The translations under genes and the position numbers were made by a program. Positions 1 to 64,000 of a stretch of DNA of 64,000 nt are shown piece after piece (the first letter of the stretch is position 1; the number at the start of each line of letters is the position of its first letter). This DNA is from Apostichopus japonicus (Eukaryota > Echinodermata > Holothuroidea > Aspidochirotida > Stichopodidae). The stretch lies in assembly GCF_037975245.1 (NCBI RefSeq), contig NC_092577.1, forward strand, positions 23,400,398 to 23,464,397, in the 5' to 3' direction. Under the pieces are notes generated by a model. That model did not search any database, was not told the DNA's origin, and was given only the letters and a program-made list of their open reading frames with translations.

Positions 1-5
1 TCCAT

Positions 6-1130
6 GTGACAGCCAACCTTAGCGCTGATATCATGCATGACATATTACGAGTTTCACCTATGGAAGTGAAGCTTCTACTAAGTCAATTGATACTCCAGGA
101 ACATTTATTTGAACTTGGTGTACTGAACATGAGACTCTCAAATTATGACTACGGGTTTGTTGATAAAGGAAACAAACCATCAGAAATCACACTGGCTACA
201 CTGAAGAGCTTAGATCATGGACTGAAACAGAAGGCATCTCAGATGTGGTGTCTGACTAGAGTATTGCCTGGTTTGGTAGGAGATTTGATACCAGTAGACC
301 ATAAACATTGGCATGTTTACTTACTGCTGAGACAAATAATGGATATATAATCTTTGCAAAGTGCATTACTGAAGGAATGTGTCATCAGTTGTCATATCCT
401 ATAGAAGAGCACCACCAACTAATGCGCAAGTGCTATCCAAATGTCATTCTAACCCCAAAACATCACTTCATGGTGCACTACCCCCGTCTGCTCTTGGAGT
501 CAGGGCCATTAGTTAATACATGGTCTATGAGATTTGAAGCCAAACACTTGTTTGCAAAGAGATTAGCTAATGTAGTGTGCTCTTTTAAAGACATTTGTTT
601 CACAGTAGCATCCAGGCATCAGGTGGATCATTGCATTAGGTGGCGAGCAGGAAGCTGTATTCATGCTGAACTAGAAACTGGCAACAGACACCTGAAAGCA
701 ACTGAGGTTTCCAGCATTAATGACTATCATGTCCTCCTGTAGAAAGTGCCTGGTTTGTCACTGCACGATGAAGTTTACACTATACAACTGTAACAACATC
801 TGGAACATGCTACCGGAAGTCCATGTTTGTTGTAATTGACACTGACAAAACATCGCAGGATCCAGTATTTGGACAAATTGAAGACATAATTTTGATTGGG
901 GAAAATGTGTTCCTACATGGGGTAGTGTGGTGTGCTCAGTTTTTTTGTCGTCATCATTATGCTTTTAAAGTTGAAAGTACTGGCACCCCTTTCTTTTGCA
1001 ACCTTACAGAACTTAAGAGATGTTTCTCCTCTACATAAGACCAAAAGTGCCACTGATCAAGATTTTGCAACATTTGCAAGAAATTTATTATCAGAGAACA
1101 TACTGCATGAGGCATCTAAAACATCAATTT
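6..1130 (+). pseudogene. CACTA/EnSpm-like transposase, C-terminal remnant
   Basis: The translated pieces match a transposase-like family repeated in fish and invertebrate genomes. Piece one (6-348) carries the block KQKASQMWCLTRVLPGLVGD and LLLRQIMDI. Piece two (about 350-742) carries IEEHHQLMRKCYPN, LTPKHHFMVHYP, GPLVNTWSMRFEAKH and a FK-x2-C motif. Piece three (about 823-1020) carries PVFGQIEDIILIGENVFL and HHYAFKVES. The reading frame shifts near 348, stops at 742 and shifts again near 1000, so this is a decayed copy. The window edge cuts the N-terminal part. Assignment to CACTA/EnSpm is from recalled family resemblance; another cut-and-paste superfamily is possible. No terminal repeats were recognised. 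Confidence 0.55.
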
Positions 1131-3494
1131 TTTTTAGTTCAGAACCGTACAGCGATTCTGTGAAAACTGGGGGCGAATTGCCCGTCGCCCCGCTTAAATC
1201 CGACCCTGGAACCGTAGTTCATATTTTTCATACATTTTCTCAAATTCAGAATGGAGGTGAAAAGGATTTGTGTTACACATGGAGAGAAAACAAAACTTGT
1301 GTAAATGACACATTGGAAATCATCAGAAAGACGTTTTCAATACATGGAGACTTAAAGCTTCTAGCCAAATATGATGGCATTACCAAGTTTGTTGATATCG
1401 ATCCAGATGATGAAGATGATGTTTATGTCTTCGAACAAAGTACAGAGCTCCTAGTTCATACCATCAGTCAGGAGAATTCTTCATCCAGCAGCGGCTCGGC
1501 TGACACCAGGGCTCATTTTTAGATGAAGATGGATGTTCCCCCCCCCCCCACCAAGCAAGCGCTCGTGTAGGGTGAGTGCATATTTTCATCTTTCAAGTTT
1601 ACAATATGAAAAACACTGGAATCAACTCTGCATAGTTGTCATGTAAACCTTCATATTTGTGAGGAGTGCACATGTACACAATTTGCTCATATTCAACAAG
1701 ATGTCTGATGTTTGTTTGTTATTCATGCTATGTATATACTAGTGTATACCGTCCATTGTAAAGGCCATCCCCAGCTTTTTGGTTATTGACTCATTGCTGA
1801 AGAAGCATTTTCTTATATTGATTCAAACTTGTCATAGACACCTGGCAACCAATTCTTAGTTATAATTGGGAGAAATTGACAGTTTAGATTGGATTGATTG
1901 CTAATTGTTTTCTTTTATAGTTTTACTAGTTTTGGGGCAGTCCACTTCACAAAAATATCATGGGTAGCTTGCATTCTGTTCCTGGGACTGCCATTTACCA
2001 GTATTTCATGCATGAGTCAATTGGAAAAACTTGTAAAAAATACAAGTTATTGTTATAATTTGTATTTTATTTTTGGTAAATTAGATTATTGATATCAAGA
2101 ATCTACTGAAAGAAAACTACAAAGGGTCATCCATCCTTGCAGAGTACCAGAAGAACAACACTCTAACCCCACAGTCCAGAAGGATTCTTGTAAACTTAGT
2201 AACAGCTGGTTTGGTGAAAGTGTGTGAAACCCCTTAGTAAGTCTTCATCAATTTGACTACAATTCACTGCTGGAATGTATTTTAACAAAATGTTGCAACA
2301 GTGCTGATCATGAGTGCCTGATATACAGCCAGTCTTCATATCTCATGTCGGTCTGCAGTGGGAACCACAAAACCTTACAGGTATTCTTCATGTATTATCA
2401 GCCCATACCATGTAAGCACATATAGTGTAATGATGTGCTACATATCTGGCTGTCTTTCTGGTGTCAACATTAAACTTGTTCAAATTGATCACCAAATGAA
2501 TGGGCACCAGTGGTCAATATGGGATGTTGAGCAATTTGAGGTTTAAGCCAGACACCCAAGTGGTTATTTTGGTCTAATAGGGGTAAATTGTAATGATCTA
2601 GGGAAACTTCTATAAATATAACCAATAGCTACAACATAGTTGATGCTCTTGTTTCTGAATTTACAGCTATCCAACTGCAAAGGAGAAAACAGAGTGTGCA
2701 AAGGCGATTATAGAGAGATTTCCATCTTTGAAGAACAGGTATTCCAAGCATGGTTATGTAAGTACTATTGTCATGATTCAAGTTTAATATATGTAACACT
2801 TATCAATACCTTACTGAAGACAAAAGGAATCTATAGATGGAATCTTGGTTGTGTGTAAGCATTGGTTAAACTTGAGCTCATATTTGGTGGAAGTGTCACA
2901 ACTTGCTTCATTTGTGATCATCAGTTCTTCTGGCATATGGCAAACCTTTTAGCAGGTGAGCCATGCACCAGGACTTCTCCACATATAATTTGTGTTTGGG
3001 TGGGGTATACACCAGGGATGACTTTATCTCTTGGCTTGCACAGGTTATAGTGGGTACCATGCTGAGTCCTGGTCCCTTGCTCAGGGTGGCCTAGTGTTTG
3101 GAGTTGGAAGGTGGGTGCCACAAAGTACCCCCTGGCATGTTTAAGTACAGCTATATGTCCTTGGTATTTCAGTAACAGAAGATGTTTTCACTGAAATACA
3201 TAGCATATTTCATCAGAACGTTCATTAGAGAACTCAAGCACTCTAAGAGGAAACTGGTGTGTTAATTCAATATTGAATAATAAACACAAGAAAGCTTTTC
3301 AGATGATTTCAAGATAATGGCAGCATCTGCTATATCACTTAGCAGTATCTCACTTTTCCTGTTGAATGTTTCCTATTTTTTACAGAATTTACTCTGTGCA
3401 GGAAGGCATATTGAAATGATCCAAAGTAATTGTGACTTCATTCATACTTAGTAAAGATTCCTAAATCCTATTGGTCCATTCAGGTCAGCTGACC

Positions 3495-3523
3495 GTGGTT
3501 AATCCTGTGAGTAACGCACGGTA
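3495..3523. repeat. Partial copy of the MITE end found at 4294-4452
   Basis: The stretch from TTAATCCTGTGAGTAACG onward repeats about 22 bases of the right terminal repeat of the palindromic element 0.9 kb downstream, then diverges. It is probably one end of an older related element. Confidence 0.45.
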
Positions 3524-3842
3524 AAATTACCGGCGGATGAATACAATTGTTACCATGTTTTGTCGTCTGCTTTGATGAGCTATCGAAATACATTAACGTT
3601 ACTGCATGCTGTTAGGGCTGAAACGTCTAACATGTCCAAACTGTTTTCCAAATGTTCTTTCCAAAGTCCTGTCAATGTTTACTTCCAAAATTCATAGTTA
3701 TATCCGTATTAAAACACCAAACAGTTGTGGATGCTGTCCGTAATTAAATGTTCGCAAGGCCGTTATGTTGCTCATAGTGTTATAAATTTAAAGTTAAACG
3801 ACCGCAGTGCCAAGCACTGTGTAGTGTGTACGTTCAAGTGAG

Positions 3843-3876
3843 TGTACGTACGTAGGTACGTTACGTACCGTACGTG
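3843..3876. repeat. Alternating TACGTACG short palindrome cluster
   Basis: A run of overlapping GTAC/TACGTA palindromes (for example GTACGTACGTAGGTACGTTA). It lies in the long intron between exons 3 and 4 of the SAMD3-like gene. No function is implied. Confidence 0.5.
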
Positions 3877-4293
3877 TTCAATACAAGGCCTACTATGTTA
3901 TCGTATGACTGTATGCCATACGTACATGTTTGTCCCTAGAATGGTTGCTATGGGAACCAGAAGCTGTAGGGTATTGATATGATGAAGCCAACTAGTAATT
4001 GTTTGTAGTTCCTTGTTATTGAGACCTTTCAAAAAGAGTTTTATGGCCGCAATATTGCCAAACATTAGTTAAAATGTTATTATGGTTCATCTTTTATGAA
4101 TGACAGCCTTTCAAAGACGTTTCCTTTATAATTATTCACTATCGTTCAGTATTACTTTATAATTGCACATGTACATTGTTATGCTGGTATTCAACTTACG
4201 GGGCATCACTTTAATAAATCTTTGGTTATATGTAACCAAAAATGTATTGTTTTATGATTTTTCCCCCACACAAATGGTAGTGTATGAATGAAC

Positions 4294-4452
4294 GGGGTTA
4301 ATCAACGGTCTATCGTGCGTTACTCACATGACTCCGGGTGTTAATGCTATCGCTGGATGCACTCGGGCTCCGCCCTCGTGCATCGCTTGCATTATCCCCC
4401 GATCGTGCATTAATCCTGTGAGTAACGCACGCTAGACCGTTGATTAACCCCT
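4294..4452. mobile_element. Palindromic MITE with 35-bp terminal inverted repeats
   Basis: The left end starts GGGGTTAATCAACGGTCTAT and the right end is its reverse complement (ATAGACCGTTGATTAACCCC with one mismatch); the match runs about 35 bp. The 159-bp element also has a second nested palindrome in the centre (GCACTCGGGCTCC with GCCCTCGTGC). It encodes no protein. Target-site duplication is not clear (flanks ATGAAC and TTATTA). It sits in an intron of the decayed SAMD3-like gene. Confidence 0.75.
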
Positions 4453-5189
4453 TATTAATAACATCAACTATCACCAGCAGCATTTGCATTAAAGTGTCGA
4501 AAACCCAGAGATAGTACACTAATTTCAGCAGATATAACATATTAAGATTCCAATTTTTCATAGGAACACTTCTTCTGTGCAGAGGGAAAACAGACCGGCT
4601 TCAGCCAGGATCGGCTGAAAAACATCAGAAGACACATTCCAGAAGAGTCAAAGAAACGACCATTCTCATAAGGCTCAACATTTCCAAGCTGCCTTGCATC
4701 TTCGAAGTCACAAAAGTCCAGTGAGTGCAGTGACCCTACACCAAGTTCAGAAGAAGAAGCTGACCATTTTGGTCTCCTTCTGCAGGAGGGCGACATCTGA
4801 CCTCCAAAAAGACATCACAGTTGCAATGAAGAAGACTTATGGGAATCGCATGCTATGGATAACCAATGAAAGCCCCACCCTTGCTGAGATACTTCAAAAG
4901 TACCCCCGCTACATAGATGTAGAAGGCTTGGTAAGCTTATAAGATGTACTTGAAGAAATAGGTTTGGGAGGAAGCAGTCACAGTGCAAAAAACAAAACTG
5001 GTTTCATGCTGGTTAAACATGCACATCAGTTCATGATTGTTGGTGTGTTCTGAACACTCACAAAGAGAGTGTTGTGGTAAGTACATGTTTAGGATGGCTT
5101 TTTATGGGATCACAGTTTGTTAAATAGGCACACTGCTACAGTAAGTGCCCCATATACTAGACTGGAGCTCTCTTTCAAATCTATACTCC

Positions 5190-5300
5190 TGTGAATGTAC
5201 TACAGTGGCAAGAGATCCCTGATTCCATCCCATGTTGGTTCTTGAGTCTTCAAAAGCTGTACTGCAGTTGGCTGGTTTTGTATGTTGTGGATTGTGGATG
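5190..5300 (+). mobile_element. Older copy of the tRNA-derived SINE at 5723
   Basis: Shares GAGATCC, a weak box-B-like TTCCATCCCAT and the tail AAAGCTGTACTGCAG with the better-preserved SINE 0.5 kb downstream. It is diverged; boundaries are approximate. Confidence 0.35.
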
Positions 5301-5722
5301 TAGCTTTGGTTGGCCAGGCCTATTATTGGGTTAGTTGTTTGTTGAATTTGGAACCTACACCAGTTCTTTTTTTGGAAGAGGCTATAAGCTGGTGTGTGAC
5401 ATCATTGGTAAAGATTTACAACTCCCATGGCTGCAAATTAGGAGCTTGACCAAGCCCCATTATTGTTGTGTGGATTATTTTTCCCAGGTCAATCAAGATT
5501 TGCAGATGAAATTTGGAGATGAGGTGTCACGGCAGCTCCTGATGAAATGGGACAGCTCAATCGCTCCTGTCATACTGAAGCTCGCCGAGCAAACAAGCAC
5601 AACGGCCATAAGAGAACTATTCATGGAGTTCAATGAAAATAAAGACTCCTCCAGCTATGGTAATTTATTTTGCATTCACTATCTATAAAAGCCCTGGGCA
5701 TTTATTTGGATACCACATTCGG

Positions 5723-5865
5723 TGTTAGTGTGGCATAGTGGCAGGCGTGAGAGATCCTGGGGTTCGATCCCACTATACCCGTTTTGTTAAAAGCTGTTGT
5801 ACAGTTTTGATGGTTTTTTATCCTTTCCTGTGATGTGGGGATCGGAACAACTGTTATTGTTTTTA
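5723..5865 (+). mobile_element. tRNA-derived SINE
   Basis: The head has a pol III A-box-like TGGCATAGTGG (5731-5741) and a near-perfect B box GGTTCGATCCC (5761-5771) at tRNA-like spacing, followed by a non-tRNA body and a T-rich tail. It lacks a convincing cloverleaf, so a SINE is preferred over a tRNA gene. It lies in an intron of the SAMD3-like gene. Confidence 0.55.
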
Positions 5866-7640
5866 TTTTTTTACTATTTGCCATCTGGTTAGGATTTTAC
5901 ACTGCTGCATTGCCATGGTGATAGCCAGGTTGCTATCTCCCATTCCCTTCCACCCTCTGAGGAAAGTAATTAAAAGTCTGGAGAACATTAATTGTGGGAG
6001 CAAGATGAGAATGTAAGTTGCACCCCTGCTGCAATTGTTCCAACCAGCATTTATCTGTCTATTCACCTCACTCCTTACCCTTGATTGCTCTCAACAGTGC
6101 TCCCAGGTCACCATAGAAATGCTCGTGCCTACCCACATTACCTCCTGCACACCCACAAACACTGTCTTCTTTCTACGGCTCGTTCCTTAATCTTACGGGC
6201 CCTTAAATCAGTCACTTACAATTAGATAATCTGGTATCTTTCCTGCACAATAAATCTGTACACCATCAGGAAACATTGCCATGGAACAGTCTATTTGTTT
6301 ACTTGTTGGTGTATTTGATGCATAATAATACTCTCATATTGGCTGTTTTATTAATTTCCAGATTGCCTTGGGATGTATGCCTTACTGATTTGTGTGTTCA
6401 TGCTCTTACCCATGCCAGGAGCAAAGGAATGCGCAAACAGTCGCTGAACATGCTCATCGACTTCAGGCCAGTAAGTTTTATCTTCATATATTGTTTTCTT
6501 TCTGGCTGTAGCAGGAATCCATGTTGCCTCAGTTGTGTCACATTTATTTCATCATTTAGTATACATTTTACTTGTTGGCAAAGGTAAAGTCATGCAGCAC
6601 CAGTATCTCAAGTGCAGTTGATTCGGCAATTGTGTGTGACTAAAATTCTCGATAACATTCAAGACCATATCTTCAAGACTTGATCAGAATATGACGCTAG
6701 TCGGAGACCACCAGAGATCAAACTACTGAAAATTGAGTAGCAGGGCCTGCATGGATCAATGCCACTCTTTGCAGTAGTTATTAATGTGATATTGAAGACC
6801 AGAGTTCTGTTATTAAATTTAATGCTGCGAAGCACTCTGTGAGATACAGCATTTATTATGAACATGACAAACCATTCTACAGTTGCATTTCCTGCATGGT
6901 CATTAAATGGCATTATTTGAAAAGAGCTGCTGCATTATTGCTCGGGTAAAAAAAGGCACTGAACTGTCAATGAGTGAAGTGAATCATGTGTCGTATTCCT
7001 ACATTGTAAGAATAATTCATTGTTCGGAAAATAGAATGGATGTTGAGTTAATTTCAAGCGGTGTGTTGATATTGAATGAACTTGGAGAAACTGTCATGTC
7101 CTATCAGGATGGTGTTGATAATGTGTGGCAGATCAGTGAACAAGCACAGTGAAGTGCTAATCTGCTTTGTATATCTACTGTGTAAAAATAATGTAACTAG
7201 TTTTAATTACTTGTGATAAAAAACAACCCTGCAAAGTGATGTCAGGGGAGCATATTTATCTATATTGAAGTGCCCAGTAGCTTCAAATCAGAAACTAAAT
7301 GTTGCTGTTTTTCTCCTAGATCGGGACAGTACTGGAGAAATACCTGACCCAAGACAGGCCGAACAGGCAACCATATCTCCTCTGTTTGGGCACAAGGAGT
7401 GCCCCTACCCAGTTCTTCATCATTGGAGATCGGCAAGCAATAAAATGCGAAGATAATATCGTTGCCGCTGTTGACAAGTTGTTTAAACTCCATTTTGTTT
7501 TTAATTTGCAGTATGCTGCCGAGCTAAAGTTGTTTTACAACTTCATTGAAACATTTGTTTTCAAGTTATCACCTCTGGGCCAACTACCCAACAAACTAGT
7601 GGAGATAGTTGCTGCCATAGAGTCCTGTTCATCTTCTTAA

Positions 7641-9150
7641 AACCGTCGTCTTCTTATACCACTATAGGTGCCTTAGTTACACCAGTGGATTATTTTAAGC
7701 TCAAACAGTTGTATATCTTTTCAGCCAATTCTGTTTGCAATATATAGGTGACCCAGCAAGAAGTTGAATGTGATAATGACATTTTTGCTGTTGTTAAAAG
7801 TTATGTTTTGTTGTCATATTTTGTTGTTATGTTTTGTTGTCATCTTTGAGGCAAGTGCATTTGAAGTTCTTTGGGTAGCTGCTGCACTAAATGCAATGTT
7901 ACCACAAACACCTTTCATTTTTGTTTGAATTTTGACCCAATTTTTTCATTTGTGATCCCTATAAAATAGATGCAGTGGGTCTTAATTCATGTGGATGGCA
8001 ACCAGACACTGCACATGTTTATGAAGCTCCCCCCTCCCACCACACTTTTTGCATCAAGGTTTTCAGTAGAGTAGGTTGTGTTATTATTAATATACTAGTA
8101 TTTTATTTAGTAGAGAGATTTTTTAAACGGACAAAAAAAAACAAGTCACAGGTTTTGCCCTCTAAATCATATACATGTTCCCCAAGAAAATAATCGGATT
8201 TCAATTTAATTTCTATCAAGATGTACCAATCAAGATGTATCAAAACCTGCAACTGAACACACTTATGATTCACTTATGAAAATAATTTCTACCTTAAGGA
8301 CCATGAATGCTTTCCCAAAATTTAGAGATTGGTTTCCATGGAAAGTGTGAGTGTTCATATTGCTCTGTATGTAGTTGTGTGTAAAAACCTGTATACCCCC
8401 CCCCCCCCAAATTGACCAGAAGGACAGGTTTATGTCTAAATATCTCACTTTTCATGGAATTTTCATTACATGAGAATTTTTTTTTTCCACAAAAACATCC
8501 ACATCATGTTCATTCCGATTTCCATCAGATTTTTTTTCCAATACCAAAGAGTGGTATGTTGTCAAAATTTCAAAATTACATGTTTTGGGGTTATATTTCC
8601 ATATTTGTGGGTAGATGGAGGATAAAATTTGGAATGAAGACTTTTGTTTGTTGCATTTACATTCACTGCAGTGAATTTAAGAAATTTTTTCAAGCAAGAA
8701 TTTTGCTCTTCTTAAGCAGTGAGGCAAGTTACCAATAAAGTTTGTTGATAAATATGAATAGTGTGTTTTTGTAACTGATTCCTTAGGAACAGCTTTCACT
8801 ATGACTGTGGAACATATGCTCCTAGTTAGTTATAAGTGAGAACATAGAGCTCAGGTCAAGCCCTCCTGCCAATAAGAGATGACTAAAAGGGAGTATTTCT
8901 ATCGATTTAAATATTGCAGACCATATACTTATGATGCAATCATGCTTGTTCTACCTTACTCTTAGTTGGACCACATTTATACCTGGTACCTAACCATATG
9001 GGCATTCTAAGGTCCAGTCTTGGTATGTGTGTTTTTCACTGAGCAGGGGAAGGGGGGGGAGTAGTGGGTGTTCTTCCTACACATTTTGAGTAAGCTTTGA
9101 GGTTTAAAAGTGCCAATTTGAGACTCCTTGATTCAGATTCCTACAGTGCC
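7641..9150. other. Intergenic, no gene recognised
   Basis: AT-rich sequence with short homopolymers (poly-C near 8398, a G-rich run near 9050) and a short TTTTGTTGTCAT repeat near 7805-7845. Open frames here are short and show no recognisable motif. Confidence 0.5.
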
Positions 9151-9154
9151 AAAG

Positions 9155-9556
9155 GAAGTGTTATTTGAACACTCTAATATGCTGGGTGGTTAACACCTAA
9201 GTGTTATATTTAGGGGATAGGGGTTCGCAATTTCACCTGCAAGTGTCAATTGAACATCAGTAAGGTGTTGGCTATATTCAACACGCACAAAGTGTTAGAA
9301 TAGCCAGACATGTGGTGTTACTTCAGCACTCCCATAAACTCAGTAATAAACACCTTTGAAGTGCTAAATTTAGGGGACTGGGTGACAATGACACCTGCAA
9401 GTGTTGATAAATTTAACACCAGCGAGGTGTTACATTTTCAACACTCGGAAAGTGTAAACTTAGCAAGGAGGGTGTTGTCCCTGTACGAGCTAGGCTGAAG
9501 TGTTTGATATGACACTTATCGATTACATTTTAACACTCCATTTTTTGGAGTGTACG
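9155..9556. repeat. Cluster of AACACY...RGTGTT inverted motifs
   Basis: About a dozen small palindromes of the form AACAC(n4-8)GTGTT follow each other, for example TTAACACCTAAGTGTTA, TTCAACACGCACAAAGTGTT, TTAACACCAGCGAGGTGTTA and AACACTCCATTTTTTGGAGTGT's two arms. The spacing is irregular (about 25-45 bp). It ends just before the LINE. It may be a non-autonomous DNA element or a binding-site array. Confidence 0.6.
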
Positions 9557-9565
9557 TACTACAGA

Positions 9566-11377
9566 TACCCTGTCTCCCTCCCAAAGGTGAAATTTACTGG
9601 AAGAAAACATACAACGACATTTCTCTTCAGAAATTGTGGAAAAGTGTTTCTGGTGACATAAAAGATAATGACGATGCTGACTTACATTTAAAGATTTTGC
9701 ATAACATCTTATTTACAAAGGAAAAATTATATAAATTTAAACTGATTAATTCACCACTGTGTACCCTCTGTAGCAACGACATCGAAAGCATTGAACACCT
9801 GTTTATTAATTGCAGCAAGATTAAGAACTTCTGGGAGTTATTAATTCAGAAAGTAGATAATATCCTCCATCTAGATTCTTGGAAAGAATGCACCTTATTA
9901 GGCACCCCTCTTCATAAAAAGAACAAGCAGACTATGTTATTGGACTTTTTATTCAATATCCATGAAAAGGTTATTTGCTCCAGTAGAGCATGCCTTCTTA
10001 ACGAGGAAACATACGTGCACAACATATCAATCCCTATGTCACGAACGACTTTATTCATTGTACGTGTATTCAGTATATGCTGGTCAGGGTGATAAGTAGG
10101 TCACTCGTCGTGACTGACAACTTGTGCGTTTTTTCTGGAAGCTACGAGAAATGATGGCGCTATTCGGTATTAGCGAGTACAAATTTCCAGAACATACGGG
10201 AAGTTATTTTTAGCAGGTGACCGGATATCGTCGACCAATGAACGTTGAACTATCAGTCGTATCTTCGAGACATGGATGATTCTCGGTGTTTTTCCGTCAG
10301 GATTCCTGGAAAAGAACTTTCGGGAGATTAAACCCGGCTATATATAAGAAGAGATATTTTCGATGATGAGGAGTTCAGAGTTTTCCGATGTATTGTGAAA
10401 AGAAATTCATCTGAGATAAAAGATAAATCGAGGGGACGGACGGAGGAACCGGTGGACTGTTTGTTTATAAGATTGGTGCGTCGTTTAACCGGGACAGGCG
10501 TGACTTCGGCAGAGTTTTCGGAGTTCACCCAGGAGGAAGCCATCCTTGGGATACAAACGTTGAGTCGAATTGGACCAGCGGGGAACGGTTTTACTCCTGA
10601 CCAAGTCACGGGATACCAGCCTACGAGGGAGAATCCCGACATCGTTGTTGGTGACGCAAGGAGGTCAGAACAGCTACGAAAGGAACCGAGAGCCGGCACG
10701 CGCCGCGTAAGATAAGTTAAGTAATCTTTTAAAAATTTAACGGCCGTATAATATTGTAAAATCTGTCTGTAATATTCCAAATGTCTAGTACCAATAATCC
10801 TTGTACAAATCAGTAGAGATCGTATCATTGTAAATATATCGTTTTTGTTAACTTTCACAAACCTCTCAGTAGTCTTTTGGTCCTTTGAGTTTACTTCCCT
10901 GAATCTATGTAAAATTTTATTTTTATCGGCCTTGAAGGCCAAAGGGAAAAACCCGGGGTCGCAACAGAGGGGGCGCTAGAGGGTGCCATTTTGTATTATC
11001 CCACGGAAGTTGTGACACCCTATGATCTTCCACAACACTGTTCGAAAGAAAATTCGAACTTTATTTTATTTTAGGAAGAATATGGACCTCACCACATTCT
11101 GGCAACTCTTTGTCCAGGCCAATACACTTGTTATTTGAGAGTACGATTTTGATAATGCGTGTACATACAATTATATTATTGATAATTAGTATTTTAAATG
11201 AAGATTCTATCCTTCTTGTCATTGCTTGAGCCATAAAAGGCAAAGTAAAATTGCATAATTATTATTGCCTATTTCAATTTTAAGGAATCTGTATTCAAAT
11301 ACAATGTCTGTACATAATTTCCATGTGTTTTATTACGGTGAACCAGTGGGGCCATCGTTGAAATAAAGTGGAAAAAA
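9566..11377 (+). mobile_element. Tx1/L1-type LINE, 3' part, interrupted by a solo LTR
   Basis: The frame 9566-10031 encodes the end of a non-LTR reverse transcriptase ORF. It shows KLWKSVSGDIKD, then the zinc-binding signature LCTLCSNDIESIEHLFINC followed by KNFWELL, the C-terminal zf-RVT region of L1/Tx1-type ORF2. After the inserted LTR the frame resumes at 11023 (FHNTVRKKIRTLFYF, TTFWQLFVQANTLVI) and stops near 11140. A 3' UTR of about 220 bases ends in a short A run (11372-11377), directly followed by 5S rRNA sequence starting inside the gene. The 5' part (endonuclease, most of RT) is missing. The clade is inferred from the motif, not from a tree. Confidence 0.75.
10037..11017 (+). mobile_element. 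Solo LTR (Gypsy-type fossil) inside the LINE
   Basis: The ends are inverted repeats, TGTCAC at the left and GTGACA at the right, and the element is flanked on both sides by the 5-bp direct repeat CCCTA (10032-10036 and 11018-11022). There is a TATA box (TATATAAG) near 10340. No internal coding region is present, so this is what recombination between two LTRs leaves. The 5-bp target duplication suits Gypsy (or Copia). The clean duplication suggests a moderately recent insertion. The family is not identified. Confidence 0.8.
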
Positions 11378-11470
11378 CCGCTTCTCGTCCGATCACCGAC
11401 GTCAAGCAACGTATAGCGCAGTCAGTACTTGGATGGGTGAGCGCCTGGGAATGCTGGGTGCCGTAGGCTT
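11378..11470 (+). rRNA. 5S rRNA, 3' fragment (5'-truncated)
   Basis: From CTTCTCGTCCGATCACCGAC through GTACTTGGATGGGTGAGCG, CCTGGGAATGCTGGGTGCC to GTAGGC this is animal 5S rRNA from about nucleotide 29 to the end, followed by a TTTT terminator (11469-11472). The first ~28 nucleotides are replaced by the 3' end of the LINE. Internal promoter boxes are largely present. It is probably not a functional gene. Confidence 0.85.
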
Positions 11471-11545
11471 TTATTTTCATAATTGATAAAACTATGTTGC
11501 CCCGACGATGAGAAATGACAATAGCCTACATGTACCTCTTCTAAT

Positions 11546-11648
11546 GTCTACGGCCATATCGCGTTCACTATACCGGTTCTCGTCCGATCACCGACGTCAA
11601 GCAAGGTAGAGCGCAGTCAGTACTTGTATGGGAGACCACCTGGGGAAG
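11546..11648 (+). rRNA. 5S rRNA-like unit with intact 5' end and decayed 3' end
   Basis: Starts with GTCTACGGCCATATCGCG and continues TACCGGTTCTCGTCCGATCA, CAGTCAGTACTTGTATGGGA, ACCACCTGGGGA, then loses similarity before the last ~20 nucleotides. The CTCGTCC motif is 195 bp from that of the preceding unit, as expected of a small tandem 5S array. It is probably a pseudogene. Confidence 0.8.
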
Positions 11649-11649
11649 G

Positions 11650-12360
11650 CTCATGACCCCCGCAAGTACTAATCCCCTTTACCGATCACCGCGCAGGAAT
11701 GTGCGAATTTGCCAAAAAATTAGATTCGTAATAGCGCCATCATTCGGCGCAGCGATAAAATAGAGCCCCAACATCCTTTGTATTTCTGCAGTTTTATTAT
11801 AATCATGAGATTATTCTTCTCTCTAAAACTTGCTAAAAATATGTTTCAAGAACGTTGCATTTCCAAGATTGAAATTCAGCTAGTAGACAATCATATTAAA
11901 CCCTGGAGGTCATAAAGTAACCTTCAATCCTTTAGCCTTGCACACATAGGTGCCCGCTGCCTCCTTTGTTGATGTAGCCAGCATTTATGAAATTGCAATA
12001 ACATTCATGTGAGGATTTGACTTTTCACCACATTTATGAAATATATACAAAATCAGACCAACTTTAAATAATTAGCAGACAAGACAGACAGATTGAGGGA
12101 CAGAAAGAATGATATGCTTAGGTATAGTATTATAGTAGCTCTCTGACATAGCCAATAGAGCTAAACACGACTCAAGAACATGTTGCTGACTGTGCAAAGT
12201 GGAATTTATTGTACCTCTTGGCAAGCTCATAGTATGTACTACATTTACAATTTTTTATACTGTGACAATGGGCAAGTTTTTTCACTGCAGCCCAGGAACC
12301 ATAAATGGTTACATGTATGTTGTATGGTATACAACTATGTCAGGACATGAGGAAGAGCCC
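11650..12360. other. Intergenic, no gene recognised
   Basis: AT-rich; open frames are short and motif-free. Nothing identified. Confidence 0.45.
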
Positions 12361-15300
12361 ATTTTATTTGCCTTTTCTCCTCTGCAGTTCTTCGTCTACG
12401 ACTCTTTTAAAATGTGCAAAGTCATTGAAAACGCCTCCAAATCCCGGGGTTGTGGACTTTCTACTTCTTGGGCAAAATGTGAAAATTTTTGGGTTGCTGG
12501 CAGCACATTTTTCTTTCGAAGGTGTGTAGCGCTTTTTTAGCCCACCACACTGTGCTATCTTACACGCAGAACATGGCTTTCTTGATTTGTTTGGCATCAC
12601 TGGTTTTGGAGTATGGGATTGTGATGGTTTCGCTTTATATGTAAATGCTACTTGGCTGGTTGAAGGTTGTAGCAGCACAGATGGTGCCTGGGGTTATGAA
12701 GGTACAACCAATAGTATAGGAGCTATGAACCTGATGGCATAACCTGTGCAGAGGTTGGTCGAGGTTGCAGTTGTCGCAAAGTTGAAGCCGACGCGATTGC
12801 ACCAGTAGATGATGAAGCAACATGTTCGGTTTCCTCAACATGAAAATCCAATCTCCTTTTTTCATGTCGCCTCTTTCCAGTAATGAGGTCAACCGACGGG
12901 TACTGAACTTCAGGTGTGTCTAGAGGTGGAAGCGATGAAGGGAGGGAGGGGGCATCAGGCATAGTTTCGTCTGAGAAGACCCGTTTGTGTGGCCGTCAAG
13001 TTGCACTCTTGGCTTCCTTTGAAAGCATGTTTGTGACAGACTTGGCATTGATGTTGGGCAGAGGTATCTCAAGATTTGACAAAAGTGGATCACCCCTTAG
13101 CCTGTCCACAATTCTTTTGTAATGGCCTATCACCATGCTAGCCGTCTTCGTGGGTGAGGAGTAGTGACGGGCAGAAGGTCTGTTCTTTAACATTTTGATT
13201 AATATGTACAGGAGACGGGACTCTTCTGTTATTTGAGACGCCTGCGCGTACCTCATTTGCGCCAATTTTGTTTTCTGAGCAACACTGCTCTGTGGGTTTT
13301 CTGGACCTAGACATCTCCCAAACAAGGTGTACCCCCATTTAGACTGGTACCGATTTGTCATGTTCGTGAAGCGAACTAGCAGCTGTGTTGCAATCTTCCT
13401 CTCAGAGAAGGAGGCACAATGTGTCTGTTACTGTCATTAGCTAGCTGCAGTAGCAACAGGGCCAGTCGCTCTACTTCCTGAAACCCGGGGAGATGAAGAT
13501 GGCGGGGAGACATGCGCACATCCTGTAAAGCAGGACTCTCTTCCTCTTCAACTTGCCTTGATGCACTCAGCACAGAATGCTCTATACTGAATGAATCAAT
13601 AGGATCCCCTTGGTCTTCCTCAGAGGCCAGGTCTCAAACCCCTTCATCTTCACACTCTTCTAAGTCACTCTGCTGGTCCTGATGAGGCTCAAGAAGCTCC
13701 TGAGACACTTCTTCATCAACTGCAATATAAAATATATATATATACATCATCTTTTTATATGCAAGCACTAATCCGACTAAGCTTTAGCACACATCTCAAC
13801 AACGCCTGTTACAATCAATTGTCCTACTGAGCTGCCAATCCCCATGACAGTCCCTCTTCAATGAGAGAAATGCTTATTTTCCCACTTGTAACTTTACCTG
13901 CTGCCCTTAACGTTTACATGATTGTATACGGTCACCTCCTAGTTTGCCACATCCTCATGATATATTGAATTTACTGTACCTTTCTGAATGTAGTAGTCTC
14001 TGGATCTAAAATCTGTTGACTGGTAGTAGGCATACTCCACCCCCAGCAGCTCTTCAGGGCCTTCATCATGCCTCCAAGGATTGGGCATGGGTGCAGCGAA
14101 GTTTGCTTCAAAGAGGTGCTCCTTCCTAAATAGGACTTCCGACTGCTGGTTTAAACGCTGGATTTGGCGGGGATCCAGACATGTTGTCTTACGTCCTTGG
14201 CCACCAGCTACCTTCAGTGTCTCCATTCTTGTGATCCATTGAACTGCAAAGTTGATTAGGTACACCTGCAAATAACAAACTACTAATGAATTAAATGAAT
14301 AAATGAGTGTATAGGGTCATTCAAAGAAGTTGGGTACAAATAGGTGGTTTGACTGACTTTGAACATGCTGCTGAATTTCAAATAAAAAAGTAGGTGTAAT
14401 GAAAGCCATGAATTAAAGGCATTAATTTCATTTTTAAACTTACCACACAGTATGGGACTAGTTGATGTGATGGAGGTTCGCTAAAGGTTTGTCAAGTTAT
14501 GTCACAACAAGTGTTCCAGAACTTTATCTGATTTGGGAAACAAATTGTCAAGTATGTCACACATAATTTGAGCAATGCTACTGCATAAATTGCTTAATCT
14601 AACAATAGCTAGATTCACATGTCTGGCATTGACTGACAGTAATCTAGAATGCTACAAAGGTTTTTTCTTACCTGGAAAGGCATAATGCCACACCTCTGTG
14701 ATGGGACTGCATCCACCATGTGAGCATGTAGGCCCTCCAACGAGTTGCTTCCTCTCCGACACCTGTACTTGTTCAATTGGATGCCATTTAGAGTCACCAC
14801 TCTAGTAGTGACGTAGAGTGAAATGTTAGGTGGGTCCTGAAAATAAAAAGAATGAATTAATTAATTAATAAATGATTTCTTATTATTTGTGATATTTTAA
14901 TATTTTTTATTAGATTAGCTCAGTCAGTAGAACTGCCCCTCCCCTTCACCCTCTGGGAGGGAGGGGCATGTTGATCAAATCATAACAGATTGACCTCTGG
15001 CAACCTTTGGTCTCTCCTTTTGGTGCAACTTTCACCAACAACTGATGACTGTTTTGTACCTTTAAACAATGAGCTCACCTGCATACAACTAAGATGTTTA
15101 CTGGCCGTCGCCCATTGAGCATCAACTGCTTCTGTGGACTTGAACAAAGGTATGCCATCAATATCCAGGCCAGCTGGTCCCTTGAACTCCTGCAAAATGG
15201 CCTCTATGGCACATGCACTCTCCTGCAAAATAATAAATGTTGAAATAAAAAAAAGCCTTAAAGATAAAGATAATTCAGATCAAGACTCACTGGTCTAATT

Positions 15301-15765
15301 CTAATGACAATGTAAACAAATGTAAAGAAAAGAAAAGACTGCCACTTTAGATTCCTGATGTCATTTACGATGTCAGTATCAATTGCATATCAGGTGACAC
15401 TGCCCTCCTTCAGCTTTGTTTATCCATCCACAATAAAAGCAGCTTACCTCTACCCCTCGGGTTATGCGTCGAACATACGACTTCAGCTGGTGTGGCTTGA
15501 CAAAAGGCAGCATCTGTTCATCTGAGTAGTGGGAATAAATCTCATTGCCATTACGAATTGCCCGGACCAGCAGCAGCATGTCCTCTTTATTGTAGGCTAG
15601 GATGGCCCCGGCGAGTGCAGACATAAACATACCATACTTGGAGTGTGTTTGTTTAATCACTACTGTGTCCCATCGATGGAGCCAGTGTCTGATATCTAGG
15701 CGCACCACCATTCCCTCGTCTGTCCAGTCTTGAATAAGGATTCCAGCCACGAAGTCCCACCAACT

Positions 15766-16630
15766 CTAGAACAGAAAAAAAATGACAGACCATTCAGAAC
15801 ATTTCTTTATCCAGGGCAATTTAATTTCTGTACATATTTTAATTAACCAACATTTTATCTTATTCTAAAATGTCTTTGTGGACTGACATACAACCTGAAT
15901 AAAATATATCAGGACGATGTAGAATGCCATGAGTGTAATAACTGAATTTCCAGTCTGCGGGGACACTGTAGACTGGGTTGCATTAGGTTTTATGGTGGTT
16001 TGAGTTGTAATAAAATTTCGAAATGACAGGTTAAATTACAGAAATTATGAATCATTAACATCTGCCTGCATTATCAAGAAATTTACCGATTTCTGTCGGT
16101 CAATATTGTGAACTTATCGTGATCACAGATGTGTTCATCAGCGACACTACTGTACAATGCATGTACTTGAGATACGATACCCATGTTTGTTTATTGACAA
16201 AGCACATGCCTTGAAGATGTAATTTGTCACCTCTAATGACACCCCAAAATAGCTCCTGGTGAAACATACCCAAATGCAACAGCTGATATAGCAGCAGATG
16301 ATCCATCACCACACACCAATGCTACAGAGCACCTATTTCAGATACGATGACCAAGCATGTTGTACGGCACATGTGAAGACGGGAACATCTCTCCCCTTTA
16401 GTCACCACTTACGACAACCCCATGTAGCACGCAGTGTGACATCCAATGCAACAGCTGGTATGGCAGTAGCCAAACATGCCTAATGACACAATATGTGTGA
16501 ATGGGCGCATCACAGTCAGGAGTTTCATTCCACGAAGGTATTTTACCCACCTACATACAGCAGTTGTTGTCTGCGTAAAGAATCTTCGGGGCAGGAGCAT
16601 TAGCCCGCTTGAAACGTGCCACCAGTCCAC
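15766..16630 (-). other. Intron of the DUF6729-type gene
   Basis: Lies between the exons ending ...YADNNCC and starting SWWDFVAG. No further coding similarity, repeat or RNA was recognised. Confidence 0.4.
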
Positions 16631-16764
16631 TTGCCATTCTTTCGTAGCTTCCTTCTGATTGAGATGCAACCCACTACCGTCGTCAGGAACTGACCCCACT
16701 CATTCAGAACGCTTGTCACATACTGCATGGTACCCTGGCCATCACCGCGTATTTTCTTTAGGAT

Positions 16765-17570
16765 CTGTAAAAAATAACATTAAGAGAGTTAATATTTCAA
16801 GCAATGTGGGAGATGTTGAATGGGGAAGGGTGAGACCCCCCCCCCCAACTGCTAATGGAAATGCACCATCAACATCCTCCTGACATGAAGGAGAGAAGAG
16901 AAAAATTAAAAGCTAAAGGAAGAGAGATAACAGAGTTAAATCCAGTTTGTTGATATGTAATTTCTGAAGATCGTTTAAAGGGGAGGCAAGGAAAGTTGAA
17001 GGCCTGTTTGTTCCAGATTCATGCTGTGCGAGGAAACAATGAGTTAGCAGACGAGTGACAACTATAGCAATGAAGTGCAACAAAAAACACCTAAGCAGTT
17101 TAAAATTGACAACATAATCTGCCTTGGCAGGAAAAAGGCGATCAATGATTATATACGCTAAAAACTAAGATGTTGTAATTATTGCTTGCCTCTTTATAGG
17201 CGAGTTTCAGTCCAGCAAGGCCTTTTAATGCAATTCTTACATAAAACTGTTGCTTTCTTTATCTGTACCAGTGCCGGATTGGTGTCACTATTGCAAATTC
17301 GCACAAATTCAGTTATATGGTCAGACATCACAGAAAGCACTTGTGCAGCACACATGGATGGGACTAAGCAATAGCTACATTTAAGCATATAAACACTGAA
17401 TGGAGTTTTGTGGCTTAGTAGCTTATGCATATATGTGATAATTATACTCCATCGGTATGAACCGTTTACCTTGTCCACAAAAGAAGATAAGCAGAGCTGG
17501 AACCAACCCACTACCATAATGGAATTTTTGGTTGACAAACCGTTAAGCACATACGTTAAAAAGAAGTTAC
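16765..17570 (-). other. Intron of the DUF6729-type gene
   Basis: Bounded by a TTTTTTACAG acceptor at 16765 and a GTAAC donor at 17570. Contains a C-run near 16838. The open frame at 17194-17550 has no family resemblance. Confidence 0.45.
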
Positions 17571-17751
17571 CTGTTTAGTCCCATCAATGCACAGGATTTC
17601 TCCAGTGACACTGAGAATGGAGGCTCTGTAGTCCGGCATCCTCTCCATCTCCATGACCAAATGGGCCCGGCGCAGCACTCTGGCAGAGGGTACGGGAGAC
17701 TGAGGGAGTGGTGGAGTGTAGCTGCCTGGAGGTTTCAAATTGGACAAGATC

Positions 17752-19611
17752 CCTTGCTGAGAAAGCATACGCCCAACTTGAGAAGGAGATGTTGGCTGTG
17801 GTACATGGGTGCGAACGCTTTCATCAGTATGTATATGGCAAGCAAGTTCAAATAGAGTCAGATCATAAGCCATTAGAATCCATAGTGCGGAAACCACTTG
17901 CTTTAGTACCACCGAGACTACAAAGATTATTACTAAGATTACAGAAGTATGATGTAGTAATTAAGTATAGGCCAGGTAAAGAGCTCTTAATTGCTGATAC
18001 TTTGTCCATGGCACACCTAAATCAAACAGGTGATGACAAATTATGTGAAGAAACTGAGGCATTTGTGCATATGTTAACAGCAAATTTGCCTATGACAGAT
18101 CAAAAGTTGCTTGAGTTTCAAAATGCTGCAAAAGAAGATGTTTGTTTGCAAAATCTACTCAAACTAGTTCAAGGTGGGTGGCCTGAGAATAGGTCAGAAG
18201 TCATAGCTAATATAAGGATTTATTGGGAATATCAGGGAGAACTGCATAAGGGGTGAACGACTTATCGTTCCACAATCTCTGAGAAAAGAAATGCTCTAAA
18301 AAATCCATGAAGGGCATTTGGGGGTAATAAAATGGAAATGTAGGGCAAGGGAGATCTGTCAAACATACCAAAACTCTAACCAAAAGGAACCGCTAAGATC
18401 GCATGAAATTCCATTGCGGCCATGGCAAAAGGTTGGCATGGATTTGTTTCACTTTAATACCCAGAGTACTTCCTAATAGTTGACTATTTTTCCAGGTATG
18501 TGGAGGTTTGCATGCTAAAAAATAGTACAACTACTTCTTCAGTCATTGTGCATATTAAGTCAGTTTTTGCAAGACATGGAGTTCCGGACGAGGTCATGTC
18601 CGACAATGGTCCTCAATTCCATTGCAAGGAGTTTACTGAATTTGCGAAACAGTGGGGTTTCATGCATACCACATCTAGTCCACTCTTCCCACAGTCGAAC
18701 GGCTTGGCCGAAAGATCGATACAAACAGTCAAGAGGTTGCACAAGAAAGCTTTTGCCGAAGGGAGGGATCCTTACCATAGTCTTTTGATATTGCGTACAA
18801 CACCAGTACAGCCCAGCTCAGCTGTTAATGGGCAGGCGACTAAAAAGTAATTTGCCAATCACACATCAATTACTTAAGCCCAAGGTGATCCCTAAAGTAA
18901 GAGAGAAAATGCTGGAAAATCAAGCTAGTCAGAGAAAGTACTATCATCGAGGGACAAAGCCTTTGTCATATCTTTCTGTAGGAGACAGCATTAGATATCA
19001 AACGCAAAATGGCAGATGGGAACCTGATGTTGTCATTGAGAAAGCTATCACACCAAGGTCATATGTTATTCGTAACAAACATGGTAGTATCTTTAGGCGA
19101 AACAGGAGATTTCTACAGAAATCTAAAATTCCTTGCAGAGTGCAGGAGGACGTAGAGTTTGATTTTAAGCCAACAGATTTGCCAGGAATTAGGGAGACAG
19201 GTAACAATGCACACAATGGTCTGCATACCAGGAGTGGTAGAATTGTTAGGCATAGAAGAAGTTTAAACTGTTCAACTTATCGTTAAGACAGAATAGAAAC
19301 GAAAGAGTAAAGAAAGAGTAAATAGTAAAAACTTTTAGTTGCTTGAAAGTACAAGTTCATTTTTATTAAACTTGATATTAAATCATTAACATGTTTGTAT
19401 TGCATGACTTGAAGGGACATAAAATTTTAAGTTAAATGTCTGTTTTGTAATGGTAAGTAATTATGTCAAATCATCTTAAAGCGGAGGGGATGTCATGTAT
19501 TCAGAATACTTGTATGTAGTTGCTATTATGACATACCGCCCTCTATTCTGTTAATTGTATAAATGTGTTGAATAAACGAGTTGATCACAAGATGGCTACC
19601 TGACTACATCA
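17752..19611 (+). mobile_element. Gypsy (Ty3-like) LTR retrotransposon fossil, 3' half
   Basis: Parts in order: RNase H end (about 17752-18030, with EKEMLAVVHGCERFHQYVYG, ESDHKPLE and the RYRPGKE motif), integrase zinc/linker region (about 18050-18480), integrase core (about 18480-18850, with SDNGPQFH and HTTSSPLFPQSNGLAER), integrase C-terminal region (about 18860-19286), polypurine tract AAAGCGGAGGGGA (19478-19490), 3' LTR. Gag, protease and most of the RT are absent, and the left edge lies inside an exon of the DUF6729-type gene. It is broken, with roughly three to five breaks in the retained part; moderately old. Confidence 0.85.
19491..19611 (+). repeat. 3' LTR of the Gypsy fossil
   Basis: Begins TGTCATGT immediately after the polypurine tract and ends near ACTACA or ACATCA, about 120 bp; contains TATAAATG and AATAAA-like signals. 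No matching 5' LTR is in the window. Confidence 0.65.
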
Positions 19612-19619
19612 AACATATT

Positions 19620-20070
19620 AAATACTAAATGCAGGTCGAAAACGCGGAAATGTTTTTTACTATGGCGAAACTAGATGATTTGTCAAGAGAGGGTGACAAA
19701 ATATTTTAGGTGCATTTCAGCTGTAATGCGCCAAGATGAGTTGGAGGTACACTGTTTTATTTCAATAAATGCCGGTCGAAAACGCGGAAATGCTTTTTTC
19801 CAATTGCGAAAGTAGAGGATTTTGTCCAGGGAGGGTTAAGAGCTTTCGGCGCATTTCAGTCAATATGCGCCAGGAAGGTGAGGAGTTGTAGGGTGTTTAT
19901 TTACTAAATGGAGGTCGAAAACGCGGAAATGTTTTTCAACAAAGGCGGAACTAGAGGAGTTTGCTTTAGGTACGGAGAAGAAGTGTTTTTGGTCGCCCAA
20001 TTTCAGCCAATATACGCCCGGAATGTCGAAAATGTTAGACAATGGTGAAACTAGAGGATTTGTGGTGGTT
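19620..20070. repeat. Tandem repeat, unit about 140 bp, about three copies
   Basis: The core GGTCGAAAACGCGGAAATG recurs at 19634, 19774 and 19913 (spacings 140 and 139). Each unit also has AACTAGAGGA-like and GCGCATTTCAG-like segments. It starts directly after the Gypsy LTR, so the LTR may have landed in a repeat array. Confidence 0.8.
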
Positions 20071-20079
20071 ATTCCAGAC

Positions 20080-22370
20080 ATTAATCAAATAAAATGTGAC
20101 GTAAGTTATTAATATCACACTTTAAGTCAATTTCGTCATGGCGTAAGTCTCAGTTCTTAAGGTAATATTGAGTAGAGCTTGATAAGTACTTCATACCCGA
20201 CGAATCTAAGTGTTTTCTACATAACGATATCTCAAATAAGTAACTACAAGAAAGACAATACACAAACAGAGGTATACATATGTATATATATGTATATGTA
20301 TGTATGCTCTTGCTAGAGATACAATGTGGGACTGTTTTTGTTGGACCGATCGTTGTGGGGTTTTCCTTCATTGTGGGGTTAACCCCACAGCTACGATCTT
20401 CGCTACTTGTAGGTATAGACATTACGGGCTGTTTGCAATTGAAACAAAATATCCCCACAGTAACTTTGTATACTCAAAATGTTTGTAGTATATTTGTATA
20501 TAGCTTTGTAATCAAGCTGGTAGATTCTCGTAAAGCGCCCTCACAACGAAACCCCGGAATGACATACACACACATGCACGAACACGTGTACGCGTTTTGG
20601 CTTGCACGTATATATTCGTTGTACTGACCACCTTCATCGAACGTCGAAAGGTAACTCGAGCCATTTCTTTTGCTATACAATGATAATTTCAGACTAAAAA
20701 TTCATACTTTCTAAAATGTAGTTTATAATAACATTTTCGGTGGACGTTCACTGAACGATTAATACATATATCTTGGCGATAATACCCTTCGAAAAAACTG
20801 TTAACACCCCAGAATGTGCGTAACCAACTAATTTGTTAGAATAACTTAAGTGAGGCCTTACGTTCGCCTATGCTTCCTATGTAGGCCTTATGTTATGTGT
20901 AACTTGCTAACACATTGTGGGTATATCCTATCTCTCCCGTGCTACTGCTAGTTAAGCTAGGCCTACATATAACGCGTCAGTTGAGTTGTCTACAGATTCA
21001 TTCCCAAAATGGCAGAAAATTATGGATACCTTTCACATTAACCCCAGGACTGTTGTTGGTCATTTTATCATTACAAACTTTGAAGACCTGGAAATGGTGT
21101 TGAATTTTTGCCATTGTTTTGGCATTAGAGACTATGTTAACTGCTTTTGTGATTTCCTTACTGCTTGGTGTTTGTTTGTCTACAGTGATGTGACATTTCA
21201 TTCAATACGCTTATTTTGTATCGCAAATCAACTGTATTGAGGATGCCCATGTACAATGAACTGTAGTGTAGGCTCCACAAATCCAGTAATGGTGCCTTTT
21301 CTTTTAAAAAAAAATTTGGGGGAGGGCCTAGCCTAGGCCCTATGGTGAGTAGTGATTTTTGTAATATCACAATTTGCCGGTCTAGGCTAGATTGACTCTT
21401 TTGGGATTACATTGATTTTGCTTCCATTACATGATATGTTTTACATAGAGTAACTTAGCATTAAGCTTGCTCATTAGATATCAAACCTAAATTATTTCAT
21501 TTGCTACTTTTTAAGAGAAAGTCACCCAGGAAAGAACCTGGGCACGAAAACCAAACTACCAAACGACTGATCCGCTCTCAGCCCCAGTCCCCTTGCATCG
21601 GGACTGTGACTGTGTGATCATCGTCAGGTGTAAAAGCTTTTTCTCAAGCTTTTATTCCTCAGCCTCTGCTTACTTAAAAAAAAAAAAACCTTCACTTCAG
21701 TTATCACTTTCATTTTCAACTTGTGGGAACAGAGCAGGATGTGTTGTATGAAAAAGGGGGGTGGGGTGGCTTAGGAATAGGCTATGGGGGCGTTTTGGGA
21801 CTGTCACTCGGACTGTATCCAGACAAAGAGACGGTCACTTCTTGTGGTGATAAAGGAGGTCCCATAGAACTATCCATTGGGACAAATTTTAATTTCCTGA
21901 TCAAACAAGCTACATGGTTTACTTGCCGTATGTCTGACGTTGGGCCAGCGGACACGGTCTGTCTGCCCTGTGTTTACATGGACATTGCTTTGGTGCAGTT
22001 TCCAAAAGAATTCACAACATTTTTCTTCATTTACAAGCAAATGTTGTATTTTACTCTCAAATTACAAGAAATATAAACAAAGTCTCTAACACATGCAATA
22101 CTGTCATCTTCTCATCCTCTTAAAGCCCATTAAATATACCCTTGTATACCTACAGTAACTGGAAAAGTTGAACAATTTTGCAACAGACTATGCTATGAAA
22201 TGGATATCCATAATTAAATGTTTCTTTTACATTGACCTCTTCTGTCTTATAGCACTCTCACTCTCCAAGGAAAGTCAGTCAACTTTGTAGTTTAATAGAT
22301 CGGTGAAAGTAGTATGCACTGTATTCCAGTGATCATTAGTCCGAGGGATGGTGGCTATATCCCATTGCCT
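20080..22370. other. Intergenic, no gene recognised; small repeats
   Basis: Contains a TATG/TATA microsatellite (about 20272-20308), a perfect 18-bp palindrome TGTGGGGTTAACCCCACA at 20372-20389, and a poly-A run near 21675. The 117-residue open frame at 21723-22076 is Gly-rich at first and has no recognisable motif. Confidence 0.5.
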
Positions 22371-22375
22371 ACATT

Positions 22376-22512
22376 ATGTATTTATATCTATCTATATATA
22401 GAGAGAGACTACTGATATATGAATATCTGCAATATGATATAATATATATTTATATTCGATGGTGGGTTCATTTATATTTATCATATATATATATCATATA
22501 TATATATATTGG
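22376..22512. repeat. TA-rich microsatellite region
   Basis: Long alternation of TATA and ATAT with TATC/GATA variants and a GAGAGAGA piece. The open frame across it is low-complexity. Confidence 0.8.
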
Positions 22513-22514
22513 CT

Positions 22515-23940
22515 CTCAGACCAATACTACATACACTACATACTACATAGGCAACTTATCTACTAGCAAAAACATAAACATATAACAGGTATATTACAGC
22601 TAAAAAACCTTCAAACTTGGAGTAATATAATTGTCACAATTATATATGCCATGTTTGTTAATGAAGGCCCTTGCCATATATCATCCACACAAGCTATTGT
22701 GTACATATTCTCTGATGCTTTGGTTGACATGTGAACACCTACAATCCATTGCCAGAAAAGGTTAAAATGGGGAATATAATACAAAAATAAGTTAACATAA
22801 TCAAAATGCAAAACAAAGAACAACCATGATGTAGTGCCATGTGACTGTAGCACCTGTAATGTTTAGTAGCCAAATGTAAACACATGTCAGAATACACAAT
22901 ATATTTGCTATCAATTTAGGAGGTACATGCTTTCCATAGATCTCTATCATATTAACTTCACCAATAAATTGAGACTCTTTTACCAAACAACTGACTTAAG
23001 AGCTTCAAAAAAGTTTCTGTCTGAACAAATAAATAGGACTTCCTATATCTTCCCAACCAAGTGATTCCACCTCCATCAAGGTGGGCTATTTATTTTACTG
23101 TGTAAAATAACTAAAGCTGATAAATTCTGCCAAGGCCTATGTTTTGAAGAGGCTTTCTATAACTAAATAGTCATTTTACGCTGATATTTTTTGTGATAGT
23201 GACACATTTTCCGGCACTTCCAAGAGAGCCAAACATATTTGTTAGTGTAACACAGAATAACAGCAATATTATTTAGTCTCGCATAACCCCCCACCCCCAG
23301 AGGTGCACTTTTTAATATGCAGTGTCTTACATGGAGCCCCCAGGGGGCATACGATACTTGGCCACAACAGCTTTTCACTGATTCAAGACTGCTAATTTCT
23401 TCCACCATGGCTCTCAATCCAATACAACAACAATATTAGAGGCAAACTCATAGCTTAATATAATAAAAAAGCAAAGAGATAAAAATTGGAAAAATCAAAC
23501 ATCAAAAATATACGACAAGTATATATAACAGCTAACCTGATTAAACTTGAACAAGAGACTACAGTAACTGTACAGCATCTCTCATGTAAATCAAAGATTC
23601 AGACATGTATACAAAATCCATGAAACAATATAAACACCTGCAAACTTATAGACAAACATGGATGAGCAAGATGGGTTCACATCAAAAAATGAAACCAAAA
23701 AATTATTTCAAAAGGTTAAGATGAACAGTCACAGTATGGTGCCGTTTGATTATTGCACCACTGTAATGACAAGTAGATGCTTTTCTCAGGTCCCTGTAAA
23801 ACTTAGTTGAATCAAAATGGACTGCACAAGGTAACAAAATAGTTGTATATAAAGACTGAGGTAAAATATAAGATATGTTTCGAAACTGAGATATAAAACC
23901 CTACATGATATAACACTCCGAAAATATGGAAATACTTGGT
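22515..23940. other. 3' flank of the HECT gene, no gene recognised
   Basis: AT-rich; likely contains the 3' UTR of the HECT gene ending at 23944. Open frames are short and motif-free. Confidence 0.45.
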
Positions 23941-23943
23941 TCC

Positions 23944-26900
23944 TCAAACAATATCCATATCCCACACACAACATTTCAAAATGCTTAATAACTCTGATCG
24001 AAACTGTGGGTAGTTATCGTAAGTGTGGGGAAGCTCAAGGACATTGCCACATGTATGAGCAATGGGTCTTCTTGCCAAGTCACTTTCAAATGTGGCAAAG
24101 CGAACAAAGAGTTTATCATATGACATTATGTCAGTGCCTGTGCAAAACCGTGAAAACTTTCTCAAGTCCTCAACACTTAGCTCACTAACAAATCGCTTCA
24201 AGTACTTTTTCACCTGCAGCTCAGATTCACTCACTACCTCAGGAAAGTTCAAAGCTTTGAAAACTCTCTTGTTGGTTATCTTGAGTGAAGTTAAAAGGTC
24301 CCCAATCCCTCCCACACCGTGGAACTCTTTCCTTAAGGGTCTACAAACCTCTCTCCAGCAATCAGATACAAATCTGGACTCTTGCAATAACTCTTTGTGG
24401 GCAATTTCTTTAAAAATTTCCAGAAAATTTGAAGCATTTCGGCTCCTACGGCAGTTATAGTTAGATAAAGTGTCAAGCAACTCATCATACTCAGAACCTG
24501 TTGGGAAATCATGCATTGCCTTAAGCAAAGTTTCCCGTTCAATATCTGGAATGTACTCTAAGAAATTTTGGGTAATATCAGAAAGGACTTCATCAAATAT
24601 AACTTGTTCCAAAAAACCGGTACTCAGCAAAACAGGAAAGTACCTGCAAGAGTACCACCCTTTGACCAACATTCTCCCAACTGCTCTCCACTTACTATCA
24701 CTCATATCATGCCTAAGATAAGGAATCTTGCTATTCACACCTGTTGTGTAACCACTGTAAAATTCTTCCCAGAATTCTGTTAGGGCATCTTTAATAACTC
24801 CAGTTCCAACAGCTTTTTCCTCTTCTGCATTGTTGTTGATAATCTTTAAATGTAAGAACTTTATCATTTCTGTCAGAATACTGCCTCTGTGTAGCCTTAT
24901 TGCTTTACTTTCCTCATAAGGAATTGTGTCATCAAGATCAACATAGTCCCTGCTTGCATGATGGTTTGAACCAAATGAAATAATCCCACTTGTAGACGGT
25001 GAGTTCTAACCAATAATTGCCACATCTGTAACAACTTCCACCTGTGATGCAACTGGTGGAATACTTTGCACTTCCACTTGCGATTCGCAATATAAGAAAG
25101 GATCAGGAAAAGGGAATTCTTCGCTTTCAAGATCCTCCTGAAAATGATTACTGTCATCTGTGATTGCAACCTTGTTCATGTCAGTCTCGTTTTCTTTGAC
25201 CTTAGATTTGGTGGCTAAGTAGAACCTCAGAACAGGTAATTTGGTTTCTTGGTACATCGTCCCAACAGACAGACCATCTTCCAGCACCTCTTGCCGAAAA
25301 TCTCGAATATGTAATGAAAAGTCTGAGATAGGCCCCATGACCGAAACACCGCCAGGAAAAAACAAATCCTGTGCAATAGGCAAGAGGTCCTGAACAGTGC
25401 TGTTTTTCTTAACACACAGACGCCTAGTACCTCCACCATCTTTAGCTCTCACAGATTTCCATTTACGCATGGTGTAATGTAACCATCCAATTTCAATCTT
25501 GCTAGCGTTTGCGTTACCTGTTAGCTTGTTCTGCCTATGACCGGGTCTTTCATCATCTGATTCTGCTCCAGAGATGTTCTTTTCAGGTGTACGTCTTAGC
25601 TTCTTCTGAAGACGCATTAATAGATCTGTTTTGCGTTTGTCTGCTGATTTGCCTAATGATTTACAGAAGTCCATGACAGCAAGGCGGTCTCCATATGATG
25701 GCAAATACTTTGTAAGGTTTTTGTCCGTCATCAGTTTTATGACTTCTGTATCAATCTGAAATTGAGAGTAAAGAAGTATTAGTTTATGAAGTGCAATATG
25801 ATATTTAAGATTAGCATTAAATTGCACTCTGAAATTACAACAATATTTTAAGGTGAATTCAGTACAATGCTGTTAATACTCACTGCTCACTTAAGCCTCC
25901 TCTGAAGCAAGGCACATAGTTTGGGTGGGAGCATTTTATTTCTAAACTGTGTTTTCTCACAGCTAAGCATGAGGTCTTCATTTGACTCTTCGTAAAATCC
26001 TACTACTGATACTTGATACAGCAAAAAGACAAACATGCTTGGTTTTCAACGCATGACTTGGTAAATGAAAGCTCTCATTGGACTGCTACTAGGCAGTGGA
26101 CTATGTGAGATAAGTTGTTGTAATAGGCTAATACTGTGGCAATGCTCTGTCCACTTTGAAGACCCATTTCATATTAACACGTTCTCCCCATTTGAAAAGT
26201 GCTTTACTTGAACTTACCCCCATGAAGGTACTTAAAGGTACACCAACGTTGCACAGCTTTTGAATCGTCATTGCAAACAAAAACAAAATACTTTTTGGTT
26301 GTTTAATTAAAGTATTATCAAACCAAGAAGGGGAGGTGGTATCAGAAGCAGGTCATACTACTTGTGAGAGTACAAATCTTCACCAAGATGTCATAGATTT
26401 TGTACACAGAATAGGATTAGACGCCCTCATACCAAGTATAAGAAGAGCCAACCCTATATTTCACACACCTAAATTTGGACCCTGTTGACTCCACAGAGAC
26501 AATTACCTATGCCAATACCAATTGGCATCTTGGTTTTTCAGAGTTTGACCTTATATCACCTTTGACCTCTGTCAAAAAACTGGGTCTCTTACATAATGAC
26601 AAAGAGGCACACAGCATATATACTACTGATCAAGTGTAAAAGTTTCAAAGTATACTGCGCATTTCCTTTCATGCTTACAGCACAGACAAGATATATAACA
26701 TTGATCGATTTTGTGATCATAATCTTGTAATGTTTCAGTCAATAGGTCTGACCAGATGTTGCAATGGAGATGAAACTTACCCTTACAAATCAAGTGCAAC
26801 ATAAAATTATGAACTATTTACAGTTACTTGTATAATTGTATAACACTAATATTAGCATTCGTATGTACTATGTATCATTTGATTCGTGCACATGTAAAAC

Positions 26901-29527
26901 TGTGCAAACTGGATATGAAGTTGCATTTAAATAAGAAGCTGTTATCAAACATGCACTTGATGACAGCAATATCTCTACTTTCTCAAAACACTCCAGCCCT
27001 CAGGCAGAATTTATTGTAACGGCTACTTGTTAGGTGCTGTAGATGGCACCATTTGCATTGAAGTTTATTCTTGGATTGTAAATTTTGGAAACAATCAACA
27101 TTTACTTCACAGCAACTAGGAGGTTGCTTCAGTAGTGGAAATAAGCTGCGGCAACAGGCCATTCTGCCACCATCCCTCAAATTTAGGTAACTGCCATCCA
27201 AAGTACAATATTTGTTTTTAATTACTCTTGGGATGATATTTTCAGTGGACCAGAATACAAAAGTGCATTCAGGGTTCAAAGATGAAACACGAATAATCTA
27301 ATATGTATGTCACACACTGCATGCTATAGCCAGGATGCACAACATACTTTCTTTGTACAAGCTTTCCTTTTTGAGATATTAAAATACAAGGTTTTCCAAT
27401 TTGATCCTATTGACCCCAAATGACCTCTGACCACAAAAATCAATAGGCTTCTTGTACTGAATTTAGTTGACCTACACACAAAATATGGGATTGAACCATG
27501 CTCCTCTCATTGGGATATCGTGTTTGAAAGGTTTTCATAGTTTTGATGCTAAATGACTATTTACCTCCATCATAACAGCAGGTTATCTTAAACAATGTAG
27601 TAAACATGCAGTACATACATCTGTTCAAGCTTCCCTTCTTAAGATTTGATTTTAATCTAGGCATCATACACACGCATACTGTACAGATACAAACACAAAC
27701 TTGACTGGTAAATATGCAAAGTTAACCAAATGTGCCAAGTTTTCTATCAATTGAAAGTGGAGATACTAACAATGTGAGTAGATGAAGCAGAAAAAGCTTT
27801 TTTAAATTTTCGCCCTTACTTCAGTATGGACCTGTACAACATCTACCGGAGAATGTTTGTACTTGTAATATGGTGTGCAGAAATCATAAGTGTTGATCAA
27901 AATCTGCCAACCCTTCTAGATCAACCCAACAATACATTTTTCATTAGTCTTTTAATCCAGGATGTCTGCTGATTTCAATTAAAACCGAGCAAGTAATGTG
28001 CATTAAGCTGGCACAGTTAGACCTGTAGTACCTCATAAAAAATCTCTAAAAGCCTTTCTAGGATTCATGCTATGCAGCTTCATGGCTTACACTTAATGAT
28101 TAAATACCTTGTCTGACGTCATGTTCTCAATAACTGATGCAGGAACCTCTCGTCTTTCCAGGAACCTGTACAGTCCATCTTCATAGTCCTGATAACAGGC
28201 AGATAGATAAGACAAAACATAAAGAAATAAAAAATGACAGTAACTCAAGTAGATATATTTATTAAAAAAAATATACATGTATGTATCTAGTCAGTATAAA
28301 AACATGTAGATGCATTACGACGGAAACTTGGAAAACAGGTGATCTACTGTAGTTTCATTGGCATTACTGAATACTCTTCTTGAGAATTATACAGCAGTGG
28401 AGGGCTGTACATGCGATATTGTTTTAGGGTACTGTGTTCAATGCATTATCAGATCTACAAACTTAGTGAGATGTTTTTTCCTTGAACTATGCAAAAAAAC
28501 ATGTAATGCAGGTCTTGTCTTTAATTACATACATTATTTTGGTTTATAATTTTCAGTAATGGAGCAATTATGGCGAACTTGGTTAGATGGGTAAGATGGC
28601 ACATGTACGTATGAAAAACTGAAACATGTTTTTCACTTCCTCTTCTACTCAAATATATGCCATTTACATGCTACAAGGAAAGCTCATGTATGTGATAGTA
28701 AATATTTTCTTGATAATTTGCAGAACACCCTGTCCTCTCTTACTGTACTTAGGCCTATGTGTTACTGTTTCTATATGAGCTTGAAGTGTTGATGGTGTAG
28801 CCATTAAGGGAACTGTCATATGACTTAATATAGAAAGAAAATTCTTCATTCATGTACAGACAACTTTAGCTATTGGATTTGTATGGCACTCTGCAGTGTA
28901 TGAAGACCCCAGATCTATCTAGCCTATCCTACTTCATGGAAGCAAAGATGTGGGGATATCTCAAAATGGAAAGGGTTTAAACTTTAATGGCTAGCTTATA
29001 CACCATACAAAATAGTCAGAAAATTCATGTATAATGTAGGCTAATCCTAATTGACTAAATAACCTGCAGATGTAGACCGTGCCTATAGTATTATACTAGT
29101 AATAAATTACTTTCATTCTTAGCTGTAATTGTACCTGACCTGGACCCCAGGGCCAAATCACAATCAATAACATTAACAATAACATATTCCACAAGTCTGA
29201 AATCATATAACATGACAAACTTAGCTGAAGCATTGAAACTGAAACAGTAGTTTTGGATACATAGCCACACTGTAAAACTCCCACGACTGCATAGGTCATG
29301 AAGTAGGTTGGTCAATCCATGAAAGTATACTTCAATTGTCAATCCTAATTAAGTGACATTCAGTGCACACAATCCTGGCCTAGCCTAGGGCTAACAGCCT
29401 AGCTTAACACAATACGGGATCCTGTGTCAGTATAAGACAGTTTGACAAGTAGCATATTAACAACTTTTAGGCCTTGCAGCATTGAACAGCATATCGAGTC
29501 TCACAAATTTCTTACCTCCGCCATCAT
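23944..29527 (-). CDS. SAM-like/HECT E3 ubiquitin ligase-like protein (G2E3-like family), one in-frame TAG
   Basis: Three exons: 29527-29516 (start, MMAE, then GTAAG donor), 28188-28108 (27 codons), 25755-23944; all junctions are phase 0 with good GT-AG signals. About 630 residues. Exon 2 plus the start of exon 3 form a SAM-like helix bundle (YRFLERREVPASVIENM, IDTEVIKLMTDKNLTKYLPS, YGDRLAVMDFC). Next comes a basic linker, then a conserved module (KIEIGWLHYTMRKWKSV to LPVLRFYLATK). The HECT domain spans about the last 320 residues, ending RRPIAHTCGNVLELPHTYDN...MDIV; Cys in HTCG is the expected catalytic thioester residue. HECT ligases accept ubiquitin from E2 and pass it to a substrate lysine. 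A TAG at 25006-25008 lies between the linker and HECT with the same frame open on both sides. It could be a pseudogene mutation, a sequence error or read-through. Confidence 0.8.
25756..28107 (-). other. Intron 2 of the SAM-like/HECT gene
   Basis: 2.35 kb with a GTATTT donor and CTCAATTTCAG acceptor. It contains diffuse repeat-like stretches that include GACCCTGTTGACTCC (about 26480) and GATCCTATTGACCCCAAATG (about 27403), a motif often seen in dispersed repeats of marine invertebrates. No coding similarity. Confidence 0.5.
28189..29515 (-). other. Intron 1 of the SAM-like/HECT gene
   Basis: 1.3 kb between the tiny start exon and the SAM-like exon. Open frames are short; nothing recognised. 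Confidence 0.5.
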
Positions 29528-29555
29528 CGATCGCTGAGAACAGAAGTTGTCCTTA

Positions 29556-32440
29556 TATTATTATTATTATTACACGAGACTTATATAGCGCCTTATTGAA
29601 TAAAAAAAATGGTGTAAAGCGCTTTACAACAAAAGATAAAAAATTGTTAAAAGTAAAAAAATTTAAAAAGGATATAAAAGTTAAGATTATATAGAAAAAT
29701 AGAAATGTTAAAACATAAATAGAAAAATAAATAGAAAAGTTATGACTAAAATACAATAATAACACCTAAATTAGGTATGTACAGCAAGTATAAAATAAGT
29801 ACATTAATCTGTGTTGGCAGCTCTAAAAAACAGTGTTTTAAGTAATTTCTTGAATTGCGTTAAGTCTATATTAATATTGCATATGTCCTGGGGTAAGTTA
29901 TTCCATAATGTGGCAGCAGTATAATCAAAACGTTTAAATTCATATGTTGATCGGGTAGAAGGCACGCTAAGTAAATTTTTATTCATTGAGCGTAAGGATC
30001 TAGGCGGAATATAAAGTATGGTCTCATTGGTGATGTAACTAGGGCTGAAGTGATTAACAGCCTTAAAGGTAAGTAAAAGAATTTAAAATTTTGATGTAAA
30101 ACGTACAGGTAACCAATGTAGTTCATACAGTACAGGAGATATATATATAGTTGCGACGAGGAGTTCTAGATATAAGGCGAGCTGCACAATTTTGTGTGCG
30201 TTGTAGTAGGCGGTTTGTTAGAGACTGTTAATTACCAAATAGTAAAGAATTGCAATAATCGAAGCGAGAGGTAACGAGGGATTGAACCAGTATTTTACAT
30301 GCATCAGTTGTAATGAAATCTCTTATTCTACCTATATTACGAATATGGAAATAGCAAGACTTGATAATATGATTAACTTCGGTCTCCATGGTAAGATGAG
30401 AGTCAAAGTAAACTCCTAAATTCCTAACAATAGATGCAGGATAAATGGTATTGGTCCCAACTGTAATGTGCGGAGTTACATCGTCTTTCAATTGGGTTTT
30501 AGGTGAAAAAATAAGAAGTTCCGTTTTAACATCATTTAACATAAGTTTGTTTCTCCTCAACCACATCCCAACATTGTTTACACATTCCTGCAACTTTTCT
30601 TGTATTTCTGACCATGGCATTTTGGGATCGAACTGTAAATAGAGTTGCGTATCATCGGCGTAGCAGTGGTAGTTGACTTGGTGACGCTTTATGATTTCAC
30701 ACAGTGGTTTGGTTAACATACAATAAATGAAGGGGCCAAGTACTGAGCCTTGTGGGACGCCACTGCTAAGTTGTACAGCTGTCGAGGAAGTCTGGCCAAT
30801 TTTGACCAGTTGCTTTCTTCCTGTCATATAAGATTTAAACCAGCTTAATGCATTTAGTGTAACCCCAAAAGTTTTTTCCAGACGTTGAAACAAAATTTGT
30901 TGGTCGATGACATCGAAAGCAGCGGACAAGTCAAGTAAGATAAGAGCCACATTAAACTTCGAATCAAGTGAAACTGCTATGTCGTTCTGCACCTTCAAAA
31001 GAGCGGACTCCGTTGAGTGGTGTTGCCTGTAGGCAGACTGGTAGGTACCGTGCAGTGCATTTACAGCTAGGTGGTGACTTAATCTGTTTGCAACGACTCT
31101 TTGAACTAGTTTCGACACAAATGGTAATTGCGAAACAGGTCGGTAATTTAAAAGAGAGTCTTTGTTCAGTCCAGTTTTTTTCAGGAGTGGAGTTACACAC
31201 GACTGTTTGAATGATGGCGGAACGAGAGACTCGGCTAAGGATTTATTAACAATGGCTGTAAAACATCAACACACCTCTTCAATATCCATGTTGGCAAAGG
31301 ATCCATGGAACACGATTTATTTGGTACACGAAGAATTAATTCCCGTATCTCAGTCTCATTGGTGGGTTCAAATTGTGAAAGGCATTCTCCATTAAAGGTA
31401 ACATCGGCTTCCATTATGTCCGTCCAACTGACATTATCGAAACGTTGGTGAATGGAAGCAACTTTATCTATGAAAAACTCATTGGATTGATTTGCGAGAT
31501 TCTCGGCCGAGGTGTGATCGGGCAAGGTTAAGCTACTATTTTCTCCCATAATGTGGCAATTGAAAGAGTTGCTTCATGTCGTTACATTCAGTAATCTTAG
31601 TTGAGTAATAGTTTTGTTTTTCTTTGACAAGTAATTTATTTACATCGCGGCACGATTGTTTGTAAATCAGTTTAAGTAAGTAAATAAGGATTTTCTCCAG
31701 ACTCTTTCAGCTTTACGGCGCTTATGCTTTGCATCTCTCAATCTATCAGAATACCAAGGTGCATTAGGGCGCAATGTGATATACTTCGTGATTATTGCTG
31801 CATGAATATCCATTAGGCGTGTCAACTGGCTATTGTAAATGTCAACCAAATCACATAATGAACGATTCGTAACCATCAGCTCGGGCATTATTCCTTATGT
31901 CATCCACTAAGTCTGAAATTTGTATAGAGCGATACCTTAGGTACGTTATACATTTACGTGGATGTTTTGGTTTACACATATCAAGGTTGAAATGCACAGC
32001 ATAATGGTCGCAGGTTAAGTTTCCATTGACATCACCAAGATTAGGATCGGTGATTATCGGAGATCCAGAAAGAAAACCACTCGATGCGGACTCGTTGGTT
32101 ATAACAGTGTCTAGTGTGTGGCCCGCACGTTGGGTGGGTCCAGTAACGTTTTGCAAAAAACTGTAAGCATTAAGCAAATTGCAGAACTGCTTGGTACTAA
32201 GATCATTTGCTTTATCGAGATGAAAATTAACATCGCCAACAATAACAACCTTGTCAATGGACGAGGCAAGACTCTCCAAAAATTGCGACCATTCATCAAA
32301 AAATACTGTAGTTTTGAGTCCGTTTTTGGTAGAATACTTTATGCTGTGGACGCAGGCTCGCAGTAACTGTGCTTGTTGTACATGAACCGTATGCCTGAAA
32401 CACGAGTACATATCAGCTATCTGGGCCCAATGGGTACCGT
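29556..32440 (-). mobile_element. L2/CR1-type LINE, 5'-truncated
   Basis: Minus-strand coding pieces: apurinic endonuclease C-terminal half (about 32411-31860: VVIVGDVNFHLDKANDL, TLDTVITNE, TCDHYAVHF), linker (31888-31667), pre-RT (31549-31235: SCSMDPLPTWILKRC), reverse transcriptase (31118-30228: [55 protein letters not shown]). The 3' end is TTACACCATTTTTT, then GGCGCTATATAAGTC and a TAA/TTA trinucleotide tail (29556-29573), typical of L2. Several frameshifts and stops separate the pieces (near 31600, 31200 and 30228). It was inserted about 30 bases upstream of the start codon of the HECT gene. Confidence 0.9.
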
Positions 32441-32514
32441 ACTGTATTTGAGCGTGCAGTCTATCTATAGTCGGTATATGTAACTGTATTTTTTTTCTCG
32501 TTTAAAAAAAATTG

Positions 32515-32618
32515 CTTTTCGTAGTCAAAATTTACTTTTTCGTAGTCAGAATTTACTTTTTCGTAGTGAAAATTGGGTTTTTCGTAGTCAAAATTAGGTT
32601 TTTCGTAGTCAAAATTTC
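32515..32618. repeat. Tandem repeat, unit about 23 bp, about five copies
   Basis: TTTTCGTAGTCAAAATTTAC recurs with small changes (GTAGTCAGAATT, GTAGTGAAAATTG, GTAGTCAAAATTAGG). Confidence 0.85.
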
Positions 32619-32689
32619 ATGTTGTATATATATCCTTTTTTTTTCCTGCCATGGCCGCATTAGTCTTCCGTAGATCACCTCCATGTTAT

Positions 32690-33835
32690 AGCAAATCAAA
32701 TTTCCAATCAATCGATACCAAATTTATGTTTGTTTATACAGGTTGAAAGGGTCGCAACGAGTTTTGAAAGTTCAGGGCTGAAATGTTATTTCCGACTACA
32801 TTTTGAACATATATATAGCAATAAATTGCGTGCGGTGGGACAAATCGCTTTTGTGGTGGGTATTGATCATCTCCATGATCTCCATCTCCATGGTTTAAAT
32901 GATCTGAACGATGTTGAAAAAGTTCAGGTCTGATATTAACTTTACGCCTAAATTTGGAACATAGATATTCATAAATTGCGTGTGGGGGATTAAATCGCTT
33001 TTGTGCTGGGTACTGAACACCACCATGTTATAGGAAATAAAATTTCCAATCAATCGATACCAAATTTACATTGGTCTATATGGGTTTAAAGGGTGTGAAC
33101 GAATTTTGAAATTTGGGGCTGATATTATCTTGACGCCTTCATTTGGAACATATTGACAAATAAATTGTGTGTGGTGGAAGAAATCGCTTTTGTGCTGGGT
33201 ACTGAACACCACTATGTTATAGTAAATGACATTTCAATCGATACCAAATTTTCATTGGTCTATATGGGTTTAAAGGGTGTGAACGAATTTTGAAATTTGG
33301 GGCTGATATTATCTTGACGCCTTCATTTGGAACATATGGACAAATAAATTGCGTGTGGTGGAAGAAATCGCTTTTGTGCTGGGTACTGAACACCACCATG
33401 TTATAGTAAATGACATTTCAATCGATACCAAATTTTCATTGGTCTATATGGGTTTAAAGGGTGTGAACGAATTTTGAAAGTTGGGGCTGATATTATCTTG
33501 ACGCCTTAATTTGGAACATATTGACAAATAAATTGCGTGTGGTGGAAGAAATCGCTTTTGTGCTGGGTATTGATGACCTCCATGTTATAGTAAATAAAAT
33601 TTCCAATCAATCGATATCAAATTTTTATTTGTCTATACAGGTTGAAAGGGTCTCAACGATTTTTGAAAGTTCAGGGCTGAAATGTTATTTCCGACTAGAT
33701 TTTGAACATAGATATACCAATAAATTGCGTGCAGGTATGATCTTTTCGCATAATTTTAGAAAATATTTCCCTTTACATTGTGTGTGCTGAAAGAAATCGC
33801 TTTTGTGCTGGGTATCGAGCACCATCGTGTTAAAG
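32690..33835. repeat. Minisatellite/satellite array, unit about 185 bp, about six copies
   Basis: The marker ATCGATACCAAATTT (or ATCGATATCAAATT) appears at about 32711, 33053, 33237, 33421 and 33610, spaced about 184-189 bp (one interval is double length). Other shared parts are TTGAACATA/TTGGAACATA, ATAAATTGCGTGTGGTGG, AAATCGCTTTTGTGCTGGG and CACCATGTTATAG. Inner copies are closest to each other. Confidence 0.85.
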
Positions 33836-35988
33836 AACACAAATTTTCAAATAATTTATCTTTAAAATCATGTCATACATGACATACATCATGACAGAAA
33901 CTGTGGTCATTGTCAGTGTTTCTTTTTGGATGTATAAATATCCACACAAGATATTCCCGAGAGCATTATTATCCTATTTAATTTGCAGACCACATCTTTT
34001 CTACCTACAGGTGATGATCATGAAACGAGAATCTCCATGATACCGTTATGGATACTCGTTCAGTCTTTGATGCATGGAGTCTTCTGAGGTCGAAGATTAT
34101 CTCAGGCCTGCTATTTATTGTTCTGGCCACTACCACCACAAGATCATGATGTAGGGAGACAACCAGTGTTCGACTTATGGCCAAAAAATTGCATAGCAAC
34201 AAATTTCGACAATTGCTTTCCAATATTTTTGTTGCATAGCAGTTCCCCAATATTGAATAGCAGTTTTGAAATTACCACAAAACGGACCAAATGTTCAATG
34301 TATTAACTACAAAAATTTTTAGTTTTTTATTATTTATACTAGTGTCGCTACGATAATCGTTTTAAATATCGGTATCGGCCGATATTTGTAATATCGGCAG
34401 CATATCGGTATGGGTAAAATTTGGCCTAATTGCCGATAACAGCAAACCGATATTGAACTTGTCTTTTTAACAGCAGAGCTACCTGTACTTATTTATACTT
34501 GCAATGATTTCTTAATCTGCCCAAGACGATCCATTTCTTTAGCGTCAGTTAAACTCAGATTCATTTTCGGTTAATATCCATGGAAACCTGACTCTCCGTA
34601 ACATCTAAAAACACGTCTACGGCGCGCGAATATAACCAATGACCTTCGTGAACCTTGGCCGACACACAGCATTAGTGCAGCATATATACACTGTACTAAC
34701 CATTCATTACCTTAAAGGCCTCCGTGAAAACCTTGAACATGATGCATACAGTAACTGCACAGTTCAGCAGTGTTGGAAAACCTTGTTAAATTTCCCGCGA
34801 ACACACTGCCGATTTCCCGCCGGTGTTCGCCTGCCTAGCACGCGTAACGTGCGAGCATAAAGGCGTGGTGTCCAGGGGCCCGTCTTAGGGCTATGGTGTA
34901 GAACCGGTTCATGGGGTAGAACCGTTAGTGGGGATCCTGGGGGCGAAAGCCCCCGAAAATTGTTGTCATTTTTTGGCGATGTCTGGCGATGAAAAAATTG
35001 GCAGTTGAGGATGCAAAATACTGACAACTTTTTTTATTTCAATTGTCACGAAACTGATGAAAATTTTAAAATGACAAGTTAAAGTAGATATATTATGTTA
35101 TAAAAGATTTAATCTGTCTTTCAATCTTTAAAAAGTGCAACTTACAAAACTTCCGATATTATGAAACAAACAACGGTCAGCAAAGCCCCGTTTCTAGACT
35201 GCGTAACAATGAATAGCGTGCACTATGCGTAAATTTTTACAACTGCAGTGTTTAACCCTATACCCAACTTCTGTACCACGGTACATGTGTTGCGAATTTG
35301 CCCAGGTACCTTCCCAACAACTGTGAGCTCATCCCCTGTGTAAGACCTGTTTGTTAACATTTTTTGGCACGTTGCCAGGGAGTTTAGTTACGTGAGATCC
35401 GTAACCGCCGAGGTGGTTAGGCTATTTGCTTTACACTTAACTATGGTAGGATAATATTTTTTCAGGTTTTTTTTCGCTATACGGTCAAGTGAATAAGTTG
35501 TACAATGAGTATAAACTCAATAAATTATAACTTCAACATTGTGATCGACAGGTCGTAAGTTAAGGTTTGAGTGTTTGCTCCCAAATCTGACTAGGAATTT
35601 GTATCGCACAAATCGGCACAATGTGCGATGCCGATTTGGAAACGTCTCGCAAGTTTGTCGTTTTGGATCGCATTTTGCGATGCGATGCCGGAAAAATCGA
35701 ACATTGCAAGCAAGTGCCCTACACAGAAAATATCTGATGTTTGTCTTTTATTTGATTATCCTGTCAGGCTTTGAAAACGACGTGGAGGCAACATAAATAT
35801 GTACTGAATCAAGATTGACTTATTCTTTTTGCTTCTACTGGCACAGTCACAATTTAAGAAAAAGTAAAACAAGAAATTACCCACTGCTCTTAAAAAGGCT
35901 TATCTAATTGGTTCGTATTTCCAGGTCAAACCTTAATTCACCAATCACAGCTGCTGATCTGTGGTCTAGTTACACACACTGCACAAAC
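33836..35988. other. Intergenic, no gene recognised; palindromic repeat pieces
   Basis: 34345-34460 has an array of ATCGG/CCGAT motifs (TATCGGTATCGGCCGATATT and similar), the look of a non-autonomous hAT-type element. 34939-34954 is a perfect GGGGGC-GAAA-GCCCCC hairpin. No coding similarity. Confidence 0.45.
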
Positions 35989-37799
35989 ATGGCTGCTTCC
36001 ACATTCACATTCTGTATGCATGTGTGTGCACGGACAAACGCGAATATTTCATCCTTTTCTGACAGCTCTTTTGCCAAATTCAAGGATTGTGTTTTAAGGT
36101 GGAGTGTGTTACCAGGTATTAATGGTTCATTAGCTACAGATGTCACTTCAAAATACTGTATAGAGAGTTCAAAATCTTTAGCTGATTTCCAAGATCATGA
36201 TCATGGTGAGTCGTGCATTGGCTATCATCGTGAGTGCTACCAGAGATTCGCAGATGTGAATAAACTCAACAAGACTGAAGAAAGGCTTGCTAAAAATCCG
36301 CCCAAAGATGGTAAGCAAACATTTAAATAATATTATGAGTATGAACCCAATTTCCAATTGAAATGTCAATCTGACATTTTGTGGAATGTGGTTGTGCTTT
36401 TATTTAAGTTTTTAGATTCGTTCTTGACGGTTTCTTATTGTATTGTAGCCTCGTCCTGCTGTCATTTTGTTGTGCAAAATGCATGAACTTGATGTAATCG
36501 TGAATTTATTTGTGTTAGGGTAGATGTACAAACAACGGGGATACATTTACAATCCAAATCTCTGTTTAGTGTGTTAATTTAAATTTGGCATGTGTTCAAC
36601 AAATAGAAGTACCTGTCATGGGGGAGGGGAAGTTTGATATTTTACTTGTAGACTTTCTTCAGTAGTTGCTCCATGGTATTGTAAAATGAGACGGGGGCCC
36701 CATACCCAATTTTCCATTTGTGCTTAGTTGATATTTTTATATGGCTGGACTGGAGATCCAATATTTCATTATTGCTCCGTGATTTTTATCAAATAAGACG
36801 AGGGCCCCAAACCCACGCCCAAGTTTTGATTTTTACAAATACTTGTTCATTTTTTTATATGGGCGGAAGGTCAAATTTTGTATTGCTGAATGATTTCATA
36901 AAATGAGACAAGGGCCCCAAACCCACGCCCAATTTTTCATTTGTACAAATACTTCGTTGATATGTACAAATACTTCGTTGATAAAATAAGACAAGGTCCC
37001 CAAACCCATGCCCAATTTTTTATTTGTAAAGAAAGTTAGTAATTATAACAAGTTTAGATAAACTGGGCTAGGTTTGTCAATTGAAGTTGTAAAACGGTGT
37101 GGCTTAATGAATGCAGAGCAAATTTTGTAAACGTTTTTTTTAAGTTGTATTTAATTTGTATCTTTCTCTTGTTTGAATGTTACAGATGATTCCACTGATG
37201 ATGACAAGGACGATGTTGAACCTGTCTGTAAGAAGCGAACACTACGATCAAACGTAGCTAGACCATCTTCTTCAGGCAGACCACACATACTTCCAGTGTC
37301 GTGCATCATTTGTCACGCTGATCACTGGATAAGGGAAAAGGTGACCTGTAAGAGACGAAGAGAGCCCCTGACTCGTTGAGAGACAATATATGCTGGGAAA
37401 CTCAGAAAGGCTGCTGAGCTGATATGTAACGACTCCCTTCTTCTGCAAATGCGTGGCAGAGACCTTGTTGCTTCCGAGGCAAGATACCATCCGAGTTGTT
37501 TTCTCAACGCAACCAGATTTTTCACTCGGAAGTTGCCGAAAGAAACAACAGATATTCTATATGGAGAGTCGTATGCAAAGTTTGGCCACAATATCATTGA
37601 TGAACAGATTCTTAAACAACAGGGTGCGATCAGGATGACAAAACTCACAGCCCAGTTCATCAAAACGGTTAAAGAAGTTCAAGGGATTGATGCCTCAAGT
37701 TACAGCTCCTACAACTTAAAAAAGCGTCTCCAATGCTCCGCTCCTATCCACAACTTCAGTTTTTGCGACCAACGCGCCGCTATGAAAGATAAGTTGTAA
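35989..37799 (+). pseudogene. Zinc-binding protein gene of an expanded uncharacterised family, two exons
   Basis: Exon 1 (35989-36310) starts MAASTFTFCMHVC and carries a His/Cys cluster ending CIGYHRECYQRFADVNKL. Exon 2 (37186-37799) starts with acidic DDSTDDDKDDVEP, then LPVSCIICHADHW, RKRREP-like basic residues, MRGRDLVASEARYHPSCFLN and EVQGIDASSYSSYNLKKRL. The donor GTAAGC and acceptor TTACAG join in phase. Similar C-x2-C...YH-x3-C proteins are common in fish and invertebrate genomes; their function is unknown and a transposon link is possible. An in-frame TGA at 37377-37379 splits exon 2, with clear family similarity on both sides. The C-terminus seems shorter than relatives. Confidence 0.55.
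36690..37025. repeat. Tandem repeat, unit about 110 bp, about four copies
   Basis: AAATRAGACRAGGGCCCCAA followed by ACCCACGCCCAATTTT-like sequence recurs at about 36693, 36802, 36912 and 36994, inside the intron of the zinc-binding gene. The last unit is shorter. Confidence 0.8.
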
Positions 37800-39811
37800 T
37801 GTCCAGAACTGTAGAAGCTCAGGATCTAGCAGTAAACCTACTTAATCTACAAGATGATACAGAGTCAAGTAACAAGTTAGACACTTCAATTGTTAAATCT
37901 ACATGTATTTAAAGCTACTGAAATTTGATGTTGAATTTCCTGTCCCATATTTGGCGGTTCAAATTGGGTACACTTTGAACAGCCAACACATCAAACATCA
38001 ATTGGACTTTGGAGTAATATTTCCAAGTCTATCATTTTTATAATGTGAACTCCAAAAATGTGACTGTTAGATATGTAAATACTTGTAGGAATGTGCGAAC
38101 TAAATATAGTGCATCATTAGTTGCATGTTCAAATAATGTGTAAGAAAATAGAGGGATCTGTAGGACTTGTATATGCACGATAAAAACATATTCAGTAGTG
38201 TCAAGAGTTGGGGCTATGCATTTAGTTTGAAAAAAAAAAATTAAATTGTACTTAGTTGTAACTTTCAGTATCAGTTGGAAAAGGTGTAGGACTATAATGT
38301 GATTCGAAATGGTCCGATGAAGTAATATCTCACATTGTTTTATTAAATTTTATGCAAATTTGCACACAATTGTTGTTTTATTTGATGTTAGTTTAATAGT
38401 GGCTGACACCAGTCTTCAAAACACTATTTCAGTATGGAATCTAATATACAATAATCAAGGACATAGTCAGTGCATCACACCCTTTTGAATATTGATTATG
38501 CGATCCCTCAACACCCCAACACCCCCCCCCCCCCCAAAAAAAACAGGCTCGATTTTTGTGGGTGGGTCCTGTGTTTACAGTCGTCTAACTTGTTCTTGAC
38601 GAGTAAGTGCCACCCATTCACCATGGATATTCATAAGAGTACTTACTGATACTATTCACAGTTTATGTTCTTCATTATAATGGGATCAAGTTCTGAAAAT
38701 CTAAATCTTTCAGACTTTATGTGAATGTGTGAATGAAAAACGTTTTATTTATCTTAGTGTCCACAATATAATGGTAGACAAAATGCCACTTTCATATGTG
38801 AGTGTCTGATTCTGTTAATCTTAATATGATGTTTGGAGCTGTTTGTTTGATCAAAACAATGCACATGTACATGTTTGTACAGGGAATGTATCTGCGAAAT
38901 AGATCATTCTTTAGTTGCCAGTGTAAGTCAGGACCATCAATTTAAAGCCAAGTTTCTTTTCAGAAGCATGTGCAATGTTATGATCAACAAACAGTGTTAA
39001 TGCATATTACAAATGAGATTCAATTTTTTTGGGTGAAGGTAGGTTAAGCGCTGCTTGTAACAAAACATTGTACATGTAGTATGTTGTGAACTTTCGTGTT
39101 CTGAAAAATGTTGACAAGATTTTCAGTTAATAAATATAAAGAACATATCTGATTTTGTCACTTTTTTAGGGCTGTTTTAGACATTGTTTGTTAAGAAAGT
39201 CTATCGGAATCTCCAGTTTGATTATAATTGTTATGAAATAGTGTGCTTATTTATTCACCAAGAATGACCCCCTCCTCAATCATGTTATGTACACATGCTG
39301 GCCTACCCCTTGCTCTCATTTGTTATTACTGGATCTTTTATTGCATAGCAATAGTGTATTTCAACAATTTAACAATGAACAAGCTGGCCTATCCCCACCA
39401 CAAATAAAGACCAAGTACAGTTGAAAAATATTATTCCAATAGCCATATGCCTATACAAACTTTTACAAATGTTGTGCCATACATATTCTTTACAATTATA
39501 AAGGTTTCCAGATGAAAATGTGAATTTTTTTGGGGGGGGGGGACTGTTTCTATCTGGAGACAGACTAATTATTTTTGGTCAAGTGAGGCGCTGTTTTTCC
39601 TAGGTTTTTCTTTATGTTGGAAAACGTGACATTTTATCCGTGAATTACATATTATAGTGCCACTTGTGAGCAAAAGAACAATTTGATTCTTGATTAAGTT
39701 CTTTATTAAGCACATATTATCTATAACTCAGACAATACTTCATGTAATACCACTCCGGACGTAACAAGAATCATTTTCTGGAAGGATTTCAGAGCCACGG
39801 CCCATGGCCTA
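37800..39811. other. Intergenic, no gene recognised
   Basis: AT-rich, with a poly-C/poly-A run near 38520-38545 and a poly-G run near 39533. No coding similarity; it ends at the left edge of the duplicated block. Confidence 0.45.
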
Positions 39812-41841
39812 TTGTTCCTAACAATGAATCTATGATTTGTGACCAACATGCACAACTGTCATGTCCTGGTCAATAAATTCCTGGTATTTACACTACATAT
39901 CATTCATTTGGAAGGAAATGCTGCATGGTGCTGGTGAATTGAATCAACCTTGTTACTACATCTTCACATCGTACGTCCTTGGTGTCTCTATCTTGGGATT
40001 CATTGATCTGCATGCATGAAACATTACATGGTTGTTTCCTGGCAATCCGTAATACCCCAGGTTTACCAGAGGCAATGTGAATGCACTGTTAGTCTCTTTA
40101 GTGTGTTGTGGCAAATGGTAAGCTGTATTTTACAACTTCAGCAATCCCTTGGTTAGATACTTTTTAATATTTGAACAAATCCGTCACAAATATCAGTAGT
40201 AATCTAATTTGCATAGTAATGATATTGAACCCGAAAGATCAAAGTCGCATAGATATACTGCACTTTAAAGGTTTTGTAGTATGTGAGTCGCAACACAATT
40301 ACATGAGATTTAGCTAAACAACACAGAAGACAACTCCATTAATGAATATACCTTTTGTTCTTAATTTTCTATTGTCATGTACAAAGGTATAGTGATGGAA
40401 TCTAGTGGAGCTATATATGGAAACTGGAAAGATATATATATTTCTGAGTACATATTAAATTTGTCACTTTTACCATCATAACTGTTTAAACAACAATGGA
40501 ATAGGTAAATTTCATGCTGAAAACAAGAATATGATAACAAAAGTAATGGCTAAGTTAAAGATATAACCCATACTGAAAGATCTTTTCATACAAACAACTA
40601 TACATTTACATCCCATTGTTAGTCATGAATGAATGCAGAACTGTAGTATATGTTTTGCCAAATATTATATAAATATATTATATATGGGTCATTCCATATC
40701 AAATGACAACAATTTTGGAGTATGTTGTAGCTCGACATGTTGGAAAAATTCCCAAATTTATTGCATGATTGGAACACCATGCAATAAGTATATTCTATAA
40801 CCAGAAACAGACAAGTACATTGCAAATAGTATTTGTCCATATGAAATTAAAAACTACACAGTATTAAATTGAATGACCTTGAAGTACAATACCTACGCTC
40901 AAAACAAGTGGGACATGAAACAGGCAAACACCATTTTTTGGTAACATTTTAAAACTTTCAGGATTTTTCATTTCAAATAAGGCAAAATACCCTCCTGACA
41001 TTTTTTGTACAAACAGGTTGGCTGTCAAAGTACATCGGACATCGGAGCAACTCAACAAATACATAAATGTATATTGAGAAAACCTAGAACCCTGAAATTT
41101 GTTAACGTGTAATAACTTTATACTTATAATTAAAGTATAAAACCCCGACAGCTGTAACATGGTTACTTTGGTAACAAATTGGCATCAAAACCCCTACCTC
41201 ATGCTGAGTCGCAGCATCAAATAGCAACTTTAGAGTTGCACAATTTGCAAATATATTATAGGAAAGCATTGTAATGATTATTTTGTATTGTTTGTAGGCA
41301 TAATCACCTCTGGGATAGACTCTATATGCAACTGTAATAGAAAGATAGTAGGATGTTTAATTGCTTAGAAATGAGACCTGAACAGTCCAGAAAATGCCAC
41401 GGTGGCGAAAATTGCGAAATTACCAAATATATATACACGATAATAGGTTAAAATATAAAACAAGCTACTTAAGTAAGTATTGTTGATAAATGTTTAGCAT
41501 AGGTTTGGAGCAATTTCAGCTTTTCTTCAGTGGGAGGTGATCCATTACTTAGTGTCAATGTTAAGATTAAAGTCACACCCCATGTTAATGGATACTTATA
41601 ATAAGTAATGGGCAGATAATCAGAAAAAAGTAAGACAATTTCTCAAAGCATGGAACTTTACATAACTGTAAGCAAACGGTGAATGGAGTAGGAAAATATA
41701 CAAGACTAGCACACATAAGAGTTGTGAGCATACTTATAAAAAAAAAATATAATCGATACAATGAAAACATTGACTGATGTATATAAATATTAAAATGTAT
41801 CAACAAACATGCACGAAAAGAATACCAATGGCAATGTTAAG
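39812..41841. repeat. Duplicated block A, copy 1 (paralogous to 49890-51452)
   Basis: Begins TTGTTCCTAACAATGAATCT and ends GCAATGTTAAG, both shared with 49890-51452. The whole stretch aligns with small indels apart from a 0.74-kb insertion. Non-coding; it corresponds to the interval downstream of the integrase-core gene. Confidence 0.9.
40686..41424. mobile_element. 0.74-kb insertion in block A copy 1, unclassified
   Basis: Present in copy 1 but replaced by a TA microsatellite in copy 2. It starts GGGTCATTCCATATCAAATG after ATATAT and ends before ATATATAC, which suggests a TA-rich target duplication. A 98-residue minus-strand open frame (FALFEMKNPESFKML, NGVCLFHVPLVL) is inside; its family is not recognised. 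Confidence 0.5.
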
Positions 41842-41950
41842 ATAACCACGCTGAAGGTTGTTACCATGAAACTGTACTAATGTAAAAGAAAAGATATATA
41901 GCATTATTGAGAACAAGCTCTCAATGTCAAAAGACAATATATTTGAAGTA

Positions 41951-44940
41951 CCAAAAAATATGTTAAATTTGTTCATTTTATTCAAAATGAAGATTGTGTT
42001 GTGCAATAGTAATTTGTTACGTCATTGTTGAACGACACATTCAATTTCTTCTGTGTTTGGCCGCTCTTAATGGAAACAGCACAAAAAGATTGTCAAATTA
42101 CATGGGGGTCAGTAATCAAAACCAAACACTCTTTTTCCTACTGTGTTATCTAGATGAAGTGGTCAGTAATTACCTTTCTTTTTTCTTCATCCAAACCTCT
42201 TTTAAATTCCCTGTAACTTTAGTCCTACAACAATCTGGACACACCAATCTGTATGATGTGGTAGCTGCTGTATCAGACTGGGACATTGTTGCATCGGACT
42301 GAAAGGTTGTTGCATCAGACTGGGATGTTGTTGCATCAGACTGGGAGGGTGTTGTGAATAGATACAATTTGAAATACACAACATGATCTTATTTCAACAC
42401 AACTCTCCACTTTCCAACAAACAACAAAGCACAGGGAACAGATCTGATTGAACTACCTTACTCATCGTGCTGCTCTTCTCCTGTTCCCCTTTTGGGGCCT
42501 TAGGCTGATCAGTGATATCACAAGACATATTAATAGGATGCTAATTAATTAACATCAATATAACTGATAATAAGAGTTAACACTAATACCAATGACCGCT
42601 CAAATGTATAGCTCAACAACCACTTTTGCCTGTATACAGGTATGTACAGGCTTGAAATTCCATTAGCTGCTCTGGTTCTACCCTGCAAGCAAAATCATCA
42701 AACTTGTCATTAACCATTCGAAATGGATAATGAGTAGAGAGAACTGTCTGTAATTGTGAGAATGTGTCCAATTATGTATCTTTAGACTGTTGCATAGACA
42801 GGAGAATTGCTATTCAACTCAAGTAACATTAAAGTTTACTATGTGGTTTCAAAATCAAAACATTACACATACAGTGTAATCAGCTTTGTGAATGCTGTCC
42901 TGTCAATGTTTTTTAAGTATTAAATATAATGGAATCATCATCGTCGCGACACCAAGTGGGTATACTCATTCCCATTACTATACATAAGTACCTCTGAAAC
43001 TGGTCTGATGTATAAACAAGATCTCTTAAGACCTTTCCAGTCTTTGATGGCCCGAGGATGGTCTGCATTTGCAGGAAGAGGCTCCAACTGCCTTGAAGCA
43101 GTTTGTGAACCACACCGATATAACTCAAAATGTACATCTTGGAATATGGAAATTCTTCCCTTATTCTTGAAAAAAAATTGCAGAATCCATGCTGAGCAGA
43201 GAGCAGACTTTTTTACGGGTTCCATCATCAGTTTGCTCTACAATAGAAAAACAACTGCAATTAACAAAATTACAATTGGATTTGTCAACAAAATTTTCTT
43301 AATGTACTTGTTAACCCTGGTGAATGTTTCAATGAAATGGAAAAAAGGTTTCAATTGGATGATTGTCATTTTGATGAGTCAATGGACACCAAGCACTATT
43401 ATTTATTGCCATACCTGAACATTTTATATGTCTGCATAATAAATGCATGAATACTAAATACAATCACAATTAAGGGAATTAAAAGGATCAACGCAAATCA
43501 CTCTGTTTATAACAAATACAATAGTGAAAGTGAATGCAACGTAGCACCTAGATAGCTGTCACATGCTGCCAAGTAAAGGGTGATTGTGAACGCTTCCGAA
43601 GGGTTTTTGTTTTATTAAAAGAAAAATGGCTACAAGTATTTTTTCATTTTTACGATAGCCTGCCACTAGCAACATCATACTATTTCTAACAGTTAGAGTA
43701 TTATGGTTACTTTTTCTGTTTTTCAAAAGTAACTTCACACTCCTTGTCACAACTTAGATCGCTATAAAGAGTGTACAGGTCAATGCAAATGTAACTTAAA
43801 AATTCAGTGACATACAAGCCTTTAACTTTAGTCAGGGAACATTTTTTCCCATTTGCAAGTTGGTCAACTTGATGCTATTGCGACATATCTTACACAAAAT
43901 ATCAGCATTTATATAATGAAAAAGAGTTCAACAATACTTAATACTATTAGGCCAAATTTTACAACCATAGTACTCCTCCTTGTAGGCTGGGGCTATATGC
44001 CTATGCTAAGTCTTCCACGACTAAATGGTTTTTACCGGACTTAATGATTACCTTTTTCCTCTCTCTATAGGGTCCTTGATGGGGACTTAAGTTTCCCTCC
44101 TGATCCTTTTTTCTACTAAACTAAACTAACCTTTTACAGCAATTCCTTAGCTTTCCATGCAAGCATATACTATATTGGTTGCACATGAGCTTATGTCTGT
44201 ACCGTATTCATGGCTGCAAGTAAAATTCTCTTTGTGCATGTAAATTTGTTATTCAGCATGCACCAATGCGTGTAAAAATTAATTTGTAATTTGATCCCTG
44301 ATTGTAATCCAATTAAATAAAATAGAAACTTAATACTGGCACAGTTTAAGAAACTTTAAATGAGTCCGACAAGCATTGTATATTCACATAACCCACCTGC
44401 TATACTCTTCCTTTTATTGGAGTTCAGTGTAGTGGTGTTTTCATAAATGAACTGCAAATGTTTTGGCATTATTTCCTCTCATGGTACGTGTAGTTCTCCT
44501 ATTTGCTGGAAGTGTAGGGGTCTGTCTGAATCTGCCAAACCTGAAAAGAAGATGTTTTCAATGATACAGTTAAACTGTACAAGGTACAATAACATGGTTG
44601 TAGACACAAGGGTTTTCATTGCATTTATATGAAATGAAAACTATTAACATGTAGGCGTAAGCTATATGGGCCTAAGCTAGGCCTAGCTGGACCATAAGTG
44701 GACCTTAATGTGGAAATATTTCGGACATAACGCCTTGTCATTCTAATTCTATTAAGAACTTGTAAGGTGGGCTACCATCCATAGCATAGGTATATATATA
44801 TATAGAGAGAGAGAGAGAGGCCTAGGTCTTGATCATGGAGTTTATTATATATATATTCCAATTTAAGGCTACTCCATAATGTTGGCCAAACACATGGTAG
44901 ACATAGACAGAGACTTGTAATATGAAATAACGCAATAATG
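41951..44940. repeat. Duplicated block B, copy 1 (paralogous to 59927-63085)
   Basis: Begins TGTTAAATTTGTTCATTTTA and ends AATAACGCAATAAT, both shared with copy 2. Exons and introns of the HECT-like N-terminus are collinear in the two copies. Confidence 0.9.
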
Positions 44941-45019
44941 TGGTGGCATCAGGTCTGCATATCCTTCTTGCTATATCATACAAACGTTCTTCAAGTATGT
45001 TCACCCTAGCTTCATCCAT
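42174..45019 (-). pseudogene. HECT-like gene copy 1: N-terminal exons only
   Basis: Exon 1 (45019-44982) encodes MDEARVNILEER and ends in phase 2 at a GTATGA donor. The next exon (about 44550-44404, FGRFRQTPTLPA-like) has decayed. Exon 3 (43237-42992) retains QLEPLPANADHPRAIKDWK and LKRSCLYIRPVSE but has a one-base shift in a T run near 43178. The zinc-ribbon exon (42340-42174) has an expanded SQSDAT repeat and has lost the second Cys pair (C-E-R-C in copy 2). Everything downstream (UBX-like, linker, HECT) is absent: at 41841 the sequence joins block A through about 110 bases of filler. It is most likely non-functional, though exon 1 shows how the family begins. Confidence 0.75.
44791..44820. 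repeat. TA/GA microsatellite
   Basis: TATATATATATATA followed by GAGAGAGAGAGAGAG; shorter or absent in the duplicate. Confidence 0.85.
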
Positions 45020-45374
45020 TTTCGCTTTCCGCGCGCCTGTGAAAATCTGAACTGTGGACGTAGTATAGGACACAGTACAGTAATTCTACCACTAGAAGTT
45101 CTACTACGCGTAAGACCCATACGTTATGACCCCGACGGCTTGCCATATACGCCTGATGCAAAACACGACCGTAACCTCTACTGTACAGCCCACTAGTCGT
45201 GTATGGCAAGCCGTCGGGGTCATAACGTATGGGTCTTACGCGTAGTAGAACTTCGGTTACGCGTAGTAGAGTACAAGTAGCGCAGCCAACATTCGTATTA
45301 TATCAAACTTGTCATAAACTTCAAGCATAGACTTCAAGTTTACTTCATACATTAGTATACGACAATATCGTTCA
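45020..45374. promoter_or_regulatory. Putative bidirectional promoter between HECT copy 1 and the integrase-core gene
   Basis: The start codons at 45019 (-) and 45375 (+) are only 355 bases apart and point away from each other, so one shared promoter is likely. It contains several CGs and a large inverted repeat (45096-45253). No clear TATA box is seen. Confidence 0.4.
45096..45253. repeat. Perfect 51-bp inverted repeat with 56-bp spacer
   Basis: The left arm 45096-45146 (AAGTTCTACTACGCGTAAGA onward) is the exact reverse complement of the right arm 45203-45253. A third partial copy (TTACGCGTAGTAGA) follows at about 45257-45270. It could form a cruciform in DNA or a long hairpin in RNA. The arms contain no protein frame. 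Confidence 0.9.
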
Positions 45375-48300
45375 ATGCCTTCCAGACGTATACATACTAT
45401 CAGAGAGCGACTAGAAAGAGACAGAAGTGGCCCGTTATTTGCTACCCGTTTACTTCGAGTGGTGGACGATTGCGTTCGTTTGACTGCATCGGACAGTGTT
45501 CCTAATGCAACATGGAACTACTGCATTACAAGGTAAGGCATGGCATCTAATAGCAACACAGGCTAGGCCCTATTTGGGCTTATATTGTGCTCTCAAGGCA
45601 TATCAGTAGGCAATCATCTTTGGTAATGACTGGTCACTGAGAAGGTAGGCCAATATACAGAGAAATGGTTAGCCTACGCCAGTCTTTGAACATTGATGAT
45701 GTACTACTGCAGACTATGCTACTTATCAAAAACCATTATACACACCATTATATAGGGGCGTAGGCTATATACCATGGTATTATCCGTACTGTACCATTAT
45801 CCTCCGTACTGTACCATTGGCCTGCGTACAGTTGAGGCCTTGCTTGGTAATGTTTCATTGCATTTGCCAGAGATAGCACTTTCAATGTTATATATTCCAT
45901 GGCAGTAGATAATGACTCAACTCCATTTCGAAAGATGGCAGACCATCTTTAAGCTTGACGTACTGCAGGTACCTAAGAAATATAGCAACCTCATTTTGTA
46001 AGTTTCTATTGCAATGTAAAAACAGCAGGCCATTCCATGGGCTTCAGTATTTTATTTTTTAAGATCCCTCGGTTTGCAGCACTGTGCAATATTTTCCTTG
46101 CAAGCAACACATACCCAACGAAATGTATCTGAAAGTTGTATTGATTTATGTTTGTTACACATATCAATTGACCTTTTGCATGCTACTAAGTAAGATATTT
46201 TGTCTCATGTTACTGTGCACAGTGAGATTATATAGAAATTTGGACGTAGGAACCGGGGGGCTGGGGGGGGCGCCAGCCCCCCAGTGAAAAACATGGTGGG
46301 CGGAAGTATCATTCTGCACCCCCCTCCCTGCTTTGCAAGTCAGAAAACCCCTTTTTCATTTCCAAATGAAAAAAAAAATTTCTCATTTGGAGCACCAAAT
46401 TGCATTTAAGGCCAGATGAAAATGCAAAATTATTTCCAAAATGGGGTGGGTGTTGAAGCTAAAGTGTGCTATATTGCACCAAATTGCATCTGAGGCCACC
46501 TGGAAATGCAAGAGTCCCTTCAAAAGTCCCTTCCTACGCCACTGTGATATATGACCTACACACTCTATTTTAGTGGCATGCATGCAAATTTATTGGATGT
46601 CCATGATACAGTAATACTGTGTGCAATCTACTACATAATTGTGCTGCATATTAACCGGTACTAATATCATTTGGCTATATTTAAACACCCCCCCCCCCCA
46701 ATGAAAACATTGAACAACTCTAAATTCTTTATGTTAAAGTGTAAGATATTCAAATGCGATTAATATTTTATGTTTTTTTCCTTTCTGTAGACTTGAATTG
46801 TTAGAGAGGAATTTGCATCGTGCCAATGGAACTGTTTCTCAGTAACATTTCCTACAGGAATCTCCAAGGACTAATTGGAGAAATTCTGGAGGAATTCAGA
46901 AAGGGGAATAATGAAAGGCTTGGTATGTATTTCATGAAACATTTTCATTAAATTATTAAGTTTTAATTTCTAAAATTTTGTTTATACTGATAATGTAGGA
47001 AGCAGGAACGCATCCTATCATTTTGAGGCTAGTCTGAATTCTATAGTTTTTAAGGGTAGAAATATGGAGAGCTTGTGACCTACTTTGTACTCAGGTGGGA
47101 AAATTAAGCAAGTCTTTAAGATGCACACCATACAACCATTCTGATGTAGATTACAAAGCCATATATCTTGGTGTGCGAAATTTCTGCTAACACACAAACT
47201 AAAAATGAAGTTACATTTTGACCAATTATTAATATAGTGTACAATAAAGAAAGTGCCAAATTTCAGTTTGCTTTAATCAGTACCTTGTTGACAGTTGAAT
47301 ATTCATGCAGTTCAAATACTTGATATGTTTTATGATGTATATGTTTGAAACTTTGTTTGGAAATTTCTTGCGTAATAAATTTGTTAATTTCAATTTAAAC
47401 CTCAAACCTAGTTCTAGTAGTACTGCAATTATGTATTGGATTTGAAAATGCAACTTAAGAAAAAAACCTATATTTTATACAGTTCAAACTGGTTACAGAG
47501 CCAAAAGGACCATTTCTACAAGAGGAGCACCTCGCTATTGTGTGAGTAAAGAACAGGTCACATTTCTTCTTCACTGTGGTTTTAAGATACCAAGAGTGTC
47601 AGAGCTGTTAGGTGTTTCCGTAAGAACCGTGAAGAGGCGAATGAGGTACGTAACATTTATTATTCACAATGATCATGAATGATATTTTCAGTTTCTGTTT
47701 TAACCTCATTTGGCTAACTGCCTGTTAGATATTTGAGTTTTGTCCAGGCAACTGAATAAACTTTTTCATCATAGAGCCTTCCTCAAATGAAAACAAATCT
47801 TCACTACATTTATAGTACTCAAAAGTTACCTGCAAATGCTTATTAGTAACAATTTTGTCACTATGGGGAAGTATTTTAAAAGTGTTAATTTTTTTTTAAT
47901 CTGCTTAATCTAGATCTCTGATTGGTCAATGCAACATGTGGATGAATACTTTATGGCAGATTATTCTTTACATAAAGAAAACAGATAAATGTTCTTCTTA
48001 TAAAAACAATGTTATAATAAACCTCACAAATGGAATTGGTAATATAGGGGATAAAAAGGTAGGAGCAGGTAGAGTGCTCAGACCCCTTGCAGCGGTGGGT
48101 CAATTAACCCATCTATGAAAAGTTCCCGTCTGTTAGACACAGTTACAGATTAATACATGTACTGTACTGTAGGTGGGCATTACATGCATAGTGATAAAAG
48201 GATGGATTGCACATGGATTATACTCCATGGTGATTCTTTTATGACATTGAAGTTCTGATGGCTGAGAAGGTACATTATTTCCAAAAGAGCTGTTAGCTTC

Positions 48301-49654
48301 ATGAATGAAATCATTGATTGACAATCCTTATCTTTATACACGGCATTGCAGGGAATACAACTTAAAGATACAAGCAGAACATAGCCCTCTGACCGTGGGG
48401 GCTTTGGATGATCTTATTCGTACGACCATTACCTCAAACCAGAGGTTAGGTCCAAATGCTGTTCGGGCTCGCCTTTTTGCACAAGGACATCGTGTTCAAC
48501 GATGGAGAGTAAGAGAGAGCATGCTTCGTGTGGACCCTGGGGGTGCAGCACTGAGGGCAGCTCCTGCAATGCAAAGAAGAACCTACACTGTGGCTGGGCC
48601 AAATTCTATTTGGCACATTGATGGTAACCACAAACTTATCAGGTAATTCAACAATAAATACTTGAGTAAACCACATTTCAGAACAGATGTCATTTTTGGT
48701 TACTTTAATTGTGGTTTCCTTTGGATCAAGAAAGATTACATATAACCAATATTTCCATTGTTATATTAAGCCAAACTTCAGGTATGTTATTTAATTTTAT
48801 AACAACATTTGCATAAATTTTGGAATGTGAAGCATAATGGATAAGATTTTAGGATTTTTTTTTACAATTTTCTTGCTTTTGCATGTAGATGGAAGATGGT
48901 TATCCATGGTGGCATTGATGGCTTCAGTAGAATGATGGTGTTTCTACATGCCTCAGCCAACGATCGAAAAGAGGCTGTCTTGGAGCACTTTCTGGCTGCA
49001 ACCACTCTTTATGGGGTTCCATCACGAATTCGAGTTGATCATGGTGGAGAAAACAATGATATTTGTGACATCATGGAACTCATAAGGGTCCCAGGTCGAG
49101 GCTCAGCCATCCGTGGACGGAGTGTTCACAATCAAAGAATTGAGCGAAGTTGGGTGGATCTTTGGAATGGGGCTACTAATCTATATTATGACCTATTTCA
49201 TTTCATGGAGCAAAGAGGCTCGCTTGATAGTGACAACATTGCACAGCTCTGGGCATTGCACTATGTGTTTTTGCCAAGATTTAATAAGGAGCTGCAACTT
49301 TTCAGAGACCAGTGGAATAACCATGGCCTTAGGACAGCTCATCATGAAACATCTTTGCAGCTCTTCGTCGGTGGTACACTCGACCTCAGCAATGCCAGGC
49401 TTACAGCAATGCAGGACATGTTTGCAAGTTCTGTAGATAATGGTGCTGCAGCTCAGAGTGTATTTGAGAATCAAGGATGGGATGGTGATTATGTTATTCA
49501 AGTGCCAGAAATACCTTGTCCTCTTGATCAAGAGGCATTATCTCAATTGCAGCAGACAGTAGACCCTCTAGCTGAATCTGATGAACTTGGTATTGACATA
49601 TATTTAACGGTCATGGATTTCATTTCTGAATATTCTCTGAATGATCAACCATGA
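45375..49654 (+). CDS. Integrase-core (DDE) domain protein, five exons
   Basis: Exons: 45375-45532, 46791-46922, 47483-47645, 48352-48642, 48889-49654; every junction keeps phase with GT-AG sites. Belongs to a multi-copy family of fish and invertebrates with a retroviral-integrase-like (rve) fold. Order: N-terminal helix region, helix-turn-helix-like segment in exon 3 (PRVSELLGVSVRTVKRRMR), conserved HRVQRWRVRESMLRVDPGG, then the catalytic core with the three expected acids: Asp in WHIDGNHKLIR, Asp in RVDHGGEN, Glu in VHNQRIERSW. The acidic C-terminus resembles that of relatives. Biochemical role is inferred to be DNA strand transfer; no substrate is known. It looks nearly whole, with about one reading-frame break in exon 2, or else it uses a later start in that exon. 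Confidence 0.75.
46233..46545. mobile_element. MITE-like element in intron 1 of the integrase-core gene
   Basis: The left end GGACGTAGGAACCGGGGGGC mirrors the right end TTCCTACGCCACTG (inverted GTAGGAA). The inside repeats GCACCAAATTGCAT twice and begins with a G/C hairpin (GGGGGGGCGCCAGCCCCCC). No coding capacity. Confidence 0.5.
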
Positions 49655-49889
49655 TATATACAGAAAATTCACACGAAGAAACAAAGCACCACTGTACAAT
49701 GTTATTATCTAGGTGGCCGACCAAGTTATTAATGTAATCTTTTAAACATATATAGCACATTTTGTTTCTTGCCTTGTTTATGAAAGTGCTGATCTTTGTA
49801 GTTTTATTAAATTCCTATTGCATGCTAATTTATAGCCTGTCCCTTAACACTGTTACTGATTTTGTGATTTTACTGGGTTTAGTATTCCT

Positions 49890-51452
49890 TGTTCCTAACA
49901 ATGAATCTATGATTTGTGACCAACATGCACAACTGTCATGTCCTGGTCAATAAATTCCTGGTATTTACACTACATATCATTCATTTAGAAAGAAATGGTG
50001 CTGGTGAATTGAATCAACCTTTTTACTACATCTGCAATCATACGTCATTGGTGTCTCTATCTTGGGATTCATTGATCTGAAACATTACAGGGTTGTTTTC
50101 CTGGCAATCCCTAATACCTCAGGTTTACCAAAGGCAATGTGAATGCACTGTTAGTCTCTTTAGTGTGTTTCATGGCAAATGGTAAGCTATATTTTACAAC
50201 TTCAGCAATCCGTTGATTCGATACGTTTTAATATTTTAACAAATCCGTCACAAATATCATTAATAATCTAATTTGCATATTAATTATATTGATCTCGAAA
50301 GTTGCATAGATATACTGCACTTGTAGTTTCAGATTTATATCATGTTTTACTTCATGCTACAGGTGTAGTTTTGAGTTGCAACACAATTACATGAGATTAA
50401 GTTAAACACCACAAAAGACAATTCCACTAATGAATATACCTTATGTTCTTAATTTTATTTTAGTGAAGCTGCATATGGAAACTGGAAAGATATATCAAGT
50501 AAATATTAAAATTGTCACTTTTACCATCATAACTGTTTAAACAACAATGGTATAGGTAAATGTCATGCTGAGAACAAGAATATGATAACAAACAAAAGTA
50601 ATGGCTAAGTTAAAGATATAACCCATTCTGGAAGATCTTTTCATACTAATAGTGCAGTAAGAAAAAAATATTACTGAAGAACTTTACATTTACATCTCAT
50701 TGTTAGAGTCATGAACGAATGCAGAACTGTAGTCGAGATCAGTCTTAATAACAGGGAAGGAAATTAAGGAATATATGTATTACCAAATATTATATAAATA
50801 TATGATATATATCATATATATGATATATATATATATATATATACATATGTATATATATGTATATCATATATATATATATGTATGTATGTATGTGTGTATG
50901 TATATATGTGTGTACGTATATATATATATGTATATATATATGTATATATATATATATGTATATATATATGTATATATATATGTATATGATAATAGATAAA
51001 AATATAAAACAAGCTATTTAAGTAAGTATGGCTGGACTGGAGTAGTGAAAGGGAAATGCCCAATAATGTTTATCATAGGTTTGGAGCAATTTCAGCTTTT
51101 CTTCAGTGGCAAGTGATCAATTACTTAAGTTACAGCTTGTCATACTCTTATAATAGAAACAAGTGTTAATGTTAAGATTAAAGTCATATCCCATGTTAAA
51201 GGATACTTATAATACGTAATGGGCAGATATTCAGACAAAAGTAACACTATTTCTCAAAGCATGGATCTTTACATAACTGTAAGCAAACGGTGAATGGAGT
51301 AAGAAAATATACAAGACTAGCACACATAAGAGATGTCAGCATACTTATAAAAAAAAATTATAATCGGTACTATGAAAACATTAACTGATGTATATAAATA
51401 TTAAAATGTATCAACATACATGTACTAAAAGAATACCAATCGCAATGTTAAG
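49890..51452. repeat. Duplicated block A, copy 2
   Basis: Paralogous to 39812-41841. It starts about 235 bases after the stop codon of the integrase-core gene and ends inside the last HECT exon at 51452, where copy 1 switches to unrelated filler. It carries a long TA microsatellite in place of the 0.74-kb insertion of copy 1. Confidence 0.9.
50775..50995. repeat. TA/TATG microsatellite
   Basis: About 220 bases of ATAT, TATG and TGTA repeats. Tyr/Ile-rich open frames on both strands are artefacts of the repeat. Confidence 0.9.
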
Positions 51453-54400
51453 TGTTTTGTGTCTGGTGTTTGGTGTCTTGGCATCGTAGAGCCCCAGGAT
51501 GGCCGCTTCGTTAGGGAAGTATACCCTCAATTCTTTCGATATTGCTTCAGCCATAACATCTACAATATATTTTGGTTTTTGGACAAAAACCTTGTGGGCA
51601 ACCTGAATCAAAACCTCCCTCAGAGCAGCTTGAGTAGGCACAAAATTTACAGAAAATCTGTCAAGAATTTCCATCAATTCCTCTTGATCTTCATGAGCAC
51701 TTCCACTTAAGATATCCTGTAATATCTCTGCTTCATCTGGGGACAGAAAGTTTATAAGTGACTTCAGGAGCAACTCATCACTAACACCACCCGGTCCACT
51801 TACAATTGCCATCACAAATGCTGGGCTCAGTTTTATTGGAAAAAAGTTGCAGTCTTGAATGCCCTTTAATAAAATTCTCCCAACAGAGAGCCATTCTTCT
51901 CTTCCATACTGGGTTTTTAGGATGGGAACTCTCTCCACCTCTCCATCTGAGCATGTCATGAAAAACATCCCAGAATACTGACAGAGCCTCCCGTGACAAG
52001 CCTTCCAAATCGACCCCTCTCTCATCTTTGAATGCAATCTTTAGTTTGCATTTCATCAAAGCCATATCTTTGAACTCTTGAATAAGGTCTTCCTTGACAG
52101 TGGCCCGAGAGATCAACAAAGTTCTATGGGTAGAAAAGATATGAAGTAACCTGAAACTAACAATATGAAAAATAAGACTTGCCATATTTAATTTATTACA
52201 ATCTTACAATTTATGTATACCTAAACATCTGCACTTGCACCAATAAGAATTCATCACTTTGGGAAAGTATATAGCTATTGGTGAGTGTTCATTTGAAATA
52301 CTACACCTGTGATTGGTCAATGCAATGTTTGTCTTTTACTGTTGCAACAGACATAAAGGATTGTTTCCGGAGATAACCTTTAAAATGTGCAGCTAGAATG
52401 TTAACCTTAAATGAACTAACTATGACGTAACTAAGAATGAGATGAAAGGTTTGCCAATGTACCAACAAAATGTGAGTAAGTACTGAATGCAAATGTGTTT
52501 ATAATTTGACCAAGTGTTTGCCAAGTTTGCTGGTTAAGCCACAAATAACAGGAAAATGTCAGTCAACAAGACAGCAATTGAAGAGTAGCAGATCTCATCA
52601 CCTTGCAGTAAAATCATGAAGCTTTTAGTCCAATACATTTAATCATTGAATAGATACTTTGAAACTCTTAAAGATATAATTGAATCCCCTGATTGGCAGT
52701 TGTGTTGTCAGTCATTTCAATTTGCTCCAGCACCTCAAATGTGTCTTTCAAAGATACAATAATTAAACTACAAATACCTTTAATTTAACCATACACTGAA
52801 TGCTAGGTTGGTAGGGACAGGTTTTCACATGAGGCAATTCCAATAGATCATTTCTAAATAATTTTCTCCTGCGTTATCACAGCATTCAATCTCCAACTGA
52901 AGCATCTAGCAATCATTCTTAAATCCAGTAACACATCTCTTGCAAGGGTGAATTTTGAATTAAACGATGACATAAGAAGACTAATCTGAGATGATTGTCA
53001 CAGATAGTGCAGAACATATCTATGATTTTCTGATGTTATCACAATAGCATGGAAAAAGTAGCATTACATACCGTTGAGTTGCCCCTTCAAAGTCTGGTGG
53101 TGGAGTTGGAGATCTTGGTGGTGTCTGAACCTAAAAAGAGAATTTTAAATCAATCTCAGTTTTGATGAAATTTTACATCATACAAAGGCTTTGTGTTTAA
53201 ACGACATAATTATCAAAAGTCTGCAAGTTGGAGGAAAACATGCACATGAACAGGTATTTATGTGAAATTTTGCTTCACAATTAGTGTACAATAAAAATCT
53301 GCACTGAGTGCACAGGGAACATGCACGTCCCCAACTACTGTAAAATTAGCTCCTTAATTGTCAATTACATGACCAATATTTCCTAAATTTAATTTTATAA
53401 TTTCATAAACATTTAAAGGTTACAAAGGCTAATGAATGTAGATCTATATGTGAGGAATATAGTCAATCAGTGATATATTTCTGTTTAATTCAATAAATAA
53501 ATGGTCACTTTCCAACCTGCATTAATGGCAGCAAAAGTTAATGTTTTTGCCATATGTTGCTTTCTGACATTTGATTGCAGATGTTTATATACATAGTAAA
53601 CAGATATATTAGGGCCCCTTTGGTCAGGCGGCACATTCCCTGCAGACAACTACTGTACCCACAGCTCTTGGTAAAAGTTGCACAACATGTGAGGTTTAAA
53701 GAGACATGATGAATTAATCTATCAATCTCATTCTTTCCATAACTCCCCTCTCCTAGTCTAAACTGCATTCAGGTATGTGGTGGAAATTTTTACATTACTA
53801 ACAATGTATACTGTAATGATGAGACCGCGAACCAGGAGGACCAAACAATAAAGTTTCAACCCGATCCATTCTATGTCAACACAGTCTAAAAATTTTAAAC
53901 TAAGTTTTGCCCCAAGACTGTTTCATTGTCTTATCACAAGCAAGAAGCATGAAAATTTCTGCTCTAACATCTCATATATATATGGTTTTTTATGCTCTTT
54001 TTCTAAATCCTATAAGGATCTCTGCCAATAAGTATTCTTCTCGCTCTCAAAATAACCGTCACTACTGATGAACTCAGTCAAAACCCTGGTCTTCTGTAAC
54101 CCAAACTCAAATTACAAAAAAATCTATTAAAGATGAGCCTCTTAGCTCCCTCACCAAGACACGACCATCCATAATTTCCATACCAGCTCCTTTATAATTG
54201 TTCTGATGGCTGTGTTGCAATACTTGTACTCATGATATTATACTCATATTCACACTAAAACTCATGGCTATATATGCAGTAGAAAATAGGCTAGACACTT
54301 ACATCACCGTCACTTAACACAAATTCCTCTGGTGACCTAGGGGCTTCTAGTGGGCTTAATGGGGGAATGCCTTCCTCATAGTCCACAAATGCAGTTAAGA

Positions 54401-56408
54401 TATCCTCTTCATCAGTCAAAGATGTAGCAGGTAACTCTGATTCCTACAGAAAGAATAGAAGTATTTGACTTAAAGTTATTATTATAATTTTTCAATTAGG
54501 CAGTTAACCTCAATTGTCAATCTGCAGGTTTCCAAATTGACAAAATGGGAGTAATAAGTTAAGGACTCAATAGCGATTAATATTAGGGTCTCATCACAGA
54601 GAGTGGTTGCAATTGGCATCATAGATGGCACCAATGCCTTTTGGTGTATTTGGACGGACACTCCACACTGAAATTGTGGACTAGAATGATGGACTAGAAC
54701 AAGTTCCATTCTACACAACATGAAAGCAGATGACTTTGATTGTGATGGTTCAGCTACTGTTGCACTTATAATGTGTATGTGTGCATGGCTTGTTTGTTAA
54801 TAAAAAACCTGCATGTGTTTGATCCATGTCACACTTGACAGGTACATTTGCCATAAAAAGTAGATATGCCCTATTGTATTTGGTTATTCCTAATGAGTGG
54901 GCATGGCTTAATGTCTTATGAAGATGTTCATAGGTGGTTCCATGTATATAACATATGGCACAAAAGTTGAATAAAAAAGAATCTACCAAATTTACACTAA
55001 AGAATAAGGCAACAATTAAATAATTTACCACTGGAATTCAATGCAGTTTTTCATTTGTCGACGAATCATTATGCTTTAAATATGTTTACTCATTGCTTGT
55101 ATCTGTTCTAGCTGATAAGAGGAATGCATAACAAGATTAAATCCCCCATTTCAGTTGCCTAATAGAATACTTACATCATCATCATGATCTTCTGATAGAA
55201 CTGAATTCAGTAAGTGCTGATGTTCAACTGCACTAAATGGTATTAACTGATGATTATTATCTGAAATTACTTCAACCGGAAATGAGAAAGAGACCTGGAA
55301 TGAGAATGGTTGATTTAAAAACTGCAACAATTAGTTAACCACAGAAAGAATCATTAATTTATATATAATTAAAACAAGTTATTCATTGATTTTTAGCAAA
55401 GTCATAGTTGCAGGAAAAGATAAAATCTTGAGCAAGTTTATAGCTTTAAAGTAAGAGGCTATATAACAACATTCCTTAAGGAATTCCTTTTGTACAAGAG
55501 GGTTTATTCCTACTGACTGTGAACTGTAACAACAAAAAATGAATAAATAAAAAATAAAGAAATACATGCATGCATGCATGATTGAATGCATGAATGAATG
55601 AATGAATGAATAAAACATTCCACCACTTAAATATGCATATGCTATACACCAAGTAACCTTTTTTGTGTGCAGAGAAGACAATTTGCATGCAAGTTCAAAG
55701 ATTCAACTCCATAACTAACAAAGACTATAAACTTTACTCCACACAAATGCTCTGAATTCACATGCGGAAGAATTTCTAGACACTGATCATTGTCTAATAC
55801 AAGGTTTTACAATGCAACTATGTTGATGCATACTAGTTGATGTATATCATTTGTGAAAGACAGGTTTTTATTATTGAGTATACTTTGCATAAATTGAAGC
55901 AAAGGACCTAAATGTAAATTCAGTCTGAATTGCTCTTCAAAGGATATCAATTTGTTACTTCATTCGATTTAGACCCTCCCAATCATCAATATTCACTCAA
56001 GCAATAGGGATCTAATCTTGTCAAGCAGTAAATTTGTGACAAGTATTAATAACTACCAGTTATCAGTTATTTGTTTCAAGCAACTTGGATGTGGTAATAG
56101 TCCATTTTGACTATCCAAATTTGCAATGAAATGTTTCACTGACAGTCTTCAATGTAAGGATATACTAAATAAATCTTGAAACTCACTGAAGGTGTGCCAG
56201 CATTTATAACAGCTCTCTTGGGATTTTTTGTTGAAAGTACCACATCTTTGCTTGTCTCCTATAAATAAAATTGATGGTATAAATATTGATATATAAACTA
56301 AATACTAAATAACAACAAGTATCAAATAGATAAGAGTATCCCACTTGATGAAATTATTAGTATTAATTAGTATTAGGTGCTATCACCCTCATGTTTCACT
56401 GAATATAT

Positions 56409-56409
56409 C

Positions 56410-56447
<38 letters not shown>

Positions 56448-56480
56448 TACATATATATATATATATACATATATATGTAT
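56409..56480. repeat. TA microsatellite in a linker intron
   Basis: Run of AT dinucleotides with ACAT and GTAT variants, 30 bases downstream (in gene sense) of the 10-codon exon at 56509-56538. Confidence 0.85.
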
Positions 56481-57834
56481 TTATAAAAATTGTATGTATA
56501 TATATTACCTCATTATCACTGAGTTCACACTCATTATCCTGTAAAATACAGAGATAATTCATTTAATGGTGATGAAGTGTAAATCTAAGCATCTTCAACA
56601 AGTATACTAAAGGTGAACTGCAGATGAGCCTAGATAGATTCTACGTTCTTCAGCCATCCACTATGAGATCATGAACTCTGAATGCTTCAAAGGGGACCTG
56701 TTATTACACAACACACACTTAGTAAGTCTATTGCACAACAAAATAATAATATATCAGTCATTTTCATCATTGCTTGGGTTGTCGAATAGGAATGAACCAC
56801 ATTTGTTGGACTATTATTGGTGAATCTACTAGCTGTCTTACCTCCAAATTTTAAAATACAATGGACAGATGTGTTTAATGAAGTAGCTGTAATTTGGTGT
56901 CCTAACTGTATATCCAACCATAATAGTCTGCCAAAAGCACACCAAAATTGCACCATTTGGAGGGGCCATCCTCAGTAATTAAATAAACCATCTAAACCAA
57001 ATCTGAGTATCCAGTTTGACCGAGCATGTATATTAAATTGCATTGCAATTTCTATCACCCATTTGCTGTTGTCAATTAAACAACAAGGTTGTACAGTTTC
57101 GGCTGCATGGTGGCTGACTCTTTATATTACTGCTGACATGCCCTGTCCACCTGCCCTTTATGAACAAATATTGATATACTTATATATAAATATGGATTGT
57201 CACAGTGGTCATAACTTGATGACTAAAAACCAGAAACTTACATTTCTAATGTTATTTCTACCTAATAAAACGAACTCACCTCCTCCCACTTAACATGAAT
57301 GACAGTAGGCACAAGTATTCCAAGGTCTTTCAAGGACTTTCCTTGCATAGCGGATGTGAGGGACTTTCTATGTGAAGGAATCATCAATGTGAAATCCATT
57401 GAAGATTCTGGCTGAGAACCTATGAAGTCAAAAAGTGCCTGCAAAGGAATCAAAAGTTACTGTTTGGTTTGGTAAGTTTATATGTTTGATTTTTAATAGC
57501 CATATGATTCAATGACATGCCCCCCCCCCCCTTACATCATAAATGTTTTCCTGCTCCAGTGAGGTCAGTCTGAAATAGATTTACAAAAGAGATTTGTCAA
57601 AGGCTTTGTCAACTCTTTCTAACCATTCAGCCCTCTTAACTTACAGCACTGACTACAACCATGACTTCTCTCATTACCACATTAATCATTACCCATGATG
57701 ATCCACATATTTACCTTACAATCATCATCAACATTGAATTTCCTACTTATAGTTCTGTTATTTGTTAGATAAATCCGTAATGCAATTCCATTGTCTGGTT
57801 CTGGGCGTACTCTTTCTTTCCTGAGTTGGCGGAG

Positions 57835-59620
57835 CTGTAAAATAAATATGAAATATTTAGGTTAACACTTGAGTGTTGGACAGTTGAACATGAACAAAAG
57901 TTTAGAAAGCAGTGGCACCAACACTTAACATGATACATTATATCCTGAATCCCTGACATTAATATATTTAGTATTTTAATATAGTATATAAATACAACTA
58001 TAAAGATGAATCAAGTTACTTGTTACTGTGGCTTTCTAAATTGATGTCATTCCTATGGGTGTCATTCATATAGATTCCACTGAGTCTCCAAACTACTGAA
58101 TGACTGACCAGAGCAGTAATTTTGATGTGCTTAAGATATTCACTTGTTTTTCATCTCTTCTCTACTGTCTTTTGTACACTTAGTGTATTTCTCAAGTGAC
58201 AATGTAAGAGAGTGCATTTAACACTTCTTCAGTGTTGCTGTGCTAAATTGGTCACATTATGTGGAAAAGAAAAAGCAACAATTCTGGTTTTCCTTTTTAA
58301 GTAATATTTGGACAAGAAGTAAAACAAGAGTATATTGGACATGTATTACCTTGAGTTCACATTATTAGACAATTTAAACATGTTGTATTGGAAAACTCAA
58401 CAGAATCTTAACTCATGCACACTCCTCCCATAACCTCTTGGGACTACAATGATTTTATTACATTATCTATCACTGTATTATCACTGTGTGACATTATCTA
58501 TCACTAAGTTCCATGACCCTTACATAATGGTACTACTAATTGTGAGCTTTACAGCTTGCCCTGCTGCATTGTACATATACCTCAAACTATCCTTAAATCC
58601 CAATTCATAGTTTATGCTTTGTTAGCAAGGGTGGCTTCACAGTATTCATAAATAGTTTATTCTTCCCTCAGGGTGTCTCTTCCAGCAAGTTGTTTAATCC
58701 ATGTAAATGTTTGGTCTCATTGTTAATTTGTTAGCAACTTGGTAGATTATGTAGATGTATGTGTCATCACTTATCTTTTCTACCTGTGAAAAGAACATTG
58801 GTTAGGGTTGGGTGTTATGATTATAATAAAGGGCAAGTCTCCAATAAGAGAAGACAGATATCTTGATACTTGACACTTTACTTGATTTAGTGTTCTATCA
58901 CAAGGGTTCATTCAATACATTCTGTGTATGTTTTAATGTTTCTAAATGATATGTTCTTATTATATCATGTTAATTTGTTAGTCATCATGCTTGTCCTATA
59001 TAGTTCACATGTGTTACTCATAATTTAACTGACCAAGGCTGTATGTCACAAACACATCTATATATATGTTCACACCTAGCTATGTTTATTACCCCTGGCC
59101 TTGCTGTACCAGGCTTGCCTCATCTCTGGCTGTAGTCAGGGTTACCTCCCATGGAGTGGTCATCAATTAAGTATTTTCTTTCTCTTGTTAATTTGGAGTG
59201 TTTAAATAGGGAAATACAGTACTGGGAGCTGAGAGTTCAGTTTACTACTCAGCACGAGCCATGTTATTATTTGTTTATTTAACTCACACCATTATTAAGG
59301 TATTAGCTCCCTAGATGTCAAGTCTACAGATATCAAGGTCCATTTTATCATATAATATAAGTTTGACTCACACCATGAAGACACACTGAACATTATAACT
59401 TGTGTCAATATAAGGTACAATCTGAATAATATTTGAACAATAATGAAGGGGCTATATTAACACAATTTAAAAACGATTTATATATTAAATTATATGGTCA
59501 GTACTGTTTCATTTGTATGCCACAACCCGTCTGCATGAGCTCATATATGGAGGTGGAAAATCAGCCTGGTTATTCGCTTACAGGTACATTGTATATTTTC
59601 TGACGTGCATAAACACTTAC
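57835..59620 (-). other. Long intron of HECT copy 2
   Basis: Separates the basic helix exon from the UBX-like exons. AT-rich with no recognisable coding piece, RNA or clear repeat. Confidence 0.45.
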
Positions 59621-59926
59621 TTCCTCTAGCCTCTGTATGAATGACTCTCGCTTCTGCTGCCTTCGTAGCATGAAGGCGCTTTCCTGATCCTGAACATGAA
59701 AGAAAATTACAATATTATCACACACGTATAGGTACATATGTTCCAGACATATAATATCTCATAAGTCATCTTTTTTCTTCAAATTTTGCAATGATCACAT
59801 CACAGTCTGTCAAGACAGCTCTTTGTTACTAAAAGGGGAACAAAAGTCTTAAGTTTCAAAAATACATGTTATGGAGAATTAGAAATGACAATTCAATTTT
59901 AATATGTTATTAATTTCTTAAGTTAA

Positions 59927-62900
59927 AAAAAATGTTAAATTTGTTCATTTTATTCAAAATCAAGATTGTGTTGTGCAATAGTAATCTGTTACATCATTGT
60001 TGAACAACACAATCAATTTATTTGGTGTTTGGCTGTTCTTAATGGAAACAGCACATTGTCAAATTACATGGAGGTCAGTAATAAATACCAAACACTCTAT
60101 TTCCTACTGTGTAATCTAGATGAATTGGTCAGTAATTACCTTTCTTTTATCTTCATCCAAACCTCTTTTAAATTCCCTGTTCTGAATACATCTTTCACAA
60201 TTGATTGTTACTTTTTTCCCACAGCAATCTTGACACACATATCTGTATGATGTGGTAGCTGCTGCATCAGACTGGGAGGTGGTTGGTGCATCAGACTGGG
60301 AGAGTGTTGTAAATAAATACAAAATGAAATACACGACATGATCTTATTTCAACACAACTCTCCACTTTCCAACAAAGCACAAGAAACAGATCTGCTCATC
60401 TGCTACAACTACCTTACTCATGTTATTGATTCTTAATGTTTAGTTGTCCATTTTATACAACACAATCGCTGCAAAAAAATATCTTACACAACTCCACCAT
60501 CGTGCTGCTCTTCTCCTGTTCCCCCTTTTGGGGCCTTAGGTTGATCAGTGATATCACAAGACATATTAATAGGATGCCATTTAATTAACATAAATATAAC
60601 TGATAATAAGAGCGAACACTAATACCAATGACCACTCAAATGAATAGCTGCTCAACAAGCCCTTTTGCCTGTATAGGTATACAGGATTGAAATTCCATTA
60701 GCTGCTCTGGTTCTATACACTGAAAGCAAAATCATCAAACTTGTCATTAACCATGCCAAATGGATCATGAGCAGAGAGAACTGTCTGTAATTGTGAGAAA
60801 GTGTCCAATTAAGTATCTTTAGACTGTTGCCTAGACAGGAGAATTGCTATTCAACTCAAGTAACGTTAAGGTTACCATGTGGTTTCAAAGTCCAAACATT
60901 ACGTTACACATACAGTTTTGATTTTTTTTTTTTAAATTAGCTTTGTGAATGCTGTCCTGTCAATGTTTTTTAATATTAAATATCATGGAAACATCATCAT
61001 AGCGACACCAATTTGGTATTACTCATTCCCATTTCTATACATAAATATACTGTACCTCTGAAACTGGTCTAATGTATAAGCAAGATCTCTTCAGACCTTT
61101 CCAGTCTTTGATGGCCTGAGGATGGTCTGCATTTGCAGGAAGAGGCTCCAACTGCCTTCCACCAGTTGGTGAACCACACCGAAACAACTTAAAATCTATA
61201 TCTTGGAGTATTGGAAATTCTTCTCTTATTCTTGCAAAAAAACTTGCACAATCCATGCTGAGCAGAAAGCAGACTTTTTTGTGGGTTCCTTCTTCAGTTT
61301 GCTCTACAATAGAAAAACAATATTTAATAAAAAAATTACAATTGGATTTGTAAAGTAAAATTTTGTTAATGTACTTGTAACCCCTGGTGAATGTTTAATG
61401 AAATGAAAAAAGGGTTTCAATTGAATGATTGTCATTTCTATGACTCAATGGACACCAAGTACTCATGCATACTTATTAATACATGTACACTATTATTTAT
61501 TGCCATACCTGAACATTTTATATGTCTGCATAATAAATGCATGAACATGAGGAATGGGTGACTTGCAAATTACAATCACAATTAAGGGAATTAAAAGGAT
61601 CAGAGCCAAAGTATGACTCTGCTTTAAAACAATTACAATAGTGAAAGTGAATGCAACAAATCACCTGTCACATGCTGCCAAGTAAAGGGACAAAATGAAC
61701 ATTTCCGAAGGGTTTTTGTTTCATTAAACAAACAAAAAACTGGCTAAAAGTATTATTTAATGTTTACGATAGCCTGCCACTAGCAACATCATACTATTTC
61801 TAACAGTTACTATTATGGTTACTTTTTCTGTTTTTCAAAAGTAACTCCACACCCCTTGTGACAACCAATATCGCTATAAAGAGTGTAAAAGTTAATGCAA
61901 ATGTAACTTAAAAATTCAGTGACATACAAACTTTTGACTTTAGTCAGGGAACAGTTTTTCCCATTTGGCATAGCACAATTATATGCAAGTTGGTCAACTT
62001 GATACTAAATATCAGCATTTATATAAAAAGAGTTCAAGAAAACTTAATACTATTCTGCAAAATTTTACAACCATAGTACTCCCTTACAGTATTTGATTGA
62101 TTGTAGTCAGCATTCCATTTACTTGAGTGAACATATGCACAGTGCATATAATTTGTACTTTTTGCATTAAACTGTACAAACCCCATTCGCAATTTGCATT
62201 TAGGCTGAGGCTATACGCAGATGCTAAGTGTTCCACAACTAAGTTGTTTTTACCTGGCTTAATGATTACCTTTTACAGCAATTCCTTAGCTTTACATGCA
62301 TGCATCTAGACTATATTGGTTGCACATGAGCTTATGTCTGTACCGTAGTAATGGGTGCAATTAAAATTTCCTTTGTGCATGTAAATTTTTTAGTCAGCAT
62401 GCACCAATGCATGTAAAAATTAATTTGTAAATTGACCCTTGATTGTAGTACAATAAAATAAAATGACAACAATTAAAATACAAACTTAATACTGGCACAG
62501 TTTAAGAAACAGAAAATTTAAATGGGTCCGACAAGCATTGAATATTTACGTAACCTACCTGCTATACTCTTCCTTTTATTGGAGTTCAGTCTAGTGGTGT
62601 TTTCAGCAATGACTACACAGTGAACTGTAAATGTTTTGGCATTTTTTCCTCTCATGGTACGTATAGTTCTTGCTGGAAGTGTAGGGGTCTGTCTGAATCT
62701 GCCAAACCTGAAAAGAAAATGTTATCAATCATACAGTTAAACTGTACCAGGTACAATAATATGGTTGTAGGCACAAGGGTTTGCATTGCATCTATATGAA
62801 ATGAAAACTATTAACATGTAGACCTAAGCTATGAAGGCCTAAGTAGGCCTAGCTGAACCATAAGTTATTTCCACATTAATATTTCGGATGTAACGCCTTG

Positions 62901-63085
62901 ACATTCTATTAAGGACTTGTAAGGTGGGCTACCATCCATAGCGTATATAGGCCTAGGCTAGGTCTTGATCATGGAGTTTATTATAATTTTATTCTAATTA
63001 ATGGGTACTTCATAATGTTGGCCAAACACATGCTAGACATAGACAGCTACTTGTAAATTGTATATGAAATAACGCAATAATATAG
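59927..63085. repeat. Duplicated block B, copy 2
   Basis: Paralogous to 41951-44940 with small indels. The left edge is in the intron before the zinc-ribbon exon; the right edge lies just short of where exon 1 would be, so exon 1 is missing. Confidence 0.9.
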
Positions 63086-63264
63086 TTAGTAATCGTAGGC
63101 TTATGTATGACATAGCAAACTTGCTATTGTTATGTTAATGAAAGATAGCCTAGGACAGGAGTAGGACTCGAGGCCTCTGTTGAGCGAGACCGACTTACTC
63201 GGAAAGCAGGTCATTCGAGACTCTGCTACTAGTGGCAACTTGGGCATTTGCTGTCTGATTAGCT

Positions 63265-64000
63265 GAATCACTACCTTCCTTTGTTCCTGGTAGTGCACCA
63301 TGTGTCATGGTCGGAGACTTTAATTGTGTCCCAGACTCGGGTCTTGACAGACTCGGGGCTTCTGTGTCTGCTAGTCCTGACGCTGGGATCACAGAATTGG
63401 ACAGATTCACTTCGGCACACCATTTAGCCGATGTCTGGAGGCATATGCAGTACGGTGTATACGTGGATGAGGCCTAACGGAGAAGATGCCTCCAGGATAG
63501 ATCGAGTGTATGCGCCCGTAAGTTTTAAATTTTCGGGTTGCGAGACGCTCAGCTGTCCGCTCTCTGACCATGACACTGTAGTAGCACGTTTTGTTTTGCC
63601 TTCCATTTTCCCGATCGGGCGGGGCCTATGGAAGCTTAACTGTCGGATTCTTGGCGAGGCAGAGTTCCGCCAAGGTTTCGAGACCAGGTACAAAGGATGG
63701 CAAACATTGAAGCCGGCCTTTGCTTCTACATCCCAATGGTGGGATGATGTCAAGTTGCGCATCAAACGCTTCGCAATTCAGTATTGCGTGACCCGCGCAC
63801 GGCGTCGAAGAGAACATTTTTCGAAGCTGTGTGCGGAGGTGAAGTTTGGCGACCCTTCGGCTGTCATCGCTTTGCAGACCTATCTCGATGAAAAGTACCA
63901 CAGTGCCCGCGTCAGGGCCCGTGTCGAAGCGGTGGAAGCCGAGGAACGCCCTTCACTGAGGTTTTACCAGTCCGTAAGCTCATCGGCGTGTGACAGACGC
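63265..64000 (+). mobile_element. Tx1/L1-type LINE, endonuclease part, runs off the window
   Basis: Plus-strand frame from about 63265: PCVMVGDFNCVPDSGLDRLG (the GDFN endonuclease motif), ELDRFTSAHHLADVWR, then after a one-base shift near 63461 TWMRPNGEDASRIDRVYAP, LSCPLSDHDTVVARFVL (the SDH motif) and the downstream linker (LWKLNCRILGEAEFRQGF, RRRREHFSKLCAEV). GC content is clearly higher than in the neighbourhood. The 5' UTR/ORF1 are not seen; the RT lies beyond the window. Confidence 0.8.

Follow-up and report, generated by a model that had tools for sequence, protein, structure and literature searches.

We have found that a stretch of 64,000 nucleotides from the genome of Apostichopus japonicus (C17:23400398-23464397, called the window here) holds a dead copy of a LINE that inserts at one exact nucleotide of the 5S rRNA gene, and that relatives of this element with long open reading frames persist elsewhere in the genome (671.6 Mb in 35 contigs were searched). 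The copy, at window positions 9553-11377, is very probably a 5'-truncated L1/Tx1-type LINE that was inserted into a 5S gene by TPRT. Positions within 5S are counted from GTCTACGG throughout.

The ORF2 C-terminal end of the element occupies 9553-10036 on the + strand, its start being approximate, and is delimited by an open frame, a zf-RVT domain and an alignment with a related copy on contig C6. The open frame, at 9562-10036, carries zf-RVT (PF13966, E 3.5e-9 in Pfam) as the sole domain of this copy, so that the C-terminal zinc-binding end of an L1/Tx1-type ORF recognised by the first-pass annotation is confirmed. The short 3' UTR described in the same annotation holds for ~11018-11371 (+), where similarity to the C6 copy continues to ~11148 and the end aligns with those of three LINEs of the 5S array (I1-I3, see below). 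It does not hold for 10037-11017, which is a solo LTR of 981 bp (no strand assigned) with TGTCAC...GTGACA ends and a 5-bp TSD, CCCTA, at 10032-10036 and 11018-11022; the C6 copy is continuous at this place and lacks the LTR, and a reading of these positions as LINE 3' UTR is thereby ruled out.

Close to the end of the element, GGTGAACCAGTGGGGCCATC at 11337-11356 (+) is a decayed copy of a 3' hairpin common to the group, GGTGAACC-AGTG-GGGCCATC, with a weak fold of its own (z -0.57). The A run at the join (11372-11377, +) is present as first reported and is followed by 5S sequence reaching its natural 3' end (11378-11469, +; identified by Rfam, by the sequence and by alignment with the array); this 5S begins at nt 28 rather than at about nt 29 as had been proposed, A27 being ambiguous with the A run. 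The further 5S unit with an intact 5' end, 195 bp on, was also correctly noticed; it lies at 11546-11644 (+) and its 3' end is replaced, the similarity to the 5S unit stopping at 11644. Rfam gives the two units as 11351-11469 (56.8 bits) and 11546-11668 (54.8 bits), and in aligning the first it counts some of the LINE as the beginning of the 5S model. Alignment with the empty site shows that the true 5S starts at 11377/11378.

This empty site lies in the 5S tandem array of the same contig, which has a 195-bp unit and extends over 23.02-23.29 Mb among the matches listed; further 5S matches fall near 17.4, 22.6-23.0, 23.36 and 23.59 Mb. Window positions 11377-17762 (no strand assigned) are paralogous, at 92-97% in three blocks, to C17:23138897-23145469 and to its duplicate, both inside the array. 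In these paralogs the first 5S is whole and the similarity to the window starts at 11377; the array paralog is the empty site of the window insertion. A 5S half upstream of the LINE was found neither in the window nor in the 10 kb before it, so the 5' junction has been lost or rearranged, and truncation or rearrangement has to be assumed. The target duplication is not visible in this copy. The array also contains an 11-kb segment of non-5S sequence, present as 99.9% identical duplicates at C17:23134193-23145177 and 23151885-23162867, part of which follows the second 5S of the window and replaces its 3' end.

A genome-wide search for A's followed by 5S from nt 30 onward gave 54 matches at 22 places, and the reversed pattern, used as a control, gave none, which excludes chance. 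Nineteen of the 22 joins were read (16 fetched loci and I1-I3), and each of the 19 proved to be a LINE 3' end carrying the hairpin, as such or in altered form. Of the remaining three, two have the 3' end of family A, and the third lies at the distance expected from a family B RT. Elsewhere in the genome, then, LINE copies join 5S at the identical nucleotide. This is the check that the first-pass annotation had proposed, and its reading as a 5S-targeted LINE is supported by the result.

The 3' end of family A has 15 exact matches in 671 Mb (control 0), and all 15 join 5S. Fourteen coincide with join-pattern sites and the fifteenth joins 5S with one changed base. By this count, which is of exact matches and misses diverged copies, family A is dedicated to 5S. 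Family B appears to be so too. When 130 of 3788 candidates from an RT search were scored, 17 matched the family B RT at 65% or above, and for 15 of these a 5S join lies as far away as expected. A match at C8:38020201, 97% identical to B in the RT, is close to a join but has none of its own, and one of the 17, C16:35747834, is nearer to family C (70%). Many further RT matches, at 55-62% to B, lie mostly on other contigs.

In 200 kb of the array that were read, 5S was matched 658 times by BLAST, and five long stretches interrupt the repeats. Three of these, I1, I2 and I3, are LINEs, each from a different family (the inserts measure 5338, 5591 and 5341 bp), and each of them starts inside 5S and ends in A's followed by 5S from nt 28 (with one C fewer in I1); the other two are the 11-kb segment and its duplicate. 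A short gap in the array holds a fourth LINE, a 5'-truncated copy of ~425 bp (G6), present twice through the same duplication. Judged by their 3' UTRs, the group comprises at least six families.

The 5' ends agree with the 3' joins. Eight of 12 fetched predicted 5' ends have the element beginning directly after CCGGTTCTCGT, as do I1 and I3; in the other four the expected junction was not in the fetched stretch. Given the 3' join at C28, the duplication is of 11 bp, 5S nt 28-38, with one base ambiguous in family A. A duplication of this kind and a poly(A) 3' end are what TPRT leaves behind. In one of the eight, L058, the element starts after an extra 5S repeat of ~19 bp. I2 begins after CCGGTTCTCGTCCG with a 14-bp duplication, and the truncated G6 copy after CCGGTTCTC with one of 9 bp. 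With duplications of 9, 11 and 14 bp, the position of the first-strand nick looks constant and that of the second-strand cut variable. One of L055 and L056 seems to be a duplicate of the other, and independent events accordingly number fewer than the loci counted.

We have weighed two explanations that dispense with repeated, site-specific insertion. The window copy is truncated, split by an LTR and flanked on its 5' side by sequence other than 5S, and it lies ~120 kb beyond the last array match among the matches listed; all this would suit an ordinary non-specific L1-like LINE brought up against a stray 5S by rearrangement of a degenerate region. Such an origin is extremely unlikely in the face of several families that join 5S at one nucleotide in 22 places, the presence of every counted family A end in 5S, duplications of ~11 bp and an empty-site paralog. 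The joins might also go back to a single old composite of LINE and 5S that unequal crossing-over multiplied in the array. Several do look like segmental duplicates (17.42/17.43 Mb, the tandem on C8, and 23.146/23.164 Mb, the last pair being duplicates), so that independent insertions are fewer than joins. On C8, between 38024489 and 38049346, five LINE/5S joins are spaced ~6.2 kb apart with families A, B, A, B, A alternating, and this stretch probably arose by tandem amplification, as a block, of a composite made up of two 5S-specific LINEs. As an account of all the joins, spreading of a single composite is nevertheless very unlikely: the site carries at least six 3' UTR types, the 5' extents vary (full length, ~425 bp, and truncated in the window), the duplications differ in length, and the joins occur on three contigs in two types of 5S, AACGTAGAGCGCAGTC on C17 and AGCGTCGAGCCTAGTC on C8 and C22, families A and B each being found in both.

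For insertion by TPRT, the APE-type endonuclease would nick the bottom strand of 5S between nt 27 and nt 28, and the freed 5S end would serve as primer for copying the LINE RNA into DNA, starting at the poly(A) end. Cleavage of the second strand around nt 38 would then produce the short duplication seen in the full-length relatives and lost in the window copy. The copy lies in a 5S-array-related fragment and was itself split later by the LTR element. Directly seen are the junctions, the duplications, the empty site, the domains, the common hairpin and the near-identical copies in two targets (described below); the steps of TPRT are inferred.

The 3' hairpin common to the group shows covariation. 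Fourteen distinct hairpins align without gaps and 92.0% of their cells are paired. Double-change cells number 8, compared with 2.6 in shuffled alignments, none of 500 of which reaches 8, and pairing is far poorer when the partners are slid. Counted by pairs, a double change occurs in 3, a value reached by 82 of 500 shuffles. When the window and the 200 kb of array were searched with an expression for the hairpin, six matches were obtained, all of them at a 5S join; two of the six are duplicates. The hairpin is probably a template signal for the RT.

The architecture of the group is best seen in I3 (family B), where the ORF1 frame is 369 aa long and the ORF2 frame 1334 aa; in I1 and I2 the frames are broken. 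Pfam identifies Exo_endo_phos (3.5e-15), RVT_1 (1.4e-32) and zf-RVT (6.2e-6; borderline, at 27.2 bits against a cut-off of 27.5) in ORF2. ORF1 has three CCHC-like motifs by eye, for which Pfam zf-CCHC gives an E of 0.0049, below the cut-off; CCHC zinc knuckles in ORF1 are typical of the Tx1 clade. Among solved structures human LINE-1 ORF2p is the best match to I3 (RT E 7.7e-59, endonuclease E 4.9e-15) and the R2 RT a far weaker one (E 1.7e-18), yet the RT identity to the human protein is only 32-36%, and human L1 is not known to be site-specific in such a way. I3 thus has the features of the L1/Tx1 superfamily, an APE-type endonuclease, an RT closest to that of L1, a C-terminal zf-RVT and two ORFs. 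The 1334-aa frame is kept at four family B places and a 1303-aa frame at five family A places, and a B copy on C8 is 99.5% identical over 1311 bp to I3 on C17, the two lying in different 5S types. Recent activity of the group is likely.

Of particular interest is the finding that some families of the group are also found outside 5S. Among 13 fetched 3' ends of the more distant RT matches, ten (L072-L081) have the hairpin, then poly(A), then a tandem repeat, which is T1 (165 bp) in seven and T2 (156 bp) in three. A family C element in T2, at C11:70159, is 97% identical in its RT to I2, and 94-96% identical in its 3' UTR to I2 and L046, both of which lie in 5S. Similarly, L081, which lies in T1, and the truncated G6 copy in 5S share 95.7% identity over 233 bp. 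Families C and G6 thus have copies both in 5S and in T1 or T2, and the 5S nucleotide is the same throughout. A looser case is family E, in which L054, found in 5S, shares 85% identity over 285 bp with two T1 copies, L072 and L076. Counting copies of C, E and G with the pattern CAATAAAAGAGAAAA was given up as unspecific, since it gave 64 matches and, when reversed as a control, still 23; the flanks were read for 12 of the 64, four of them being in 5S and eight in T1 or T2. T1 and T2 have motifs resembling Pol III boxes by eye. As tRNA genes they were rejected, Rfam and ARAGORN finding no tRNA in them, and one T2 variant folds strongly (z -3.74), unlike another T2 variant and the sequence of T1; the description as Pol III box-like is accordingly by eye only.

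I2 itself carries a trace of the second target. Just before the 5' part of this LINE, which lies in 5S, are 27 nt of T2 (29/30 positions), preceded by a second partial copy, and L085, resident in T2, is arranged alike with a few bases different at the seam. A search of the fetched loci with T2 matched only T2 loci and this spot in I2 (E 9.5e-8). Since T2 sequence is present in I2, the RNA from which I2 was made was most likely a read-through transcript begun at a T2 site. An RT tree of five taxa, rooted with human L1, groups family C with G1, a family of T1 (support 0.995), and leaves A and B outside, which fits 5S as the older target, if weakly because the root is distant.

These observations could be accommodated by a 5S-specific ancestor, some of whose descendants moved to T1 and T2 yet still nick 5S at nt 27/28 and return to it, with I2 directly recording a move out of T2 into 5S by way of a read-through RNA. 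The 5S specificity of these sister families would then be relaxed or ancestral. We regard this history as evenly balanced between true and false; if true, dedicated, dual-target and switched families would exist side by side in one genome. It is also possible, though we hold this only tentatively, that families C, E and G6 have not switched, and that their 5S copies were mobilised in trans by the 5S-dedicated machinery of A and B. The hairpin that is probably recognised by the RT is common to all families, few copies of C, E and G6 are seen in 5S, and ORF2 of I2 is broken, all of which would favour trans mobilisation; against it, family C has an ORF2 frame of its own, open over 1308 aa, in the T2 element whose RT so closely resembles that of I2. 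On either account, the occupation of the same 5S site by families with different home repeats makes target change in site-specific LINEs testable by comparison of their endonucleases.

Mutsu, a member of the Tx1 clade, is reportedly the 5S-targeting zebrafish LINE of Kojima and Fujiwara in 2004. In the passages available from PMC11202950, with a mention in PMC3706591, it is 5S-specific, about 5.5 kb long and has two ORFs, and the elements described here share this target, have inserts of about this length (~5.5 kb) and likewise have two ORFs. They differ in that relatives of theirs are also found in two further tandem repeats, and in that A and B are each found in both 5S types. Compared with Mutsu as described in those passages, the sharing and switching of targets among sister families would be unusual. 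The present group appears Mutsu-like in action, and its putative Tx1/Mutsu relationship is based on architecture and target. In searches of the openly accessible literature, Mutsu occurs together with 5S or rRNA in the same two papers and in one on Carassius fish (PMC8602411), and no 5S-specific L1/Tx1-type LINE outside fish was found in the papers that were read.

Other elements resemble the group in part. A Jockey-like non-LTR element of Tribolium freemani, described in part of PMC11202950 as regularly interrupting 5S rDNA, is associated with satellite DNA and is not L1-like. The Dada-5S elements of fish, according to the section seen of PMC8869645, also target 5S rRNA genes but are DNA transposons with an unrelated mechanism. 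Keno, in the relevant part of PMC4640811, is a LINE with an APE-type endonuclease and a small-RNA-gene target, as here, the target being U2 snRNA genes instead of 5S. A cluster of L1/Tx1-like LINEs with long open frames, 41-44% identical to I3 in the RT, lies beside U2 at C16:31017384-31165332 (L082-L084), and these are probably Keno-like families targeting U2: L084 matches U2 snRNA in Rfam at 43 bits, against a gathering score of 46, L083 has the U2 5' end by eye, and L082 has only the flank shared by L083 and L084. The combination of an exact site, a target duplication and a 3' hairpin in recently mobile families may also offer tools for targeted insertion into a multicopy locus.

The family of the window copy itself (F) has one preserved 3' end only, and its 5S specificity is supported by one junction, by the empty-site paralog and by membership of the group. 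The closest relative found is the single copy on C6, 79% identical in DNA over 485 columns. Past window position ~11148, that is over the last ~220 bp of the 3' UTR, the C6 copy shows no similarity, so its own target is unreadable and it neither supports nor refutes a 5S target; as evidence on this point it was set aside. Beside it is a tandem repeat (L037, C6 around 1.099 Mb) whose units look tRNA-like, of His type, by eye. Elsewhere in the window, 17657-18850 (+), 30231-31265 (-), 48845-49651 (+) and 23947-25005 (-) carry other domains, comprising a Gypsy-like RT_RNaseH and rve, an RVT_1 frame of another LINE, an integrase-core gene (rva_4) and a HECT domain.
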